From: Aquificota bacterium
GTDB taxonomy: Bacteria > Aquificota > Aquificia > Aquificales > Aquificaceae
Length of the DNA stretch: 64,000 bases
Reading direction: 5' to 3'
Assembly: GCA_030549905.1 (NCBI GenBank)
Contig: JAUQQK010000008.1
Location: forward strand, 1 to 64,000
Shown here: positions 1-64,000 of the stretch, piece after piece
How the letters are laid out: each line of letters opens with the position of its first letter
How positions within the stretch are numbered: position 1 is the stretch's first letter
The notes under the pieces: model-generated
Told to the model about the DNA's origin: nothing
What the model saw: only the letters and a program-made list of their open reading frames with translations
The model's database searches: none
Program-made: the position numbers and the translations under genes

Positions 1-1699
1 ACTTGATACGGGGCTGATACGGAAGATAAACCTTAAGGCTTTCATCTCCTTTTCGCATACCAGCGCTGAAAAGTGGAAAGGTCCTGGTAAAAACCCGGAC
101 TACAGGGACCACTTAGCCTTTGGACTTGCTCAAAATCTAGGAAGGCTAAGGTGGGAGTTCTACTTTGACAACAACGCTCAAACTAACTATTTCTACAGGG
201 GATTAAACTATGCACAGGCTATGGATTTGGATAGATACAGAAGGTTTGACTACACAGACAGGCTCATATTCCCAGGCGGCAACGGTACAGTTCACAACAA
301 CCCAGCTATAAGGGATAACAACCTTAACTACTACAAGTTTTATAAAAACCCCTACATAAACAGGGAGGCACGAGCGAACATAGAACTGGACGTGGCAAAG
401 AACATAACGCTAATCCTAAAGCCTTACTATTGGTACGGAAGGGGAAGTGGCACATCAGCCACCACCTTTACCTCTGGTGGGAATACCTATATAGCCTTTA
501 GAGAGTCCTTTAACTACACGGATAGACCGGGAGTCATTGCAGAGTTAAGGTTTGACGTGCCTTACGGAGAACTCTATGCGGGTTATTGGTACGAAAGGGC
601 AGAGCTAAAACAGTGGCAGCCTTCAAGACCGGTGAGGATAAACCCTGATGGCTCCTTTACCCTCTTAACTAATACAGTTGGAACACCACGCTTTCAATAT
701 AACTACATACAAAAGACCATCACAACTACCAACACGCCATACGTATTTACAGACTTAAGAAGCCTCTTTGGAGGCAGGATAGACCTAAATCTTGGCTTGA
801 GATTTGCTCAGGTAAAAAGAGATTTTACAAACTACTCTACTCAGGGTCTGCCTTACCTTCCAGAGGACAACATATTTGACTATCCGAATCTTAAAAAAGA
901 CAGTAAGACCTCTTACATAAAGACCTACAGGCGTATCTTACCTAACATCGGTATAGGCATCAAGCTTTCAAATGTGGTGTATCCTTATTTTGCATACGCT
1001 AAGAATTTCAGGGTTCCACAGAACTTTATAGGAGCCATACCAACGAACATAAGCGCGCAGTTTGTAGCAGACCAGTTAAAGCCCGAAGAGTCCGACTCTT
1101 ATGATATTGGCATAAGGTTTGACTTTGGAAGTATATACATAGTACCTTCCGCTTATTACGTTAAATACAAAAATAGGTTAATAAGGATTGCGGACCCCAC
1201 GGACCCTAACCTAATATACCTCAGAAATGCAGGAAAGGTAATAGCTTACGGTGCTGAACTGGAGATAGGTGCCAACATCTTCAAAAGTCTTAGTCTATAC
1301 AGCTCTTTTTCATACAACGAAGCCAAGTTTAAAGATGAACTCTACTATAGCGGAAATCAACCCATAAACATAAAAGACAAAACTGTTCCAGATACACCCA
1401 AATACATGTTTAAGTTGGGTATGGACTATACGATTTTGGGATTTGATGTAAGACCCAGCGTAATTTACATGAGTTCAAGGTACGGAAATCTTACAAATAC
1501 GGAAAAGGTGGGAGGTTATACCCTCGCAAACCTCTACATAAGCAGGGATATATACAAGGGATACGCAAATCTATACATCGATATCAGAAACCTATTTGAT
1601 AAGAAGTACATAGGCAGAATATCGGTAGGGGATACTAGCGGAACATACTACGTGGGTGCGCCCTTCAGTGTGGCTGTTGGGTTAAAAGGGAGGTTCTGA
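1..1699 (+). CDS. TonB-dependent outer-membrane receptor, 3' part
   Basis: The frame is already open at base 2, so the N-terminal part (signal peptide, TonB box, plug) lies upstream of the window; about 565 residues are visible. They alternate short aromatic-rich beta-strand segments with polar loops. The C-terminal motif NLYIDIRNLFDKKYIGR and a final Phe (GLKGRF) are typical of the last strands of TonB-dependent receptors. The product should be an outer-membrane barrel importing a ligand (siderophore, metal chelate or other) with energy from the TonB-ExbBD complex encoded directly downstream, 1 base after its stop. The substrate cannot be read from the sequence; a PhoD-type phosphatase in the same gene run would fit a phosphorus-related ligand, but that is inference. 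Confidence 0.9.
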   Translation, partial: LDTGLIRKINLKAFISFSHTSAEKWKGPGKNPDYRDHLAFGLAQNLGRLRWEFYFDNNAQTNYFYRGLNYAQAMDLDRYRRFDYTDRLIFPGGNGTVHNNPAIRDNNLNYYKFYKNPYINREARANIELDVAKNITLILKPYYWYGRGSGTSATTFTSGGNTYIAFRESFNYTDRPGVIAELRFDVPYGELYAGYWYERAELKQWQPSRPVRINPDGSFTLLTNTVGTPRFQYNYIQKTITTTNTPYVFTDLRSLFGGRIDLNLGLRFAQVKRDFTNYSTQGLPYLPEDNIFDYPNLKKDSKTSYIKTYRRILPNIGIGIKLSNVVYPYFAYAKNFRVPQNFIGAIPTNISAQFVADQLKPEESDSYDIGIRFDFGSIYIVPSAYYVKYKNRLIRIADPTDPNLIYLRNAGKVIAYGAELEIGANIFKSLSLYSSFSYNEAKFKDELYYSGNQPINIKDKTVPDTPKYMFKLGMDYTILGFDVRPSVIYMSSRYGNLTNTEKVGGYTLANLYISRDIYKGYANLYIDIRNLFDKKYIGRISVGDTSGTYYVGAPFSVAVGLKGRF

Positions 1700-1700
1700 T

Positions 1701-2132
1701 ATGAGTCTTGAGCTTTTACACAAGATTGTTTTTGTAGGTATGTTTCTTATGTTCTTGGCTTCCAATTACGTGATAGTGCTTAAGTTTTTACAGTTAAGAA
1801 GAAGACCGCAAACATCTCCTCAGGAAGCCTATGAATGGATGCACCTTTTTAGAGAAGGTCTTTGGTGGCTTGACTTTTCTGCAACTACCGCTCCCCTCGT
1901 GGGACTGCTGGGTACCATAATAGCGCTCATAGAAGCTTTCAACAAACTTACACAGCTTGGTGTATCCAATGCTTCTCAAATAAGCTCTGCCATAGGCTTT
2001 GCTTTGGTAGCGACAGCGGTAGGAATTCTTCTCTCTCTTTGGAATTACCTTTTCTTCAAGCTCTTCTCTTCACGACTACACCAATACAGAGAACGCATAA
2101 AAGCCACAATACTCCAAGAGGTATTAAAATGA
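1701..2132 (+). CDS. exbB: ExbB/TolQ/MotA-family proton channel subunit
   Basis: 143 residues with three hydrophobic segments at about 8-27, 58-80 and 95-118. The segment FSATTAPLVGLLGTIIALIE is the conserved MotA/TolQ/ExbB proton-channel motif. The protein is shorter than E. coli ExbB (about 244 aa) because the cytoplasmic loop is small. In the inner membrane it would couple proton flow to TonB. GGGAGG within the end of the receptor gene is a good ribosome binding site for the ATG at 1701. Its stop overlaps the exbD start (ATGA), which supports translational coupling. ExbB rather than TolQ is chosen because the receptor and tonB are adjacent. Confidence 0.9.
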   Translation: MSLELLHKIVFVGMFLMFLASNYVIVLKFLQLRRRPQTSPQEAYEWMHLFREGLWWLDFSATTAPLVGLLGTIIALIEAFNKLTQLGVSNASQISSAIGFALVATAVGILLSLWNYLFFKLFSSRLHQYRERIKATILQEVLK

Positions 2133-2554
2133 TGGAAAAGCTGAAGTTATTAATACTCCTCTTGGAAGAAGAGCAAGAGGGTAAAGAGGAGATACAGATA
2201 GTACCAACTATAGATGTGATGATGTTTCTTTTAGTGTTTTTTATCCTCTATACCCTCAACGTAATACCCCTTTTCCAGCAGTCTATCCTACTTCCAGCTA
2301 CGAAGACAGCTCAAGAGGAGAGAAAATCAAAAATTTTACGGGTGTATATTGACCAGGAGGGAAGAGTGAAGGCCGAAAATAATTTAGAGGGCTTACAGGC
2401 TATAAGAAACTATATAAGAGAAAATAGACAAAATATAGAAAGCGTTTTAATAGTAGCGGACAAACGCTCAAAAGTAGAACCTCTTATGCAGGTACTCGAC
2501 CTTATGAAGATGGAAGGCATATCCAACGTAGGCATTGCAAGTGAGAAAAGATGA
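2129..2554 (+). CDS. exbD: ExbD/TolR-family energy transducer
   Basis: 141 residues from the ATG at 2129, which forms an ATGA overlap with the exbB stop; a longer upstream frame overlaps exbB and is not needed. A single membrane segment carries the family's essential aspartate in IVPTIDVMMFLLVFFIL (D29). A periplasmic domain of about 90 residues follows, ending in the usual region rich in V, A and D (VLIVADKRSKVEPLMQVLDL). ExbD forms the proton-conducting core with ExbB. The cytoplasmic N-terminus (about 22 residues, acidic EEEQEGKEE) is slightly long for the family. The gene ends in an ATGA overlap with tonB. Confidence 0.9.
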   Translation: MMEKLKLLILLLEEEQEGKEEIQIVPTIDVMMFLLVFFILYTLNVIPLFQQSILLPATKTAQEERKSKILRVYIDQEGRVKAENNLEGLQAIRNYIRENRQNIESVLIVADKRSKVEPLMQVLDLMKMEGISNVGIASEKR

Positions 2555-3300
2555 ACACCTACTTAGAAGATAGAATAAAAGCTTTTATACTTAGTCTTAC
2601 TGTAAGCTTGCTTTCACTCTTTTTCCTTTTCAAACTTCCCTTAACCCTTGTAGCATACAAGGAAAGCAAACCTCAGTATATACAGGTTAAACTACTCGAA
2701 CTTCCGCAGGAAAATACAAAGAAAATAACAAAAGAACCTACAAAGACTACGAAAACAGAAAAAGTTATAAGAAAGGAGGCTTCCAAAAGCCAGGCAACAG
2801 AAAAGCCTAAACTTACACCTATTCAAAACCCGCTTATAAAAAGTCCCATGGAAGGGCTCAACGAGAGGGAGGAAGAACTAAAGGAACAGAAACAGGAACA
2901 AGCAATACAAAGCCCTTCAGAGAAGACAGGTATAAAAGAAGACAAGGCGAATCCAAAGTTAGAGCAGTTGCACAAACCTGAAAAAGAAGAGACCAGCCCA
3001 CCTACAAAACCGAATAAGGACCCCTTCGCTGAATACCTTCTCAAAGTAAAGAGGCTTATAGAAGCAAAGAAGGTATATCCAGAAGAGGCAAAAAGATATG
3101 GTGTTGAAGGGAAAGTAACTTTGAGGCTTACTCTGGACAGAGATGGAAGGTTAAAAAATCTTCAGGTAGTGCGTTCAAGCGGAAGCTCCATACTAGATAG
3201 AGAAGCTCAAAAACTCATATCATCCCTAAAGTTTCCACCTTTACCCAGCGGAGAAGAATACACCTTTCAAATAGTCATAGAATACAAACTGGAGGATTGA
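2551..3300 (+). CDS. tonB: TonB energy-transducing protein
   Basis: 249 residues: an N-terminal membrane anchor at about 10-32, a long charged spacer at about 50-155 rich in Lys, Glu, Pro and Thr, and a C-terminal TonB domain at about 160-249 with YPEEAKRYGVEGKVTLRLTL and LKNLQVVRSSGSSILDREA. The spacer should cross the periplasm and the C-terminal domain should contact the TonB box of the upstream receptor. In many TonBs the spacer is Pro-Lys/Pro-Glu rich; here it is dominated by Lys and Glu. The start overlaps the exbD stop by 4 bases. The receptor-exbB-exbD-tonB order makes a self-contained uptake system. Confidence 0.92.
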   Translation: MNTYLEDRIKAFILSLTVSLLSLFFLFKLPLTLVAYKESKPQYIQVKLLELPQENTKKITKEPTKTTKTEKVIRKEASKSQATEKPKLTPIQNPLIKSPMEGLNEREEELKEQKQEQAIQSPSEKTGIKEDKANPKLEQLHKPEKEETSPPTKPNKDPFAEYLLKVKRLIEAKKVYPEEAKRYGVEGKVTLRLTLDRDGRLKNLQVVRSSGSSILDREAQKLISSLKFPPLPSGEEYTFQIVIEYKLED

Positions 3301-3301
3301 C

Positions 3302-4885
3302 ATGCTTACGAGGAGAGAGTTTTTAGAGATAGCGGGTTTATCTATCAGCCACCTGCTACTCCATCCTTTTGTGGCTATTTCGGAAGAGAGCGTGGAGGTC
3401 TTTCCTCAAGGTATAGCAAGCGGAGACCCTACCCAAGAGAGCATCCTTCTTTGGACGCGTATAGAGCCTTCTGTGCATGCGAGGTTGTCTAAGAACCTAA
3501 AGGTGTATGTACTGTTGGAAGGAAAAGAACTGTATAAGGAGTATGAAGTGCCTGCAAATTACATAAGTCCGATGAACGACTATACAGTTAGGTTAAAGAT
3601 AAGAAACCTGCTACCCGGCAGAACTTACTTTTATGCGTTTGAGTATGCAGGGGTAAAGAGAATGGGAAGGTTCAAAACTTTACCCGATAAGGATGTGGAT
3701 AACTATTCCATAGTCTTTATAACTTGTCAGAACTACGAAGATGGATATTATTCAGCCTTTAGACATATCGCTGAGGAAGAAGATATTGGTTTCGTTCTGC
3801 ACCTTGGGGACGCCATATACGAGTGCATCTACGGAGCAAAGATAGCTGACAGAAAACTAAACCTTCCATCTGGGCAACCATGTGCCATAGGCTTAGAAGA
3901 CTACCGCCATCTCTACAGAACTTACCTTTCTGACCCTAACTATCAGATAGCGCGCGCTACGCATTCTTTCATATACATATGGGACGACCACGAGTTTGCA
4001 AACGACTACTACTATGACTACGATAGGCAGTACTGGGTACCTGTTAGCTATCCTGAAAGCATAAGAAATAATAGAGAGCTTTGTTTAAGGCTAAGAAGAG
4101 CTTCCATTAAAGCGTGGTATGAATACACACCTGCGGTGGTAAAATTAAACGCTGACAGTAAGAATCCTCTTGAATGGATAAACATATACAGGAATTTCAA
4201 AGTAGGAAACCTCGCTCATCTTATATGCACTGATGAACGCTCATACAGGCAAAAGCAGTGTCCTATCAGGTATAGGTCTCCCGGTTGTTCAGCGCAGATA
4301 ACTAACACAATGCTGGGAGAGGAACAGAGAAGATGGTTCTTTAGTAGGCTTTCAGAAGGAAACTTTCGTTGGAGAATATGGGCTAATGAGGTACAGTTTG
4401 CTCTTTCAAAGATAGATGGTTTGTATGGTAGTACAGATGCGTGGGATGGCTACATAGGTGAAAGAAGTAGAATATTAGAGTTTTTAAAGAATGAAAACAT
4501 AGATAACCTCATAGTCTTGACAGGTGATAGACATGCCTTTATGGCTTCAGACATTCCAGAAGACTTCAGACATAGTTATGAAAGGGTTTTGGGGGCTGAG
4601 TTCATGACAGGTGCCTTATCCTCCATAAACGCTTCAGAAGCGGGTTGGTGGAAGAGAGACTTTCCTCAGTATAAAACTATAGAAGAAATCACAGAGGCGG
4701 AATTAACTCAAAACCCTTGGATAAGGTTCTTAAATCAGAAGACGTGGGGATATTCTGTGCTTGAGCTTAGTAAAGAAAAGGTAGGTGTTAAGTTTTATTC
4801 AGTAGACAAGTATCAAAAACAAGCTCCCAAAAGCTTACTTGCAAGCCTCAGCTATGAGAGAGGCAGACCCTTAATGTTAGAATAA
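3302..4885 (+). CDS. phoD: PhoD-family phosphatase/phosphodiesterase, Tat-exported
   Basis: 527 residues. The N-terminus TRREFLEIAGLS is a twin-arginine (RRxFL) export signal, so the enzyme should fold and load metal in the cytoplasm before export. PhoD-family signatures are visible: FPQGIASGDPTQESILLWTR at about 34, CQN (C142), the metal-binding HLGDAIYE (D170), WDDHEFAND (D228, D229, H230) and LTGDRHAF (D409, H411). The family hydrolyses phosphate mono- and diesters and uses Fe3+ and Ca2+. GGAGG precedes the ATG, one base after the tonB stop, so the gene is probably co-transcribed with the uptake system. The substrate is not identifiable from sequence. Confidence 0.88.
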   Translation: MLTRREFLEIAGLSISHLLLHPFVAISEESVEVFPQGIASGDPTQESILLWTRIEPSVHARLSKNLKVYVLLEGKELYKEYEVPANYISPMNDYTVRLKIRNLLPGRTYFYAFEYAGVKRMGRFKTLPDKDVDNYSIVFITCQNYEDGYYSAFRHIAEEEDIGFVLHLGDAIYECIYGAKIADRKLNLPSGQPCAIGLEDYRHLYRTYLSDPNYQIARATHSFIYIWDDHEFANDYYYDYDRQYWVPVSYPESIRNNRELCLRLRRASIKAWYEYTPAVVKLNADSKNPLEWINIYRNFKVGNLAHLICTDERSYRQKQCPIRYRSPGCSAQITNTMLGEEQRRWFFSRLSEGNFRWRIWANEVQFALSKIDGLYGSTDAWDGYIGERSRILEFLKNENIDNLIVLTGDRHAFMASDIPEDFRHSYERVLGAEFMTGALSSINASEAGWWKRDFPQYKTIEEITEAELTQNPWIRFLNQKTWGYSVLELSKEKVGVKFYSVDKYQKQAPKSLLASLSYERGRPLMLE

Positions 4886-5083
4886 CCTGTTTATTGCCTT
4901 AGTGATAAGGTTCTCTAACAATCCACCTGCCACAAAGGACCCAATTAATATGGTTCTGTCCTTTTCCGTTAGAAAAGTGTCCCTTTCCCTCTTTCTTGAC
5001 TTTTCACCTCTCTTAAGAAGTTTTCTATAACTTTGTCTTTGCAACTCTATCTGACTTATAAGGCTGTCTATTCTTTCCCTCAT
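4877..5083 (-). CDS. small unknown protein with C-terminal hydrophobic segment
   Basis: 68 residues: a basic helical N-terminal part (residues 1-40, likely coiled coil) and a hydrophobic segment at about 45-60 (TILIGSFVAGGLLENLI). It overlaps the convergent phoD 3' end by 9 bases and lies 24 bases downstream of the glycosyltransferase gene, so it may be the last gene of that minus-strand run. No clear ribosome binding site precedes the ATG. I do not recognise a family. A real but minor gene is more likely than not because codon use and layout fit. Confidence 0.5.
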   Translation of the reverse strand: MRERIDSLISQIELQRQSYRKLLKRGEKSRKRERDTFLTEKDRTILIGSFVAGGLLENLITKAINRLF

Positions 5084-5107
5084 GCGTCATATAATAAGCA
5101 CTGATTG

Positions 5108-6217
5108 TTAAAAAACTGTTAAGCTCTCACTATAAACTTCTAACAAACTCCTAAAGGTTCTTTCCCAAGAGAAGGTCTTTTCTATATATGAACTTATCTC
5201 TTCCCTTAACTTTAAGCTCAAGCTATTGACAGCTTTGATTAGCGCTTGGTAGAAAGCTTCCACGCTAAGGTCTTTTGCCAAGAACTCTTTGAAGGGCTGA
5301 CTTTCAAGACCCATATCAAGGGCTACGAGAAGACACCCACATGCCTGTGCTTCCAGAAAGCTAAGACCGAAGGTTTCTCCTTGCGACGTACTAATGTATA
5401 TGTCAGAGCTTGCGTATATGCTTGCTAACTCCTCCTCGTTGCTCACATATCCCATGTAGGTCAGGTTAGGAAACTTCCTACTTAGTTTTTCTACGTCCCT
5501 TCTTAGAGGTCCGTCTCCTACTATAAGCAAGTGGAAGAGCGTAGGGTCAAGGTGTTCAAAAAGCTCTATAAGAAGGTTTATGTTCTTTTCCATCGATAGC
5601 CTGCCCACATAGAGCAATAAAAACTTATCTTCACCTACTCCCAGCATCTTCCTTAAGTAAGGATTTCTTTTTGATGGATTAAAGATGTTTGTATCAACGC
5701 CTAAATTTACTGTCTTCACCTTTTCCAACCCCATAGTCCTCAAAAACTTTTCCTGCTTTTTTGAAGGTGTGAGTATCACGTCAGCATGAGCGAGCCTTTT
5801 TCTAATCGTATGCTCGAGAAGGAGTTTCTTGAGAAAGGAAGGTGCTGGTGCTAAAGACAGCTCCGCTTCTACATCCGCGTGGTAAAAAACAGAAAGTAAA
5901 AAGCTCTCAGACTTTATAAAAGGTATGGGTTGATATGTGCCACCAAGCTCTACTACTGTGGGCTTTTCTATCTCAAGTATTTCCTTAATTTCAGAAAAGG
6001 AAGAAAAAAACCTGTATCCGCCAGTAAAGGGAATAGGATAAGAGGGTACTTCATAAACCTTTGTAGAAGCCATGTAATATAGCCTTCTTTCCTTGCCGGG
6101 TATAATTAGCACGTGTTCAACATCTTCAGTTTCAAGAAACTTTATCTTTTCAAGTATGTACCTTCTTATACCACCACTCTTCGGGTGAAAGTACGGAGTT
6201 ATGTCAATAAGCTTCAT
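5108..6217 (-). CDS. GT4-type glycosyltransferase
   Basis: About 369 residues. The N-terminal Rossmann domain has KSGGIRRYILEKIKF, typical of GT4 enzymes. The C-terminal domain starts near residue 195 with LLYVGRLSMEKNINLLIELF and has the nucleotide-sugar site GETFGLSFLEAQACG (EX7E). It should transfer a sugar from a nucleotide donor to a lipid or glycan. GGGAGG lies ahead of the ATG at 6217; an upstream TTG would sit too close to it. The gene overlaps the PHP-glycosyltransferase gene by 14 bases, so the two are translated together. Donor and acceptor are unknown. SLAPAPSFLKKLLLEHTIRK and ADVILTPSKKQEKFL also match the family. Confidence 0.85.
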   Translation of the reverse strand: MKLIDITPYFHPKSGGIRRYILEKIKFLETEDVEHVLIIPGKERRLYYMASTKVYEVPSYPIPFTGGYRFFSSFSEIKEILEIEKPTVVELGGTYQPIPFIKSESFLLSVFYHADVEAELSLAPAPSFLKKLLLEHTIRKRLAHADVILTPSKKQEKFLRTMGLEKVKTVNLGVDTNIFNPSKRNPYLRKMLGVGEDKFLLLYVGRLSMEKNINLLIELFEHLDPTLFHLLIVGDGPLRRDVEKLSRKFPNLTYMGYVSNEEELASIYASSDIYISTSQGETFGLSFLEAQACGCLLVALDMGLESQPFKEFLAKDLSVEAFYQALIKAVNSLSLKLREEISSYIEKTFSWERTFRSLLEVYSESLTVF

Positions 6218-8450
6218 AGGCAATCCTCCCTAACCCAGCTATTGCATGCATATAGTCCATGTAGCTTTTTCTCATATCAAGATTTTTAGCCTTGTATAGA
6301 GCCTGCTTTGACATACTAATCCTTAAATCTTCGTTCGAAAGCAGGAGATGGAGTTTATCCGCAAAGTCTTGAGGCTTTGTAGCTATGAAACCGTTCAAAC
6401 CCTCTTCCACATGTTCATGGGCAGCACCCTTAGAGCTTACCACAACAGGAAGACCGCTCGCCATAGCCTCCAAAACCACCTGTCCGTAAGTTTCCGTTTC
6501 TGAAGGAAAGAGGAAAATATCAGAACTTGCGTAAGCTTTTGCCAGCTCCTCGTCCTTAAGATAGCCTACAAAGAATACATTTTGGGGTTTTTTAGCCTCC
6601 AGTTCTTTCCTGTATGGACCATCTCCAACCACTACAAAAATTTCTTCAGGAAAACACCTTGCGCAGTAAAGAAAAGTATCTAAACCCTTTTCCTTAGAAA
6701 CACGCCCTACGTAAATAATTACCTTTTGATACTTTCTCACTGGAAGTTTCTTACTCCAGAAGTCTTCTTCTCTCTTGTAAGGTGAGAAAAGCTCTGTATC
6801 CACTCCTCTTTCAAAAAGACTTATCTTGCCATAACTAAGTCCTTTCCTTACAAAGAGATTTCTGTAGTATTCAGATGGCACGAAAAATCTATCAGACATA
6901 TTCGCTAAAAATACAAAAGCCTTCCAGAACCATTCCTCTAATTTTTCATCTCCTGTATATATGCGAGCATAGGCAGGCAAGTCCGTATGAAAGGCGGAAG
7001 TAATCCTCAAACCTAAAAGCTTTCCAGCCAAAAGAGACATAAGACCTAATGGTCCTTGCGTAGCTATATGTACTTGAGTAAAGCCTTCCTTTTCCAAAAG
7101 CTCAAGAAGTTCAAGGAAGTTGGGTATGCCCATCTTCAACTCTTCATAAAAGGGCGCGGACACTTCAAAGGTAGGTTTTAAGTTTATAAGTCTTTCTTCT
7201 TCTTTGACGTTAGAGCTAGAAGTTATAATCCAGAAAGGTAAATCCTCCTCTACTGCAAACCTTCTAATCAGTTTAGCGCTTCTGGCAACACCGTTTATGT
7301 GTTGATACGTGTCAGTTATATAAGCTACTTTTATTTCCCTGTTATTGAAGTAGCCGAAAAGTTCTCCTATTCTTATAGCTTTTCTTTCTTCCCCCTTCTG
7401 GATATATTTTAAAAAGGCGGGAAAGCCATGAGCCAAAAGAGACAGGACAAGCTCTCCAAAAGTCTGCGGTGTTGGATTTTTTAAAAACCTGTTTGCTGTC
7501 ATTGAGGGAAGACGTTTTAAAGCTTCTTTGAGAAGCTCATGTCTTTCTCCATCCACACCCAAGAGATTTCTAAGTGCCATTCCTACCAGTAGATTATCGG
7601 AATGCATAAAAAGATAATCACCTACCGCTTTAACTTCTGCAGGTATTTTCCCTTTGCTCACCAAAAAGTCATAAGCTACCCTACAGGTCATATTAAGAAG
7701 CCTCTCTTCTCCAAGCTTTTGGCTACCGACGGATGTTCTACCCTCCAAAAGACCCTTCAAGAATTCTTCCTTCGTATGTACCTTCTCTACTGACGTCCAG
7801 CTTCTACCAACGTCCATACCGCCGTGGTCATCCGAACCTGCGGTAAAACCTATAAAATCTCTACTTCTTAGAGGCTCTATCTTATACTTGTTAGCAAGTT
7901 CGTATATCTTGTCCCAACCCGTATAGAGCCTTACAATATAATTCTCTACCTCTATAGTTTTTTCTGAACGCGTACCGTTTATTACCTCCCAGTTATCAAA
8001 AAGCAAGACGAACTTTTCTATCAGCTCTTTTCTCAGCTTTGTACCTTGCACAGAGTACAAGGGATGAGCTAAAGAGTGAGCTATATTCTTTTCCTTCAGG
8101 TACCTTATAAAATCATAGACATTTTCTCTTAACCTTAGTAGGTCTTCATGCTCTTTTTCAGAAATACCGTAAACAAGCACATGCACCTTAGAATTGTCCT
8201 CTGGAAATAATACCGTATATTCACAGCTAATAAAAACTTCGGGTAAGTGCGCTATTTCCAAAACACCCGATATGGTGTTGTGGTCTGTTATGGTAATGTA
8301 GGTCATACCTCTCTCTTTTAGCCTTCTGTATATTTCCAAAGGCTCGGTGAAGCTCTCCGGACAGCCAACAAGGGCACTAAACCAACCGCCCGGAAGGTTG
8401 GAAGCCTTTGAATGTAAGTGTAAATCCGCCTTTGCTAAATAACTCTTCAT
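6204..8450 (-). CDS. PHP-domain and GT4 glycosyltransferase fusion
   Basis: 748 residues in two parts. Residues 1-250 form a PHP metal-dependent phosphoesterase-like domain: KADLHLHSKAS, ITITDHNTISG, SLAHPLYS and GSDDHGG supply the metal ligands. From about residue 375 (KVAYITDTYQHINGVARSAK) to the end is a GT4 glycosyltransferase with VIIYVGRVSKEKGLDTFLY and ETETYGQVVLEAMASGLPVV. AAGGAGG lies 10 bases before the ATG. The upstream deacetylase gene overlaps its start by 74 bases. The fusion suggests that hydrolysis of a phosphate and glycosyl transfer act on the same glycolipid or glycan; the actual substrate cannot be inferred. All PHP motifs look intact. Confidence 0.85.
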   Translation of the reverse strand: MKSYLAKADLHLHSKASNLPGGWFSALVGCPESFTEPLEIYRRLKERGMTYITITDHNTISGVLEIAHLPEVFISCEYTVLFPEDNSKVHVLVYGISEKEHEDLLRLRENVYDFIRYLKEKNIAHSLAHPLYSVQGTKLRKELIEKFVLLFDNWEVINGTRSEKTIEVENYIVRLYTGWDKIYELANKYKIEPLRSRDFIGFTAGSDDHGGMDVGRSWTSVEKVHTKEEFLKGLLEGRTSVGSQKLGEERLLNMTCRVAYDFLVSKGKIPAEVKAVGDYLFMHSDNLLVGMALRNLLGVDGERHELLKEALKRLPSMTANRFLKNPTPQTFGELVLSLLAHGFPAFLKYIQKGEERKAIRIGELFGYFNNREIKVAYITDTYQHINGVARSAKLIRRFAVEEDLPFWIITSSSNVKEEERLINLKPTFEVSAPFYEELKMGIPNFLELLELLEKEGFTQVHIATQGPLGLMSLLAGKLLGLRITSAFHTDLPAYARIYTGDEKLEEWFWKAFVFLANMSDRFFVPSEYYRNLFVRKGLSYGKISLFERGVDTELFSPYKREEDFWSKKLPVRKYQKVIIYVGRVSKEKGLDTFLYCARCFPEEIFVVVGDGPYRKELEAKKPQNVFFVGYLKDEELAKAYASSDIFLFPSETETYGQVVLEAMASGLPVVVSSKGAAHEHVEEGLNGFIATKPQDFADKLHLLLSNEDLRISMSKQALYKAKNLDMRKSYMDYMHAIAGLGRIAYEAY

Positions 8451-9114
8451 AGCTTATGAACCTCCTTACATTTTTTATCTCTCTAAGGATTTCCCTCCAA
8501 AGTTTTACTTTCCTCTCATCTCTAAAATCCGCCATGTGAAGTGCAAGCCTTAGTACTCTACTCTTTTTGTATAAGCTCTTTAAAATAGAAACGCTCTTTA
8601 TGCTAAACCAAGAGAGCAGATGTCTGTTGCTAAAGGTTATAACCGGAGACTGGATGCACGTATTCGTTTCTATGTCTCGTACGAAGAACCTATAGGCAAC
8701 ACCTCTGAAACAAAAAGCATACAGAACATCTTCTAAATAGACGTTTCCTATCCATGCGGGTGGTACAAAAAATTCCGCTACTAATCCTACGCTCTGAAAA
8801 ATTTCAATTCCCTCCTGAACTCGTCGGTAAGTTTCATAAAGGTCAAGCCCACCAAACTCTCCTTCTCCGTCCGTCCAAAGTATATGACTTTTACCCTTAT
8901 GCGTATATCCGTGAAGTACCACTTCCTTTTTAATTTCCTTTACAAGCCTTACAAAATCCGTATCACTTATAAGAGAGCTCATTTCCCAAAAATACGGAAC
9001 TACAAGCAATGTATATTTATCTATACCTATATCTTCCAGGAGCTCCAAGGCTGAAAGAAACTCTTTTTTATAGTATGGACTAACATCGTGAAGCTCTATG
9101 ATTGCATAGTTCAT
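8377..9114 (-). CDS. DUF2334-type polysaccharide deacetylase-like protein
   Basis: 245 residues. The motifs ELHDVSPYY (HD near the N-terminus), VLHGYTHKGK (HGYTH, metal ligands) and FVPPAWIGN match the DUF2334 branch of the carbohydrate esterase 4-like NodB fold. The predicted reaction is removal of an acetyl group from an amino sugar in a glycan or glycolipid. The 3' end overlaps the PHP-glycosyltransferase start by 74 bases, so translation is probably coupled. With the two glycosyltransferases it forms a small surface-glycan or glycolipid module. No signal peptide is visible, which suggests cytoplasmic action. A good ribosome binding site is not seen. Confidence 0.75.
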   Translation of the reverse strand: MNYAIIELHDVSPYYKKEFLSALELLEDIGIDKYTLLVVPYFWEMSSLISDTDFVRLVKEIKKEVVLHGYTHKGKSHILWTDGEGEFGGLDLYETYRRVQEGIEIFQSVGLVAEFFVPPAWIGNVYLEDVLYAFCFRGVAYRFFVRDIETNTCIQSPVITFSNRHLLSWFSIKSVSILKSLYKKSRVLRLALHMADFRDERKVKLWREILREIKNVRRFISYEELFSKGGFTLTFKGFQPSGRLV

Positions 9115-9159
9115 GGAAGTTATATTAGGCTGTGATTGTTAAGGTTTTTTTAAAGTTTG

Positions 9160-9178
9160 GTTAAGATTTGGTTAAAGA
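9160..9178. repeat. 19-bp direct repeat, left copy
   Basis: GTTAAGATTTGGTTAAAGA is identical to bases 9447-9465. The two copies lie exactly on either side of the transposase remnant. The left copy is itself part of a short tandem (TTTGGTTAAGA TTTGGTTAAAGA). Confidence 0.8.
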
Positions 9179-9442
9179 TTATAACGTTGAGAAAGTCCTT
9201 TCAGCGGAAACCACGCTACCCAATAAGTCTATAAGGTCCGTCATCGTCCATATCAAGTACCGCCCGCCATAACCCAAGGCAGACTTGTATTTCTTCTCAC
9301 CCTTTTTACCCGCTCCACTCCTGCATTTTTCCAAAAGCTCTGTTGCCTTCTGTAATTTGAAGCTTTACCACTCTCCTCCGTTGCTTACCTTAAGCCCTGT
9401 AGAGTCAAGAACTATCGCAAGATATTGTTGCTTTTCGGACAT
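9179..9442 (-). pseudogene. decayed DDE transposase fragment
   Basis: Reading the minus strand from an ATG at 9442 gives 24 codons, a TGG, an in-frame TAA at 9365-9367, and then the same frame open to a TAA at 9179-9181. The first part contains AIVLDSTGLKVSNGGEW, which closely resembles the first catalytic Asp block of IS5/IS4-type transposases (DSTGLK-like). The rest (for example ALGYGGRYLIWTMTDLIDLL) does not align with a full catalytic domain in an obvious way, so large parts are lost. The fragment sits between 19-bp direct repeats. No terminal inverted repeats were recognised. The whole interval 9115-9511 holds no intact gene apart from this remnant and the repeats. Confidence 0.5.
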
Positions 9443-9446
9443 GGCA

Positions 9447-9465
9447 GTTAAGATTTGGTTAAAGA
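9447..9465. repeat. 19-bp direct repeat, right copy
   Basis: Identical to 9160-9178. It lies 46 bases upstream of the likely start of the CCA-type nucleotidyltransferase gene. A TTG inside it would extend that gene, but the ATG at 9512 has a better ribosome binding site. Confidence 0.8.
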
Positions 9466-9511
9466 CCCCTACGGGTGGCAACAGGCTTTGGTATATATTT
9501 TAAAAGAGGCT

Positions 9512-11044
9512 ATGGAAGAGGTGCTTTTTGAAAAGGGCATAAAGCATACAGCCCATGGGCTGAACTTTTACCTTTCTTACTTTGACGACATAGCAAGGCT
9601 TCTGCCAAGAGAGGCTTATTGTTTTGTGGTAGGTGGTTGGGTAAGGGACAGGCTTCTGGGCGAGCCTGTTGGCTATCATATTGATGTGGACCTTCTTACC
9701 ACCTGCGACCCCACAGAGGTGGCAAAAAAGCTGGCTCAAAGAATAGGAGGCTCTTACTTTGAATTTGAAAAGAAGGGGCTTTTTATAAAAAGGCCTACCA
9801 TTGCTACAGTGGTTTTAAGGCTCGGACCATATAAATACCGCTTTGACTTTGCCCAGCTGAAAGGAAGAAACATAGAGAGGGCTCTCGTGGAGGACCTGCT
9901 TTCAAGAGACTTTACTGCCAATGCTATGGCAATAAGCATTGACGATGTTTTAAGCATAGGTGCCAAACAGACCATAATCTACGACCCAGCCCACGGCGTA
10001 GAAGACTTAGAGCAGGGGTTTTTAAGACCCGTCTCTTTAGAAAACCTTGAAGAGGACCCTGTAAGAATATTGCGAGGCTTTCGCCTTGCGGTAGAAAAGG
10101 AGCTTAAGCTAACAGAGGACTTTTATGAGTTTGTGAGAAAAAAAGGACACCTTATAAAAAAGGCACCAGCGGAGAGGATTACCTTAGAACTCTTTAAGAT
10201 ACTACGCACCAACAAAAGCTATAAAGTTCTAAAAGACCTATACAGGCATGGACTTTTGCAGGTGCTTTTTCCAGACACAGCCCGATGGGAGGAGGTCAAA
10301 GACCAGGGAGAGCATCATATTTATCCTTTGGAAGAGCATGTCTTTAAGGTTTTGGAGTCGCTGGAAAGGGTGCTTGAGGAGAGGGAAAGATACCTTCATG
10401 CGGAGCTTTTGAAGGATTTGGGTAGAATGCAGGTGCATGGCGAGTTTTCTGACATAGAGCTTTTAAAACTTTCCGCCCTCTTTCATGACCTTGCCAAGCC
10501 GCATACCTTTGAAATAAGGGAGGGGAGAATTACCTTTTACAACCACGACAAGCTTGGCGCCAGGCTGGTAAGAGACTACGGCAGGCTCTACAGATGGGGG
10601 GAAGAAGCCACTCATTTTGTGGCGAGCATGGTGGAACAGCACCTTAGGGTCTTCTATTTGAGAGAATCCCTCTCAAAGGGTCAGCTTACAGACAGAGGAA
10701 GGACGAACTTCTGGAGGGATTGCGGGCATATAGCCACGCACCTTTTCCTTCATTCCATAGCGGATGCTTTCGGCAGTGGAGATACTGAAGAAGAAATTGC
10801 CATGCTTTTAAAAACTATAGAGGACCTCACCCACTATAAATTAGAAAAGCTTTCAAAAGTGCCTCAAAAGGCATTGCTTGATGGAAGGGAGATAATGGAG
10901 CTTCTTGACATAGGACAGGGTCCGCTCGTGGGCAGGATAAAGAAGGCTTTAGAAGAGGCGCAGTTAGAGGGCAGAGTGCAGACAAGGGAGGAGGCGGTGG
11001 AGTTTGTCAGAAGCTACTATAAAAGCCTTTCAGAAGGAGCATAG
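9512..11044 (+). CDS. cca: CCA-adding-type tRNA nucleotidyltransferase with HD domain
   Basis: About 510 residues from the ATG at 9512, preceded by AGAGG; a TTG at 9455 lies in the direct repeat and is less likely. The class II nucleotidyltransferase head has [15 protein letters not shown] with the metal-binding VDLL, then [14 protein letters not shown] and [15 protein letters not shown]. An HD domain follows at about 270-400 ([22 protein letters not shown]). The enzyme builds or repairs the tRNA 3' CCA end. In Aquifex, CC and A addition are split between two enzymes, so this one could be CC-adding, A-adding or complete; the sequence alone does not decide. The end overlaps the convergent coaX by 38 bases. 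Confidence 0.85.
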
Positions 11045-11690
11045 CCTTATGAAGAAGAAGGGGGTCATACACGCCAAGCTCCTCAAAAACCCAGCCATCA
11101 CCGCCTGTAAGCACCACTTTTAGCTCTCTTTTGTAGCTCTCTTGCCAGCTTTCAAGACATTGCAGGATAAAGGCTTTTGCCTGATTTAATACACCGCCAA
11201 GAAGGGCAGTCTTAGTATCCCTGCCTATATCTGGAAAGAGCCTTTCCAGTTCTAAGAGGGGAATCAACTCAGCCTTCTGAGACAGACACTCTAAGGAGAG
11301 CCTAAGCCCCGGCACTATAAAACCTCCCTGAAAGATACCTTCTACCGCCAGGTCCACCACAAGGGCTGTCCCGCAGGAAACTATCAGCACGTTTTCTGAA
11401 AAGAGCCTTATGGCACCGTAAAGGTTCAGAAGCCTGTCCACGCCAACCCTTTCCTTGCCTTCAAAGGCGGTTTCCATAGGCACATGAGCGCTTCTTATGA
11501 ACTCCGCTTTGGGATAGAGCTTTAAAACTCTGTCCTCTACGGAAGGCTTTACGGAGGACACGAGAACCAAGTCCGCAGGGACCTCTAAAAGCTCCTGATG
11601 GTGGTACTTTCCAAGATGTTTAAGCCTTCCCTCTTCATAAAGGCACAAGTCTATGGAGGTGTTGCCTATATCTACTGTCAGAACCTTCAT
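11007..11690 (-). CDS. coaX: type III pantothenate kinase
   Basis: 227 residues. The phosphate-binding start [16 protein letters not shown] (DxGNT), [11 protein letters not shown] (GxDR) and [12 protein letters not shown] (GT-x-x-x-D) are the three signature motifs of CoaX, the potassium-requiring type III kinase. It phosphorylates pantothenate with ATP as the first step of coenzyme A synthesis. Length is slightly below the usual 250-260 residues but all motifs are present. The start overlaps the thrB stop by 4 bases, so thrB and coaX are co-transcribed. The 3' end overlaps the convergent nucleotidyltransferase gene. Confidence 0.9.
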
Positions 11691-12577
11691 TCTACGGAAA
11701 GCCCCTGCCTGCTTACCTCAAGAGCCTTCCAGCTCGCTCCTATACCATGCTCTTTGAAAGCCTGCACCATAGCCCTGCCAACCCTTTCTTCACCTTCAAG
11801 GCACAGGCTTGCCACCGTAGGACCTGCTCCGCTAAGAAAGACAGCCAAGGCACCTTCCTCGTAGGCACTTTTTAAAACCTGCCAGAAGCCTGGAATTAGC
11901 TCAGCTCTGTAGGGTTGATGTATCCTGTCCTTTACCGCCTCTCTAAGAAGGTCAAACCTCTTTGTAAGCAAAGCCCCTACCATAAGGGCAGACCTCTGGA
12001 GGTTAAAGACAGCATCCCTGAGAGGCACTTCTCTTTTTAGCACCTGCCTTGCCTTCTGAGTGGAAAGCTCAAACTCTGGCACGCAGACCACCACCTTAAG
12101 CTCGTGTGGAAAGTCCAGTGTAAGATACTTTATTCCTTCCTCTGAGCTGGCACATACTATGAAGCCCCCTAAAAGGGCTGGAACAAGATTGTCAGGATGC
12201 GGTTCAAACTCAAAGGCCAATTTCAGTATTTCTTCAGGATTTACCTCCAAAGAGTTAAGGGAAAGGCATGTCTGAATACCGCCCAGTATGGCTGTGGCCG
12301 AAGAGCCAAGACCTCTGGCGGTAGGAATGCGGTTGACCTGCCTGAGCCTTACGGGAATCTCTTTAACTCCAAAGAAACTGCATGCCCTTTTATACACCCT
12401 TATGAAGAGGTTTTTCTCGTCTCTTGGCAGGCTTTCTGAACCCTCTCCTTCCACAAGAATTTCATAGTGGTCTGAAGGCTCTATATAAAACTCGTTGTAA
12501 AGGTTCAGAGCAAGACCAAAGGCGTCAAAACCAGCTCCTAAGTTGCTGGTGCTTGCAGGCACGGATATTTTGAGCAT
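11687..12577 (-). CDS. thrB: homoserine kinase
   Basis: 297 residues from the ATG at 12577. GHMP-kinase motifs are KISVPASTSNLGAGFDAFGL, the ATP loop PTARGLGSSATAILGG and the C-terminal FLSGAGPTVASL. PASTSNLGxGFD is characteristic of ThrB. It phosphorylates homoserine for threonine synthesis. An ATG three codons upstream overlaps a TATAAT box at 12585-12590, which makes the inner ATG the better start. From it, the predicted transcript would begin at or within a base of the start codon, and no Shine-Dalgarno is present. The end overlaps coaX by 4 bases. Confidence 0.92.
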   Translation of the reverse strand: MLKISVPASTSNLGAGFDAFGLALNLYNEFYIEPSDHYEILVEGEGSESLPRDEKNLFIRVYKRACSFFGVKEIPVRLRQVNRIPTARGLGSSATAILGGIQTCLSLNSLEVNPEEILKLAFEFEPHPDNLVPALLGGFIVCASSEEGIKYLTLDFPHELKVVVCVPEFELSTQKARQVLKREVPLRDAVFNLQRSALMVGALLTKRFDLLREAVKDRIHQPYRAELIPGFWQVLKSAYEEGALAVFLSGAGPTVASLCLEGEERVGRAMVQAFKEHGIGASWKALEVSRQGLSVE

Positions 12578-12584
12578 ACGAAAC

Positions 12585-12590
12585 ATTATA
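12585..12590 (-). promoter_or_regulatory. -10 box of thrB-coaX, probably leaderless
   Basis: TATAAT on the minus strand, seven bases before the thrB ATG. A clear -35 box is not seen. A second TATAAT on the plus strand (12600-12605) could serve the divergent coiled-coil gene. Confidence 0.5.
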
Positions 12591-12626
12591 CTTTAGGCTT
12601 ATAATTCATAAGAAGGAGGTAGAGCC

Positions 12627-12908
12627 ATGGAAGAAAAGAGAGACTTGGCCCAAGAGCTGGAGAGAATAAGGCAGGAGCTGGAGGAGCTAAAGAAAAAACT
12701 GGGCAGTGCCGGAGAGGAAAAAAGCCTAAGGGAGCTTCCTTCAGAAGCGCTCACAAAGGTTTTAGATGTGAGCAAGGATATAGTCAAGACTGCTGCGGAA
12801 ATAGGTGAAAAAGCTCTCAAGGTAGTAAGATACTCGATAGAAGGTGCCGTGGAAGGAGCAAAGAAAGCCCTTCAGGAAGAAAAAACAGAGGTGGAACAAA
12901 AACAATAA
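12627..12908 (+). CDS. small coiled-coil protein of unknown function
   Basis: 93 residues with an excellent ribosome binding site (AAGGAGG) eight bases before the ATG. Residues 1-30 form a strong coiled coil (ELERIRQELEELKKKL); residues 45-80 form an amphipathic helix rich in Ala, Val and Lys (TAAEIGEKALKVVRYSIEGA). No membrane segment or known domain is seen. It stands alone between thrB and the convergent thiC. The composition resembles small stress-type helical proteins, but I assign no function. Confidence 0.7.
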   Translation: MEEKRDLAQELERIRQELEELKKKLGSAGEEKSLRELPSEALTKVLDVSKDIVKTAAEIGEKALKVVRYSIEGAVEGAKKALQEEKTEVEQKQ

Positions 12909-12920
12909 TTAAGTGTTAAT

Positions 12921-12935
12921 GGGGGCGGAGCCCCC
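12921..12935. terminator. G/C hairpin between convergent genes
   Basis: GGGGGCGGAGCCCCC forms a 6-bp stem with a 3-base loop between the ends of the small coiled-coil gene and thiC. Neither strand has a proper T-run after it, so termination efficiency is uncertain. Confidence 0.5.
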
Positions 12936-12943
12936 GCCGTAGT

Positions 12944-14395
<1,452 letters not shown>

Positions 14396-14423
14396 CTAAG
14401 GAATAACCCTTTGGGGGTCTGTC

Positions 14424-15263
14424 ATGAAGGACCGCATCAGTATAAGCGTGGTGTGGCACGACCACAGGAAGCCCCTTGTAATAGTTATTAAAAAAAGCCT
14501 TATTAAAAGACTTGCTCTTGTTTTTGCCTTTTTCTTTGCCTTCTGGGTTTCCTTACAGGTCTGGGGTCTATGGAATTACTGGGAAAAGACTAAAATAGCT
14601 AAGGAAAAGGAGGAAGTTCAAAAGTCTCTTAGCCTTTTTAATGAGGAGAGGAGCAGGCTTCAGACGGAAAAGGAAAGATTGTCCGCATACAAGCAAAAGG
14701 TAAAAGAGTTAGAGGGCAGGCTTCTTCAGGTGGAAGAATACTTAAGAAAAAGGGGGATAGCTTTAGGCTCAAGGGGGCTTGGAGGACGGGCAGGCTACAG
14801 ACCTGAAGAGGAGGAAGAATACTTATCCTTTATAGTAAACAGGAGCGAGGAGCTTATGCTAATACTTAAGAGCATACCCGCAGGCTACCCCCTTTATGGC
14901 ACCATAAATTCCACCTTCGGCTGGAGGAAAAACCCCTTTGGAAGAGGCTATGAGTTTCATACGGGCGTGGATATAGACGCTCCATACGGTGCGCCAGTCA
15001 GAGCCACTGCGGATGGTGTGGTGTCCCATGCGGGCAGGTTTGGAGATTATGGAAAGGCGGTGGTCATTGAACACGGGCATGGCTATTCCACCCTATACGG
15101 ACATCTTTCTCAGGTGCTTGTGAAGGAAGGTCAGAAGGTAAAGGCAGGAGATATAATAGGCAGAGTGGGTTCCACCGGCAGGTCTACGGGAGCTCATCTG
15201 CATTATGAGGTATTGTTTGGAGGCAAACCCGTGAACCCTATGGATTATCTGGTCTGGAGGTGA
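14424..15263 (+). CDS. membrane-anchored M23 peptidoglycan endopeptidase
   Basis: 279 residues: a short cytoplasmic start, a membrane segment at about 28-50, a coiled coil at about 52-112 and a C-terminal M23 (LytM-type) domain at about 155-275. Zinc ligands are visible in FHTGVDIDAPYG (HxxxD) and in GAHLHYEVL (HxH); YSTLYGHLSQ is also conserved. It should cut peptide cross-links in peptidoglycan from the periplasmic face. The bactofilin gene starts three bases after its stop. This neighbour pairing is well known and links curvature or local wall remodelling to a bactofilin scaffold. The catalytic residues are complete, so it is likely an active enzyme. Confidence 0.9.
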   Translation: MKDRISISVVWHDHRKPLVIVIKKSLIKRLALVFAFFFAFWVSLQVWGLWNYWEKTKIAKEKEEVQKSLSLFNEERSRLQTEKERLSAYKQKVKELEGRLLQVEEYLRKRGIALGSRGLGGRAGYRPEEEEEYLSFIVNRSEELMLILKSIPAGYPLYGTINSTFGWRKNPFGRGYEFHTGVDIDAPYGAPVRATADGVVSHAGRFGDYGKAVVIEHGHGYSTLYGHLSQVLVKEGQKVKAGDIIGRVGSTGRSTGAHLHYEVLFGGKPVNPMDYLVWR

Positions 15264-15266
15264 GCC

Positions 15267-15656
15267 ATGTTTGGAGGAAAAAAACAGGAAAAGGCTGTAA
15301 GCGTGGGTAGCTCTGAGGTGCAGACCCTTATAGGTGCAGGCTGTGAGTTTGAGGGGAATTTAAGGCTTGAAGGTGGAATGGTGAGGATTGACGGGGTTAT
15401 AAAGGGGGACATAACGGGCAATGCCTTTGTGGTGATAGGTAAGGAGGGAAAGGTTTTCGGAAACATAAAGGTGGAGCATTTAGCCCTGTATGGCGAGGTA
15501 AGGGGCAATGTGGAGGCAGGTGAGGTAGAATTGCATGAAGGTAGTATTCTGGAAGGCGATATGAATGTGAAGGCTCTTTTCGTAGAAAAGGGAGCCATAT
15601 TCAACGGTAAGTGTCTTATGGAAAGGGGGAGCAGGAGCTCCCCTGAGGAAGTTTAA
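15267..15656 (+). CDS. bactofilin
   Basis: 129 residues with a short polar start and a central bactofilin (DUF583) beta-helix at about 18-115, visible as repeated six-residue hydrophobic turns such as GNLRLEGGMVRIDGVIKGDI and GNAFVVIGKEGKVFGNI. Bactofilins self-assemble without nucleotide into cytoskeletal filaments, often membrane bound. The gene lies three bases after the M23 peptidase, so it probably positions that enzyme. The start ATG has GGAGG upstream. Its 3' end overlaps the convergent acs by 4 bases. Confidence 0.92.
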   Translation: MFGGKKQEKAVSVGSSEVQTLIGAGCEFEGNLRLEGGMVRIDGVIKGDITGNAFVVIGKEGKVFGNIKVEHLALYGEVRGNVEAGEVELHEGSILEGDMNVKALFVEKGAIFNGKCLMERGSRSSPEEV

Positions 15657-17545
15657 TCCTCTAAGGTGGAAACATCTCCTACAGGCAGACCCAGCTCTTG
15701 AGCCTTTAGGACCCTCCTCATTATCTTACCGCTTCTGGTCTTTGGAAGTTTCTCCACAAATTCTATCTCGTCCGGCACCGCTATAGCTCCCAGAATCTGC
15801 TTTACATGCTGTTTTATCTCTTCCTTAAGGTGGTCTGTGGGTTCTACGCCCTTCTTGAGAATAACAAAAGCCTTTATGGATTCGCCCTTTATCTCGTGAG
15901 GTTTGCCAATTACAGCCGCCTCCGCCACTGCAGGGTGGTCCACTATAGCACTTTCAACCTCCATAGTTCCTATCCTGTGTCCTGCCACATTGAGCACATC
16001 GTCCGCCCTTCCCAGTATCATTATGTAGCCTTCCTCATCGTAAGTAGCCAGGTCTCCCGCAAGGTAGTAGCCGGGTATGGTGTTCCAATACTTCTCATAA
16101 CGTTCTGGTTCACCCCAGCAGGTTCTAAGCATAGAGGGCCAGGGCGTTTTTATAACAAGGTTTCCAACTGTATTAGGTGGAAGAGGATTACCCTGACTAT
16201 CTACTACCGCCACTTCCACGCCAAAGTAAGGCTTTCCTGCCTTTCCGGGTTTGGCTGGATAAGAAGGTATGGTGGTTATCATGTGCATGCCCGTTTCCGT
16301 CTGCCACCACGTATCCACTATCACGCACTTTTCTCTTCCTATGTGCTTGTAATACCAGTGCCAGGCTTCAGGGTTTATGGGCTCACCCACAGAGCCAAGT
16401 ATCCTTAAAGAAGACATATCGTATTTGGCAGGCCACTGCTCTCCATACCTCATGAACATCCTTATGGCGGTGGGTGCTGTGTAGAAGACATTTACCCTAT
16501 ACTTTTCCACATAGCTCCACCACCTTCCGGGGTCTGGATAGTCCGGTGCTCCCTCCGTTATCACAGAAGTAGCTCCACAAGCAAGAGGTCCATACACGAT
16601 GTAGCTGTGCCCTGTAATCCAGCCTATGTCCGCAGTGCACCAGTATATGTCATCTTCGTGAAGGTCAAAGGTTATCTTTGTGGTAAAGTATGTGCCCACC
16701 ATGTAGCCACCGGTGGTATGAAGCACTCCTTTGGGTTTTCCTGTTGTGCCGGACGTATAGAGTATAAAGAGGGGGTCTTCCGCATCCATATGCACAGGCT
16801 CGCACTCGGGTGAGCTGTTTTTCACAAGTTCGTCAAAGCTTACAAAAAGACCCTCTGAGCCATTTAGCACATCTTTATCCCTGTCCCAGACTATCACCTT
16901 TTCTACAAAGCCAAGTCCATCAATAGCTCTTTGGGCTGTTGCGAAAAGGTCTATTTTTTTACCCCTTCTTTTCGTATAGCTGGCGGTTATTAAAACCTTT
17001 GCCTTTGCATCTTCAATCCTGAGCCTAAGAGCCCCTTCGCTAAAGCCTGCAAAAACCACGCTGTGTATAGCACCTATACGGGCGCAGGCAAGCATACAAG
17101 CTATGGCTTCTATGGTGTTGGGCATGTATATGGAAACCCTGTCTCCCTTCTTTACACCCAAAGACTTAAGACCGTTGGCTATGCGGTTGACAAGCTCTAA
17201 AAGCTCTCCATAGGTTATCTTCTTTTCCCTGTTGTCTTCATCCACAAAGATGTAAGCCACTTTATTGCGTTTGCCGTTTGCCACATGCCTGTCAAGGCAG
17301 TTATAAGTTATGTTGGTCCTTCCACCTAAAAACCACTTGGCATAGGGATAGTTCCACTCAAGCACCTTGTCCCACTTTTTAAACCAGTGAAGCTCTTCTG
17401 CCACCTTTGCCCAGAAGGCTTCCCTGTCTTTGATGGATTCCTGATAGAGGCTCTCATAGTCCTTTACCCAGGCCCTCTCCACTATAGGGACTGGTGGGTG
17501 GTACTTCTCTTCCACCTTAAGGTGAACTTCTTCCCTGACCTCCAT
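15653..17545 (-). CDS. acs: acetyl-CoA synthetase, AMP-forming
   Basis: 630 residues, full length. The adenylate-forming P-loop is LYTSGTTGKPKGVLHTTGGY; WWQTETGMHM and YYLAGDLATYDEEGYI are ANL-superfamily motifs. The C-terminal KTRSGKIMRRVL contains the catalytic lysine (about K607), which is the acetylation site controlled by CobB-type deacylases in other bacteria. It activates acetate to acetyl-CoA. AAGGAGG stands before the ATG. The gene is divergent from DUF485-actP, so acetate uptake and activation share a control region. A sirtuin gene is present at 28.9 kb. Confidence 0.97.
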   Translation of the reverse strand: MEVREEVHLKVEEKYHPPVPIVERAWVKDYESLYQESIKDREAFWAKVAEELHWFKKWDKVLEWNYPYAKWFLGGRTNITYNCLDRHVANGKRNKVAYIFVDEDNREKKITYGELLELVNRIANGLKSLGVKKGDRVSIYMPNTIEAIACMLACARIGAIHSVVFAGFSEGALRLRIEDAKAKVLITASYTKRRGKKIDLFATAQRAIDGLGFVEKVIVWDRDKDVLNGSEGLFVSFDELVKNSSPECEPVHMDAEDPLFILYTSGTTGKPKGVLHTTGGYMVGTYFTTKITFDLHEDDIYWCTADIGWITGHSYIVYGPLACGATSVITEGAPDYPDPGRWWSYVEKYRVNVFYTAPTAIRMFMRYGEQWPAKYDMSSLRILGSVGEPINPEAWHWYYKHIGREKCVIVDTWWQTETGMHMITTIPSYPAKPGKAGKPYFGVEVAVVDSQGNPLPPNTVGNLVIKTPWPSMLRTCWGEPERYEKYWNTIPGYYLAGDLATYDEEGYIMILGRADDVLNVAGHRIGTMEVESAIVDHPAVAEAAVIGKPHEIKGESIKAFVILKKGVEPTDHLKEEIKQHVKQILGAIAVPDEIEFVEKLPKTRSGKIMRRVLKAQELGLPVGDVSTLED

Positions 17546-17648
17546 GTTAAAACCTCCTTTAAGGTTGTTATAAAAAAGTATAACCCAATTCTATTGGTAG
17601 GAAAATTTGTTTAAAAATATATGATGTTTGTTATAGATTTTTGTTTTC

Positions 17649-17682
17649 TTGACAAAAAGATAAGACTTTTATCATGTAATTT
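17649..17682 (+). repeat. 34-bp direct repeat A in the acs-actP region
   Basis: Begins TTGACAAAAA and contains the inverted pair GATAA-GACTT-TTATC. It matches repeat B (17716-17749) at 30 of 34 positions by eye. Despite the TTGACA no -10 box lies at the right distance, so an operator is more likely than a promoter. Confidence 0.6.
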
Positions 17683-17715
17683 GGGAGTGGAGTGATTTGC
17701 TTTAAGGAGGTTGCT

Positions 17716-17749
17716 TTGACAAAAACATAAGATTTTTATCATATGATTT
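17716..17749 (+). repeat. 34-bp direct repeat B in the acs-actP region
   Basis: Begins TTGACAAAAA, core ATAAGATTTTTATCAT. It starts 67 bases after repeat A and about 85 bases before the actP -35 box, a position suited to an activator. Confidence 0.6.
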
Positions 17750-17800
17750 TGAAAAAGACCCGACTATCTGTGATAAATATATGCTTAAAATCTTATAATC

Positions 17801-17829
17801 TTGACAATATTCAAGGCTTTTTATAAAAT
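17801..17829 (+). promoter_or_regulatory. sigma-70-type promoter of DUF485-actP
   Basis: TTGACA (17801-17806), a 17-base spacer and TAAAAT (17824-17829). The predicted start is about 20 bases before the strong ribosome binding site AAAGGAGG. Confidence 0.7.
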
Positions 17830-17856
17830 AGACCAAAACCTTAAAGGAGGTGTTTC

Positions 17857-18147
17857 ATGAAGGAAATGCTCGAATCAAGAGAGTTTAAGGAGCTTGCGTC
17901 GAAGAGGAATAAGATTGTCGCTGTCTTAACCTTAATTCAACTAATCATGTATTTTGGCTTCATATTGGTCTTGGCTTTTAAAAAGGATATACTTAGTCAA
18001 AAGTTAAGCGAAGGTATAACAGTGGGTATTCCTGTAGGCATTGCGGTGATAGTTATATCCTGGCTTCTTACAGGAGTTTATGTATATTGGGCTAATACGT
18101 ACTACGACCGTGCGGTTGATGAAATTAAAAATAAGCTTAGGAGGTAA
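17857..18147 (+). CDS. DUF485 membrane protein (YjcH-like)
   Basis: 96 residues with two membrane segments at about 24-43 and 57-77, a pattern typical of DUF485 proteins. The family is almost always encoded just before ActP-type acetate permeases, as here (three bases before it), and is thought to be an accessory or small subunit of the transporter. AAAGGAGG precedes the ATG. The C-terminal motif VYWANTYYDRAVDEIKNKL matches the family. Confidence 0.85.
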   Translation: MKEMLESREFKELASKRNKIVAVLTLIQLIMYFGFILVLAFKKDILSQKLSEGITVGIPVGIAVIVISWLLTGVYVYWANTYYDRAVDEIKNKLRR

Positions 18148-18150
18148 GCC

Positions 18151-19692
18151 ATGCTACAAACAAGTCTTGGACAACCAAATCCAGTAGCTATAGTCTTTTT
18201 CTTCCTCTTCGTTGCCATAACCCTTGGGATAACTTACTGGGCTGCGAAGAGAACAAGGACAACAAGCGAGTTTTACGCAGCAGGAAGAAGTATATCTGGC
18301 TTCCAGAACGGGCTTGCAATAGCAGGAGACTACATGAGTGCTGCCTCGTTTCTTGGGATAGCCGGGCTTGTAGCCCTAAAAGGTTATGATGGACTCATAT
18401 ACTCCATAGGCTTTTTGGTGGGGTGGCCCATAGTTATGTTCCTGATTGCTGAACCTCTTAGAAACTTGGGTAAGTATACCTTTGCGGATGTGGTTGCCTA
18501 CAGACTATCTCAAAAACCCATAAGAGTATCAGCTTCTTTGGGCGCCTTATCTACTGTTATTCTTTACCTTATCGCCCAGATGGTAGGTTCTGGCAACCTT
18601 ATAAAGCTCCTTTTTGGAATACCTTATGAATGGTCTGTAGTTATAGTAGGTGCTATCATGATAGCTTACGTGCTCTTTGGTGGTATGCTGGCTACCACAT
18701 GGGTGCAAATCATAAAAGCGGTATTGCTGTTGGGTGGTGCTACTATCCTTGCCCTTCTTACTCTTTCTTATTTTGGTTTTAATCCTGTATCGCTTTTTTC
18801 AAACGTAGCACAAAAGTATGGAGATAAAATGCTCATGCCTGGCGGACTTGTGGCCAATCCTTGGGATGCAGTATCCCTGGGTCTTGCCCTGATGTTTGGA
18901 ACCGCAGGACTGCCTCATATACTCATGAGGTTCTATACTGTTCCAGATGCAAAAGAGGCAAGGAAGTCTGTATTTTATGCAACAGGCTTTATAGGATACT
19001 TTTATATACTAACCTTCATAATAGGGTTTGGAGCTGCTGCGCTGGCAGGGCAGGAAATTATATCCAAGATAGATAAGGGGGGGAATATGGCAGCTCCCTT
19101 GCTTGCGGAGGCTGTTGGTGGTACCGTATTCTTAGGATTTATTGCAGCGGTTGCTTTTGCAACCATACTTGCGGTAGTTGCAGGTCTTACCTTAGCTGGT
19201 GCTTCTACCCTTTCTCATGACATATATGCAAACGTGGTTAGAGGCGGGCATTCTTCAGAAGAAGAAGAAGTAAAAGTTGCTAAATTAGCCACCTTAATAC
19301 TCGGTGTGCTTGCTATCGTGCTTGGCATTCTCTTTAAGGGACAAAATGTAGCCTTCATGGTGGGTCTTGCCTTCGCAATAGCAGCAAGTGCTAACTTTCC
19401 ACCTTTGGTTATGTCCATTTTCTGGAAAAAATTCACTACAGCGGGGGCGGTAGCAAGCATACTTACCGGCACCTTCTTAGCGGTAGTCCTTATCATTCTT
19501 AGCCCAACAGTGTGGGTAGACTTGTTTAAAAATAAAACCGCCATATTCCCCCTAAAGAACCCTGCATTGATTTCCATGACTGCCTCCTTCTTAGTAGGCA
19601 TCCTGGTTTCACTGCTAACGAAGGAAGAGAGCGCAGAGAAAAAGTATGAAGAGGAAAAGATTAGAACCTACTTGGGAGTAGGTGCGGAATAA
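18151..19692 (+). CDS. actP: acetate permease, sodium:solute symporter family
   Basis: 513 residues and about 13 hydrophobic segments. SSS-family motifs include [20 protein letters not shown] and [38 protein letters not shown] and [15 protein letters not shown] are characteristic of ActP. It should import acetate or other short carboxylates across the inner membrane with a cation. Together with acs it makes an acetate-scavenging unit. An intrinsic terminator follows at 19699-19718, yet the next gene starts soon after on the same strand. Confidence 0.93.
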
Positions 19693-19698
19693 GAAGGT

Positions 19699-19718
19699 CC
19701 CCCTCACGGGGGGTTTTT
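19699..19718 (+). terminator. intrinsic terminator after actP
   Basis: CCCCC-TCAC-GGGGG followed by TTTTT: a 5-bp stem with a 4-base loop directly after the actP stop. Confidence 0.85.
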
Positions 19719-19740
19719 CCTTGTAATATTTTTTTTACGC

Positions 19741-21594
19741 ATGCTTGATGCGGAAAGGTTTTTGCTTGAAACGGAGCCTTTTAAAGACTTAAACAAAGAG
19801 GAGATAAGAAGGCTTGCCCATAACCTTATGGTAGAAGTCTTTAAAAAAGGAGAGCTTCTCTTTGAAGAAGGGTCAAAGCCTTTAGAATTTCTCTACCTTT
19901 TAAGGAGCGGTGCGGTAGTCTTAAAAAGGCAGGGTATGGACATAGAGTATCTGCATGAAGGTGAAAGCTTTGGCTATGTGTCTCTGATGACCTCAGAGCC
20001 ACCCACTTCTACAGCGATGGCTTTAGAAGACAGTGTAGTGTTCCTTATAAACAAAAAGCTTTTTAACGACCTTCTCTCAAGATATGAAGGCTTTAGAGAA
20101 TACTTCACGAGAAAGCTGACAAAGAGGCTTGTAAGCATAAGGAGAAAACCGGTATCTTCCGTCGATAGACGGATGGAAATAAGGCTTGAAGATATGAACC
20201 TTAAAGCCCCTGTAGTACTTGATGGAAGCCTTTATGTTTCAGACGCCATAAAGGAGCTTGTTTTAAAAGACCTAACCCACGTGCTTGTAAAGCTTCCTCA
20301 GGGTTTTGGTATGCTTACAGAAAGGGATATTCTCAAAAAGGTGCTGGCAAAGGGGCTCAGTCCTCAGGAGGTCAGGCTTGAAGAGGTGGCAACCTTTCCT
20401 CTCATATACCTTGAGGGCGACAAAACCCTGTACGATGCCATGCTTCTTATGGCAAGGCACGGCATAAGGAAGCTGGTGGTGTTTAAAGAGGGAAAACCCT
20501 CTGGAGTACTTGAAGACAGGGACATAATAGCCTATGAAAGCAGGAACGCAGTCCTTCTTATAAAAGAGATTGACAGGGCAAAGAGCGTGGAGGAGCTTGG
20601 CTACCTTTACAGCCTTGTCAAGGAGCATATTTTAGAGCTTGTCTTTGAAGGTACAGACCCAGAAAGGCTTGGAGAATACATATCAGAGCTGAACGACAGG
20701 TTTATGAAGAGGGCTGTCTTTTTGACACTTTTAAGGCTTGGAGAGGAACCCCTCGTGCCTTTCAGCATAATGGTGCTTGGAAGCGAGGGCAGAAAAGAAC
20801 AGAGCCTGAAGACAGACCAGGATAATGCCCTCATGTATGCAGACTACCCCATGCTTGATTTTGAACCAAGGGAATACTTTGAGAGGTTCTCAAAGGAATA
20901 CGTAAGGGTCTTGCTTGAGGTGGGTTTTCCCCCATGCCCGGGTAATGTAATGGTTTCAAACCCCTTCTGGAGAAGGTCTATAGAGGAGTGGAAAAGGGAG
21001 GTAGCAAGATGGATTGAAAAGCCAGAGCCGGAAAACATGCTAAACGTGGCTATCTTTTTTGATTTTAGGAATGTTTTTGGAGACCAGAGCCTGACAGAAG
21101 ACCTGTGGCAGATTATAAGGAAGCTTATAGAAAAAAATAAGGGCTTTATACCCTTTTTGGCGGTGGATGCGGTAAGGTTTTCCCCGCCCATAGGCTTTTT
21201 CAGAGACTTTGTGGTGGAAAAGACAGGGGAGCATAAGGGAGAGATAGACATAAAAAAAGGTGGCATATTTCCAATAACTCAAGGTGTTAGAGCCATAGCC
21301 TTAGAACATGGTATAGGCAGTAGAAATACTTTTGAAAGGGTTAGAGAGCTTGAAAAACTTGGTGTTTTCACAAAAGAATATGCAAGAGATTTGGAAGAAG
21401 CTTACAGATTTCTGCTCTCCTTACGCTTTAAGTTTCAGGCTCAGAAGATGAAAGAAGGAAAGGAGCCAGACAACTACATAAATCCTAACCATCTTTCAAA
21501 GACGGAAAAGGGAATGCTAAAGGACGTTTTTAAACTCATAAAAGATTTTCAGGGGTATTTATACGAGCGATACAGACTAAGGTATTTTGAATGA
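19741..21594 (+). CDS. cNMP-binding / CBS-pair / DUF294 nucleotidyltransferase protein
   Basis: 617 residues with four parts: a cyclic-nucleotide-binding-like domain (about 10-130, with GELLFEEGSKPLEFLYLLRS), two CBS motifs (about 155-275), a DUF294 nucleotidyltransferase domain (about 340-470, VLGSEGRKEQSLKTDQDNAL) and a C-terminal substrate-binding helical domain. It resembles GlnD-like nucleotidyltransferases in its active site. The family is usually found beside actP and a DnaQ-like gene, as here, and may sense a nucleotide and control acetate use; this is inference. No ribosome binding site precedes the ATG. The stop overlaps the next gene by 4 bases. Confidence 0.88.
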   Translation: MLDAERFLLETEPFKDLNKEEIRRLAHNLMVEVFKKGELLFEEGSKPLEFLYLLRSGAVVLKRQGMDIEYLHEGESFGYVSLMTSEPPTSTAMALEDSVVFLINKKLFNDLLSRYEGFREYFTRKLTKRLVSIRRKPVSSVDRRMEIRLEDMNLKAPVVLDGSLYVSDAIKELVLKDLTHVLVKLPQGFGMLTERDILKKVLAKGLSPQEVRLEEVATFPLIYLEGDKTLYDAMLLMARHGIRKLVVFKEGKPSGVLEDRDIIAYESRNAVLLIKEIDRAKSVEELGYLYSLVKEHILELVFEGTDPERLGEYISELNDRFMKRAVFLTLLRLGEEPLVPFSIMVLGSEGRKEQSLKTDQDNALMYADYPMLDFEPREYFERFSKEYVRVLLEVGFPPCPGNVMVSNPFWRRSIEEWKREVARWIEKPEPENMLNVAIFFDFRNVFGDQSLTEDLWQIIRKLIEKNKGFIPFLAVDAVRFSPPIGFFRDFVVEKTGEHKGEIDIKKGGIFPITQGVRAIALEHGIGSRNTFERVRELEKLGVFTKEYARDLEEAYRFLLSLRFKFQAQKMKEGKEPDNYINPNHLSKTEKGMLKDVFKLIKDFQGYLYERYRLRYFE

Positions 21595-22220
21595 GTCTTT
21601 TGAGAAGGTGGCTAATAAAGAAGTTAAAGCCTGAGGTTTATCAGAGGTTCCACTGGGAGCTTGAAAGGGACATGCCTGTGAAAGAGGCGTGTTTTGTGGT
21701 CTTTGACACGGAAACCACAGGGCTTGACCTTAAAAAGGATGAACCAGTCAGCATAGGTGCCTTGAAGATAAGAGGTTTAAAGATACACCTTTCAGAGAGT
21801 TTCTATCAGCTTTTAAAACCTCAAAGGACGCTAAAAGAATCCATAAAGGTACATGGCATAACCCTTGAGGACCTGCAGGTGGCAAAGGAAGGAAGGCAGG
21901 TATGCGAAGAGTTTATTTCCTACGCATGGGGCTGTGTACTGGTAGGATACTTCGTGCATATAGATGTCAGCATGCTCAGAAACCTTACAAAAAAGGCCTG
22001 CGGTGGAGCCTTTTACCCCTATGCGGTAGATGTCTTGGACCTGATAAAACCGCTAAATAACATTCCAACCCTTGAAGAGCTGCTGAAAGAACACAGGCTA
22101 CCCGTATCAAAGGCACACAACGCTTTGGAAGATGCCTACATGACAGCCCTTCTCTTTTTGAAGCTGGTAAAGGAAGGAAGATATAAAAGGCTGATGGATT
22201 TACCTGTAAGGGTTTATTAA
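21591..22220 (+). CDS. DnaQ-like 3'-5' exonuclease
   Basis: 209 residues. DEDDh exonuclease motifs are VVFDTETTGLDLKKDEPVSI (Exo I), the central LVGYFVHIDVSMLR (Exo II) and KAHNALEDAYMTALL (Exo III, H and D). The fold is that of the DNA polymerase III epsilon exonuclease, but the position after actP and the DUF294 protein is a conserved arrangement in which the protein is probably not the replication proofreader. It overlaps the preceding gene by 4 bases. Confidence 0.85.
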   Translation: MSLLRRWLIKKLKPEVYQRFHWELERDMPVKEACFVVFDTETTGLDLKKDEPVSIGALKIRGLKIHLSESFYQLLKPQRTLKESIKVHGITLEDLQVAKEGRQVCEEFISYAWGCVLVGYFVHIDVSMLRNLTKKACGGAFYPYAVDVLDLIKPLNNIPTLEELLKEHRLPVSKAHNALEDAYMTALLFLKLVKEGRYKRLMDLPVRVY

Positions 22221-22228
22221 CATAAAAA

Positions 22229-22249
22229 CAAGCCCCCCGCCCGGGGGGG
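22229..22249 (-). terminator. terminator of the fccB-like gene
   Basis: A hairpin of CCCCCC (22233-22238) and GGGGGG (22243-22248). On the minus strand it is followed by CTTGTTTTT, so it should end fccB transcription. On the plus strand no T-run follows. Confidence 0.6.
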
Positions 22250-22280
22250 TAGGACTTAAAATAAGCTGAGAAAAGGGAGG

Positions 22281-23588
22281 TTATGCGAACATATCTCTGT
22301 ATAGCCCCTTTGCCCACTCTATGTAAGCCTTATAATTGCTTTCCTTTGGCTGTTCGTCAAGTTTTACGTTGGCAAACTCAAACTTTCCATTGCCAACATA
22401 CTTATAAGTAAGGTCTATCCATATGGCTTCCTCTGGTGCTACCGCTGAGTAGCACAAGGTTCTTGGAGGTTCGTAGGATATATCCTTACCGGCTATCTTT
22501 GCAAGTATAACCTTTGCTATGTAGTGACCCTCTGTATTGGCGGTATTTCCACTCTTTGAGAAGGGCTGGTTCCTTGCGTCTCCAGCCACATAAACCCTTT
22601 CATCACCTACAGCGTGGTATTTTAGTGGGTCTATATCAGGCCACCTTTCGCCTTTTTTAACAAGACCAGCCTTAAACACTATCTCACCCGCTCTGCATAT
22701 AGGGTATATAGCACCGTCATCAAAATCTATATCTCCGTAAGCTTCCGTTGATATTTTACGACCATTTACATCAACAGACTTTATACCTGCGTTTGGATAA
22801 TACTCTACATATCCTTTGACAAGGTTGTCCCAGGCATAGTGAAAACCCTTCGCCTTAACGGGTGGGTCTGGATGGTTATCTACAAGCACCACCTTTCCAT
22901 TTATTTTATTCTTCTTAAAATACCAGGCTATGAGCGTTGCCCTTTCATAAGGTGCAGGCAGGCATCTATAATCAAGTCCGGGTGGTACAGTAAGAACAAA
23001 AGTTCCCTTTTCAAAGTTTTGTATCTTCTCCTTTATCCTTATGTGTTCAGATGCAGGAATAAAACCTGCTGGATAACGAACCTGTGCAAGTTCTATCTCC
23101 TTAGGATCCTTTATCCAGGCCTCGTAGTAGTAATCTATACCCGGGGCAAGCACCAGATAGTCGTAGCTAAGCACTCCTTTATCCGTATATACTTTCCTTG
23201 CATTTCTGTCCACGTCAATTACTGACGTTCCGGTAAGGATGTGATAGCCGTATTTGGCTGCAGGCTTAAGAAAATCATGCATAAGAAATTCTAAATTTAC
23301 AAGGTCCACGAGCCATAAGTTGCTTACAGGGCAGGAAAAGAACTCATGCCTCTTGTCGATGACAACCACATCTACGTTAGGATTGCCCATCTTTATGTAC
23401 TTGGCGATAACCAGCCCAGACCATCCTGCACCCACTATCACAACGCGGGGTGAGTTCTTTGAGGGTTTAGGAAGGTTAAGCTCCTCCACCTTCTTAGCGA
23501 AGATAAAACTCGCACCTCCACTTAATAAAGATGCGGCAACAATGCTACCGCCCGATAGCTTCAAAAAATCCCGCCTGTCTAACTTCAT
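22281..23588 (-). CDS. fccB: FccB-type sulfide dehydrogenase flavoprotein, Tat-exported
   Basis: 435 residues from the ATG at 23588, with AAGGAGG eight bases upstream; a GTG three codons earlier sits inside that site. LDRRDFLKLSGG is a twin-arginine signal. VVIVGAGWSGLVIAKYIK is the FAD-binding loop, then SCPVSNLWLVD, YDYLVLAPGIDYYYE, YRCLPAPYERA (a conserved Cys) and CYSAVAPEEAIWI from the C-terminal flavocytochrome c domain. The family oxidises sulfide in the periplasm, normally with a cytochrome c subunit; no fccA-like gene is adjacent. The gene has a sigma-54 promoter and lies next to a two-component system. Confidence 0.85.
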   Translation of the reverse strand: MKLDRRDFLKLSGGSIVAASLLSGGASFIFAKKVEELNLPKPSKNSPRVVIVGAGWSGLVIAKYIKMGNPNVDVVVIDKRHEFFSCPVSNLWLVDLVNLEFLMHDFLKPAAKYGYHILTGTSVIDVDRNARKVYTDKGVLSYDYLVLAPGIDYYYEAWIKDPKEIELAQVRYPAGFIPASEHIRIKEKIQNFEKGTFVLTVPPGLDYRCLPAPYERATLIAWYFKKNKINGKVVLVDNHPDPPVKAKGFHYAWDNLVKGYVEYYPNAGIKSVDVNGRKISTEAYGDIDFDDGAIYPICRAGEIVFKAGLVKKGERWPDIDPLKYHAVGDERVYVAGDARNQPFSKSGNTANTEGHYIAKVILAKIAGKDISYEPPRTLCYSAVAPEEAIWIDLTYKYVGNGKFEFANVKLDEQPKESNYKAYIEWAKGLYRDMFA

Positions 23589-23624
23589 ACCTGCCACCTC
23601 CTTGGTTTTCTACATCTTCTTTAT

Positions 23625-23642
23625 ATGCAAACCGCATGCCAA
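23625..23642 (-). promoter_or_regulatory. sigma-54 promoter of the fccB-like gene
   Basis: On the minus strand the sequence TTGGCATGCGGTTTGCAT has the -24 GG and -12 GC with exactly ten bases between them, close to the consensus TGGCAC-N5-TTGCA. Transcription would start about 27 bases before the ATG at 23588. Confidence 0.8.
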
Positions 23643-23726
23643 AAAGGCAACACCTTATAATCAAAGCAGGAGTTTAACTTTCTATGTAAAGGTTTTCTAA
23701 AGGATGACAAGTATGACAGCGCATAG

Positions 23727-23740
23727 GGACACTCGTGTCC
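23727..23740. promoter_or_regulatory. palindrome, possible enhancer site for the NtrC-type regulator
   Basis: GGACAC-TC-GTGTCC is a perfect inverted repeat about 120 bases upstream of the predicted fccB start, a usual distance for a sigma-54 activator. Two ATGACA copies (23704 and 23714) lie beside it. It also lies just ahead of the kinase promoter. Confidence 0.55.
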
Positions 23741-23761
23741 TGGGTGATATACTATAATGTG

Positions 23762-24787
23762 ATGGACCAGTTTTCCATTTTTGACATCTTTGAGGAAGAA
23801 GTTGTAGTGATAGATAGAAACTACAGGATACTATATGCCAACTCCAAGTATGCAAAGGACCTGGGGTATAATTCAAAAGAAGAAGTTATAGGCAAAGAAT
23901 GTTTCAGAATCTCACACTACAGGGATGAGCCGTGTGATGGTGAATGTCATCCTTGTCCTCTTAAAGAGATAGAAAAAACCGGAAAAGTTGTCAACGTCAT
24001 ACACACACACTATACGCACGACAAAAATGAGTTTCCGGTAGAGATATGCGCATACCCTCTACAAGACGGCTCTGTGTTGCAGATAATCAGGAGTATAAAA
24101 GACGACAAAGAGAAATATTACCTGTTTAGTCTATCTCAACGGCTCAGTTCTATATCTTACCTGGCTCTCGGAGTTGCCCACCAGATAAACACTCCCCTCA
24201 ACATCATATACACATACGCACAAATGCTTGAGAGGGAGTATGGAGAAAAGGAGGAGATAGAAAGAATAAAGGAAGCTGTGTGTGCCTGCAAGGATTACAT
24301 AAGCAAACTTCTACTTATGGTCCGCAATTCAAAGGAAAGAAGCCTCGTTGATGTGAAAAAGGCGGTGGAAGATTGTGTTGAGCTTTTGAAGATATACGCA
24401 GAAGATAGGGGTGTAGTCATTGAAAAAAGTATAGAGCAGTGCGGTTTTGTTTTAGGTAGTGAGTCTGATGTAAGACATATAATAACTAACCTACTCATAA
24501 ACGCCATACAGGTTTCTGATAGAGGAAGCAGGGTGTATGTGAGAACGGGTATAAACGGTGCGTATGCATTTATTGAGGTTCAAGATGAGGGACCCGGCAT
24601 AGACCCTGAAGAGCTTAGCAAAATATTCCTGCCTTTCTACCAGGGCAAGAACAGGAAAAGTAAAGATGGATGTGGATTAGGGCTTTCCATAGTGGACAGT
24701 ATAGTCAGGGACATGGGCGGTAATGTGCATGTGGATTCAGAGCCTGGCAAAGGTTCAAAGTTTGTTGTTAAACTCCCGCTCCTTTAA
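23762..24787 (+). CDS. PAS-domain sensor histidine kinase
   Basis: 341 residues from the ATG at 23762; a GTG nine codons earlier overlaps promoter-like bases (TATACT 23748-23753). A PAS domain fills about 1-115. It holds a cysteine group in ECFRISHYRDEPCDGECHPC, seen in many PAS sensors and possibly metal or redox linked. The dimerisation/phosphoacceptor helix has VAHQINTPLNIIYTYAQML (H-box), and the ATPase domain has NLLINAIQVS, VQDEGPGIDPEEL and GCGLGLSIVDSI. No membrane segment is visible, so it senses a cytoplasmic signal. It converges on and overlaps the response regulator gene by 33 bases. Confidence 0.88.
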   Translation: MDQFSIFDIFEEEVVVIDRNYRILYANSKYAKDLGYNSKEEVIGKECFRISHYRDEPCDGECHPCPLKEIEKTGKVVNVIHTHYTHDKNEFPVEICAYPLQDGSVLQIIRSIKDDKEKYYLFSLSQRLSSISYLALGVAHQINTPLNIIYTYAQMLEREYGEKEEIERIKEAVCACKDYISKLLLMVRNSKERSLVDVKKAVEDCVELLKIYAEDRGVVIEKSIEQCGFVLGSESDVRHIITNLLINAIQVSDRGSRVYVRTGINGAYAFIEVQDEGPGIDPEELSKIFLPFYQGKNRKSKDGCGLGLSIVDSIVRDMGGNVHVDSEPGKGSKFVVKLPLL

Positions 24788-26080
24788 AATTTTTAGCTTC
24801 CTATAGACTGTCCTTGTGCTACACCCGAGCACTTCTGCCACTTTTTTCACATCCTTCAGAACTTTCAAAAGATAAGCTGTATACCTGGCTTCTAGAAGCT
24901 CAAGGTCGGGCATATCCTCAAAAAGCTCCTTTTCAAAGGAGCCATTCTCTTGGGATATAAACAGGTAATCATCTACAAAATCACCATCAGCCAGTATGCA
25001 CGCCCTTTCTAAAATATTCTTCAGCTCCCTTATATTCCCTTTCCATGGGTAGTTTTTCAGCATCTCCATAGCTTCAGTGCTTATCTTCTTATTCCACTTA
25101 TTTAGAAAGAATTTAACTAATATAGGGATATCTTCTCTCCTTTCCCTCAGAGGTAAAAGGCGCAGTTCAAGGGTGCTGAGCCTGTAATAAAGATCCTCTC
25201 TGAACTGTCCCTTTTCGCAAAGAGCTTTTAAGTCCCTGTTGGTTGCGGATATTATCCTCACATCCGCAAACTCCTCTTTAACATAACCCACCCTTCTAAA
25301 CCTTTTTGTTTCTATAAATCTGAGAAGTTTAGGCTGTATATGCTGAGGCACCTCTCCTACTTCATCAAGAAACAGCGTGCCACCCTTTGCCATTTCAACA
25401 ATACCATTTTTCCTGTTAGAAGCTCCTGTGAAAGCTCCTTTTTCATGTCCGAAAAGCTCGCTCTCAAAAAGTTCTGCAGGTATTGAAGTGCATTCCACCA
25501 CAAGAAAGGGTTTTTCCCTCCTGTGGGAAAGTCCGTGTATATACCTTGCCAAGACCTCCTTACCTGTTCCGGTCTCTCCTATTATAAGAATGTTGGCGTC
25601 GGTTCTGGCATACCTTTCGCAAAGAGAAAGAATTTCTGCAAACTTTGGGCTTTTTGTTTCGAAAGTATAGTCTATGCCTTTTCTGATAATTTCCTTCAGT
25701 GTCAGGTTCTCCTCTTCTGTAAGCTTCTCTTTTATAGCCCTTTTTATGGATGCTTCAAGTATGTCAAGATTGAAGGGCTTTTGTATAAAGTCGCAAGCAC
25801 CCGCCTTTATTGACTCCACAGCGGTTTTTATGTCGCCGTAGCCTGTTATGACAATTATTTTTGCTTCACTCACCTCCTTTACCTTTTTAACCACCTGTGG
25901 TCCTTCCCCGTCGGGAAGCCTGAGGTCAAGCAAAACTACATCGTAAGACTCCTCAAGAAGTGCCTTTATAGCCTCCTCAAGGCTACCAACACCTCTACAG
26001 TTATAATGAGCCTTTGATAAAGCTTTCGTAAGTGCCTGTCTAAGGCTTGTATCATCTTCCACAAGCAGAAGGTTTGCCAT
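24755..26080 (-). CDS. NtrC-family sigma-54-dependent response regulator
   Basis: 441 residues in three domains: receiver (about 1-120) with VVLLDLRLPDGEG (the phosphoacceptor Asp) and FIQKPFN; AAA+ domain (about 135-375) with Walker A GETGTGKEV, the sigma-54 contact loop GAFTGA and Walker B GGTLFLDEVGEVP; and a Fis-type HTH at the end (VAEVLGCSTRTVYRKLKIL). It activates sigma-54 promoters by ATP hydrolysis. With the convergent PAS kinase it forms a two-component pair. The nearest sigma-54 promoter is that of the fccB-like gene, and rpoN is at 52.3 kb. The signal is unknown; sulfur or redox state is inference. Confidence 0.93.
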   Translation of the reverse strand: MANLLLVEDDTSLRQALTKALSKAHYNCRGVGSLEEAIKALLEESYDVVLLDLRLPDGEGPQVVKKVKEVSEAKIIVITGYGDIKTAVESIKAGACDFIQKPFNLDILEASIKRAIKEKLTEEENLTLKEIIRKGIDYTFETKSPKFAEILSLCERYARTDANILIIGETGTGKEVLARYIHGLSHRREKPFLVVECTSIPAELFESELFGHEKGAFTGASNRKNGIVEMAKGGTLFLDEVGEVPQHIQPKLLRFIETKRFRRVGYVKEEFADVRIISATNRDLKALCEKGQFREDLYYRLSTLELRLLPLRERREDIPILVKFFLNKWNKKISTEAMEMLKNYPWKGNIRELKNILERACILADGDFVDDYLFISQENGSFEKELFEDMPDLELLEARYTAYLLKVLKDVKKVAEVLGCSTRTVYRKLKILKEREFNNKL

Positions 26081-26191
26081 AGCATAAAAAATATATCATC
26101 TAAGTTTTTAGCCAAAAACTCCTCACAAGTTGTGCTTCTTTGACAATGTATTGATTCACTATCAGTTTGGTGTAGAATACTATAACAAAAC

Positions 26192-26647
26192 ATGATTAAA
26201 CAGATATCCGTCATAGGCTCTTCCACCGCACAGGAAGGCTCGGAAGAATACACCTTTGCCTACAGGCTTGGTATAGAGCTGGCAAGGAGGGGATACATAG
26301 TAGTCTGCGGGGGGCGAGGTGGGGTGATGGAGGCGGTCTGCAAGGGAGCAAAGGAAGGAGGAGGGCTGACTGTGGGCATACTTCCTTCATACACGGGAGA
26401 GGAGGCAAACCCTTATGTGCATATTCAGATAAGGACGGGCATGAGCTGGAACAGAAATCCTCTTGTGGTGGCTTCGGGAGACCTTGTGGTGGCAGTGGGA
26501 GGAAATTACGGCACCCTTTCTGAAATAGCCTATGCTCTCATTCTCGGAAAGAAGGTGCTTGGCTACAGGACCCATAAGGTGGAAGGTGTGGAAGAGGTCC
26601 GTTCAATTGAGGAAGTTCTTGACCTAATTCATAAACTTTCCAGTTGA
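26192..26647 (+). CDS. TIGR00725-type LOG/MoCo-carrier-like Rossmann protein
   Basis: 151 residues. ISVIGSSTAQEGSEEYTFAY, VVCGGRGGVMEAVCKGAKEG and VAVGGNYGTLSEIAYALILG are the glycine-rich motifs of this family (lysine decarboxylase-like/LOG superfamily, also related to molybdenum-cofactor carriers). The PGGxGT-like loop is VGGNYGT. Cellular role is not established from sequence. A promoter TTGATT-N16-TAGAAT lies about 20 bases upstream. No strong ribosome binding site is visible. Confidence 0.8.
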   Translation: MIKQISVIGSSTAQEGSEEYTFAYRLGIELARRGYIVVCGGRGGVMEAVCKGAKEGGGLTVGILPSYTGEEANPYVHIQIRTGMSWNRNPLVVASGDLVVAVGGNYGTLSEIAYALILGKKVLGYRTHKVEGVEEVRSIEEVLDLIHKLSS

Positions 26648-26678
26648 AAAGAGCTTTCAAAAGACGATATTTATATGC

Positions 26679-27032
26679 ATGGGACAGGAACTGTTCTTCT
26701 TAGAGGACCTGCTCTTTAAAAGCACCGCACAGGAGGTGGAGGAGCGTTATCAGGAAGTTTTGCAATTATACGCCCATGACCCGGAGATACTTAACATAGC
26801 AAAGAGCATAAAGGGTATGTGCGACTACATACTGAACGCCTACAAGGAAATACCCAACCCCGAAAAGAAGCTGGATGAATCTTTATACACAACCCTGTAT
26901 CAGGTTCTTAAGGACCTTAGCATAACCCTCTATGACCTTTCCATAGCGGAGGGAGAGCAGCTATATTATGTTATTTCTTCCGCCTATCAGAAGCTAAACG
27001 GTGCCAACAACCTACTGGAGAGGCTTGTCTAA
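26679..27032 (+). CDS. unknown helical protein
   Basis: 117 residues, predicted all-helical and mostly acidic (ESLYTTLYQVLKDLSITLYD). I do not recognise a family. No Shine-Dalgarno is seen; TTGAAA, 18 bases and TATTTA end five bases before the ATG, so a leaderless transcript is possible. Its 3' end overlaps the convergent BrkB-type gene by 21 bases. Confidence 0.6.
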   Translation: MGQELFFLEDLLFKSTAQEVEERYQEVLQLYAHDPEILNIAKSIKGMCDYILNAYKEIPNPEKKLDESLYTTLYQVLKDLSITLYDLSIAEGEQLYYVISSAYQKLNGANNLLERLV

Positions 27033-27776
27033 GTGGCTGAAAAACCGGACACCAAGAAGAAGGCAGTAAAAGGTGAGGTTTAGCCACACAAGGAAGGCAA
27101 TGAGAGAACCAAAAAGGGTATAAAGAGGGTTCAGAGTAAGGGTTTTTACCACCACAAGGGCGAAGGCTTTGTTTAAAAGGAAGAGAAGCAATGAGCTCAA
27201 AAGGGCAGTCTTTAAAGTGTTAATCTTAAAACCAAGAAAAGCACCATAGAGCATATAGAGGCTCAAAAGACCCACCAGAAGGTTAGAAAGCTCTACTATC
27301 CTCTGATATATGGCTCCAAAAAGAGGCTTGCTTATGCTCAGCAGGATAAGAAGAATCGAAAGGGCTAAGGTATAAAAGACAAGAAAGAGTGGAACACCAA
27401 GCCAGAAGGTCAGTTCCTTCTTCTTCAGCCTTTCCCCATACACGAACTCAAAGGAGCGGTTGAGGGACTTGGCAAAAAAGACAGAAAAGGTATAAGAAAG
27501 AAACAGGGCAATGATAGAGCCAGAAAGCCTGCCTTCGTAAATCCTTAGGACCCTTGCCAGCACCTTCTCCGCATGTTGGGGCATAAGGCTCAAAACATAA
27601 TGCACCACCCTGTCCGCCTGCAGAAAGGGAAGGTAGGAGGCTAAGAAGCTAAGGAGCATAAAGAGAGAGCCAAGCACCATGAGAAACTGGTAAGTCAAGG
27701 AAGCACTATAATAGGTGTAGCCATCTTTTATGGAGTCCAGCAGAGCATGAAAAAAAGCCTTAGAGTATCTGAGCAT
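27012..27776 (-). CDS. YihY/BrkB-family inner-membrane protein
   Basis: 254 residues with about six membrane segments. Family-like features are FFHALLDSIKDGYTYYSASL at the start, the FVYGERLKKKELTFW region and a last segment FLVWLNLTFYCLLLGVRFF. The old name virulence factor BrkB, or ribonuclease BN, is not supported functionally; transport or envelope roles are proposed for the family. The start overlaps the kamA-like gene end by 17 bases, so it is co-transcribed with it. Confidence 0.82.
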   Translation of the reverse strand: MLRYSKAFFHALLDSIKDGYTYYSASLTYQFLMVLGSLFMLLSFLASYLPFLQADRVVHYVLSLMPQHAEKVLARVLRIYEGRLSGSIIALFLSYTFSVFFAKSLNRSFEFVYGERLKKKELTFWLGVPLFLVFYTLALSILLILLSISKPLFGAIYQRIVELSNLLVGLLSLYMLYGAFLGFKINTLKTALLSSLLLFLLNKAFALVVVKTLTLNPLYTLFGSLIAFLVWLNLTFYCLLLGVRFFSHLDKPLQ

Positions 27777-28872
27777 CTTCTATAACATACTCCACTGTGC
27801 CATCGAGGGGGCTTCTGAAGAGGAAGGTGTTTCCTTCCGCCTTCAGTATGTAATTGGGGCTTATGGGTACCTTACCTTTTCCTCCCGGAAGGTCCACCGC
27901 GTATGTGGGTATGCCCATACCTGATATTTTACCCCTGAGATATTCCATAATCTCAATACCCTTCTGAAGGCTTGTGCGAAAGTGAAGGGCACCCTTTACA
28001 GGGTCGCAGTGGAAAAGATACACGGGTCTTACTTTTATCCTCAGAAGCCTTCTGAAAAGCTCTAACATTACCTCAGGTCTGTCATTTACGCCTTTAAGGA
28101 GCACTGTCTGGTTATTAACTGGCACGCCACGCCTTAAAAGCCTGTCTATGGCTTCCTCCGCCTCTTCAGTTATTTCCTTTGGATGGTTAAAGTGGGTATT
28201 GACCCAGATGGGAGAGTATTTTTCAAGAAGGTCAAGGAACCTGTCGTCAAAAAACCTCTGAGGTGCCAGCACGGGCAGACGTGTGCCAAAGCGCACTATT
28301 TCCACATGGGGAATTTTTCTAAGGTTTGAAAGAAGATACTCAAGCTTTTCCTCACTTACAGAAAGGGGCTCACCACCCGAGATAAGCACATCTCTCACCT
28401 CTTCATGCTGTCTTACATAGTCTAAAAACCTGTCAATCTCCTCCTTAGTCCTTGCCCTCTCACCTTCCTGAAATATCCTCTTCCTCATACAGTGCCTGCA
28501 GTAGACGGCGCAGAAGGTAGTCAGGGTAAAAAGCACCCTGTCCGGATACCTGTGGGTAAGCCCGGGAACCTCTCCTTCTTCTCTGAAGGGGTCGGGATCT
28601 CCGAGGGATTGAACTCTTTCGTCTACCTCTACCGCTCTTGGAATAGCCTGAAGCCGGATGGGGTCTCTGGGGTCGTCGGGGTCTATGAGGGAAAGGTAAT
28701 AGGGAGTTATAGCCATGGGATACAGGCCTTTAGTGAGCTCTATGCCTTTTATCTCCTCTTCCGTAAGTCTTATATACCTTTCTAACTCTTCTTTTGTCCT
28801 TATCCTGTTCTGGACCTGCCAGTGATAGCTACGCCATAGCTCTAAGGGCACATGCTCAAAGAACCTTCTCAT
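27760..28872 (-). CDS. KamA-family radical SAM aminomutase-like protein
   Basis: 370 residues. The radical SAM motif is CAVYCRHCMRKRIF (CX3CX2C), followed by DVLISGGEPLSVSEEKLEYL and HFNHPKEITEEA. VYLFHCDPVKGALHFRT and VDLPGGKGKVPISPNYI are the PLP- and lysine-binding regions of the lysine 2,3-aminomutase family. It may be a true aminomutase or an EpmB-like enzyme making beta-lysine for elongation factor P; the context does not decide. The ATG lies only 14 bases from the divergent cobB ATG, and no Shine-Dalgarno exists there. Confidence 0.85.
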   Translation of the reverse strand: MRRFFEHVPLELWRSYHWQVQNRIRTKEELERYIRLTEEEIKGIELTKGLYPMAITPYYLSLIDPDDPRDPIRLQAIPRAVEVDERVQSLGDPDPFREEGEVPGLTHRYPDRVLFTLTTFCAVYCRHCMRKRIFQEGERARTKEEIDRFLDYVRQHEEVRDVLISGGEPLSVSEEKLEYLLSNLRKIPHVEIVRFGTRLPVLAPQRFFDDRFLDLLEKYSPIWVNTHFNHPKEITEEAEEAIDRLLRRGVPVNNQTVLLKGVNDRPEVMLELFRRLLRIKVRPVYLFHCDPVKGALHFRTSLQKGIEIMEYLRGKISGMGIPTYAVDLPGGKGKVPISPNYILKAEGNTFLFRSPLDGTVEYVIEDAQIL

Positions 28873-28886
28873 GGTAATATTATCAC
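28873..28886. promoter_or_regulatory. 14-base divergent start region of kamA and cobB
   Basis: GGTAATATTATCAC is all that separates the two start codons. It is AT-rich with a central TAATATTA palindrome and lacks ribosome binding sites in both directions. -10-like elements end about six bases before each ATG, consistent with leaderless transcripts. Confidence 0.45.
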
Positions 28887-29576
28887 ATGAAGCTGTTGGT
28901 CCTGACGGGAGCAGGCATATCTGCAGAGAGTGGTATTCCCACCTTCCGCGGTGCTCAGGGTCTGTGGAAAAGCTTCAAACCAGAAGAGCTTGCCACGCCT
29001 GAGGCTTTTAGAAAAAACCCTGCCCTTGTATGGGAGTGGTATCTGTGGAGGAGAAGTGTCATAGCAAAGGCACAGCCTAACGAGGGGCATCTAAAGCTTG
29101 TAGAACTGGAAAAAAGGTTCGGTGATAACTTCCTCCTTATTACTCAAAACGTGGATGGACTTCATCAGAAGGCAGGCTCAAAAAGGCTTGTGGAGCTTCA
29201 TGGAAACATATGGAAGGTAAGATGCCTTCACTGCAGGGCTGAATACTACGACTACACTACGGAGGCTAAAGACCTACCCTTGAGATGTATGTACTGCGGA
29301 GGTCTCATAAGACCGGGTGTGGTCTGGTTCGGAGAAAGCCTTCCAGAAAAAGCCTTAGAGCTTGCCTATAAATGGGCGTATGAGTGCGAACTTTTTGTAT
29401 CCATTGGCACTTCTGGTGTGGTGTATCCTGCGGCGGAACTTCCCTTCATAGCCAAAAGGCATGGGGCAAAGGTAATTGAGATAAACCCGGAAGAAACACC
29501 TATATCTTCTGTAGCGGATGTTATAATAAGAGAGCCTGCAAGCAGTGGCATTAACAGGCTCACGGAGATGCTATGA
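28887..29576 (+). CDS. cobB: NAD-dependent protein deacylase (sirtuin)
   Basis: 229 residues. The NAD motifs are LTGAGISAESGIPTFRG and LLITQNVDGLHQKAG; the catalytic His is in LVELHGNIWKVR; four Cys (CLHC and CMYC) bind zinc. It removes acyl groups from lysines and releases O-acetyl-ADP-ribose. A known target in bacteria is acetyl-CoA synthetase, whose gene is at 15.7 kb, so a regulatory link is plausible. The ATG starts the glycine-loop strand directly, so no other start is possible. The stop overlaps thyX by 4 bases. Confidence 0.93.
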   Translation: MKLLVLTGAGISAESGIPTFRGAQGLWKSFKPEELATPEAFRKNPALVWEWYLWRRSVIAKAQPNEGHLKLVELEKRFGDNFLLITQNVDGLHQKAGSKRLVELHGNIWKVRCLHCRAEYYDYTTEAKDLPLRCMYCGGLIRPGVVWFGESLPEKALELAYKWAYECELFVSIGTSGVVYPAAELPFIAKRHGAKVIEINPEETPISSVADVIIREPASSGINRLTEML

Positions 29577-30502
29577 AGATACACGTAATGGGCTCTGACC
29601 AGAGGATAGTGCGTTGTGCGAGGGTTTCCTTTGACAAGGACCAGCAGGTGGACCAAGAAAGGGATAAAAAGCTTATAAAATACCTTCTTGAACATAAGCA
29701 CGCATCACCCTTTGAACATATAATCATTGCCTTTGAAGGGGATAAGAAACTGTGGCTTGAAATGCTTTCAAACCTGCCCAGTCCAGCGGTGCAGGTCTAT
29801 TATTCCGCAGGCTTTATCTGGACAAATCTGAGGAACTATATAAACGCAAAGGAACTCTTACCTGAGGAGCTGGAAACGGTGCTTAGAGAAAAGCTACCAG
29901 CCACATGGGCTATAATTGAAGGTTTAGAACCTAAAGCCTATTCCCTTGACCAAGAGTATGTAAAGGAAAAGCATGAGACATCTTCAGGTTGGATAGGTCT
30001 TGTGGATGCCTTAGAGCTTGGCACGGATATGGATTACTATACCTTTGTGGTAGAATGCCCTCTTTTTGTTGCCCGCCAGTGGCACAGGCACAGGTTTGGC
30101 TCCTACAATGAGGTGAGCAGGCGGTATGTTAGCTATGAGCCAGATTTTTACCTACCAGCCTATTTAAGAAGGCAGGCAAAGAGCAATAAGCAGGCTTCTG
30201 TGGAGGAACCCGTAGAAGAGCCCTGGAACTCTCTGTTTCTTAAAAAGATAAGATGGTATATAGAAGACCTTCAACAGCTCTACAGGGCTATGGTGGAAAA
30301 GGAGGTGGCAAAGGAGCTTGCAAGGGGCGTGCTTCCTCAGTTTATGAAAACGAGGTTTTACTGGACGGTACCAAGGGTGTCTTTGGATAATTTCATTACT
30401 TTAAGAACCCATGAGGGTGCTCAGAAGGAAATAAGAGAATTCGCACAGGCTATACTAAAGATGGTGGGCTACAGAGGAAGCGACAAAAAGCTTAGGCTGT
30501 AG
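29573..30502 (+). CDS. thyX: flavin-dependent thymidylate synthase
   Basis: 309 residues. The ThyX signature is [20 protein letters not shown] (RHRxxSxNExSRRY type). [14 protein letters not shown] and a C-terminal [20 protein letters not shown] also match. It makes dTMP from dUMP with methylenetetrahydrofolate and NAD(P)H via FAD. It is longer than many ThyX enzymes (about 220-250 aa) because of extra residues around 90-150 and 190-220. The end overlaps the convergent rpmA by 11 bases. Confidence 0.95.
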
Positions 30503-30761
30503 CCACTTCTTTCAGAGGCAATACGCTTACCACCTTTTTATTCTTCCTGTTTTCAAACTTCACATAACCATCCACGAGGGCAAAAAGAGTAAAGTCAGAA
30601 CCCATACCCACATTAACACCCGGGTAAACTCTTGTTCCTCTCTGCCTTACCAGTATATTCCCAGCTTTGACAAATTGACCGTCATGCCTTTTAACTCCTA
30701 ACCTTTTTGAATGACTATCTCTACCGTTTCTGGTTGAGCCACCGCTTGCCTTGGAAGCCAT
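30492..30761 (-). CDS. rpmA: ribosomal protein bL27
   Basis: 89 residues. [20 protein letters not shown] and [18 protein letters not shown] are diagnostic of bL27, which contacts the peptidyl transferase centre of the 50S subunit. The N-terminus is that of the uncleaved bacterial type (no Firmicutes extension). It lies two bases after rplU as in most bacteria. Confidence 0.97.
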
Positions 30762-30763
30762 TT

Positions 30764-31063
30764 TTATACCTCCACAATATCCTTTATCAATATCTCTGTG
30801 TATGGCTGTCTATGTCCTCTCCAGCGCTTATAGTTCTTCTTTGCTCTGAATTTAAATACTATAAGCTTTTTATGCTTTCCGTGAGATAGGACCTCAGCTA
30901 TAACCTTGCCCTTTTCCGTATCAATGGAACCATCTTCTCTCCTCACAAGAAGCGGCTTAAACTCTATTGTTTCGCCAGGATTAAGCTCTAACTTTTCCAC
31001 TTTTATTCTTGAACCCTTATGCACCATATACTGTTTTCCACCAGCCTCTATAACCGCATACAT
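30764..31063 (-). CDS. rplU: ribosomal protein bL21
   Basis: 99 residues from the ATG at 31063 ([11 protein letters not shown]); an ATG two codons earlier almost touches the ribosome binding site [23 protein letters not shown] and [20 protein letters not shown] (23S rRNA binding) are characteristic. The rplU-rpmA order is conserved. The only promoter seen upstream is that of the lipoprotein gene, with a terminator between, so readthrough or an unseen promoter drives it. Confidence 0.97.
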
Positions 31064-31087
31064 ACCCATACCTCACACAGGTTTGAT

Positions 31088-31107
31088 AAAAGGGGGAACA
31101 GCCCCCC
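31088..31107 (-). terminator. terminator after the repeat lipoprotein
   Basis: On the minus strand GGGGG-CTGTT-CCCCC is followed by TTTT. It may act as an attenuator before rplU-rpmA. Confidence 0.65.
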
Positions 31108-31116
31108 TATGAGTTT

Positions 31117-31362
31117 TTACTTCTTCTGCTCGCCAGCAGGTTGCTGTTGTTGCTGCTGTTCTGCAGGCTTCTGCTCGCCAGCGGGCTGTTGCTGTTGCTG
31201 CTGCTGTTCTGCAGGCTTCTGTTCGCCAGCAGGCTGTGCAGGTTGTGCGGGTTGTGCAGGCTTTTGCTCGCCGGCAGGCTGTTGCTGTTCCGCAGGCTTT
31301 TGCTGGCAGGATGCTGCCAGAAGGGCTATGCTTGCCACTCCAAGTGCTATGAGCTTCCTCAT
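31117..31362 (-). CDS. small repeat-rich lipoprotein
   Basis: 81 residues: a lipoprotein signal with lipobox LLAASC (Cys19 becomes the lipidated residue), then only low-complexity repeats of the type PAGEQKPAEQQQ, with PAQPAQPAQ and Gln runs. Four copies of PAGEQKP/PAGEQKK occur. The mature chain of about 62 residues has no hydrophobic core, so it is a disordered, anchored tail. AAAGGAGG before the ATG and a consensus promoter suggest strong expression. Repeat copy number may vary between strains. The function is unknown; an envelope spacer is one guess. Confidence 0.75.
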   Translation of the reverse strand: MRKLIALGVASIALLAASCQQKPAEQQQPAGEQKPAQPAQPAQPAGEQKPAEQQQQQQQPAGEQKPAEQQQQQQPAGEQKK

Positions 31363-31397
31363 TTTGCCTACCTCCTTTAGATAAATTTTAATAGGTT

Positions 31398-31427
31398 ATT
31401 ATATCACCTATCTTATTAAGTTGTCAA
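31398..31427 (-). promoter_or_regulatory. strong promoter of the repeat lipoprotein gene
   Basis: TTGACA (31422-31427), an 18-base spacer and TATAAT (31398-31403), with TG one base before the -10 (extended -10). It overlaps the 3' end of bcp. Confidence 0.8.
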
Positions 31428-31887
31428 GTTCTTTCAAAAGGGAAGAAACATGCCCTTTTGCCTTCACATTATACCAGGCTTTTAAAACCTTACCTTCAGG
31501 GGATATTAAAAAGGTGCTTCTTATAATGCCTTCCGTTTCCTTCCCGTAGAGCTTTTTCTTTCCGAAAGCACCGTAAGCCTTTGCTACGGTTTTATCAGGG
31601 TCGCTAAGAAGCGTAAAATTAAGCCCGTGTTTTTCTATAAACTTCCTGTGGGATTCCACACTGTCCGGGCTTATGCCTATAACCCTTATACCCTTTGCTT
31701 TAAGCTGATTCAGATTATCTCTGAAATCGCAGGCTTCCTGAGTGCATCCGGGCGTATCGTCCTTAGGGTAAAAGTAAATTATAAGGGGAGAGCCAAGGAG
31801 GTCTGCAAGACACAGTCGCACCTCCTGACCCTCTTCGTTTATACCCTGCAGGCAAAAATCTGGAGCCTTGTCGCCTTCCTTCAGCAT
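31408..31887 (-). CDS. bcp: peroxiredoxin, Bcp/PrxQ type
   Basis: 159 residues. YPKDDTPGCTQEACDFRD has the peroxidatic Cys and, five residues on, the resolving Cys of the PrxQ subgroup. GISPDSVESHRKFIEKHGLN is also typical. It reduces hydroperoxides with thiol reductants. It lies 12 bases after cfiA and so is probably the last gene of the carboxylase operon, protecting oxygen-sensitive carbon fixation; the last point is inference. Confidence 0.93.
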   Translation of the reverse strand: MLKEGDKAPDFCLQGINEEGQEVRLCLADLLGSPLIIYFYPKDDTPGCTQEACDFRDNLNQLKAKGIRVIGISPDSVESHRKFIEKHGLNFTLLSDPDKTVAKAYGAFGKKKLYGKETEGIIRSTFLISPEGKVLKAWYNVKAKGHVSSLLKELDNLIR

Positions 31888-31899
31888 GGCATTATTATA

Positions 31900-33861
31900 T
31901 TATCCATAAGTATCACCTTCCGGTTTGACGGGCTCTATCCTAAGCAGTGCATCATCGGGCGTCACATTATCCCCTGGTTTGACAAATATCTTCTTTACAA
32001 TGCCAGTTATCGGTGCGTGTATTTCGTTCTCCATCTTCATGGCTTCCACTATGGCAACCGTTTGACCCTCGTTTACGGGTTGTCCTTCCTCTACAAGGAT
32101 TCTCACAACCCTACCGGGCATGGGTGCGGTGGCATCCCCTGGCTGGCTCGCCTTTGGTATGCCCTTTTCTTCTGCCTGAGCGACCGCCTGAGACACTCCA
32201 CCAGCGGGTATGGCTTCCAGATGAGGTGTTAGCTGGATTTCCTCCAGTCTTCCGTCCACCCTCACATAGTATTTCCTAGGCTTGCCGGGCTCGCTGTGTG
32301 CGCTGACACCCTCTACCTTCACTTTGAACTTTTCACCATGATAGACTATCTCAAACTCTACCGGTGCAGCGCCGGGCACGGTGCCGGGTTTTACTTCTGT
32401 AGTTTCTGCAAGTTCTTCCACTGGTTCCGAATGAAGCTCTCCCTTTTCTCTTGCTATGAAAAAGTCCTTTGCCTGCATGGGGAAGAGGGCATACAGAAGC
32501 ACCTCTTCGTCGGTGGGTTCTCTACCAAGTAGAGCTTTTGTTTCCTCATAAGCCTTGTCCCAGTCGTTGGGGTCCGCCAGGTCCGCAGCTCTTATGGAAA
32601 AGTCGGGTTCTTTACCCGGACCCAGTATCTTTTCCGCCAGCTCCTTTGATATGGGACCCGGAGGCTTTCCGTATTTGCCCTCCACATAATCCCTCACTTC
32701 CTTCGTGATTACCTTATATCGTTCGCCCGATATGACGTTGAGAACTGCTTGCACACCCACTATTTGCGAAGAAGGTGTAAGCAGTGGTGGATATCCCAGG
32801 TCTCTTTCCACGTTTGGCACTTCCATAAGGGCTTCTTCTATCTTATCAAGGGCGTTTGCTTCTATCAATTGAGCCACCATGTTGGAAATCATACCACCGG
32901 GTATCTTATGAATTAGCACTTTGGCGTTTACACCTGCATACTCTGTTTCATATTTCTTGTACTTTTTGCGTATCTGCTTGGCAATTTCTGCGCACTCCTC
33001 TATTTTCTTAAGGTCAAGCCCCGTATCAAAGGGTGTGCCTTCCAGCATGGCTACTACCGATTCCGTTGCTGGATGTGAAGAGCCAAAGGCGAGGGGTGAA
33101 AGAACCGTATCCACCATATCCACGCCAGCCAGTATAGCCATCATGTGGTTCACTATGGCGGTTCCGCTCATATCATGGTTGTGAAGAAGGACGGGAAGCT
33201 TTCCTCCTGTAGCCTCCTTTATGCCCTTTATTATGGCATAGGTTTCAAGGGGCATTATTATACCAGTGGCGTCCTTAAAAGAAAGCCAGTGGGCGCCCAT
33301 CTCTGCGATTTCCAAGGCATACTCTATCCACTTCTGGTAGGTATGTACTGGGCTTCTTGTATAGCTTATTTCCGCATGAGCTTCACCGCCCAGCTCTACT
33401 ATTGCCTTTACTGGTACTTCTATGTTCCTGTTGTCATTAAGAGCGTCAAAGACCCTAAAAACTGTTATACCGTTCTTGATGGCTCTTTCCACAAATTTAT
33501 AAACCAGCTTATCAGATTTCGGTCTGTATCCTACGATGTTTTGACCCCTGAAGAGCATCTGCAGTTTTGTGTTGGGCATTACTTCCTTTATGCGCCTGAG
33601 CCTTTCCCACGGGTCTTCTTTGAGGTATCTAAGGCACACATCGTAGGTAGCACCACCCCATACCTCCACCGCATAAAAGCCCACCTTATCTAACTTTTCG
33701 CACAGCGGCAGAAGATCGTCGGTGCGCACACGTGTTGCCAGCTTACACTGGATACCGTCTCTGGGCGTGAGGTCCGTTATAAAAACCTTCTTCTTGTAGC
33801 CGGACCTCTCATATTCCTTTAGCTTCTCCTGAATCTCTTCCATTATCTCCACAGCGTGCAT
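31900..33861 (-). CDS. cfiA: 2-oxoglutarate carboxylase large subunit
   Basis: 653 residues: N-terminal carboxyltransferase domain (LTDLTPRDGIQCK-like start, then VLLHNHDMSG and ATESVVAML), a conserved carboxylase domain near 310-470 and a C-terminal biotinyl domain with VEAMKMENEI (biotinylated Lys about 609). The organisation is also that of pyruvate or oxaloacetate carboxylase B subunits. The length and partner match Hydrogenobacter CfiA, which carboxylates 2-oxoglutarate to oxalosuccinate in the reductive TCA cycle. Pyruvate carboxylase is the main alternative. It lies 19 bases after cfiB. Confidence 0.85.
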   Translation of the reverse strand: MHAVEIMEEIQEKLKEYERSGYKKKVFITDLTPRDGIQCKLATRVRTDDLLPLCEKLDKVGFYAVEVWGGATYDVCLRYLKEDPWERLRRIKEVMPNTKLQMLFRGQNIVGYRPKSDKLVYKFVERAIKNGITVFRVFDALNDNRNIEVPVKAIVELGGEAHAEISYTRSPVHTYQKWIEYALEIAEMGAHWLSFKDATGIIMPLETYAIIKGIKEATGGKLPVLLHNHDMSGTAIVNHMMAILAGVDMVDTVLSPLAFGSSHPATESVVAMLEGTPFDTGLDLKKIEECAEIAKQIRKKYKKYETEYAGVNAKVLIHKIPGGMISNMVAQLIEANALDKIEEALMEVPNVERDLGYPPLLTPSSQIVGVQAVLNVISGERYKVITKEVRDYVEGKYGKPPGPISKELAEKILGPGKEPDFSIRAADLADPNDWDKAYEETKALLGREPTDEEVLLYALFPMQAKDFFIAREKGELHSEPVEELAETTEVKPGTVPGAAPVEFEIVYHGEKFKVKVEGVSAHSEPGKPRKYYVRVDGRLEEIQLTPHLEAIPAGGVSQAVAQAEEKGIPKASQPGDATAPMPGRVVRILVEEGQPVNEGQTVAIVEAMKMENEIHAPITGIVKKIFVKPGDNVTPDDALLRIEPVKPEGDTYG

Positions 33862-33880
33862 GCCTTACCTCCTTTAGGTT

Positions 33881-35299
33881 TTAAAGTCCATGATATGCGG
33901 CTATCGCCGCGGACAGAAAGGCTACAAAGTCTTCCTTGTCAAGTTTTTCTTCATACTCAAAGAGGTGGGGATGCGTCTCTAAGTATTTGGTGTTGAACCT
34001 TCCAGCTCTGAAGTCCGGGTCTTCCATAATCTTTATAAGAAGGGGTATGGTGGTCTTTATGCCCGTTATCTCATAGGTCTCTAAGGCTGCCTTCATCCTA
34101 TCCACCGCCACCTCCCACTGTGGTGCCCAGACTATCAGCTTGGCTATCATGGAGTCATAATAAGGTGTTATCTCATAACCCCTTGAAGCGGCGTGCTCTA
34201 CCCTTATGCCAAAGCCACCGGGCGCGTAATACCTCTCTATGGTGCCTATGCTTGGTGCAAAGTTCTTTTTGGGGTCCTCCGCGTTAATCCTGCACTCTAT
34301 TGAGTATCCGTTAAACTTTATGTCCTCCTGCTTATATCTTAAAGGCTCGCCAGCCGCTATGCGTATCTGCCACTTTACTATGTCTATGCCCGTAATCATT
34401 TCAGTGACGGGATGCTCCACCTGAATACGGGTGTTCATCTCAATAAAATAGATATTTCCCTTTTCATCCGCCACAAATTCCATGGTGCCGGCGCTGTAAT
34501 AGCCTATTTCCTTTGCGGTGTTCACTACAAGCTCTCCGTAGTAGGCTCTTTTGCCAGGTGTCAGCAGCAGTGAGGGTGCTATCTCCACCAGCTTCTGGTT
34601 TCTCCTCTGAATGGAACAGTCCCTCTCTCCAAGGTGTATCACATTGCCATACTTGTCTCCAAGCACCTGAAACTCTATGTGGTGGGGGTTTTCTATGTAT
34701 TTTTCCAGCAAAAGGTCCCCCCTACCAAAGGCTTTCTGAGCTTCGTTGTAGGCAAGCTCGTAGTTTTTGAGAAGCTCCTCCTCGTTCCTGCATATCCTTA
34801 TACCCCTACCACCGCCTCCTGCGGAAGCCTTGAGAAGGACAGGATAGCCTATCTCTCTTGCTATCTGCTTTGCCTCTATCTCGTCCTTAAGAATGCCATC
34901 GCTTCCGGGCACGGTGGGAAGACCAGTCTTCTTGGCAATCTCTTTTGACCTCGCCTTATCACCCATAAGCTCTATCACCTTCCAGTGAGGACCGATAAAG
35001 TTTATACCCTTTTCTTCGCAGAGCCTCGCAAAATGCTCGTTCTCCGCCAAAAAGCCATAGCCCGGATGTATGGCGTCCGCACCCACCTCAAGGGCTAAAT
35101 CCACTATACGCTCCGCATTGAGGTAGGTATCTAAGGGATTTACACCTATCATGTAGGCTTCGTCCGCCATCTTCACATGGCGTGCGGTGGATTCTATCTC
35201 GTTGTATATGGCAACTGTTCTAATGCCCAGCTCCTTACAAGCCCTTATTATCCTGCAGGCTATTTCACCCCTGTTGGCAATTAGTACCTTTTTAAACAT
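33881..35299 (-). CDS. cfiB: 2-oxoglutarate carboxylase small subunit (biotin carboxylase)
   Basis: 472 residues. Biotin carboxylase motifs are KVLIANRGEIACRIIRACKE, the ATP-grasp glycine loop KASAGGGGRGIRI and YFIEMNTRIQVEHPVTE. It carboxylates the biotin on CfiA using ATP and bicarbonate. The length equals that recalled for Hydrogenobacter CfiB. It is close to AccC, but the cfiA partner gene and the absence of accB support the carboxylase role. AGGAGG precedes the ATG. Confidence 0.88.
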   Translation of the reverse strand: MFKKVLIANRGEIACRIIRACKELGIRTVAIYNEIESTARHVKMADEAYMIGVNPLDTYLNAERIVDLALEVGADAIHPGYGFLAENEHFARLCEEKGINFIGPHWKVIELMGDKARSKEIAKKTGLPTVPGSDGILKDEIEAKQIAREIGYPVLLKASAGGGGRGIRICRNEEELLKNYELAYNEAQKAFGRGDLLLEKYIENPHHIEFQVLGDKYGNVIHLGERDCSIQRRNQKLVEIAPSLLLTPGKRAYYGELVVNTAKEIGYYSAGTMEFVADEKGNIYFIEMNTRIQVEHPVTEMITGIDIVKWQIRIAAGEPLRYKQEDIKFNGYSIECRINAEDPKKNFAPSIGTIERYYAPGGFGIRVEHAASRGYEITPYYDSMIAKLIVWAPQWEVAVDRMKAALETYEITGIKTTIPLLIKIMEDPDFRAGRFNTKYLETHPHLFEYEEKLDKEDFVAFLSAAIAAYHGL

Positions 35300-35310
35300 G
35301 CATAGCCTCC

Positions 35311-35727
35311 TTACAGAAGCTCAATCTTATACTCTATGGGTGCCACCTTGTTTATCATGTATGCTATAGAACATGTACCGGGGTTATATATGGTTTTATC
35401 CAAAGCCTTCTTCACATCCTCTTTGGAAACTTCACCCTTGACCTTTACAAAGAGGTATATTTTTGTAAAGACCTTTGGATAACCTTCTGTAATCCTCTCA
35501 GCGTCCGTTTCAATCTCTATGTATTCTGTATGCTTTCCTTCCTTATGGAGGGCTTCATAAAGGTGTATTCCTACGCAACCCGCTATGGAGTGAAATAAAA
35601 GTTCTGGTGGTCTTATGCCTCTACCTTTACCACCTACGTATCCCGCCGCATCGATGGATACCTCTCTACCAGATTCTCCTGTGCCTATAAAGTGAAAATC
35701 TTCTTTTTGCACCACCTTTACCTTCAT
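35311..35727 (-). CDS. OsmC/Ohr-family protein
   Basis: 138 residues. RPPELLFHSIAGCVGIHLYE and NPGTCSIAYMI place the two conserved cysteines of the OsmC family, which reduces organic hydroperoxides or binds thiol-reactive compounds. A typical substrate cannot be named. It starts the osmC-cfiB-cfiA-bcp gene run, 11 bases before cfiB, so both ends of the operon carry peroxide-handling proteins. Confidence 0.85.
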   Translation of the reverse strand: MKVKVVQKEDFHFIGTGESGREVSIDAAGYVGGKGRGIRPPELLFHSIAGCVGIHLYEALHKEGKHTEYIEIETDAERITEGYPKVFTKIYLFVKVKGEVSKEDVKKALDKTIYNPGTCSIAYMINKVAPIEYKIELL

Positions 35728-35755
35728 GCACGCCTCCTTGAAATGGTGGGTAATA

Positions 35756-35761
35756 ATTATA
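35756..35761 (-). promoter_or_regulatory. -10 box of the osmC-cfiB-cfiA-bcp operon
   Basis: TATAAT on the minus strand, 29 bases before the osmC ATG. No convincing -35 box was seen. Confidence 0.4.
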
Positions 35762-35823
35762 TGCCAAATTTACAAAAAGTGGTAGCGTATGTCATATGGT
35801 TTTGATAGATTTTGAGCACCTTG

Positions 35824-36864
35824 CTAAGAGGAGAACCTCCGAGAGCCAAAGACCTCAAAGAAACTGCTCCTTATATCTCTGCTTATATAATCCACAGCAA
35901 GCCTTGCAGTGAGGGGTGCATGCAGTATGCCGTTTCTGTGGTGTCCAGTCAAAAGCATGTAATTTTCTCCTGTTTCGAAGATAGGAAGTTCATCAGGGGT
36001 GGCAGGTCTAAAGCCATAAAGGCTTGATATAAGCTCAGCCCTTGCGAGGAAGGGAGCAACCCTTAAGGCGCCGGAGGCGAGCCTGTGGAGGCCCTCTAAG
36101 GTGTTGCACCTGCTAAAATCCCCCTCCTCGGAGGTGGCACCCACATAAAGGTATCTGCTCCTCGGGATAAGGTAAGAGACCGAGGAATAATGTACCTTTG
36201 GAAGGCTCACATGCTTCAGTTTCAAAGCCTGTCCCTTTACGGGGAAGACGGGAAGGTCAAAGAGCTCTTTTGTCCAGGCACCCGTGCTAAAAAGGTAAAA
36301 GTCTGCCACGTATCTCTCCTTTAGCCCCCTTAAAGCTTCTATATGGTCCTCTCTTCTTTCCAGCTTTACCACTTCATCTATCACCATCTCCACACCAAGC
36401 CTCTGCATAGCAAAAAGGAAAGCATCCATAAGCATCTCTGCGTCCACCCATGCCTCTTCACCGTATAGCACAAGGGATTTGACCTCAGGGGAAAGGTTTT
36501 TTGCAGGCTCAAAGAAGGACACGCTATAACCTTTGCTTTTATAATCTTCCGCCTTTTTAATAAGCTCTTCTTCACCCTCTAAGACCACTCTGAGTATGCC
36601 CTCCTGCCAAAAGTCAATTCTCTGCTTGGATACCTCCTCAAGCCTGCTTACAAACTCGGGGTATGCCTTAAGGCTCATGTAAGAGAAGTCAAAGAGCTTT
36701 CCCTCAAGACCCTCTGAGAAGGGAGCCAGCATACCACCCGCCACCCACGATGTAGCCTCCTCTGGGTTTCTTGTTATCACCTTTACCGAGTAGCCTTCTA
36801 AGGCAAGCAGAAAGGCACAGCTTAGTCCTATCACACCACTTCCCACTACGATGATTTTTCTCAT
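35824..36864 (-). CDS. thiO: glycine oxidase ThiO
   Basis: 346 residues. The FAD loop is VVGSGVIGLSCAFLLALEGY, followed by ATSWVAGGMLAPFSE and, near the end, SLYGFRPATPDELPIFE and LLTGHHRNGILHAPLTA, all characteristic of ThiO. It oxidises glycine to iminoacetate (dehydroglycine) for the thiazole part of thiamine, which fits thiC elsewhere in the window. No thiG or thiS lies next to it. It is divergent from the unknown gene at 36.9 kb. Confidence 0.9.
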   Translation of the reverse strand: MRKIIVVGSGVIGLSCAFLLALEGYSVKVITRNPEEATSWVAGGMLAPFSEGLEGKLFDFSYMSLKAYPEFVSRLEEVSKQRIDFWQEGILRVVLEGEEELIKKAEDYKSKGYSVSFFEPAKNLSPEVKSLVLYGEEAWVDAEMLMDAFLFAMQRLGVEMVIDEVVKLERREDHIEALRGLKERYVADFYLFSTGAWTKELFDLPVFPVKGQALKLKHVSLPKVHYSSVSYLIPRSRYLYVGATSEEGDFSRCNTLEGLHRLASGALRVAPFLARAELISSLYGFRPATPDELPIFETGENYMLLTGHHRNGILHAPLTARLAVDYISRDIRSSFFEVFGSRRFSS

Positions 36865-36883
36865 GGTATATAATTTACATATT

Positions 36884-37312
36884 ATGGGAGAACTTAAAAG
36901 AAAACTTGATACGGATTATATTTACTTTGCGGAGGTTGAGCTTCTTTTCAACTACGGCGTGGGTTATCCGGACCTTATTATCAAGCTAAGGGAAAAGGTT
37001 TATCAGGAAGGGCTTGAAGAAAGTGTGTATGTAAAGAAGGCGGACAGGAAGCTTTTCCAGAACGTGCACAGGTTTATTGAAATGCTTGAAAGTTCCGATG
37101 AACCCATGCAGGATGATGAAAGCCAGCCGATAGAAAAATGGTGGTGGCACCTGCATAAGGTTGCTAAGGGAAAGTATCCGAGCCTTACCCTGAAAGAATA
37201 CTTAAGAGAGATATACAGGAAGCGGAGAAAGTATTGGAAGGCAAAGGAAAGGGAAATATACACACTGAGAAATGGAGTTCAACCCTTTGGTAAGGGGCTT
37301 CACTACGCCTGA
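36884..37312 (+). CDS. unknown protein upstream of pheA
   Basis: 142 residues from the ATG at 36884 (MGELKRKLDTDYIYF). TATAAT nine bases upstream and no Shine-Dalgarno suggest a near-leaderless start. The chain is charged and helical, with a Trp-rich segment (EKWWWHLHKVAKGKYPSL) and a basic stretch (REIYRKRRKYWKAKERE). I do not recognise the family. Its stop shares a base with the pheA start, so the two are translated together. This suggests a conserved small partner of metabolism, or chance linkage. Confidence 0.7.
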   Translation: MGELKRKLDTDYIYFAEVELLFNYGVGYPDLIIKLREKVYQEGLEESVYVKKADRKLFQNVHRFIEMLESSDEPMQDDESQPIEKWWWHLHKVAKGKYPSLTLKEYLREIYRKRRKYWKAKEREIYTLRNGVQPFGKGLHYA

Positions 37313-38403
37313 TGGAGGAACTAAGCAGGCTTAGAAATCAGATAGATAAAATAGACGGGGAAATACTGAGGCTTCTCAACGAGAGGGCAAAGCTGGCAAA
37401 AAGAGTGGGGGAGGTAAAGAAAAGCATGGGGCTTGAAATACACGCACCCGAAAGGGAAAGGGAAATATTCAACAGGGTCATAAAGCTAAACAGGGAACTG
37501 TATGGGGAAGAGTTTCCAACAGAGGCGGTGGTTCATATATACAGAGAAATTGTATCCGCCTGCCTTTCTTTGGAGAAGGAACTTAGGATTGCCTACCTTG
37601 GTCCTAAGGCAACCTTTACCCATCAGGCAGCCCTTGAATATTTTGGCTTTTCAGCCCATTATGTGCCTGTAAGCACCATAGGTGATGTTTTCAGAGAGGT
37701 GGAACTTTCAAGGGCGGATTATGGTGTAGTGCCCGTTGAAAATACCACAGAGGGTGTGGTCAATTACACTCTTGATATGTTTTTAGAATCTGACCTCAAA
37801 ATTGTTGGTGAGATAGTAATACCGATTAAGCTGAACCTTCTTTCCACCGCAAGCTCTCTGGAGGATATAAAAACCGTCTATTCCCACAAGCACGCCTTGG
37901 CTCAATGCAGGGAGTGGCTCAAGAAAAACCTGCCCGATGCGGTTTTAATAGAAGCAGAAAGCACCGCCAAAGCCTGTGAGCTTGTGGTGGAGCTTGAAGG
38001 GGCTGGGGCTATTGCCAGCGAGGTGGCAGCTTACACTTACCACCTTAACATACTTGCGGAGAACATACAGGACAATCCCAACAACTACACCAGGTTTATA
38101 GTTATTGGAAGGCGTGCCATGAAGCCAACGGGTAATGACAAGACAAGTCTCATATTTGCCGTAAAAGACCAGGCAGGAGCCCTTTACAGGGCTTTAGAGA
38201 GCTTCTATCAGTATGATGTAAATCTGACAAAGATTGTTTCAAGACCTTCTAAGAAAAGGCTGTGGGACTATGTATTTTTCGTAGATTTGGAGGGGCATGT
38301 GGAAGATGATAGGGTGAGCAAAGCTCTTGAGCTTTTAAAAGAGAGGTCTCAGATGGTTAAAGTTATAGGGTCTTATCCGAAGGCTCTCTTAGAGGAGGGC
38401 TAA
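37312..38403 (+). CDS. pheA: chorismate mutase-prephenate dehydratase
   Basis: 363 residues in three domains: AroQ chorismate mutase (1-90, LRNQIDKIDGEILRLLNERA), prephenate dehydratase (about 93-270, RIAYLGPKATFTHQAALEYF and VPVENTTEGVVNYTLD) and a C-terminal ACT domain (about 278-355, SLIFAVKDQAGALYRALESF with the ESRP-like IVSRPSK) for feedback control by phenylalanine. It makes phenylpyruvate from chorismate. The start overlaps the preceding stop (TGATG). The 3' end overlaps the convergent DUF58 gene by 15 bases. Confidence 0.96.
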   Translation: MEELSRLRNQIDKIDGEILRLLNERAKLAKRVGEVKKSMGLEIHAPEREREIFNRVIKLNRELYGEEFPTEAVVHIYREIVSACLSLEKELRIAYLGPKATFTHQAALEYFGFSAHYVPVSTIGDVFREVELSRADYGVVPVENTTEGVVNYTLDMFLESDLKIVGEIVIPIKLNLLSTASSLEDIKTVYSHKHALAQCREWLKKNLPDAVLIEAESTAKACELVVELEGAGAIASEVAAYTYHLNILAENIQDNPNNYTRFIVIGRRAMKPTGNDKTSLIFAVKDQAGALYRALESFYQYDVNLTKIVSRPSKKRLWDYVFFVDLEGHVEDDRVSKALELLKERSQMVKVIGSYPKALLEEG

Positions 38404-39252
38404 CTCGCTTAGAAGCTGTCTTTTATGGGCTTCTCCTGTTGAAGGCTCTATTATTTTATCTTTTAATTTTAGACCTACTGGTCTTCCTTCCTGCGTAAGC
38501 CTTATTATCAAATAGCACGCCTTTGATATGCGTTCTTCTAAGCTACCTTCAAGCTCTTCTAAGTTTATTATCACAGGTGTGGAGCTTTCTTCCTTTAATT
38601 CTCTTACATATATGGTGCCTGTCTTTGCGGAGACTTTCCAGTGTATCAGCTTTATAGGGTCGCCTGCATACTCTCTGATTCCATAAAACTCATCAAAGCC
38701 TTTCCTTCCATGTGCTGCATGAGTGCCTTTTTCTACACCGAGCTTCATAAGTTCATGCCTTTTAGCTTCTACAGGTTGAGGGAAAACTATAAGGTCTATT
38801 TCTGTTTCAGTTTCATAGTACCTTTCAAAGAGCCCAACAGGGAAGGAAGAGGATATTTTAAGGTTTATGCTTTTGTAAAAACCCCTCTTTTCAAAGCGTG
38901 CAGGTATGGTGCAGGTATGCTCCTTATGGACGAGCGGAAAAAGGCATTGCTCTTTGTCAATGGTAAGTCTTATAAGAAAAGAGGGCATTCTCTTTTTGTT
39001 TTTTACTATCGCAGTGAAAAGGCTACTGCTTCCTGCATAAACTTCTTGAGGTGGTATTAAAAGCACCTCTATGCCCTTTAAGTTATAAAGGGACAGAAAA
39101 CCTGACAGGAGCATAAAGGCAAGCATGGAAGATACCACTAAGTATAAGAGGTTGTTTGCCGTATTTACAGCCGCCACCCCCAGAAATATGGTGATGCCTA
39201 CAAAGAATAACCCAGCCTTGTTGACCTTAACTCTGTATTTGCCTGCCTTCAC
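38389..39252 (-). CDS. DUF58-family protein
   Basis: 287 residues with two N-terminal membrane segments (about 14-58), a beta-rich region (about 60-150) and the DUF58 motif [36 protein letters not shown]58 proteins are often coupled to MoxR ATPases; none is adjacent here. The role is unknown. It overlaps the slipin gene by 26 bases and is the last gene of the long minus-strand run. Confidence 0.85.
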
Positions 39253-40090
39253 TTAGAAATACTCTGAACAGCTCTGTTGGTATTGGTATTATTACCGTAT
39301 TGCCCTGCTTGCCTGCAACTGTCTGTATGGTTTCTAAGTATCTGAGCTGTAGGGCTATGGGCTGGCTGGCAAGTATTTGAGCAGCTTCCGCCAGCTTCTG
39401 AGCTGCCTGATACTCCGCCTCCGCAGATATTATTTTTGCCCTCCTTTCCCTTTCTGCCTCCGCCTGCCTTGCCATAGCCCTGCGAAGCTCTTCAGGAAGG
39501 TCAATCCTCTTTAGCTCTACCGCCACCACCTTTACACCCCAGGGGTCCGTCTGCCTGTCAATTATTTCCTGCAGTTGAAGGTTTAGCTTTTCTCTTTCAG
39601 AAAGAAGCTCGTCCAGCTCCACCGCACCGCAGACGCTTCTTAATGTGGTCTGAGCTATCTGAGAGGTGGCATACAGGTAGTTTTCCACCTCTACAATTGC
39701 CTTTACAGGGTCCACCACCCTGAAATAGACTACCGCATCCACGCTTACAGATACATTGTCCTTGGTAATAATATCCTGAGTAGGCACGTCAAGGGTCACG
39801 GTTCTTAAATCCACCTTTACCATACGGTCTATGACGGGTATGAGTATGAACATACCAGGACCCTTTGCACCTATTACCCTTCCAAGCCTGAAGATAACCG
39901 CCCTCTGATATTCAGGCACTATCTTGAGAGAGACCGCCAGAAATACAACCACTAAAACCACCAAGAAAACCAGAGGCGAAAGTCCCATGGCTAAACCTCC
40001 TATGAGCTTTAATAGCTCACCCCCCGCCACGCTTGCCAGAACTATAACTATAAAAAGCAAAAAGGGCAGAAGGTCAAGTATGGTCTTCAT
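39227..40090 (-). CDS. slipin (stomatin-like SPFH protein)
   Basis: 287 residues from the ATG at 40090: an N-terminal hydrophobic hairpin or two membrane segments (about 5-55), an SPFH/band 7 domain (about 58-215; [40 protein letters not shown]) and an Ala/Glu-rich coiled coil ([17 protein letters not shown]). Slipins organise membrane microdomains and often pair with NfeD proteases, which are not found here. A TATAAT with extended TG lies six bases before the ATG, giving a possible leaderless promoter besides readthrough from ilvD. Confidence 0.92.
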
Positions 40091-40096
40091 GACCAC

Positions 40097-40102
40097 ATTA
40101 TA
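40097..40102 (-). promoter_or_regulatory. extended -10 box of the slipin gene, leaderless layout
   Basis: TGATATAAT on the minus strand; the hexamer ends six bases before the slipin ATG and touches the ilvD stop. Confidence 0.5.
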
Positions 40103-41770
40103 TCACGCACTAAGCACCGCACCCTTTGAGGCGGAGGAGACAAACCTCACATACCTTCTGAGCCATGGGCTTCTTATCTCCTTCTGCTTTGGCACGAAGC
40201 TTTCCAGCCTCCTCCTTAGCTCTTCCTCAGGAATAAGTAGCTCAAGCCTTCTGTTGGGTATGTCTATGAGTATTTCATCTCCGTCCTCCACCACGCCTAT
40301 GGGACCGCCAGCCGCCGCCTCCGGAGATATGTGTCCCACGCAGGCACCCCTCGTGCCCCCTGAAAACCTTCCGTCCGTTATAAGAGCCACCTTATCGCCC
40401 AGTCCCATGCCCATTATGGCTGAAGTGGGTGAGAGCATTTCCCTCATGCCCGGACCGCCCTTAGGACCCTCATATCGTATGACCACCACATGACCGGGCT
40501 TTACTTTGCCACCCATAATACCATCTATGGCTTCTTCTTCTGAGTCAAAGCATATAGCTTTACCCTTAAAGACTAACATATTCGGGTCTACGCCCGCAGT
40601 CTTTACCACCGCACCCTCCGGGGCAAGGTTTCCAAAGAGAATGGCAAGACCGCCATCTTTTGAGTAGGGGTTTTCTATCCTTCTAACCACCTCACCGTCA
40701 GCATCGGGTGCCTCCTCAGCTATTTCTCTCAGGGTTTTAAGGCTCACAGTTATTTTGTCAGGGTGAGGAAGATATCCACCCCTTATAAGCTCTTTGAGTA
40801 TGGTGGGTATGCCACCTGCATTGTCCAAGTCCTGTATATGATACTGAGAGGCTGGTGAAATCTTGCAGAGGGTGGGCGTTTTTTTGGATATTTCGTTTAT
40901 TCTCCTCAGGTCATAGTCTATGCCTGCTTCCTGTGCTATTGCCAAGAGGTGAAGCACCGTGTTGGAGGAGCCACCCATCGCTATATCCACCGCAAAGGCA
41001 TTGTCAAAGGCTTCAAGGGTGAGTATGTCTCTTGGTCTTATATCTCTCTTTATTAGCTCCATTATCTGCCATGCCACCCTTCTGGCAAGTAGCTCTCTCC
41101 TTGGGTCCACTGCAGGTATGGTACCGTTGCCCGGCAGTCCAAGACCTAAAACCTCCGTTATGCAGTTCATAGAGTTGGCAGTAAACATGCCAGAACAGCT
41201 CCCACATGTGGGACAGGCATGTTCTTCTATAACCTTCAGTTCTCTTTCACTTATCTTTCCAGCCTTTAGCTGTCCTATGCCCTCAAAGACGCTTATGAGG
41301 TCCACCTTCTTGCCGTTTACCTCCCCCGCCAGCATGGGACCACCGCTTATGAAGATAGTAGGAATGTTGAGCCTTGCAGCAGCCATGAGCATACCCGGCA
41401 CTATCTTGTCGCAGTTGGGTATGCATATTAAAGCATCAAGCTGATGAGCTTCCACCACCGTCTCTATGGAGTCTGCTATTAGTTCCCTTGAGGGCAGGGA
41501 GTAGTGCATGCCGTAATGACCCATGGCTATGCCATCATCTACGCCTATCACATTAAACTCTATGGGAACACCGCCAGCTTTTCTTACCTCCTCCTTTATA
41601 GGCTTTACAAACTCCCGAAGATGCACATGACCCGGTATGATGTCTATGTAGGAGTTGGCTATGCCTATGAGAGGTTTATCAAAGTCTTCATCGGTAAGCC
41701 CGCAGGCTCTGAGCAAAGCCCTGTGGGGGGCATGTTCTATACCTTTTTTTACTTTATCGCTTCTAAGCAT
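40103..41770 (-). CDS. ilvD: dihydroxy-acid dehydratase
   Basis: 555 residues. Cluster-binding and active-site motifs are [40 protein letters not shown] and [20 protein letters not shown]. It makes the 2-keto acid precursors of valine and isoleucine (and coenzyme A). It lies 23 bases after a coiled-coil protein gene within the long minus-strand run and has GGAGG before the ATG. Its presence in a complex I gene train is unusual but typical of the reshuffled operons of Aquificales. Confidence 0.96.
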
Positions 41771-41793
41771 CGTCTACCTCCTTAAAGCATCGT

Positions 41794-42195
41794 TTATTTA
41801 CCCAAAAATATAGTTCTAACGAGTTCAGAAAAGGCTGGGTTTAGAAGTGTTAATCCTAATACCACCAAAGCTATCAACACCTTTAGATACATCTCAAGCC
41901 TATCCATACGCTTCTCTAATTTGTATTCTACAGCTTCTATTTTTTTCTCTAACTCCGCTTTTACCGCCTCTATATGTCTATAGACCTCTGACTTTAGAAT
42001 TACTAAATCTCCCTTGGTAGTCAGCTCTTTAGTAAGCTCATCTTTTAGCTCCGCTTTTATGATGGGTTTTTGTTCCCTTGGTTCCTGCTGTATTTCCCTC
42101 ACAATTTCTTCAAAGAGCCTTGTTAGCTTCTCCGCCTTTTCCTTACCCACCTCCTCTTCTAAAAGTTTATAAAACTCATAGCTTAACTGTGCCAT
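41794..42195 (-). CDS. coiled-coil membrane protein A, paralogue of 46076-46507
   Basis: 133 residues: an N-terminal SYEFYKLLEEEVGKEKAEKL motif, then IKAELKDELTKELTTKGDL, a coiled coil to about 105 and one C-terminal membrane segment (about 108-127). The layout resembles the DUF1640/CCDC90-like group of membrane-anchored coiled coils. It shares the N-terminal motif and the KAELKDELTKEL block with the protein at 46.1-46.5 kb. It follows nuoH by 13 bases. Function is unknown; a role in anchoring or assembling a membrane complex is speculation based on position. Confidence 0.75.
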   Translation of the reverse strand: MAQLSYEFYKLLEEEVGKEKAEKLTRLFEEIVREIQQEPREQKPIIKAELKDELTKELTTKGDLVILKSEVYRHIEAVKAELEKKIEAVEYKLEKRMDRLEMYLKVLIALVVLGLTLLNPAFSELVRTIFLGK

Positions 42196-42208
42196 ATGAG
42201 CCCTCCAC

Positions 42209-43219
42209 CTATAGAATATGAGCCACTATGGCAGTTATGACCACATTGACAATGGAAAGAGGAAGCATTATCTTCCAGCCTATTTCAGTTATGTCCCTTG
42301 CTTGAAACCTCGGAAGCGTCCAGTGAAGCCACAGGACAAAGAAGACGAGCCCAAACATTTTCACTAAAAACCATATGTAAGGAGATAGAGGACCAAAGAT
42401 ATGAGGACCAGACCAGCCTCCGAGGAATAGCACCGTAGCTATTGCAGACAGAGCCATCGTATTCAGATACCATTCCGCCAAAGGAAAAACACCAAACCTC
42501 ATACCTCCATATTCCACGTTATAACCTGTTACAAGCTCTGCTTCCGCCTCCTGTATATCAAAAGGTACCCTTCCGGACTCAGCCAACATACAGAAGAGGT
42601 ATAAAACAAAAGCTACAGGCTGATAAACAATAAACCACACACCCCTCTCTATTTGAGCCTGCACTATGCCGGTGGTACTCATAGTTCCAGCCAAAAGGAG
42701 AACACCAAGCACAGAAAACCCAAGCACTACCTCATAGCTTATAATCACCGCTGCTTTCCTCAAAGACCCAAGAAAGGCATATTTAGAGTTAGAAGCCCAG
42801 CCAGAAAAAATAGTGCCATAGACCGCAAGAGAACCAAAGGCAAAAACCAGAAGAATGGCTATATTTACATCAGAAATTATAGGCTTAATCCTGTAGCTAA
42901 AAAGGGTAAATTCAGGACCAAAGGGTATAACAGAAAAAAGAAGCAGTGCGGGAGCTACTGCCATCACCACCGCTAAATAATAAACGGGTTTGTCCGCATT
43001 CTGAGGAATTACCGATTCTTTTGTGAGAAGCTTTATACCATCCGCCAGAGGTTGCAAAAGTCCAAAAGGACCCACCAGCTTGGGACCCATACGAGCCTGA
43101 ATGTGTCCTGCCAGCTTCCTTTCAAACCACGTAAGGTAAGCACCTATTCCTAAAAAGACGCCTAAGACCACAAGGATTTTGATGAGGGTGATTATCAGGT
43201 TTATAAGTAGCTCGGTCAT
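42209..43219 (-). CDS. nuoH: NADH dehydrogenase-type complex, subunit H
   Basis: 336 residues from the ATG at 43219 (MTELLINLIITL); a longer frame adds a charged, unlikely leader. About eight membrane segments. Quinone-site motifs are YLTWFERKLAGHIQARMGP, GPFGLLQPLADGIKLLTKE and SESGRVPFDI-like AESGRVPFDIQEAEAELVTG. NuoH links the peripheral arm to the proton-pumping membrane arm of complex I. Its start overlaps the Uma2 gene stop by 4 bases. Confidence 0.96.
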   Translation of the reverse strand: MTELLINLIITLIKILVVLGVFLGIGAYLTWFERKLAGHIQARMGPKLVGPFGLLQPLADGIKLLTKESVIPQNADKPVYYLAVVMAVAPALLLFSVIPFGPEFTLFSYRIKPIISDVNIAILLVFAFGSLAVYGTIFSGWASNSKYAFLGSLRKAAVIISYEVVLGFSVLGVLLLAGTMSTTGIVQAQIERGVWFIVYQPVAFVLYLFCMLAESGRVPFDIQEAEAELVTGYNVEYGGMRFGVFPLAEWYLNTMALSAIATVLFLGGWSGPHIFGPLSPYIWFLVKMFGLVFFVLWLHWTLPRFQARDITEIGWKIMLPLSIVNVVITAIVAHIL

Positions 43220-43740
43220 GCGAGCACCTCCTTCATCTTTACCTTCACCCCCTTCCACATTTCCACCTCCTCCTCAAAAGAATAAACTCCTATCCTTCTT
43301 TCCTCATCTATCAACAGAATAAGCTCCTTGTTTAGGTCAATAAAGAGCATACGTCCCACACCAAAGCTCATGTAGTCTCTTAGCTTTTCCTCAAGGTATT
43401 CCACACCTACAGGTTCTGAAACCACTTCCACCACAAGGTCCGGTGGCTCATGTAAAAACCCGGAAGGCACTTCTCTTAACCTTTCCTTTGAATAGAAGGC
43501 TATATCTGAGGCTCTTAGAGTCAAAGGCTCCCTTTTTATGAGAAGTCCAAGCTCACCGCTGAAAACATAACCTCTGTCTTTCAGAAGGCTGTAGAGCATG
43601 TGAGTTAGTCTTGCCACCGCATAGGCATGTCTTCCACCCGCCGGCGACATCTCTAACAGCCTCCCCTCAACAATCTCATACCTTCCCTCTTTCGGAAGCT
43701 CGCTTAATTCCTCAAAACTTATAAGCTTTTCTGTCTTCAT
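43216..43740 (-). CDS. Uma2-type (DUF820) restriction-endonuclease-fold protein
   Basis: 174 residues. RYEIVEGRLLEMSPAGGRHA, LRASDIAFYSKERL and PPDLVVEVVSEPVGVEYLEE supply the PD-(D/E)XK-like residues (Glu, Asp, ExV) of the Uma2/DUF820 family, abundant in cyanobacteria and associated with mobile DNA. It overlaps nuoCD by 4 bases and nuoH by 4 bases, so it is translationally coupled in the middle of complex I genes. It may be a nuclease, or a chance insertion now locked in place. Biological role is unknown. Confidence 0.85.
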   Translation of the reverse strand: MKTEKLISFEELSELPKEGRYEIVEGRLLEMSPAGGRHAYAVARLTHMLYSLLKDRGYVFSGELGLLIKREPLTLRASDIAFYSKERLREVPSGFLHEPPDLVVEVVSEPVGVEYLEEKLRDYMSFGVGRMLFIDLNKELILLIDEERRIGVYSFEEEVEMWKGVKVKMKEVLA

Positions 43741-45494
43741 CTGTCTGTTTCCCCCACCACAGGGTCAAGACTTCCCAGAAGTGCTATTGCATCTGCTATG
43801 GTGCCATTTTGTATGAGTTTTGGAAAGATGGAAAGGTTATACAAAGCTCCTGACCTGATTCTGAGTCTGTAAGGTTTTGAACCTCCAGTAGAATATATGT
43901 AAAAACCAAGCTCTCCCCTGGGATTTTCTCCGCTGGAATAAACCTCTCCAGGGGGTGCGTTTTCTCCATGCACCACAATGCGGAAGTTTTTCACCATGTC
44001 TTCTAAGTCCATAAATACATACTCTTTAGGAGACATAACCGCAGGATGTTCCTTATTAACATAAGGTGCGGACTTTGGAAGTTTTTCCAGCTTTGCTACA
44101 CACTGCTCTATAATCCTTAAGCTCTGTACCATTTCTTCCATTCTTACTAAATACCTGTCATATACGTCTCCCACCTCACCAACGGGAATGTCAAATTCCA
44201 CCTCATCGTATGCTGCATATGGCTCAAGCTTCCTAATATCGTAGGGTACACCTGAGCCTCTTGCTACAGGTCCCGTAAGCCCGTAGTTGAACACATCTTC
44301 TCTTGTAATAACTCCAATGTCCTTAGTTCTCCTTAGCCATATACGGTTTCTTGTAAGAAGATTGTGGTACTCCTTGAGCCTGTTTGGAAAGTCCTTTATG
44401 AAGGCTTTTATCACATCAAGAGTGCCTTCCGCCAGGTCGTAATGCACTCCTCCAATCCTTAAAAAGGCGGAGGTTAGCCTAAAGCCCGCATTTCCTTCTA
44501 TTATATCCATTATCTTTTCTCTCTCTCTAAAGGCATAAAGAAAAACAGTTAAGGCTCCAAGGTCTAAAGCACCTGTACCAAGCCACAAAAGGTGAGAGTT
44601 TATCCTCTGAAGTTCCGCAAACATAGTTCTTATATAGCGAGCCTTTTCTGGCACCTCCACACCGAGAAGCTTTTCCACTGCGGTTGCATACGAAAGCTCG
44701 TTGCATATGGCGGATATGTAATCCATACGGTCCGTGTAAGGAAGAAACTGGAAGTAGTATATGTTTTCCGCAATTTTTTCCATGCCCCTGTGGAGCTGTC
44801 CGAGTATTACATCCGACTGAACCACCTTTTCACCATCAAGGTCAAACAAAAACCATATGGTTCCATGCGTGCCCGGATGCAAAGGACCCCAGTTTAAGAC
44901 CAGCTGAGCCTTTTTCTGAAGCCTTGCCTTTTCAGTTCTTTCTAAGTCCTCAAGGGTCGGAACCCTCGTATGCACCAGCTCAAAGTCGTGGCTCGGTGGG
45001 TCTGTCCTGCCTGCATAAAGCTCTGTGAGTGAAGGAAGCTCCACCTCGGGAATACCTTCCAGGGGAAAGTCCTTCCGAAGAGGGTGGTATGGATAGCCCT
45101 CCCACATGAACATTCTTCTTAAGTTTTCATGCCCTTCATAGACAATGCCAAACATATCATAGGCTTCTCTTTCAGCCCATCTGGCGCATGCCCAGAGTTT
45201 TTCTAAAGAAGGAAGTTTCCCCTCCTTTGCCCAGGTTTTAACTATCACCCTTTCGTTAGTGTCAGGATTGTAGAGTATGTATATGCCCTGAAAACGCTCT
45301 TTCGTGTCTGGAAAATCTATGCAGGTGTGGTCTATAAAGTGCCTGTAGCCTTCTTTTTCTTTCAGATGTTTCATAAGGTCTATTAGCCTTTCCTGTTTTA
45401 CATGCAGGTTTGTTGTATGCTTTGTAAATTCTACCTCTACATCTTTAAACTCAAACTTTACTCTGTCCGCTGTGGCTCTGTTCATCCAGGGCAT
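43737..45494 (-). CDS. nuoCD: NADH dehydrogenase-type complex, fused subunits C and D
   Basis: 585 residues: a NuoC (30-kDa) part (about 1-165, with WAEREAYDMFGIVYEGHENL and RRMFMWEGYPYHPLRKDFP) and a NuoD (49-kDa) part (about 190-585) with NWGPLHPGTHGTIWF, GQLHRGMEKIAE and the quinone-site GALDLGAL. Fusion of C and D is known in several bacteria, including E. coli. NuoD has the HxxxH quinone-binding region (HPGTHG). It follows nuoB by 8 bases and overlaps the Uma2 gene. Confidence 0.96.
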   Translation of the reverse strand: MPWMNRATADRVKFEFKDVEVEFTKHTTNLHVKQERLIDLMKHLKEKEGYRHFIDHTCIDFPDTKERFQGIYILYNPDTNERVIVKTWAKEGKLPSLEKLWACARWAEREAYDMFGIVYEGHENLRRMFMWEGYPYHPLRKDFPLEGIPEVELPSLTELYAGRTDPPSHDFELVHTRVPTLEDLERTEKARLQKKAQLVLNWGPLHPGTHGTIWFLFDLDGEKVVQSDVILGQLHRGMEKIAENIYYFQFLPYTDRMDYISAICNELSYATAVEKLLGVEVPEKARYIRTMFAELQRINSHLLWLGTGALDLGALTVFLYAFREREKIMDIIEGNAGFRLTSAFLRIGGVHYDLAEGTLDVIKAFIKDFPNRLKEYHNLLTRNRIWLRRTKDIGVITREDVFNYGLTGPVARGSGVPYDIRKLEPYAAYDEVEFDIPVGEVGDVYDRYLVRMEEMVQSLRIIEQCVAKLEKLPKSAPYVNKEHPAVMSPKEYVFMDLEDMVKNFRIVVHGENAPPGEVYSSGENPRGELGFYIYSTGGSKPYRLRIRSGALYNLSIFPKLIQNGTIADAIALLGSLDPVVGETDR

Positions 45495-45502
45495 GTTTCA
45501 CC

Positions 45503-46039
45503 TCATACAGTTATTTCTCTGGCTATAAGACCCTGTTTTTCCATATCTTTTTTAAACTCTTCAAAAGCCTTGTCGTATTTTTTCACACCCTTTTCCTTTA
45601 TCTTCTTCTGAAGCTGTAGTATGCCGTAAAGAAGCCCTTGAGGATGGGGCGGACAGCCGGGTATATAGACATCTACGGGTATTATCCTATCCATACCTTG
45701 CAGGGTAGAATATGTGGGGAAAGGACCACCAGCAGAGGCACATCCGCCCATGGTGATGCACCACTTTGGGTCTGGCATCTGCTCCCACAAGAGCTTAAGC
45801 ATGGGAGCTACTTTATTTACCACTGTTCCAGCCACTATGAGAAGGTCTGCCTGTCTTGGAGAAGCCCTGAATATAACTCCAAGCCTGTCTAAGTCAAACC
45901 TTGAGGCAGCAGCATGCATCATCTCTATAGCACAGCAGGCAAGACCTATGGTAAGAGGCCAGAGTGCATTACGCCTTCCCCAGCTCAAAAGCTCATCTAC
46001 TGTGGTTAAAACAAAGCCGTTAGAATTAAGCATTGCCAT
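45503..46039 (-). CDS. nuoB: NADH dehydrogenase-type complex, subunit B
   Basis: 178 residues. It binds the N2 [4Fe-4S] cluster with Cys in [22 protein letters not shown] and [16 protein letters not shown]. It passes electrons from N6 to quinone with NuoD. It is preceded by AAGGAGG. A coiled-coil gene separates it from nuoA, where most bacteria have none. Confidence 0.96.
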
Positions 46040-46075
46040 GTTAAAACCTCCTTTGCATTAAATTTAAGCATCGCT

Positions 46076-46507
46076 TTACCTCAAGTGTTTGATTATCTCC
46101 AAAAGCAAGCCAAGGGTATCTCTGTTGAAGACAGCAAACAGGACAATGAGGATAATAAGCAGTATCCTGTTTATCTTCATTTCAGCTCTAAGCTCAGCTA
46201 TCTCTCCTTTTAGCTCAGCCCTTACCTTCTCTACCTTAGCATTTACCTTTTCAACTTCAGCTTTTACCTTCTCAACCTCTGCCATTACCTTCTCAATCTC
46301 TACCTTGGTCTCCGCCACGTCAGCTTTTGTGGCAAGCTCTTTTGTAAGCTCATCTTTCAGCTCAGCTTTTAATATAGGCTTTTGCTCATGGGCTTTTTCC
46401 TCAATGTAGTTTAAGGTCTCCTCAATGACCTTGCCTATTCGTTCCGCCTTCTCTTTTCCAACCTCTTCCTCTAAAAGCTTATATACCTCGTAAGGCAACA
46501 CTGCCAT
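46076..46507 (-). CDS. coiled-coil membrane protein B, paralogue of 41794-42195
   Basis: 143 residues from the ATG at 46507 (MAVLPYEVYKLLEEEVGKE). The N-terminal motif and LKAELKDELTKELATKADV block match its paralogue 4 kb downstream. A long coiled coil of seven-residue type repeats follows (EVEKVKAEVEKVNAKVEKVR), then one membrane segment near the end (about 113-133). It lies between nuoA and nuoB, 36 bases before nuoB. As with its paralogue, DUF1640-like anchoring of a membrane complex is only a hypothesis. Confidence 0.78.
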   Translation of the reverse strand: MAVLPYEVYKLLEEEVGKEKAERIGKVIEETLNYIEEKAHEQKPILKAELKDELTKELATKADVAETKVEIEKVMAEVEKVKAEVEKVNAKVEKVRAELKGEIAELRAEMKINRILLIILIVLFAVFNRDTLGLLLEIIKHLR

Positions 46508-46564
46508 AGCTTTTATTATAAGCCTTCCTCCCGCACTTATCAAAAGTTTATGACTGCAGTCAGC

Positions 46565-46921
46565 TCAAAACTGCCACTTTAAGGCTCCCTTCTTCCACTC
46601 ATAGGCAAGCCCAAGGGTGAGGATAAAGATAAAGATTAAAGCTCCCACAAGCCCGTAGGTGCCCACTTCTTTAAAGACCACCACCCAGGGAAAGAGAAAA
46701 GCCACCTCTATATCAAAGAGTATGAGAGATATACCCAGAAGGTAATAACCCTGCTTGAAAACGCCCCTTGCTTCCGGGTCATACACGGGCACGCCGCACT
46801 CGTAAGGATAGCCCTCCAGCTTCTCCTTTGTTTTTGGACCAAGAAGGTCGTTAAGCAGGCTGAAGACTAAGCCTACAAACAGGGCTATGAGGAAAAAGAT
46901 AAAAATGCCCAAATACTCCAT
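46565..46921 (-). CDS. nuoA: NADH dehydrogenase-type complex, subunit A
   Basis: 118 residues with three membrane segments at about 5-25, 62-82 and 90-110. YPYECGVPVYDPEARGVFKQ and LILFDIEVAFLFPWVV are characteristic of NuoA, a small membrane-arm subunit near the quinone site. It lies 12 bases after the SAM synthetase gene. Confidence 0.95.
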   Translation of the reverse strand: MEYLGIFIFFLIALFVGLVFSLLNDLLGPKTKEKLEGYPYECGVPVYDPEARGVFKQGYYLLGISLILFDIEVAFLFPWVVVFKEVGTYGLVGALIFIFILTLGLAYEWKKGALKWQF

Positions 46922-46933
46922 CGTCCACCTCCT

Positions 46934-48136
46934 TCAAGCCACAGGGTATATACCTTCCACAAAGCCCTTCCAGACCTCTGGCATCTTTTCAAGCTCCTCC
47001 CTTGCTATTCTTTTTACTTCTTCCTCTAAGGTCTTTGGCTCCTTTTTGCTCCTTATGCTCACATCCAGCACCTGAGGTTCGTTTATGGGCTTTCCTATCT
47101 GAGATACTATATAACAGTACGCTTCTTCTACTCCTTCCACTTCTTCCACCACCCTCTGAGCTATAAGGTTTGCCACCCTGTTGTATATCTTGCCTATGTG
47201 GGATATGGGGTTTTTACCCGCCGCCGCCTCAAGACTCATAGGTCTGTAAGGTGTTATTAGTCCATTTACCCTGTTTCCCCTTCCCACCTGTCCGTCATCA
47301 CCCTGCTCGGCGGACGTTCCTGTAACTGTTATATAAACAGAATTGTTTTCCCTGCTGTCCGCCGTGTTTATAAATATCTTTACCTTCCTGCCAAGAAGAC
47401 CCTCTATGTAGCTTTTGAGCTTTCTGTGTATCTCTTCCTTTTTGTGGAAGTATTCATCTACGTCTTTCAGATATCTGCCCACAAAGGCAAGAGCCACGGT
47501 GAGCCTTATCTCATCTCTTATCCTCACACCCATCACCTTAATGTCCTCACCTATCTCCGGATGTTCCTTTTTCATAGCTTCTGAGTTTAAAAACCTTTCC
47601 GCTTCATACACCGCTCTTTCAAGGCTGTCAAGGGGCGCGTATCCCACGCCAAAGGAGGTGTCGTTTGCAAGTGGCACCTCTCCCTTCTTCTGAAACCTTT
47701 CAAAAAGCTCCACAAGGTCCTTGCTTCCCGGCTTTATCTTTGCGTATATCTTCACATGTCTATCCACATCAAGGTTTTTTATGTTTTTCCTGAGCCATTC
47801 CTTTGCGGTCTGCACTGCCAGTTCCTGAGCATCAAGCCTTTTCCCGTCCTTTTCTAATATTGCCCTTCCCACAAGGTATATCTCTATGGGTTCTATTATT
47901 TCACCACCACCGAACTCAGCCCTTGCTACACCACCCACCAGAAGAGCCTTATCCACATTGTGGTGCATAACAGCCCCATACTCTTTCAGATACCAGAGGC
48001 ACAGCTCTCTTGAGAGGTTCTCCGCAAGATAGTCGCATATGGTATCCGGATGTCCTGTACCTTTTCTTTCCACTATTTCTGCGTCCAGTTCATACACGGG
48101 TTTGAAGGTCATAGGGGTTATAACTATGTTTGCCAC
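46934..48136 (-). CDS. mat: S-adenosylmethionine synthetase, archaeal type
   Basis: 400 residues. EIVERKGTGHPDTICDYLAE and AEQGDDGQVGRGNRVNGLI are motifs of the archaeal (AdoMet_Synthase, PF01941) family, unrelated in length and motifs to bacterial MetK. It makes S-adenosylmethionine from methionine and ATP. Archaeal-type MAT in Aquificales points to old horizontal transfer. The gene heads a long minus-strand run and is only 12 bases from nuoA. The ribosome binding site is AAGGAGG. Confidence 0.93.
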   Translation of the reverse strand: MANIVITPMTFKPVYELDAEIVERKGTGHPDTICDYLAENLSRELCLWYLKEYGAVMHHNVDKALLVGGVARAEFGGGEIIEPIEIYLVGRAILEKDGKRLDAQELAVQTAKEWLRKNIKNLDVDRHVKIYAKIKPGSKDLVELFERFQKKGEVPLANDTSFGVGYAPLDSLERAVYEAERFLNSEAMKKEHPEIGEDIKVMGVRIRDEIRLTVALAFVGRYLKDVDEYFHKKEEIHRKLKSYIEGLLGRKVKIFINTADSRENNSVYITVTGTSAEQGDDGQVGRGNRVNGLITPYRPMSLEAAAGKNPISHIGKIYNRVANLIAQRVVEEVEGVEEAYCYIVSQIGKPINEPQVLDVSIRSKKEPKTLEEEVKRIAREELEKMPEVWKGFVEGIYPVA

Positions 48137-48168
48137 CTGCTACCTCCTTAGGTTCTTATTGACTTGAC

Positions 48169-48174
48169 ATTATA
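48169..48174 (-). promoter_or_regulatory. extended -10 box of mat and the nuo run
   Basis: TGCTATAAT on the minus strand (TG, one base, TATAAT), about 32 bases before the mat ATG. Confidence 0.6.
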
Positions 48175-48190
48175 GCACAGAGAGGGGTTC

Positions 48191-48219
48191 TTGACCTGGC
48201 ATCATATTATGCTTATATT
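48191..48219 (+). promoter_or_regulatory. promoter of the secreted rhodanese
   Basis: TTGACC (48191-48196), a 17-base spacer and TATATT (48214-48219). The FNR-type palindrome covers the -10 and start site. Confidence 0.6.
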
Positions 48220-48233
48220 GATATATATCAATA
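48216..48233. promoter_or_regulatory. perfect FNR/CRP-type palindrome
   Basis: TATTGATATATATCAATA is a perfect 18-base palindrome containing TTGAT-ATAT-ATCAA, which equals the FNR consensus TTGAT-N4-ATCAA. Overlap with the predicted start site suggests repression by an FNR/CRP-family protein. Confidence 0.65.
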
Positions 48234-48255
48234 ATCTTAATAAGGAGGTGAAAAC

Positions 48256-48723
48256 ATGAAGAAGCTAAGCCTTGCCATGGTGGCACTTCTTGCGGTTTCA
48301 GGTCTGTCTCTATCCTATGACAAAGAGCTTGCCAGACGCTTTGATGCCATGTTCTCTCAGATGACGCCAGAAGTTTTAAAACAGAAACCCTGTCAGATAG
48401 ATGCCAAACAGCTCTTTGAGATGATGAAGAAAAAGGAAGATTTTGTAATACTTGATGTTAGAACACCTGCAGAACAGGCAATAGTGGCGCCCACCTGGAA
48501 AAATACCCTCTACATACCCATGCATGAGCTGTTCAAAGAGGAAAACCTAAACAAGCTTCCTAAGGATAAGAAAATTGTGGTAGTTTGCCACAGCGGGGAT
48601 AGGGCTGCGGCTGTCGTTGCTGCGCTAAGAGCCTTAGGCTTTAATAACGCTTACCAGTTCAAGGGTGGTATGGTGGAGTTGGCACGCGAGGTAGGAAGAA
48701 GTGCGGTTGACTATGTAAAATAA
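48256..48723 (+). CDS. exported single-domain rhodanese
   Basis: 155 residues: a signal peptide (about 1-20, LSLAMVALLAVSGLSLS), a short linker and a rhodanese domain (about 45-150) with DFVILDVRTPAEQA and the active-site loop VVCHSGDRAAA (catalytic Cys in CHSGDR). It should transfer sulfane sulfur in the periplasm. AAGGAGG precedes the ATG. A typical terminator follows. The upstream palindrome suggests control by oxygen or redox state via an FNR/CRP-type regulator. Confidence 0.88.
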   Translation: MKKLSLAMVALLAVSGLSLSYDKELARRFDAMFSQMTPEVLKQKPCQIDAKQLFEMMKKKEDFVILDVRTPAEQAIVAPTWKNTLYIPMHELFKEENLNKLPKDKKIVVVCHSGDRAAAVVAALRALGFNNAYQFKGGMVELAREVGRSAVDYVK

Positions 48724-48733
48724 AGCCTTCCAG

Positions 48734-48753
48734 AGGGGGCTTTGCCCCCTTTT
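48734..48753 (+). terminator. terminator after the rhodanese gene
   Basis: AGGGGGC-TTT-GCCCCCT followed by TTT: a 7-bp stem with a 3-base loop. Confidence 0.85.
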
Positions 48754-48780
48754 CTTAAAGTCAGCCTATATTTAATCTCT

Positions 48781-50151
48781 ATGAAAGCCGTCTTCAATGA
48801 GGAGCTTATAAGGAAATATGACAGACCTGGTCCAAGATATACCAGCTACCCTCCAGCCACCGAGTTCCATGAAGGCGTAAGAGAAGAAGACTACAGAAGA
48901 ATGCTTTTAGAAAGCAACCTTTCAAACAGACCCCTGTCTCTCTATTTTCACATACCCTTCTGCGAAAGTGCCTGCTGGTTCTGTGGTTGCAATGTGATAA
49001 TATCCCACAGGAAGGATGTATCTCGCAGGTATTTAGACTATGTGTATCGTGAGATGGACATGTTAAAGCCCCTTATAGACCCCTCAAGAAGGGTGGTTCA
49101 GCTTCACTGGGGTGGCGGCACTCCAAATTTTCTTACCAGCGAAGAGATAAGGGAATTTTTTGGAAGAATAAAAGCTCAGTTTAGACTCTCTGAGGATGCG
49201 GAGGTTAGCGTAGAGATAGACCCAAGATACCTGTCAGAAGGACAGTTAGAAACTTTAAGGGAGGTAGGTTTTAACAGAGTGAGCATGGGTCTTCAGGACC
49301 TGGACGAAGAGGTTCAGAAGGCTATAAACCGCCTCCAGCCTTATGAACTGATGCGGGATGTTATGAAAAGGCTTAGAGAGCTTGGTTTTAAAAGCATAAA
49401 CATAGACCTCATATATGGTCTTCCTTACCAGACGCCGGAAAAGTTCAGAAGAACCATAGAAAAGACCATAGAGCTAAACCCGGACAGGGTAGCTGTCTAT
49501 AATTTTGCCTACGTGCCCTGGCTAAAGCCCCTGCAGAGAAAGATAGACCCAGCCACCTTGCCTCCGCCTCAGGATAAGCTAACCATTCTTGAGATGACCA
49601 TTGACCTCTTTCAGAGGGCAGGCTATGTGTATATAGGTATGGACCATTTTGCAAAGCCTGAGGACGAGCTGGCAACAGCCCAGAGCAACGGAACCCTCTG
49701 GAGGAACTTTCAGGGATACACCACGAGGAAGGGTGTGGACCTAATAGGTATAGGTGCCACTTCCATAGGCATGCTCTATGCTGGCTACTTTCAGAACTAC
49801 AAGACCATAAGGGACTACTACATGGCTATTGATGCCGGAAGGCTACCCGTCATGAGGGGCTTTCTGCTTTCTGAGGAAGACCTGCTCAGACGGGAGGTTA
49901 TAATGGAGCTTATGTGCAACTTCAGGCTCAACTTTGAAGACATAGAAGGAAGGTTTAACATTGACTTTGAAGAACACTTTGCACAGGAGCTTGAAGAACT
50001 AAAGGACATGGAATCGGACGGGCTTCTAAAGGTAGAGGGAAGAAAAATAATCGTCCTTCCGGAGGGCAGGCTTTTGATAAGGAACATAGCCATGGTCTTT
50101 GACCAGTATGTAAGGACAAAGAAGGAGCAGAGGTTTTCACGCACCATATGA
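48781..50151 (+). CDS. hemN: oxygen-independent coproporphyrinogen III oxidase
   Basis: 456 residues from the ATG at 48781 ([14 protein letters not shown]); an upstream ATG is inside the terminator. The N-terminal [18 protein letters not shown], the radical SAM motif [11 protein letters not shown] (CX3CX2CXC) and [13 protein letters not shown] are typical of true HemN rather than HemW. It converts coproporphyrinogen III to protoporphyrinogen IX without oxygen. The stop overlaps the next gene by 4 bases. Confidence 0.95.
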
Positions 50152-51056
50152 GTTCTCTTTTATCGGTAAGGGGACTTTCAAAGCTATTTACCTCAGGCTT
50201 GTTTGTAAAGAGGCAAGTATGGGCTTTGAAGGGAGTAAGCTTTGACATAAAGGAAGGTGAAATATTCTCTCTGGTAGGAGAATCTGGCTCTGGAAAGACT
50301 ACTGCGGGCAAGGTCATACTCAGGCTTGAAAAGCCCACAGAGGGAGAAGTGCATTTTGAGGGCAGAGATATTTTCAGCTATGGAAGGGAATATACAAGGC
50401 TTGTCTCTGCGGTTTTTCAGGACCCGAGGGCTTCTTTAAACCCACGCATGAAGGTTTATGAAATTGTGGAAGAGCCTCTTTTAGTGCATGGTGTAAAGGA
50501 TAGGAGGGAAAGGGTGATAAATGCCCTCAAGAGGGCGGGGCTTGATGAGAGCTTTTTGGAGAGAAAGCCAGAGAGCCTATCGGGCGGTCAGAGGCAGAGG
50601 GTTGCCATAGCAAGGGCTGTAGTTTTAAACCCAAAGCTAATAGTGGCTGATGAACCTACCTCAGCCCTTGACATGAGCTACAGGGCTGGCATACTGGAGC
50701 TTTTTCTAAAGCTCAGGCATGAGGGAATAAGCACCCTGCTTATAACCCACGACCTTAGGGCTGTAGAAAGGGTTGCAGACAGGGTTGGCGTGCTATACAG
50801 GGGCAGGCTCCTGGAGCTTGGACCTGCAAAAGGGGTGATAAACCAGCCACTGCACCCTTATACCCAGTATCTTGTAAGCACTCTTCCTGTAAAGCATCCC
50901 TCTCAGAGAAGGGAGCTTGTTGCAAAACCTGAGGATTACATGCCTGATAGCCCATGCCCCTTCTTCCACAAGTGTGATAAAAGATTAAAAGATTGTGAGA
51001 GCGGGGTTAAGGAGGTAAGCATAGATGGACGCATCGTCTCCTGCAATCTATACTGA
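50148..51056 (+). CDS. oligopeptide/dipeptide-type ABC transporter ATPase (OppF-like)
   Basis: 302 residues. Walker [10 protein letters not shown], signature [19 protein letters not shown] and Walker [13 protein letters not shown] are intact. The C-terminal oligopeptide-transporter extension ([15 protein letters not shown]) and a Cys group ([14 protein letters not shown]), known as an iron-sulfur motif in related ATPases, follow. No permease or binding protein lies next to it, so it is an orphan that may serve a transporter elsewhere. It overlaps hemN by 4 bases and the next gene by 32. Confidence 0.88.
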
Positions 51057-52266
51057 CCTGCTGGTCTTTATATTCCTCCTCTTTATGTCTGGTTTTTTTA
51101 GCTCCTCAGAAGTGGTATTTTTTGGCGCAAACAGGTATATACTTAGACTGAGGAGCAAAAACAGGATATACAGAGCCCTTCTTGACCTGCTTTCAAAGCC
51201 TGGGGAGGTTTTGATAACCATTCTTTTAGGCAATGAGCTTGTAAATATAATTATCTCTTCCTACGGCACAAAGCTTTTTGTAGAACTTATGGGACCAAAG
51301 GGTGCTGGTGTTGCCATACTCTTTTCCAGCTTTCTTATATTCCTTTTCGGTGAGGTCTTGCCAAAAAACATGGTGCTACCCGCCACCACACGCCTTGCAC
51401 CCATATACTACCTGCCCTTTCTCTTCTTTCATAAGCTTACCTTTCCCTTCAGAAAAGCCATAACAAAACCCATACACAGGTTTATAAAGGCTCTTGAGGC
51501 GGTCAAAAGAGAGGTAAAGCAGGAGGAGGTCTTTTTAGAACTTTTTGAGCTGGGTGTGTCCTTGGGGTATTTTGACAGGAGCTACTCAGAAATAGTGGAA
51601 AAGGCTCTTAGCCTCAAAGAGACTACCGTAAAGGAGATAATGACGCCCAGACCCGATATATTCATGCTTCCTGAGTCCGCAAGGCTTGAAGAAGTTGTGG
51701 AGGAACTGTTAAAACACAAGCACAGCAAGGTGCCCCTCTACTCAAAGGGTCCTGAGGAAATAGTGGGTATGTTATATGTAAAAGACCTCGCTCCCTTCAC
51801 AGAAAACCTTGACAAGCCACTTGGAGCCTTCAAAAGGGAAGCCCTCTTCGTTCCGGAGATACTTACCATAGCGGAGCTTGTGAGAGAATTGAGAGAGAAG
51901 GGCGTGCATGTGGCTTTAGTGGTGGGTGAGCATGGTGAGCTTTCAGGTCTTGTAAGCCTTTACGATGTGATGAAATATCTGTTTGGAGATATTCCAGAGA
52001 GCTGGGAAGAAGAAATACTTAAGGTTTCAAAGAATACATACTTAGTTAGCGGTTGGGTTGATGTAGAAAGGGCTTCAAAAGTTATAGGCTTTAACCTGCC
52101 AGAGGATTATGAATATGATACGGTGGGAGGCTTTGTGATGTCCATGCTTTCCAAGGTGCCTGAAGAAGGCGATGAGTTTGTTTATGATGGCTTTAAGTTT
52201 GTGGTGGAGAAGATGGAAGGCAACCGTATAGTTAGTATATTTATAACTGCTAAGGAAGAGGCATGA
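51025..52266 (+). CDS. CNNM/CorC-family (HlyC/CorC-like) transport protein
   Basis: 413 residues: a DUF21 membrane domain (about 10-160; LLFMSGFFSSSEVVFFGANR, LLGNELVNIIISSYG), a CBS pair (about 195-315; EIMTPRPDIFMLPESA) and a C-terminal CorC_HlyC domain (about 330-410; YEYDTVGGFVMSML). Family members take part in magnesium/cobalt or other cation handling at the inner membrane. The 5' end overlaps the ATPase gene by 32 bases and the 3' end overlaps rpoN by 4. Confidence 0.9.
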   Translation: MDASSPAIYTDLLVFIFLLFMSGFFSSSEVVFFGANRYILRLRSKNRIYRALLDLLSKPGEVLITILLGNELVNIIISSYGTKLFVELMGPKGAGVAILFSSFLIFLFGEVLPKNMVLPATTRLAPIYYLPFLFFHKLTFPFRKAITKPIHRFIKALEAVKREVKQEEVFLELFELGVSLGYFDRSYSEIVEKALSLKETTVKEIMTPRPDIFMLPESARLEEVVEELLKHKHSKVPLYSKGPEEIVGMLYVKDLAPFTENLDKPLGAFKREALFVPEILTIAELVRELREKGVHVALVVGEHGELSGLVSLYDVMKYLFGDIPESWEEEILKVSKNTYLVSGWVDVERASKVIGFNLPEDYEYDTVGGFVMSMLSKVPEEGDEFVYDGFKFVVEKMEGNRIVSIFITAKEEA

Positions 52267-53348
52267 AACCCATAAAGGTGCTACCACAGGCAAAGATAAG
52301 CCTACTTCTAAGGATACAGAACAGCATGGACCTTCTTCTCAAAACCTCCGAGGAGCTTCAGCAGGAGCTTGAGAAAAAGCCCGAGCTAAAGCCTGCCCTC
52401 AGGGCAAAGCCCAGATGGTTTTACAGAGATTTTCAGGAGCCTCAGCCCAGATACGTGGAAAGCGAGATAAAGAAGGTGGAAGACCAGCTCAGGTACGAGT
52501 TTGACGGGCTTGACTTGGATATAGCAAGGGAAATAATAGCAAACCTTAATCATAAAGGCTTCTTTGTAGGTTCTGTGGAGGAAATAGCAGAGCATTATGG
52601 TGTAAGCCCGGAATATGTGGAAGACATCAGGGAGTTTATAGTGAGGGAACTGGAGCCCACTGGCGTAGCCTGTAAGAGCCTTGAAGAATTCTTATTGGTA
52701 CAGTTAGAGGAGCTTTATCCAGAGGACAGGGAACTACCCAAAAAGCTTTCGGACTTTCTTGCGGGCAAGGGTGCAGACAGAAAAGTTAAAGAGGTGCTTT
52801 CGGCGTTAAAGCTAAGCCCCTTTGAGGGTTCTGATGTGGTTTATAAGGGTGGTAGCGTGGAGCTTTCTATTGAGTATGACGGTAGGGAGTGGTATCTTTT
52901 CGTGCTTGATGACTTCTGGGATTTAGACCATATGGATAAAAGCTTTGCCTTTCTGCTTGAACTTAGAAGAAAAGTCCTAAGGAGCATAGGAGAGCTTATA
53001 ATTGAAAAACAGAAGGAATTTTTGCTTGGAAGAGGTCCTCTAAAAGCCCTCAAGCTAAAGGAGGTGGCAGAAAGGGTTCAGGTGAGCCTTTCAACGGTCA
53101 GCAGGGTTGTAAGCAACAAGTATGCAAGAACTCCTGCGGGGGTGTATTCTCTTAAAACTTTCTTTGTCAGGGAAAGCAAGGGGGGTTATAGCAAGGAAGA
53201 GGTGCTTAAGGCTCTTAAGGAAATACTGAATTGTGAGGGTGAAAGTCTAACAGACGCTGAGATAGCAAAAAGGCTTGAGAAAAAGGGCATAAAGCTTGCC
53301 AGAAGGACGGTAAACAAGTATAGAAGGCTTTTAAAGGAGGCAAGATGA
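52263..53348 (+). CDS. rpoN: sigma-54 factor, short form
   Basis: 361 residues. Region I (about 1-45; LLRIQNSMDLLLKTSEELQQ) contacts activators, the core-binding region covers about 70-230, and the DNA-binding part has LKEVAERVQVSLSTVSRVVS and the RpoN box ARRTVNKYR (346-354; usual form ARRTVAKYR). It is shorter than E. coli RpoN (477 aa), mainly in region II. It pairs with the NtrC-type regulator at 24.8 kb and the sigma-54 promoter at 23.6 kb. It overlaps both neighbours by 4 bases. Confidence 0.95.
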   Translation: MKPIKVLPQAKISLLLRIQNSMDLLLKTSEELQQELEKKPELKPALRAKPRWFYRDFQEPQPRYVESEIKKVEDQLRYEFDGLDLDIAREIIANLNHKGFFVGSVEEIAEHYGVSPEYVEDIREFIVRELEPTGVACKSLEEFLLVQLEELYPEDRELPKKLSDFLAGKGADRKVKEVLSALKLSPFEGSDVVYKGGSVELSIEYDGREWYLFVLDDFWDLDHMDKSFAFLLELRRKVLRSIGELIIEKQKEFLLGRGPLKALKLKEVAERVQVSLSTVSRVVSNKYARTPAGVYSLKTFFVRESKGGYSKEEVLKALKEILNCEGESLTDAEIAKRLEKKGIKLARRTVNKYRRLLKEAR

Positions 53349-54409
53349 AAAGGGTTCAAAGAGTTCAGGACATGTTAAGAAAGCATAAGCTTGATGCTTT
53401 TCTTTTCAGTTCTCAGGCAAACGTCTTTTATCTTTCTGGCTTTAAATCAAGTCATGCATATGTGGTGGTTTCAAGGGACTCCTTTCACCTTTTCACAGAT
53501 GGGAGATACTACGACAGGGCTAAGGAAGTATTGAAGGGCTGGGATGTGAGGCTCATAAAGGGGAAGGCAATAAGCGAGTTGAAAGCTTTTTTAAAAAGGC
53601 TTGGTGTCTTTAGAGTAGGCTATGAAGAAGACAGAGTAAGCTGTGAGATAAGAAGACAGTTGAGGGGAAGTCTGAAGTGGGTGGGGTTCAGCGGCTTTTT
53701 GAAGGAGATAAGAAGCATAAAGGACAGAGAGGAGATAGAAACCATGAGGGAGGGCGTTAGAGCCAGCGACAGGGTTTATAGCAGGCTTCTTAACATGCTT
53801 AGTGAGGGTATGAGGGAGCTTGATGTTAGGGCTTTGATAGTAAGAGAGTTCTTCAAAGAGGGGGCTACGGGTGAGAGCTTTCCAGCCATAGTGGCTAGTG
53901 GTGAAGGCTCAGCCATACCTCACTGGGAGACATCCAACAGGAGGTTAAGATATAAAGAGGCGGTTCTTATAGATATGGGGCTTGTCTGGAAGGGATACTG
54001 CACGGATTTTACACGCACCCTTTTTCTTGGCAGGGCAAGCTCAGAATTCAGAAGGGTCTATCAGGTGGTCCGGGACGCCCACCTCTATGCCCTTGAAAAG
54101 GTAAAAGCAGGTGTAAAGCTTGGTGAGGTGGACAAGACAGCAAGGGAATACATAAGAAAGAAGGGTTATGGAAAGTTCTTTACCCACTCTACAGGGCATG
54201 GCGTGGGCATAGAGATACATGAGCATCCAAGGGTTTATTACAAAGGGCAGGACAAGGACCTGATCATAGAAGAAGGAATGGTTTTTACCATAGAGCCAGG
54301 CATATACCTGCCCAAAAAGTTTGGCGTAAGGCTTGAAAACATAGTGGCTGTAATAAACGGAAGAGGGGAGCCACTATCAGGCATAGGGCTTGACTTGATA
54401 GAGCTTTAA
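53345..54409 (+). CDS. M24-family Xaa-Pro aminopeptidase
   Basis: 354 residues: an N-terminal creatinase-like domain (1-125; LDAFLFSSQANVFYLSGF) and a pita-bread catalytic domain. Metal ligands lie in IDMGLVWKGYCTDFTRTLFL (two Asp), FTHSTGHGVGIEIHEHP (His) and EEGMVFTIEPGIYLP and VRLENIVAV (two Glu). It removes an N-terminal residue before proline. Its start overlaps rpoN by 4 bases. A tRNA gene begins 29 bases after its stop. Confidence 0.92.
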   Translation: MKRVQRVQDMLRKHKLDAFLFSSQANVFYLSGFKSSHAYVVVSRDSFHLFTDGRYYDRAKEVLKGWDVRLIKGKAISELKAFLKRLGVFRVGYEEDRVSCEIRRQLRGSLKWVGFSGFLKEIRSIKDREEIETMREGVRASDRVYSRLLNMLSEGMRELDVRALIVREFFKEGATGESFPAIVASGEGSAIPHWETSNRRLRYKEAVLIDMGLVWKGYCTDFTRTLFLGRASSEFRRVYQVVRDAHLYALEKVKAGVKLGEVDKTAREYIRKKGYGKFFTHSTGHGVGIEIHEHPRVYYKGQDKDLIIEEGMVFTIEPGIYLPKKFGVRLENIVAVINGRGEPLSGIGLDLIEL

Positions 54410-54438
54410 AGTTATAATACTATACTGCTATCGCTTGA

Positions 54439-54512
<74 letters not shown>

Positions 54513-54599
54513 ATAAAATATGTTAATATTACCTTCTATGAAGCCCTTACCTTGTGCCATCATTGTTGAAAATAAATACCATTTAAAGGATGTCTAAAC

Positions 54600-56897
54600 A
54601 TGCATGTGGATATTCTTATCTTTTTAAGTACAGACAAAGAAGAAGATTACTTTCCTGTTTTTTATGAGGAGCTTGATTTTTTAGGTTTTAGAGAATTTTG
54701 GGAATATCCTGAGTGCAAAGAACCTTTGCTTTGGGGTAAAGATGCTGGGGCTTTTATAGAGTACTGGTATAAAGGCAAGCTTGTAGCAAAAGTAAGAAAG
54801 GGAGCCTTGTTTAAGAAGCATTCTATAAAGTATGTAGAAAGGGGTCTTAGGCTTGAGCCTATGGACGTTGAGAAGCTAAAAAGTCTGTATGAAAGCCATA
54901 TTAGAGACCTGACTAATGAAGCTCTTGATTACATAAACATGGAGGTAGAAAAATTTAAAGAGTTCGGTCATGGTCTTGTAGTTTCTTATAGTGGAGGTAA
55001 AGACTCACAGGTGGTACTGGACCTCCTTCTTCAAGTGATACCATACAAAGACCTTTATGTGGTTTTTACTGATACAAAGATGGAATTGGACGATACATAC
55101 AAAACGGTGGAGCTAACAGAAGAGTATTACAGAAAAATTTTTCCAGATTTTAAAATCCATGTAGTTTCAAGTCCTTTTGAAACTGCAGAACTTTGGGAAC
55201 TTTTTGGACCACCAAGCAGGTTAAAAAGATGGTGTTGTAGTGTGTATAAAATTGCTCCTCAGGTTAAATTTCTGGATAGGTTGGGAAACGCAGGGTCAAA
55301 CAGCGTCCTTGTTTTTGAAGGCACTCGGGCAAGTGAAAGTAAAACAAGAGCAAACTCTTGCAGGACATCTCCAAGAGAAAAAACCTTTAGGGAGATAAAC
55401 ATAAGACCTATTTTTCATTGGAGAGACTTTGATGTTTATATGTATATTCTACTTAAGGAACTTCCTTTGAACCCTCTATACAGAAAAGGTTTTAGGCGTG
55501 TGGGATGTAGCGTGTGTCCTTTTGCTTCAAACTGGTCGGAGTATCTGATTGAAAACTTGTATCCTCACAGAGCGGAAAGGTTTATAAGGGTGCTTGAAAA
55601 CTATGCCTATAATATGGGGGTAGAAAAACAAGAGGAGCTTATAGAGTATATCTCTTCTGGTGCATGGAAAATGAGGGCTGGAGGCGTGGGGCTAAAAAGT
55701 GAGCAATCGGTAGAGTTTCTAAGGGAAGAGAATTCTCTAAAGGCGGTCTTGAAAAGTCGCAGGGAAAACTTTTTTGAATGGGTAAAGACGGTGGGAACTC
55801 TTCACCTTTTGGAAGAAAAGGATGGGTATAAAAAGGGTGAGTTGAGGGTTGGTGATACAGTAATCAAGTTTGTATACAAAGAGAAGGGAGATATAACAAG
55901 AATAGAGTTTCACGACCTTGAACCTCACCCTGTACTTTATTCAAAGTTGGAAAAAGTTCTATATAAGACTACTTACTGTCTTCACTGTACGGGATGTGAA
56001 GTAGAATGTCCTCATTTTGCTGTTATTACCTATCCAAAGGTTGTAGTCAATTCTTCTAAATGTACTCACTGTGGGAACTGTCTTGACTTTTTACCCACAG
56101 GTTGTTATGTGGCGGAGTCTCATGGTATATTTATAATGCCTAAGATGAAGAAGACAGGAAAGCTTAAAATAGACAGATATAATACTTTTGGGCTTAGGGA
56201 GAGGTGGTTGATTAGTTTTATCAATGAAGGAAAGGAATTTCTTTTAAATAATACCTTGGGCGTTAAACAGAAGGAAGCTTTAAAAAGATTTCTTTTTGAT
56301 ATAGGTTGTATAGACAATAAACAAAACATTCTTGAGTTATATGATTTACTCAAGCAAGTTTATAAAAAAGACACCGAAGCCTTCTGGCAAATAGTATGGA
56401 TAGAGTTATGCATAAATTCAGACCTATTCAGATTTTACGTGGAAGAAATACCTTGGGGAAAGGTCTGGACTAAGGAAGAACTGGTTAAAAAGCTGGTAGA
56501 AGAAAAGGGAGTGGCGGAAAGGACTGCAAGGAATGGCATAAATTCGCTTACAAACACTTTTGAGGAGAGTCCTCTGGGTCAATGGTTTGGAAGAAAGGAA
56601 GGGAAGGGTCAATACTTCAAGGTTGGTACTGACAAGGTTAGCAGTCTTGTAGTAGGCTATGCTCTATACAGGCTGAAAGATGTAAAAGGCTGGAGTGAGA
56701 CTACAATAAGGGAACTTGCAAGCATAAAGGAGGGTCCAGTTGGTTGGTTTGGAATGTCCAAAGAAACTCTAAAAGACAAAATTCTCTCACTCAAAAATGA
56801 AAAACTGATTGATGCGGACATTACTGCAGACCTTGACAATGTGTTCTTCTATAATTTTGACTCTAAGGGTTTTCTAAAGGAAGCTTTGAAAGAATGA
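54600..56897 (+). CDS. brxP: BrxP: PAPS-reductase-like protein with ferredoxin and DUF4007-like domains
   Basis: 765 residues: an N-terminal region of about 120 residues without a known fold; a PAPS-reductase/DndC-like domain (about 125-330) with the P-loop SYSGGKDS (129-136), RLKRWCCSVYKIAPQ and VGCSVCPFASNW; a two-cluster ferredoxin-like domain with Cys 460, 463, 466, 470 and 488, 491, 494, 502; and a C-terminal DUF4007-like domain (about 525-690). BrxP replaces the methyltransferase PglX in type 4 BREX and was linked by homology to DNA phosphorothioation. It is the first gene of the operon; AAAGGATG lies eight bases before the ATG. It overlaps the next gene by 4 bases. Confidence 0.88.
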   Translation: MHVDILIFLSTDKEEDYFPVFYEELDFLGFREFWEYPECKEPLLWGKDAGAFIEYWYKGKLVAKVRKGALFKKHSIKYVERGLRLEPMDVEKLKSLYESHIRDLTNEALDYINMEVEKFKEFGHGLVVSYSGGKDSQVVLDLLLQVIPYKDLYVVFTDTKMELDDTYKTVELTEEYYRKIFPDFKIHVVSSPFETAELWELFGPPSRLKRWCCSVYKIAPQVKFLDRLGNAGSNSVLVFEGTRASESKTRANSCRTSPREKTFREINIRPIFHWRDFDVYMYILLKELPLNPLYRKGFRRVGCSVCPFASNWSEYLIENLYPHRAERFIRVLENYAYNMGVEKQEELIEYISSGAWKMRAGGVGLKSEQSVEFLREENSLKAVLKSRRENFFEWVKTVGTLHLLEEKDGYKKGELRVGDTVIKFVYKEKGDITRIEFHDLEPHPVLYSKLEKVLYKTTYCLHCTGCEVECPHFAVITYPKVVVNSSKCTHCGNCLDFLPTGCYVAESHGIFIMPKMKKTGKLKIDRYNTFGLRERWLISFINEGKEFLLNNTLGVKQKEALKRFLFDIGCIDNKQNILELYDLLKQVYKKDTEAFWQIVWIELCINSDLFRFYVEEIPWGKVWTKEELVKKLVEEKGVAERTARNGINSLTNTFEESPLGQWFGRKEGKGQYFKVGTDKVSSLVVGYALYRLKDVKGWSETTIRELASIKEGPVGWFGMSKETLKDKILSLKNEKLIDADITADLDNVFFYNFDSKGFLKEALKE

Positions 56898-57481
56898 ACA
56901 GATATTTAACTTTTGGTCTCAGATTAATCTGGTTTGAGAGTTTTCTTTACGGTCTTGAAGGTTGGCTAAGAGAAAACACGCTTGGACCTGTGCAGAAAAA
57001 AGCTATGAGAAACTACCTTCTGGATATAAAGCTAATAGACCCAAAGGGAAATCTCACACCTCTTGCTTACGAGTTCTCAGAAATTTACCCTAAAGACCCA
57101 AAGGCTGTATGGCAGGTAGTATGGTTAAATCTCTGTTTGAACTCAAAACTTTTCATCTTTTACTGGGTAGCGGTGCCTTTTGGAAGTCAGTGGAGAAAGG
57201 AAGAGCTTATAAAAAAGCTTGTGGAACTTGGTTATGCAGAGAGAACTGCAAGAAACGCAATAAATGCACTAACAAACACTTTTGAGGAAAGTCCTCTTGG
57301 TGAATGGTTTGGGAAAAGAGTGGAAAGAGGCGTCTATTATAAGGAGGGGCTAAGGGAACTGTCCTTTTATGCCTTCAAGAAGGCATATGAGCTTTTTGGA
57401 GAGAACTACGAGCCATATGGCTACATCTTTGGAATTGACAGGGAAGCCTTTAATTACCTTCTGTTAAAATATAACCCATGA
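56894..57481 (+). CDS. stand-alone DUF4007-like protein, paralogue of the BrxP C-terminus
   Basis: 195 residues. It aligns over most of its length with the BrxP C-terminal domain: YNTFGLRERWL versus YLTFGLRLIW, DTEAFWQIVWIELCINS versus DPKAVWQVVWLNLCLNS, and nearly identical ERTARNGINSLTNTFEESPL versus ERTARNAINALTNTFEESPL. The helical ERTARNA(I)NAL block could be a helix-turn-helix, since the preceding residues are KEELIKKLVE. It is placed between brxP and brxC with 4-base overlaps on both sides. Function unknown; a separate copy of the BrxP domain may compete with or replace it in a complex. Confidence 0.85.
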   Translation: MNRYLTFGLRLIWFESFLYGLEGWLRENTLGPVQKKAMRNYLLDIKLIDPKGNLTPLAYEFSEIYPKDPKAVWQVVWLNLCLNSKLFIFYWVAVPFGSQWRKEELIKKLVELGYAERTARNAINALTNTFEESPLGEWFGKRVERGVYYKEGLRELSFYAFKKAYELFGENYEPYGYIFGIDREAFNYLLLKYNP

Positions 57482-60400
57482 AACACTCAGAGCTTGTAGA
57501 GATAAGGAGGGATTATATACCTGTCTTCAGGCTCGGAAATGAGGAACACGAAAGACACTGGAAAAGCTACGTGCCTCATGAGAACTTTCAGGAACTTCTT
57601 GACAAGGTTATTAATATTTTAGAAGGAAAATCAAAGAAAAATGCTGTATGGCTTCAAGGTTCTTATGGAACTGGAAAAACTCATGCTTGCAGTGTTGTAG
57701 CACATCTGGTTTCTGAAGATATAAAAAACATAGAAGATTACATAGAAGGATTGAGACCAGAACTTAGACACCGTTTGAAATATTTCAGAGAAAAATACAG
57801 GTACTTGCCTGTATATATGAGAGGTACTGAAGAAGCTCCTTCCTTGAACCATCTGGAGAAGATATATGTTAGAATTGCTATAAAAAGGGCTCTTCTGAAG
57901 GCAGGTATAAAAGAGGTGATTGAGTATGAACTGGATAAAATCTTAGAGTATCTTCCGCAGATAGTTGCCAAAAAGGGAGAAGAGAAGATACTTCAGGAAT
58001 ACACCTATGGAAAATACGAAAGCCTTTCCGCCTTTCTGGAAGACCTGAAAAAACCTACTCCTGAACCAGAAGCTCTTGAGATGGCAAATTCTATACTGGA
58101 AAAGGAAGAAGGCTTGCACTTTAGCTTTGCTCTTGAAGAATGGCTTGAAAAGGTAAATAAGCTTCTAAAAGATAGAGGTTATTCAGGCATTCTTCTCATA
58201 TGGGACGAATTTACAGAGATAATAAAGTCTGAAAGCCATCATCTTGAGAAGCTTCAAAACCTTGCAGAAAAAAATCAAATCAAGCTAATAATAGTTAGCC
58301 ATGTGGGTGAAGCAGAACTAAGAAGCGTGCTTGAAGAAAAAACATTGCGTAAGATAGAAGACCGTTTTGAAAAGCACAGGCTTAAGCTTGAGGAAATAAC
58401 CGCCTTCAAGATACTTCAGGGTGCCTTTCACATAAAGGACTATCAGAGGATAAAGGAAACCTTTGAAAGGCTGGAGGGTTTGCTAAGGCACATTTCAAGA
58501 CTTTTAGATGACCAGAAAATAGAAAAAGAAGATATCATAAAGGTTTATCCGCTACATCCTTACACTACCCTTTTATGCACGGATATTGCAGAAAGGTTTT
58601 TCTCTGCTACCAGAAGTATGTTTGACTTTTTGTTTGGCTCAGAGAGAGTTTTGTCTGCCTTTCTTGAAAAGACGGTGGAAGAAGAGCCTTTTTTAACGGT
58701 GGATTACCTGTGGGATTACTTTTACCGTGTGGTTGAGGAGGGCAGAAGGGAAGACAGACTCATAGACATACTCAGCTTTTACAATACCTACGCAAACAGG
58801 TGCAGAGAGAAAGGAGAAGAGTATCTGAAGGTTTTTAAGGCTCTGATGGTCTTTAACCTGCTCTACAGGGGCATGGACAGACCCAAGCTGTTTGAAGAAC
58901 CCACGGAGGAAAACATAAAGAGGGCTTACGTGGGAACACCCTTAGAATCAAAGTGTGTAGATGTATTGAGGTGGCTTGAAGAGGAGGATATACTTCACAA
59001 GGACCCAGATGGAAAGTATAGAGTAGATCTTCGCTCTGGTCTTCCACAGCGTGAGATAGATAAGGAAAAGGAAGCACTAAGGAACAAGTATGCTTCTATC
59101 AGCACCGCTTTAAAGGAAATGGACAGAGAAAAACTCAAGGATAGTCTTTCATTAAGAATACTGAGAGAAACATACCTGAACATACTTACCCCTACAGACC
59201 ATCCACTGCAGAAGGAGGAAGACCACACCCTAAACCTTTTCGTGGGTTTTCCTACCACAGAAGCGGAGCGAAACAGATACATAGAAAAATTCAGAGAGCT
59301 AAGCTCCAGCTACTCCAAGGCAGTCTTTATAGTCTATGAAGAGGTCTTCGGAGATAAGAGCCTTGAAAGGTGGATAGACTATAAAGCTCGTGAAAGAGTG
59401 GCTCAAAATCACCAGCTAAATGAACAAAGATACGACTATTCAAGGCATGCCAGCAAAATGTTAGAAGATTATATATCAAAGCTCACGTACGCGCTTATCT
59501 TTTATGAGGGTAATGAGGAAAGATTATCCAGGTCCTTTTTGAAGGACAAGCTAAATATTATCTCCAGAAGGCTATTCGCATACGGACCTGAAAATCTCAA
59601 AGACATTACCAATCAAAACCTGTGGAAAACCTTCTCCTCAGTGCCTAGGCTCGTAGATAATATACTGCAAAGCTCAAGTCTTTCAAGCATAACCCAGAGC
59701 ATAACTTCAAGACCAGACAACGAACTGCTCAACGGTTTGAAGGATAAACATGACAGATACATTTTTGACGACAAGTTTTCAAACACGTATGCGGACCCGG
59801 AAGAACACCCTATTGTAAATATATACGAGCAAATAAAGAACCTCTTCGGTCAGAAGAGAGAAATATCTGCAAAAGACCTTGGTTTTCTTAAAAAACCTCC
59901 TTATGGTCTTTACAACAACAAGGTCAGCCTCTTTATGCTAACGATGGCAATAAAGCCTTTGCAGGAAAAACTCCACAGGGTAGGCTATGGTAAGGTAGAT
60001 ATAGCTACGTTGAAGGACTTTATAGGTCAGTTTTTTGGGCTTTCAAAAACATTAAACCCTATTAGGCTGAGGCTTGGCAGTGAGGAAGAGGAAAAGCTCA
60101 CAAATCTTCTCAGGGATATCTTCTCAAATTTTGTAAGCTTTCAAGAAGAAGACAAAGACCTTATAAAAGTTAGAAACACCATCAGGGAAAATATACAGAG
60201 CAAGCTGAAAAGACCTATATGGAGCCTTGCTTACCTTGATGAAGAAACCCTATCCAGATGGGGAATAGAACCGCAGAGGGTTAAAGATACTATAAGAAAC
60301 CTTTCTTCCTTCATAGGTAGTGCTGATAACTACTCTGAGGAAGATATAAAGAACCTTTATAATGAGTTAGACAGATATAAAAATTCATACTCAGAGTTGT

Positions 60401-60837
60401 TTGGAAATACCAATTACTATGTAATAGGTATGAAAAACCTCATACAACAACGTCTGCAGGGTAGAAACATAAAAGTGGAAGAAGTGGGAACGCTGTTAGA
60501 AACAAGACTAAGCACTAATCCTATATTCTGGAAAGAGGCAGAAGTATCTCATGAGATAGACAGAATAATCAGAGAATTAATAGAGAAAAAGCAAGAAGAG
60601 AAGCAGAAAATAGAAAAGATTTCATCTCCTGTAAGTTCTTTATCTATGCCTTCTCATGAAGAACCATCAGTTGAGGGAATAAAACAAGAAGAAAGAAAGC
60701 AAGAAAGAACAGATATTTATCTAAGGTTAGAAAATCTTAGTAAGGTAGAACTTATGAATTTGATTTCCCACCTTATTAGCCTTTACCCCCACCTCAAAAA
60801 TGAGGTTGAATTATGGCTCTTGTCGAAGGGCTATTAG
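57478..60837 (+). CDS. brxC: BrxC/PglY-type ATPase of BREX
   Basis: 1119 residues. Walker A GSYGTGKTH (G61-T68) and Walker B LIWDEFTE (D243, E244) mark the P-loop ATPase near the N-terminus; the remaining 850 residues are helical and unlike other families. RDYIPVFRLGNEEHERHWKS at the start is typical of this group. BrxC is a large ATPase required for defence and DNA modification in BREX systems. The C-terminal 100 residues (from EKKQEEKQKIEKI on) are low-complexity and charged. The gene overlaps the DUF4007-like gene by 4 bases and pglZ by 25. Confidence 0.9.
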   Translation: MKHSELVEIRRDYIPVFRLGNEEHERHWKSYVPHENFQELLDKVINILEGKSKKNAVWLQGSYGTGKTHACSVVAHLVSEDIKNIEDYIEGLRPELRHRLKYFREKYRYLPVYMRGTEEAPSLNHLEKIYVRIAIKRALLKAGIKEVIEYELDKILEYLPQIVAKKGEEKILQEYTYGKYESLSAFLEDLKKPTPEPEALEMANSILEKEEGLHFSFALEEWLEKVNKLLKDRGYSGILLIWDEFTEIIKSESHHLEKLQNLAEKNQIKLIIVSHVGEAELRSVLEEKTLRKIEDRFEKHRLKLEEITAFKILQGAFHIKDYQRIKETFERLEGLLRHISRLLDDQKIEKEDIIKVYPLHPYTTLLCTDIAERFFSATRSMFDFLFGSERVLSAFLEKTVEEEPFLTVDYLWDYFYRVVEEGRREDRLIDILSFYNTYANRCREKGEEYLKVFKALMVFNLLYRGMDRPKLFEEPTEENIKRAYVGTPLESKCVDVLRWLEEEDILHKDPDGKYRVDLRSGLPQREIDKEKEALRNKYASISTALKEMDREKLKDSLSLRILRETYLNILTPTDHPLQKEEDHTLNLFVGFPTTEAERNRYIEKFRELSSSYSKAVFIVYEEVFGDKSLERWIDYKARERVAQNHQLNEQRYDYSRHASKMLEDYISKLTYALIFYEGNEERLSRSFLKDKLNIISRRLFAYGPENLKDITNQNLWKTFSSVPRLVDNILQSSSLSSITQSITSRPDNELLNGLKDKHDRYIFDDKFSNTYADPEEHPIVNIYEQIKNLFGQKREISAKDLGFLKKPPYGLYNNKVSLFMLTMAIKPLQEKLHRVGYGKVDIATLKDFIGQFFGLSKTLNPIRLRLGSEEEEKLTNLLRDIFSNFVSFQEEDKDLIKVRNTIRENIQSKLKRPIWSLAYLDEETLSRWGIEPQRVKDTIRNLSSFIGSADNYSEEDIKNLYNELDRYKNSYSELFGNTNYYVIGMKNLIQQRLQGRNIKVEEVGTLLETRLSTNPIFWKEAEVSHEIDRIIRELIEKKQEEKQKIEKISSPVSSLSMPSHEEPSVEGIKQEERKQERTDIYLRLENLSKVELMNLISHLISLYPHLKNEVELWLLSKGY

Positions 60838-62936
60838 AAAAACTAAGAAAAATAGATGAGAGTCCATACGAGAGAAGCTTGGCTGTTCGCTTTGTTTTAC
60901 TTAGAACTTTTTCAGGTCTGCGTTCTTTAGATAAGGAATTAAGGGAAAAGGGTTATAAAACCTTCTATCTTGAAAACTTTATAAGAGAGGGTAAGAACTG
61001 GCTTTCTATAGAAGACTTGAAAAGGATAGTAGAGGACCTTTTAAAAGAGGCTGGCTATAGTTTTTTATTTTCTGCTTGCAACCTTTTACGTTTCTATTCT
61101 GACGACGAGCTTAAAAAACTGCTTTACTCTTTTGAAAGATATAGACCTCCTTTTGAGATTACAGACAGAAAAGTTGTTTTAGTGCTTTCTGGAATAGGTC
61201 AAAGAGTGAAAAGGTTCATAGGTGATAATCCTCTGGTGGTAGAGCTTCCAGAAGAGGAAAATCACAGAGTGCAACTTTATGTATTAAACCCGCAACTTGA
61301 GATTAATGTGGAACTTTTAAACTTTAAACAACTACTTGAACTTTGGAAGAAAAAAATAGAAAAAGCCTTTATAAAGCTTGATTACATATACAAAAGGTCA
61401 AAAAACGCCTATCCTGACGATGCGGTAGTGGTTGAAAAGATAGACAGCTATAAGGAATTTCTGGAAAAGGTTTATGGTATATACGACGAGCTGTTTAAAG
61501 AAGAGGAAGTATGCGAGTTTATCGTAAAAGAGCTACAAAGGGAAGAAAAAAGCAATATAGAAGAGCTAAGTATAGTAAAAAGCTTAGGAAATCAGAAGGA
61601 TTTACTGCTTATTACCTTTCTGAAGGAGCCTACAAAAAGCAAAAGGGTATTCTATTTATATCTGTTGAAAAAGCTTTTTGATTTTCCAAAGTCTTTACTA
61701 TCTGAAGACCCTATTGAGCTTCTGGAAAGTATCTATCGTTTAGGAGAGATAGAGCTTTTGAAAAAAATACTTATAGAGATACCGAGCTATGAGGAGGAGC
61801 TTTGTAAAAAAATTAATGGACAATTTATAAGAGGGCTTCTTGATTGTGAAAAAAGACACTTGCTTATTTCCTATGCGGAAGGTAAAATTGAAGAAGATGA
61901 ATTACTGAAGGTAGAAGACTTCTGTAACTACCTTTATGACCCATACGACCTTACAGATATACCCTTTGACTGGCTTAGGAGATACTTTACCCTATACAAA
62001 AGGGCTAAACTGAAGGATATAAAGGACGAAGAGCTTGAAAAACTCCTCGAAGAAAATTCTTCAGAAGACAAGTTCTATTCTTGGTATGCATACTTTAGAA
62101 GTCCGAAAGAAGCTCTTGAGAATTTAAGAAGTGAGGCGGATGAGATATACTGGATAGATGCTCTTGGTTTTGAGTGGGCGGGCTTTACTGTAAAGTATTT
62201 CTTGCAGAAAGGTTTAAACGTAATACGTTTTGAAGTTCTGAAGGCACAGCTACCAAGTATAACAGAAGAAAATAGGTTAGAAAATTGCCAGTATATAAGA
62301 GATTTTGATATGCTTTTGCATCAAACTTATGAATACCCTGAAAGTTTTTTAGAGCAAATCAGGAAACTTAAAGATATTTTCAAGAGTATATACAGTCCAA
62401 ATAAAAGAATTCTTATCATTTCTGACCATGGTTCTACCTTCTTATCAAGACTTTATGAACCGTTGAAATATGAGGTGCAAGCTCTTCATAGTGGAAGATA
62501 CACAAAAGATTTCATAGATACTCCTCATGTGTTGAAAAAGGAAGAATATTTCATTGCAAAATTCCACAGTTCCTTGAAACACAAACCTTATTCAGAAGTC
62601 CATGGAGGTGCAACTCCAGAAGAAGTGCTGACCTTTGCCTTGCTATTTGCTCCGTACGGTGCGGAAAAAAGGGTAAAGGTAAAGCTTGAAAATAAAAAAG
62701 TTCCAAGAATTGGTGAGCTTGTCCTTTCCTTTTATCCGATAGTACCAAAAGGACTTACCATATATATAGACAGGAAACCTGTAAAGTTTGAAACAAAAGG
62801 AGATAAAGTGATTGTGAATTTAAAAGAAGTAAAACTTAGGACTGGAAAGCACATTTTAAAAGTGACTGGTGAAGGTATAGACGAAAGCATTGATTTTGAG
62901 GTGGTTGGAGGGCTTTTAGAAGATGAACTATTCTGA
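60813..62936 (+). CDS. pglZ: PglZ-type alkaline-phosphatase-fold protein of BREX
   Basis: 707 residues. The C-terminal third has the PglZ (alkaline phosphatase superfamily) domain: IYWIDALGFEWAGF (D449) and LIISDHGSTFLSRLYEP (D538, H539) supply metal ligands. FHSSLKHKPYSEVHGGATPE (HGGxxxEE type) completes the site. The N-terminal part (about 1-430) is a helical region of BREX PglZs. PglZ is the one component common to all BREX types and is needed for defence. It overlaps brxC by 25 bases and brxL by 14. Confidence 0.9.
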   Translation: MALVEGLLEKLRKIDESPYERSLAVRFVLLRTFSGLRSLDKELREKGYKTFYLENFIREGKNWLSIEDLKRIVEDLLKEAGYSFLFSACNLLRFYSDDELKKLLYSFERYRPPFEITDRKVVLVLSGIGQRVKRFIGDNPLVVELPEEENHRVQLYVLNPQLEINVELLNFKQLLELWKKKIEKAFIKLDYIYKRSKNAYPDDAVVVEKIDSYKEFLEKVYGIYDELFKEEEVCEFIVKELQREEKSNIEELSIVKSLGNQKDLLLITFLKEPTKSKRVFYLYLLKKLFDFPKSLLSEDPIELLESIYRLGEIELLKKILIEIPSYEEELCKKINGQFIRGLLDCEKRHLLISYAEGKIEEDELLKVEDFCNYLYDPYDLTDIPFDWLRRYFTLYKRAKLKDIKDEELEKLLEENSSEDKFYSWYAYFRSPKEALENLRSEADEIYWIDALGFEWAGFTVKYFLQKGLNVIRFEVLKAQLPSITEENRLENCQYIRDFDMLLHQTYEYPESFLEQIRKLKDIFKSIYSPNKRILIISDHGSTFLSRLYEPLKYEVQALHSGRYTKDFIDTPHVLKKEEYFIAKFHSSLKHKPYSEVHGGATPEEVLTFALLFAPYGAEKRVKVKLENKKVPRIGELVLSFYPIVPKGLTIYIDRKPVKFETKGDKVIVNLKEVKLRTGKHILKVTGEGIDESIDFEVVGGLLEDELF

Positions 62937-64000
62937 ACTTGACAGGAAAATAAGAGACATTTTTCCTGAAGAAAGTGTGTATAAAGATGATAGTGTGAGG
63001 GCTATATTTTCTGGAAGAAAGTTACCTTCCTTCATAAAAGACTGGCTGATAAGTAAATACACAGATACAGATACAGGCAAGGTAGATAAGGAAGGTATCC
63101 TTGACTTTCTCGAAAGACATATTCCGCAAGGTGAAGAAGTAAAACTAAGGCTTATAAAATATCCAGGAAAACCTATAAAGCTATTATTAAGAGTTATAGT
63201 TGAACCAGATATAAAAAGTGGTCTTATGCGTTTTTATGCTCCTGACATAGGTCTTAAGAGAGATGAAGGAATAGTTTCAAACATGCTACTGGAAGAAGGT
63301 CTAAGTGTAGGAGAACACTGGGGAGTGTGTGAGCTTGTATACAGAAAAGAAGAAAACAAATTAGGTTATGTGGAACTTATTAACTTTAAACCCTTTAGAC
63401 CTTACAGGGTAAATGTTGAATACTACATGCAAGCAAGAAGAGAGTTTAAGCTGGAAGAGTGGTTAGACCTTTTAGTGAGGTCTATGGAATATAATCCTCA
63501 TGCACTTGATAAAGATGAAAAACTTATGTTGATTCGAAGGCTTTTAGTGTTTGTAGAACCAAACTTAAATGTAATAGAGTTGGCTCCTAAGGGAACTGGT
63601 AAATCTTACGTTTTTTCAAACCTCTCCAAGTATGGCATACTACTAAGCGGTGGTTATGTATCAAGAGCTAAGCTTTTTTACGACCTTCAAAGAAATACGG
63701 AAGGCATAATAACCAAGTATGACTTTGTAGCTCTTGATGAAGTACAAACTATTCGTTTTAGCGATGAGGATGAGATAAGGGGAGTTTTGAAAAGTTATTT
63801 GGAAAACGGTACTTTCAACATAGGCAACTACAGGGGTGTAGGACATGCGGGTTTCGTTCTTTTAGGAAACATACCGCTCGATGATGAAAAAAGACCAGTA
63901 GAAAGCTTTTATTTTAAAGAGCTTCCAGAGGTTTTTCATGAGTCTGCTCTTCTGGATAGGTTCCACGGCTTTATTGAAGGTTGGAAGCTTCCACGTTTTA
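62923..64000 (+). CDS. brxL: BrxL: Lon-like AAA+ protein, 5' part
   Basis: 359 codons from the ATG at 62923, open to the window end. Walker A APKGTGKSYVFSNLSKYG (G224, K227) and Walker B YDFVALDEVQTI (D272, E273) are followed by DRFHGFIEGWKLPR, a BrxL-specific motif. The N-terminal part (1-200) precedes the ATPase; the Lon-protease-like C-terminal domain is beyond the window. BrxL forms a ring around DNA in studied systems. It starts inside the pglZ end, 14 bases before its stop. It is the fourth core gene of type 4 BREX. Confidence 0.9.
   Translation, partial: MNYSELDRKIRDIFPEESVYKDDSVRAIFSGRKLPSFIKDWLISKYTDTDTGKVDKEGILDFLERHIPQGEEVKLRLIKYPGKPIKLLLRVIVEPDIKSGLMRFYAPDIGLKRDEGIVSNMLLEEGLSVGEHWGVCELVYRKEENKLGYVELINFKPFRPYRVNVEYYMQARREFKLEEWLDLLVRSMEYNPHALDKDEKLMLIRRLLVFVEPNLNVIELAPKGTGKSYVFSNLSKYGILLSGGYVSRAKLFYDLQRNTEGIITKYDFVALDEVQTIRFSDEDEIRGVLKSYLENGTFNIGNYRGVGHAGFVLLGNIPLDDEKRPVESFYFKELPEVFHESALLDRFHGFIEGWKLPRF

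What the first reader, a model, noticed from the sequence alone, without database searches (positions are those of the whole stretch)
54600..64000. BREX type 4 defence operon in a thermophilic autotroph
Five overlapping genes encode BrxP (PAPS-reductase-like in place of the methyltransferase PglX), a DUF4007-like protein, BrxC, PglZ and BrxL. This is the brxP-brxC-pglZ-brxL order described for type 4 BREX, with one extra gene. Type 4 is, to my knowledge, the least studied type: how BrxP marks self DNA is unclear. All ATPase and metal-site motifs visible here are intact, so the system looks functional. A thermophilic source would give stable proteins for biochemistry.
Basis: partly seen in the sequence, partly recalled or inferred. 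Interest (0 to 1): 0.85.

Follow-up and report, generated by a model that had tools for sequence, protein, structure and literature searches.

The report
Type 4 BREX with duplicated subunit
A heat-loving bacterium carries an intact phage-defence operon of the kind that marks its own DNA with sulfur (BREX type 4), with one extra gene that is a second, separate copy of the operon's own DNA-recognition domain, in a host that seems to lack the usual enzyme for supplying that sulfur.

Summary
Window 54600-64338 (the end lies beyond the window, on the same contig) is a tight five-gene operon: brxP, an extra gene, brxC, pglZ, brxL. Profiles place it firmly in BREX type 4, and nearly all residues conserved across ~50-70 relatives are kept. 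(1) BrxL has no protease domain beyond 64000; it is the short 471-aa type-4 form. (2) Self-marking by type 4 is no longer unclear: published work ascribes DNA phosphorothioation to brxPCZL. (3) The 'extra gene' is a stand-alone paralogue of BrxP's own C-terminal DUF4007 (SspB-like) domain. All four complete Aquificota loci have fused plus separate copies; 6 of 62 other type-4 loci do too, always between brxP and brxC, apparently from several duplications. It is under purifying selection and folds confidently, so it is probably a working subunit: most likely a hetero-dimer partner or second recognition unit. A further finding bears on mechanism: in all four such hosts the only NifS/IscS-family protein has lost the PLP lysine, and no canonical cysteine desulfurase was found, so BrxP may draw sulfur from sulfide. 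New variant of a known kind; function untested.

The parts
54439..54512 (+). tRNA-Met (CAU) directly upstream of the operon; the island starts behind it
   Evidence: ARAGORN; the same tRNA follows the same peptidase gene in four same-genus genomes, with different genes behind it
54600..56897 (+). brxP, 765 aa: PP-loop (PAPS-reductase-like) sulfurtransferase domain 126-307 with SGGKDS 131-136 and Cys 212/213/303/306; ferredoxin-like Fe-S region 460-502 (8 Cys); C-terminal DUF4007 (SspB-like) domain about 523-765
   Evidence: PADLOC PDLC02510 687 bits; Pfam PF01507 128 bits; conservation; AlphaFold model mean pLDDT 86
56894..57481 (+). extra gene, 195 aa: stand-alone paralogue of the BrxP C-terminal DUF4007 domain, lacking the final beta-wing
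   Evidence: matches only positions 525-664 of the BrxP model; alignment; 4-bp ATGA overlap with brxP and with brxC; AlphaFold pLDDT 97.5
57478..60837 (+). brxC, 1119 aa AAA+ ATPase; Walker A around 61-67 (GSYGTGK), Walker B DE 243-244
   Evidence: PADLOC BrxC 341 bits; conserved residues kept
60813..62936 (+). pglZ, 707 aa, type-4 PglZ, alkaline-phosphatase-like metal-dependent enzyme; D449, T484, D538, H539, H597
   Evidence: NCBIfam NF033445 BREX_PglZ_4 237 bits, cut-off 140; conserved residues kept
62923..64000 (+). brxL, 471 aa in full (stop at contig position 64338, beyond the window): N-terminal domain plus AAA+ ATPase, no Lon domain
   Evidence: PADLOC PDLC02505 637 bits over 4-471; Pfam BrxL_N and BrxL_ATPase; PDB 8emc matched by 2-457

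Best explanation
This is a horizontally acquired, intact BREX type 4 (phosphorothioation-based) phage-defence operon. Shown by sequence: the five genes, their family membership, intact motifs, and that the extra gene is a conserved paralogue of BrxP's DUF4007 domain. Inferred from published type-4 and Ssp work: BrxC forms an AAA+ ring on DNA, the DUF4007 modules read the target site, and the BrxP PP-loop domain activates the backbone phosphate and inserts sulfur; PglZ (nuclease) with BrxL (DNA-translocating ATPase) attacks unmarked phage DNA. Inferred here: the extra 195-aa protein pairs with the DUF4007 domain tethered on BrxP, so that a recognition dimer (SspB is a dimer in its crystal) becomes an asymmetric hetero-dimer of one tethered and one free half. 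Also inferred: in this host the sulfur probably does not come from a canonical cysteine desulfurase, and sulfide entering through BrxP's Fe-S/Cys sites is the simplest alternative.
For: Family assignment and intact active sites. Published phosphorothioation by brxPCZL and the type-4 domain scheme: PMC11931770, PMC12839542. Extra gene: fused plus separate pair in all 4 complete Aquificota loci, three genera beyond this one; in 6 of 62 further type-4 loci at the same position, brxP | extra | brxC; Aquificota extras form one clade, 100/99, next to the fused copies of the same loci, 99/91; dN 0.17-0.42 with dS above 2 or saturated, like the fused domain; model pLDDT 97.5. Link to SspB: profile-profile E 2e-23 with the SspB-type proteins of Ssp-like loci, PDB SspB 6juf/6lb9 at E 0.0021, Pfam DUF4007 in 39 of 72 members. 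SspB crystallised as a dimer and interface residues are vital for function (PMC9240713). Acquisition: GC 0.35-0.40 against 0.45 for the contig upstream, GC3 0.29-0.40 against 0.49-0.50, behind a tRNA, and no type-4 BrxP in the 13 other genomes of the genus. Sulfur: the only strong NifS/IscS homologue of G000, G021, G024 and G064 reads AHLMYGPKG where desulfurases have HK; E. coli IscS K206A has no desulfurase activity (PMC9978102) and A. fulgidus IscS without the lysine is inactive (PMC7585200).
Against: No experiment: neither phosphorothioate nor phage resistance was or could be tested. The hetero-dimer is not modelled (single-chain predictions only). The extra-gene model found no significant fold match in the PDB, not even SspB or BrxA (best E 0.58), so the SspB relation rests on sequence profiles. 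The window's own extra protein does not hit Pfam DUF4007. Most sampled type-4 loci have no extra gene. The lysine-less NifS could retain slow activity, or another sulfur relay could exist.
Confidence: 0.6

Rival explanations
1. The extra DUF4007 gene is a second target-recognition subunit with a different sequence specificity, exchanging with the tethered copy as HsdS subunits do, so that the operon marks two motifs.
For: DUF4007/BrxA-like modules are proposed as target-recognition units (PMC12839542; PMC10853773). Apparently recurrent duplication and two extra copies in Cryosericum (L037) suit diversification.
Against: In Aquificota the extra copy lacks the final wing of the third module, so it may not bind DNA like a full copy. 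Recognition residues are unknown.
Confidence: 0.25
2. The extra gene is a regulator or decoy: a truncated recognition domain that restrains BrxP or absorbs a phage inhibitor.
For: Truncation of the third module in all four Aquificota copies; a separate gene allows independent dosage.
Against: Core residues of modules 1 and 2 are kept and purifying selection equals that on the fused domain, and several other extras are near full length (L034, L096, L074).
Confidence: 0.15
3. Ordinary four-gene BREX type 4; the extra gene is a dispensable relic of duplication.
For: 56 of 66 sampled type-4 loci have no separate copy; the canonical Methanosphaera operon has four genes.
Against: Conserved in four loci from four genera at about 50-57% identity with dN/dS well below 1, with overlapping start and stop codons, and duplicated elsewhere too.
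Confidence: 0.15
4. The operon does not make phosphorothioate here; BrxP does another sulfur or adenylyl reaction, or the system is silent because no cysteine desulfurase feeds it.
For: No canonical desulfurase was found in the host and none is encoded in the operon.
Against: BrxP keeps the conserved catalytic and Fe-S residues. [4Fe-4S]-dependent sulfurtransferases (TtuA, NcsA, LarE) exist (abstracts), and M. [quoted passage not shown]
Confidence: 0.12

Closest known systems
BREX type 4 (brxPCZL), e.g. Methanosphaera sp. ISO3-F5 plasmid pNP174 (NZ_CP118754)
   Same: brxP (PAPS reductase + Fe-S + DUF4007), brxC, pglZ of the BREX-4 family, short brxL, same order
   Different: one extra DUF4007 gene between brxP and brxC
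Type-4 loci with fused plus separate DUF4007: G021, G024, G064 (same family), Coprothermobacteraceae L035 and L096, Candidatus Cryosericum L037, Syntrophaceae L034, Pseudomonadota MAG L049, uncultured bacterium RUG13696 L074
   Same: same order with an extra DUF4007 at the same place
   Different: several appear to have arisen by separate duplications; Cryosericum has two extras; some extras keep the third module; L011 and L074 loci are cut before brxL by contig ends
Ssp-type phosphorothioation modules (SspB-SspC-SspD)
   Same: PP-loop sulfurtransferase, DUF4007/SspB and an AAA+ ATPase (loci L095-L112; profile match)
   Different: there the PP-loop and DUF4007 proteins are separate single copies without a PglZ-BrxL pair in the operon; here one copy is fused and one separate, with PglZ and BrxL
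BrxA of type 1 BREX
   Same: proposed BrxA-like tripartite HTH/wHTH architecture of DUF4007 (PMC12839542)
   Different: no Foldseek match of the extra protein obtained here

Membership tests
BREX type 4 | BrxP: PAPS-reductase-like protein in place of the PglX methyltransferase, with Fe-S region and DUF4007 | tested here: met
   PDLC02510 687 bits over 18-750; PF01507; conserved residues
BREX type 4 | BrxC AAA+ ATPase | tested here: met
   PDLC02472 341 bits, residues 1-1075
BREX type 4 | PglZ of the type-4 family | tested here: met
   NF033445 237 bits, above cut-off 140
BREX type 4 | short BrxL without Lon or HKD domain | tested here: met
   471 aa, PDLC02505 2-478 of 482, no C-terminal domain
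BREX type 4 | no PglX, BrxA or BrxB gene in the operon | tested here: met
   none among the operon genes or the proteins scanned in the 4.6 kb after it; the MTase 8 kb on is type IIG
BREX type 4 | phosphorothioate in host DNA | not testable with these tools
   needs LC-MS or PT-seq
BREX type 4 | phage resistance | not testable with these tools
   needs plating or transformation assays
DUF4007 / SspB family (the extra gene) | sequence-profile relation to DUF4007/SspB | tested here: met
   family alignment A5 vs SspB-type alignment A7: 99.5%, E 2e-23; 39 of 72 members hit PF13182; the window protein alone does not hit it
DUF4007 / SspB family (the extra gene) | structural match to SspB or BrxA | tested here: not met
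   Foldseek PDB search of the confident model: no match at E <= 0.001; lowers the claim of a shared fold, not the sequence relation
DUF4007 / SspB family (the extra gene) | DNA nicking or dimerisation, as for SspB | not testable with these tools
   needs purified protein
Ssp system (SspABCD-SspE) | separate SspB and SspD, SspE effector, no PglZ or BrxL | tested here: not met
   BrxP is a fusion; PglZ and BrxL present; no SspE among the neighbouring proteins scanned
BREX type 1 | PglX/BrxX methyltransferase plus BrxA and BrxB | tested here: not met
   absent from the operon

The most novel reading that the evidence does not exclude
A recurrent five-gene subtype of BREX type 4 in which a duplicated recognition domain forms an obligate asymmetric dimer (one half tethered to the sulfurtransferase, one free), working in sulfide-rich hosts without a cysteine desulfurase, so that DNA is phosphorothioated directly from sulfide through BrxP's Fe-S centre.
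Probability: 0.2. Interest if true: 0.75.

Novelty: new variant of a known kind. Interest (0 to 1): 0.45.

Why it matters
Type 4 links the BREX and phosphorothioation fields and has little biochemistry. This locus gives a probably thermostable set with two separable DUF4007 modules, which makes the question of who reads the target site testable by deleting a single small gene. It also sits in hosts with no recognisable cysteine desulfurase, which would test whether DNA phosphorothioation can run on inorganic sulfide.

Tried and rejected
PF08665 (Pfam PglZ) in the own genome: no hit; the type-4-specific NCBIfam model hits instead. Single-sequence scans of genome contigs and viral contigs with BrxP found no relatives; a 7-sequence alignment gave 80 loci. 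Foldseek of the extra protein against the PDB: nothing significant. Single origin of all extra genes: the AU test disfavours it (p 0.024), with long branches as a caveat. Attachment-site repeat of the tRNA 3' end on the contig: none found down to 14 nt. Clean empty site: not obtained, because a gene that lies behind this tRNA in sister genomes is 33 kb upstream on the same contig here. The downstream helicase plus methyltransferase as part of the BREX system: rejected. BrxC and PglZ against PDB sequences by phmmer: none. Yuan et al. (PMC12914056) was not held, so whether it describes the extra gene is unknown. PADLOC already has a short 265-position 'BrxP' model (PDLC02511) that matches both copies, so stand-alone DUF4007 genes in type-4 loci were probably known to its authors.
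Full report
WHAT IS THERE. The contig (G000:C24, 78,602 bases) carries five + strand genes in an unbroken operon with overlapping ends: 54600-56897, 56894-57481, 57478-60837, 60813-62936, 62923-64338. Profile scans name them BrxP, a BrxP C-terminal-domain relative, BrxC, PglZ (type-4 model, above its curated cut-off) and BrxL. Residues kept in at least 95% of relatives (67 BrxP, 55 BrxC, 49 PglZ, 51 BrxL) are kept here with two conservative exceptions in BrxP, so nothing suggests decay. The full BrxL is 471 aa and stops after the ATPase domain; it aligns to 5-458 of a 679-aa BrxL of known structure and lacks the rest.

WHAT TYPE 4 IS KNOWN TO DO. Papers of 2025-2026 list brxPCZL as a third phosphorothioate-synthesis family next to dnd and ssp, citing Yuan et al. 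2024 (PMC11931770; PMC12839542). [quoted passage not shown] In the passages read, no locus with both a fused and a separate copy is mentioned; the word 'paralog' does not occur in the text; supplements were not read.

THE EXTRA GENE. The 195-aa product matches only positions 525-664 of the 779-position BrxP model, is about 45% identical to BrxP's own C-terminal domain, and lacks the last wing of the third module. In Aquificota only five genomes of 136 have a true BrxP; the four with a complete brxP-brxC stretch (this genus and three others) all have fused plus separate copies, and the fifth is cut by a contig end. A scan of 84,980 species genomes with a BrxP alignment gave 80 loci. Pooled with the other fetched loci, 66 have a fused BrxP with BrxC; 10 of them (4 Aquificota, 6 others) have a separate DUF4007 gene, always between brxP and brxC; Cryosericum has two. 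This is not an unbiased frequency, since the query alignment contained Aquificota sequences. In the domain tree the Aquificota extras form one clade (100/99) beside the fused copies of the same loci (99/91), L074 is a recent tandem duplicate, and the extras of L034, L096 and L037 group together (97/94); one common origin for the extras is disfavoured (AU p 0.024, long branches noted). On the BrxP tree the trait needs several changes. Pairwise dN is 0.17-0.42 with dS above 2 or saturated, much as for the fused domain. The AlphaFold model is very confident (pLDDT 97.5) but has no significant PDB match. The relation to SspB therefore rests on profile-profile comparison (E 2e-23), a weak HMM hit to the SspB crystal sequence (E 0.0021), and PF13182 hits in 39 of 72 family members.

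LIKELY MECHANISM. From published work: BrxC scaffolds on DNA, DUF4007/SspB modules recognise the site, the PP-loop domain of BrxP sulfurates it, and PglZ (a metal-dependent nuclease in type 1, PMC12205998, title) with BrxL acts on unmarked DNA. SspB crystallised as a dimer whose interface is needed for function (PMC9240713). A fused plus a free copy would let the dimer be made of one BrxP-tethered half and one free half; this is my preferred reading of the extra gene, inferred and untested.

SULFUR SOURCE. No desulfurase gene lies in the operon. In the genome the only NifS/IscS-family protein (C26:56924-58141) reads SFTAHLMYGPKG where desulfurases have the PLP lysine (the type-4 locus L032 has SASAHKFGGPKG), while its Cys loop (SGSAC) is intact. 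The same Leu is found in all 24 family-f1 proteins examined and a Tyr in family f3. Some relatives (G016, G018, G044) have a second copy with the lysine, but the four f1 BREX carriers do not. E. coli IscS K206A lacks desulfurase activity (PMC9978102) and A. fulgidus IscS without the lysine is inactive, while M. maripaludis uses sulfide for Fe-S clusters (PMC7585200). Sulfurtransferases that work with a [4Fe-4S] cluster (TtuA, NcsA, LarE) are known. BrxP has a PP-loop, conserved Cys 212/213/303/306 and an 8-Cys ferredoxin-like region. That BrxP uses sulfide here is a hypothesis.

SETTING. The operon follows a tRNA-Met (54439-54512). Its GC (0.35-0.40) and GC3 (0.29-0.40) are below the contig upstream (0.45) and two upstream genes (GC3 0.49-0.50); the other 13 genomes of the genus have no type-4 BrxP. 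The same tRNA has other cargo in relatives: an element with a tyrosine integrase in G007, ATPase and cyclase-like genes in G006. No attachment repeat was found. The genome has reverse gyrase, which supports a thermophile. The taxon was not named by any tool; Aquificaceae/Aquificota is my inference from genome size, reverse gyrase and gene content.

VERDICT. A real, intact and probably functional BREX type 4, of a recurrent but little-noted five-gene variant. The type is known; the duplicated recognition domain and the lysine-less NifS of the host are the parts worth following.

Noticed in passing
G000:C26:56924-58141 (L113:1471-2691): The only NifS/IscS-family protein of the genome has Leu (AHLMYGPKG) where the PLP Schiff-base lysine belongs, with the Cys loop intact; the same in all 24 family-f1 genomes examined (75-94% identity outside the window genome) and Tyr in family f3. 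No canonical cysteine desulfurase was found in the four BREX-4 carriers.
   Followed up: partly
contig C24 68962-75669 (L001:6063-12770, beyond the window): PLD-SNF2 helicase plus small ORF plus type IIG Eco57I-type MTase, preceded by a nucleotidyltransferase and a 399-aa protein without Pfam match; full-length helicase relatives in several other genomes of the genus.
   Followed up: partly
window 54439-54512: tRNA-Met locus is a variable site in the genus: BREX-4 here, an integrase-bearing element in G007 (L132), AAA/cyclase-like genes in G006 (L129), housekeeping genes in G011 and G013.
   Followed up: partly
L031:3878-4297, L045:11441-11902, L048:11420-11854, L051:5398-5835, L052:11427-11876, L056:8845-9294, L057:4807-5244: These gut Bacteroidota-type BREX-4 loci carry a different small gene (139-153 aa) in the same brxP-brxC slot; the two tested have no convincing Pfam or PADLOC match.
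   Followed up: partly
L068:15455-17114: In a Selenomonadaceae BREX-4 locus the end of pglZ and the first 271 residues of brxL lie inverted between the rest of the two genes: a possible invertible switch or an assembly error; only weak inverted repeats near the ends.
   Followed up: partly
L037:11308-12944: Candidatus Cryosericum hinesii has two separate DUF4007 genes besides the one fused in BrxP.
   Followed up: no
L095:20-6085, L098:4204-10257: Two Ssp-like loci have the order sspB-sspC-sspD with the PP-loop gene last, unlike the other Ssp-like loci found.
   Followed up: no

Follow-up and report, generated by a model that had tools for sequence, protein, structure and literature searches.

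The DUF4007 protein of type 4 BREX is described as an SspB/BrxA-like tripartite DNA-binding component that is frequently fused to a PAPS reductase (PMC12839542), and phosphorothioate (PT) DNA is reportedly made by brxPCZL systems (PMC11931770). SspB is a DNA nickase, and its nicking is essential for single-strand PT formation in Ssp (PMC8092258). BrxA of type I BREX binds BrxC and inhibits BrxC-DNA binding (PMC13326643). A matter of interest in BREX is how the marking of the cell's own DNA is kept apart from the attack on foreign DNA.

The locus described here lies in a stretch of 64,000 nucleotides from an Aquificaceae genome (hereafter, the window). The operon type and the component are those described in PMC12839542, but the window operon has a fused and a free copy of the component together. 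No description of fused and free DUF4007 copies in one operon was found in the literature searched, an absence that is not in itself proof. The free gene encodes a genuine additional subunit, conserved and of a kind already known; what is new is the arrangement.

The operon and its fifth gene

Profile searches revealed a complete type 4 BREX gene set in one operon, comprising BrxP with its PAPS reductase, BrxC, a type 4 PglZ and BrxL (Table 1). The host assembly is 1.65 Mb in length and 99.9% complete; brxL extends beyond the end of the window and encodes 471 aa in the genome. The free gene is situated between brxP and brxC, as the fifth gene of a brxPCZL operon, and the 4-base overlaps with both neighbours that had been reported in the first-pass annotation are indeed present. 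That annotation also regarded type 4 BREX as a system of four genes. The free gene is additional to the usual brxPCZL, but the count of four is too low, since DUF4007 is already a listed component, usually in fused form (PMC12839542).

Table 1. Features of the BREX-4 operon, in window coordinates
Feature	Coordinates	Strand	Evidence or description
brxP	54600..56897	+	PADLOC BrxP PDLC02510, E 8e-207; Pfam PAPS_reduct, 5.7e-37
brxP make-up	54600..56897	+	PAPS-reductase/SspD-like domain, ferredoxin-like Cys-rich region, C-terminal SspB/DUF4007-like domain (residues 524-765)
BrxP fused SspB-like three-module DNA-recognition domain	56169..56894	+	AlphaFold pLDDT 96.3; SspB 6juf, Z 21.2 over 241 residues
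ATGA overlap, brxP/free gene	56894..56897	+	Sequence
Free SspB-like protein gene	56894..57481	+	195 aa ORF; modules 1 and 2 complete, module 3 as helices without wing
RTARNAINALTNTFEESPLG block region, free-gene codons 116-140	57239..57313	+	Module 2 long helix and following turn
ATGA overlap, free gene/brxC	57478..57481	+	Sequence
brxC, AAA+ ATPase (SspC-like)	57478..60837	+	PADLOC BrxC PDLC02472, E 4.2e-102
pglZ, BREX-4 type	60813..62936	+	NCBIfam NF033445 BREX-4 PglZ, 237 bits against a cut-off of 140
brxL	62923..64000	+	PADLOC BrxL PDLC02505, E 7e-192 (full gene)

No cysteine desulfurase was found within the BREX-4 operon. Proteins of the class V aminotransferase family, of which desulfurases are members, are encoded elsewhere in the host genome (best E 1e-80), and this fits the published replacement of the desulfurase by housekeeping enzymes. 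Approximately 180 bases before brxP, at 54390-54418, there is a strong sigma-70-like promoter match (TTGACT-17-TATAAT, 11/12). It overlaps the end of the upstream peptidase gene, and such sites are no commoner in the region than expected by chance.

Sequence and fold of the two copies

A BLASTP comparison of the free protein with BrxP residues 524-681 showed 83 identical residues of 158 (53%, E 1e-50), so that the 195-residue protein does repeat the C-terminal end of BrxP, as had been noticed initially. It is a homologous paralogue of that domain but an incomplete copy, in that both the alignment and the models indicate the loss of part of the third wHTH module and of the last ~47 residues. 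A conserved ADLDN motif, in a strand of the third module, is absent from all four Aquificaceae free copies in the alignment, and these four share one C-terminal end point. The free proteins carry a modest net charge (-1 to +4).

The almost identical block to which attention had been drawn falls within free residues 116-140, where 22 of 25 residues are the same in the two window copies. It is apparent from the model that this block represents the long module 2 helix (residues 116-132) together with the next turn; the helix is the best conserved segment between the copies. Over residues 116-140 the free copies are 87% identical to one another and the fused copies 69%; the corresponding values for module 1 are 61% and 67%. 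Gene conversion was considered as a source of the near-identical block and rejected, since identity in module 1 was the same within and across genomes (0.51 vs 0.51) and that of the module 2 helix was only slightly higher within a genome (0.78) than across genomes (0.74). Base reading by the module 2 helix may be supposed from the nature of the winged-helix fold.

The label 'DUF4007-like', applied in the first-pass annotation, is justified by family membership, as PF13182 (DUF4007) matches 24 of the 37 rows of the domain alignment at E 0.01 (best E 8e-11), but not by the window copies themselves. The fused copy gave an E value of 0.006, below the Pfam cut-off, and the Pfam profile search gave no match to the free copy. 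In the weaker family members the PF13182 match falls mainly in the third module, which is partly lost in the free copy. A PF13182 search of the organism's own genome, also without a match, is uninformative, because the window copies lie below the reach of the model. The PADLOC BrxP profiles PDLC02510 and PDLC02511 do match the free protein (E 1.4e-31 and 3.5e-21, respectively), and the PADLOC BrxA profile does not. PADLOC includes a 265-residue 'BrxP' model, and short free proteins of this kind may already be present, unnamed, in databases.

AlphaFold models of the free and fused copies, each built from a 37-sequence alignment, had mean pLDDT values of 96.2 and 96.3, respectively. A PDB sequence search with the free protein yielded weak matches only, and Foldseek alone gave no significant match; VIA-align, used afterwards, found SspB. 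When the models were compared with solved structures, SspB was the top match of both the free protein (Z 14.8 over 194 residues) and the BrxP domain (Z 21.2 over 241 residues), followed by the DNA-recognition region of FokI (Z 7.8-8.4). The fold consists of an HTH and two wHTH modules, all three of which are present in the fused copy; the free copy has two and a wingless third, in which three helices are kept and the two-strand wing is missing. Taken together, these data securely identify the free gene as a shortened, free-standing paralogue of the SspB/BrxA-like DNA-recognition domain that is also fused to BrxP.

The resemblance to SspB of SspABCD (PF13182; 6juf, 6lb9) extends over the whole length of the free protein, and the neighbours of the free gene likewise code for an SspC-like ATPase and an SspD-like PAPS reductase. 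Nevertheless, identity in the structural alignment is 16%, the third wHTH module is reduced, and in the window operon the PAPS reductase already carries a full SspB-like domain, the second of the operon. The BrxA protein of type I BREX, too, is small, free and DNA-binding, has a related tandem HTH architecture and is encoded in an operon with BrxC, but it belongs to another sequence family, and its relation to the free protein rests on published structure comparisons; the rows of the structure comparison made here included no BrxA structures. The DNA-recognition domain of FokI superposes on 151 residues of the free protein (Z 7.8), which differs in having no nuclease domain and in an identity of 9% in the structural alignment.

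Distribution and origin of the free copy

A full brxP was found in 4 of 101 genomes of the family and order, in four genera, and in all four of these Aquificaceae genomes a free copy of 195-200 aa lies directly downstream. The initial observations had left room for the gene to be missing beside brxP in related genomes, or for its fold to differ from that of the BrxP C-terminus; instead, wherever brxP occurs in a related genome the free gene adjoins it, and SspB is matched by both proteins along their length. The order brxP-free gene-brxC-pglZ-brxL is repeated in the three further Aquificaceae genera, although one contig stops inside pglZ, and the genes of these operons overlap or nearly adjoin. 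At the level of the phylum the domain was present in 5 of 136 genomes, the fifth being represented by a Desulfurobacterium contig whose sequence stops within the fused domain; in none of the 136 was a free copy found without brxP.

A set of 51 BREX-4 operons was then gathered, drawn from genomes, from a plasmid and from virus-classed contigs. A single, fused copy of the domain was present in 42 and two copies in nine, a fraction that does not represent prevalence because the sample was non-random. Four of the two-copy operons are from Aquificaceae, one from Desulfobacteraceae and four from Bacillota, and the second copy occupies the same position in all nine. It is intact in the Desulfobacteraceae MAG (L052; 256 aa). 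Among the Bacillota, the second copy is open in L122, in which brxP itself is frame-broken, and is frame-broken in L123-L125; in all four loci the broken frame may reflect either decay or an assembly error. Two further candidates for free copies were rejected. The 257-aa ORF after brxP in L131 is the N-terminal part of BrxC, with its Walker A motif, and in L060 the frame continues past the contig end, so that this candidate is probably a truncated fused domain.

The Aquificaceae free copies group in the domain tree as a single clade (100/99), which joins the Aquificaceae fused domains (100/99), whereas the Bacillota second copies constitute a separate clade nested among the fused domains of their own genomes. 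One ancient free copy common to Aquificaceae and Bacillota was rejected (p-AU 0.004; 0.014 with the Desulfobacteraceae copy added), with the caveats that two Bacillota rows were joined across frameshifts, that the sequence composition is skewed and that L052 has a long branch. The duplication has, therefore, occurred at least twice, each time leaving a copy between brxP and brxC. For the Desulfobacteraceae second copy, which has a long branch, the origin is uncertain. Purifying selection acts on the Aquificaceae free genes (pN 0.15-0.32 vs pS 0.71-0.84). That the free copy is dispensable in some lineages follows from its absence from 42 of the 51 systems and from the broken frames of three of the four Bacillota second copies.

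Two loci contained further genes of note. Upstream of the BREX-4 brxP in L139 (301-1559) there are a gene for a WYL-domain protein and one for a 140-aa protein that matches only the start of DUF4007 (PF13182 positions 1-80, E 4e-27); the latter resembles what is left of a true Ssp-type SspB. In L142, several small genes follow brxL and, approximately 4.6 kb past it (15163-18201), there is a long SNF2-type helicase, whose best PADLOC match is DrmD and which also matches the HKD+Snf2 model. Its location suggests a defence island.

Possible roles of the free copy

The role that we favour, at a likelihood somewhat short of even, is that the free protein is a detached DNA-recognition subunit that works with BrxC, while BrxP keeps its own reader. 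DNA reading in these BREX-4 systems probably uses two subunits instead of one. The free protein would be made in step with BrxP and BrxC and would bind DNA through modules 1 and 2, with a recognition helix nearly the same as that of the BrxP domain. It would then load or restrain the BrxC ATPase on DNA, in the manner of the free BrxA of type I BREX, so that the BrxC-PglZ-BrxL arm could inspect target sites without the sulphur-transfer enzyme; the fused domain would direct BrxP to these sites, or to related ones, for phosphorothioation. Three points favour this model: the free BrxA of type I makes contact with BrxC, the free gene is coupled to brxC, and the common module 2 helix suggests similar sites. 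The first-pass annotation had suggested an adaptor, a self-recognition factor or a competitor of BrxP for BrxC or DNA, all of them conjectural roles. A role directed at BrxC is the most plausible in view of the binding of type I BrxA to BrxC and its inhibition of BrxC-DNA binding (PMC13326643). With the module 3 wing missing, the free protein may bind DNA weakly or have another role.

The main rival is that the free copy pairs with the C-terminal domain of BrxP, a full and a shortened reader jointly recognizing an asymmetric or two-part site. SspB is reported to be a dimer in crystals, with interface residues that are needed for function (PMC9240713), the near-identity of the module 2 helix alongside a diverged module 1 would suit such a pair, and the ATGA coupling favours an equal dose of the two. 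The fused domain is, however, alone in most of the systems sampled and BrxA is a monomer, and this alternative is considered somewhat unlikely. Clearly less likely is a negative regulator, in which the free reader would compete with BrxP and occupy BrxC or the target sites, thereby keeping restriction idle. The inhibition of BrxC by BrxA in type I (PMC13326643) and the lack of the catalytic parts of BrxP in the free copy are consistent with such a function, but the equal-dose coupling fits a subunit equally well.

It is quite improbable that the free protein retains or supplies SspB-type nicking apart from BrxP, so priming PT insertion. The analogy is drawn from the essential nicking by SspB in Ssp (PMC8092258) and from the common fold; the strand of the third module that carries the conserved ADLDN motif is, however, missing in all Aquificaceae free copies. 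That the gene is a functionless leftover of a tandem domain duplication is highly improbable, for although Bacillota second copies are often frame-broken, the Aquificaceae gene is an intact ORF of 195-200 aa in four genera, with low pN relative to pS and a common C-terminal end.

With one reader on the marking enzyme and a free putative reader encoded before brxC, the operon offers a natural system in which to examine the separation of marking from restriction, and the independent rise of this arrangement at the same gene position suggests a real advantage. A broader proposal, which we regard as unlikely but worth stating, is that the DNA reader of type 4 BREX has been split in two repeatedly, the modifying sulphur-transfer enzyme carrying one reader and the BrxC-driven restricting arm using another that is free. 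In these lineages self-marking and target inspection would then rely on readers that are separate and evolve independently, and phages may respond with a free copy of the reader as a decoy.

Viral sequences were scanned for relatives of the domain. No relatives were found with P0001 or with the Bacteroidota alignment, and the Lachnospiraceae alignment led to nothing beyond an ordinary BREX-4 operon. A free, full-length copy of the BREX-4 SspB-like domain, of 269 aa, is encoded at 2694-3503 of L143 (IMGVR_UViG_3300037504_001320; IMG/VR). It matches the PADLOC BrxP profile with an E value of 1e-65 and is 45-49% identical to the fused domains of other systems. No other BREX genes were recognized on the 18.8 kb of this contig, which derives from a tailed phage, as it encodes terminase, portal, scaffold and major head proteins. 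The domain may possibly be a decoy of the BREX-4 reader. Its gene lies 1 kb downstream of that for a protein matching an anti-restriction family (phrog_7245, E 1e-68, 773-1693).
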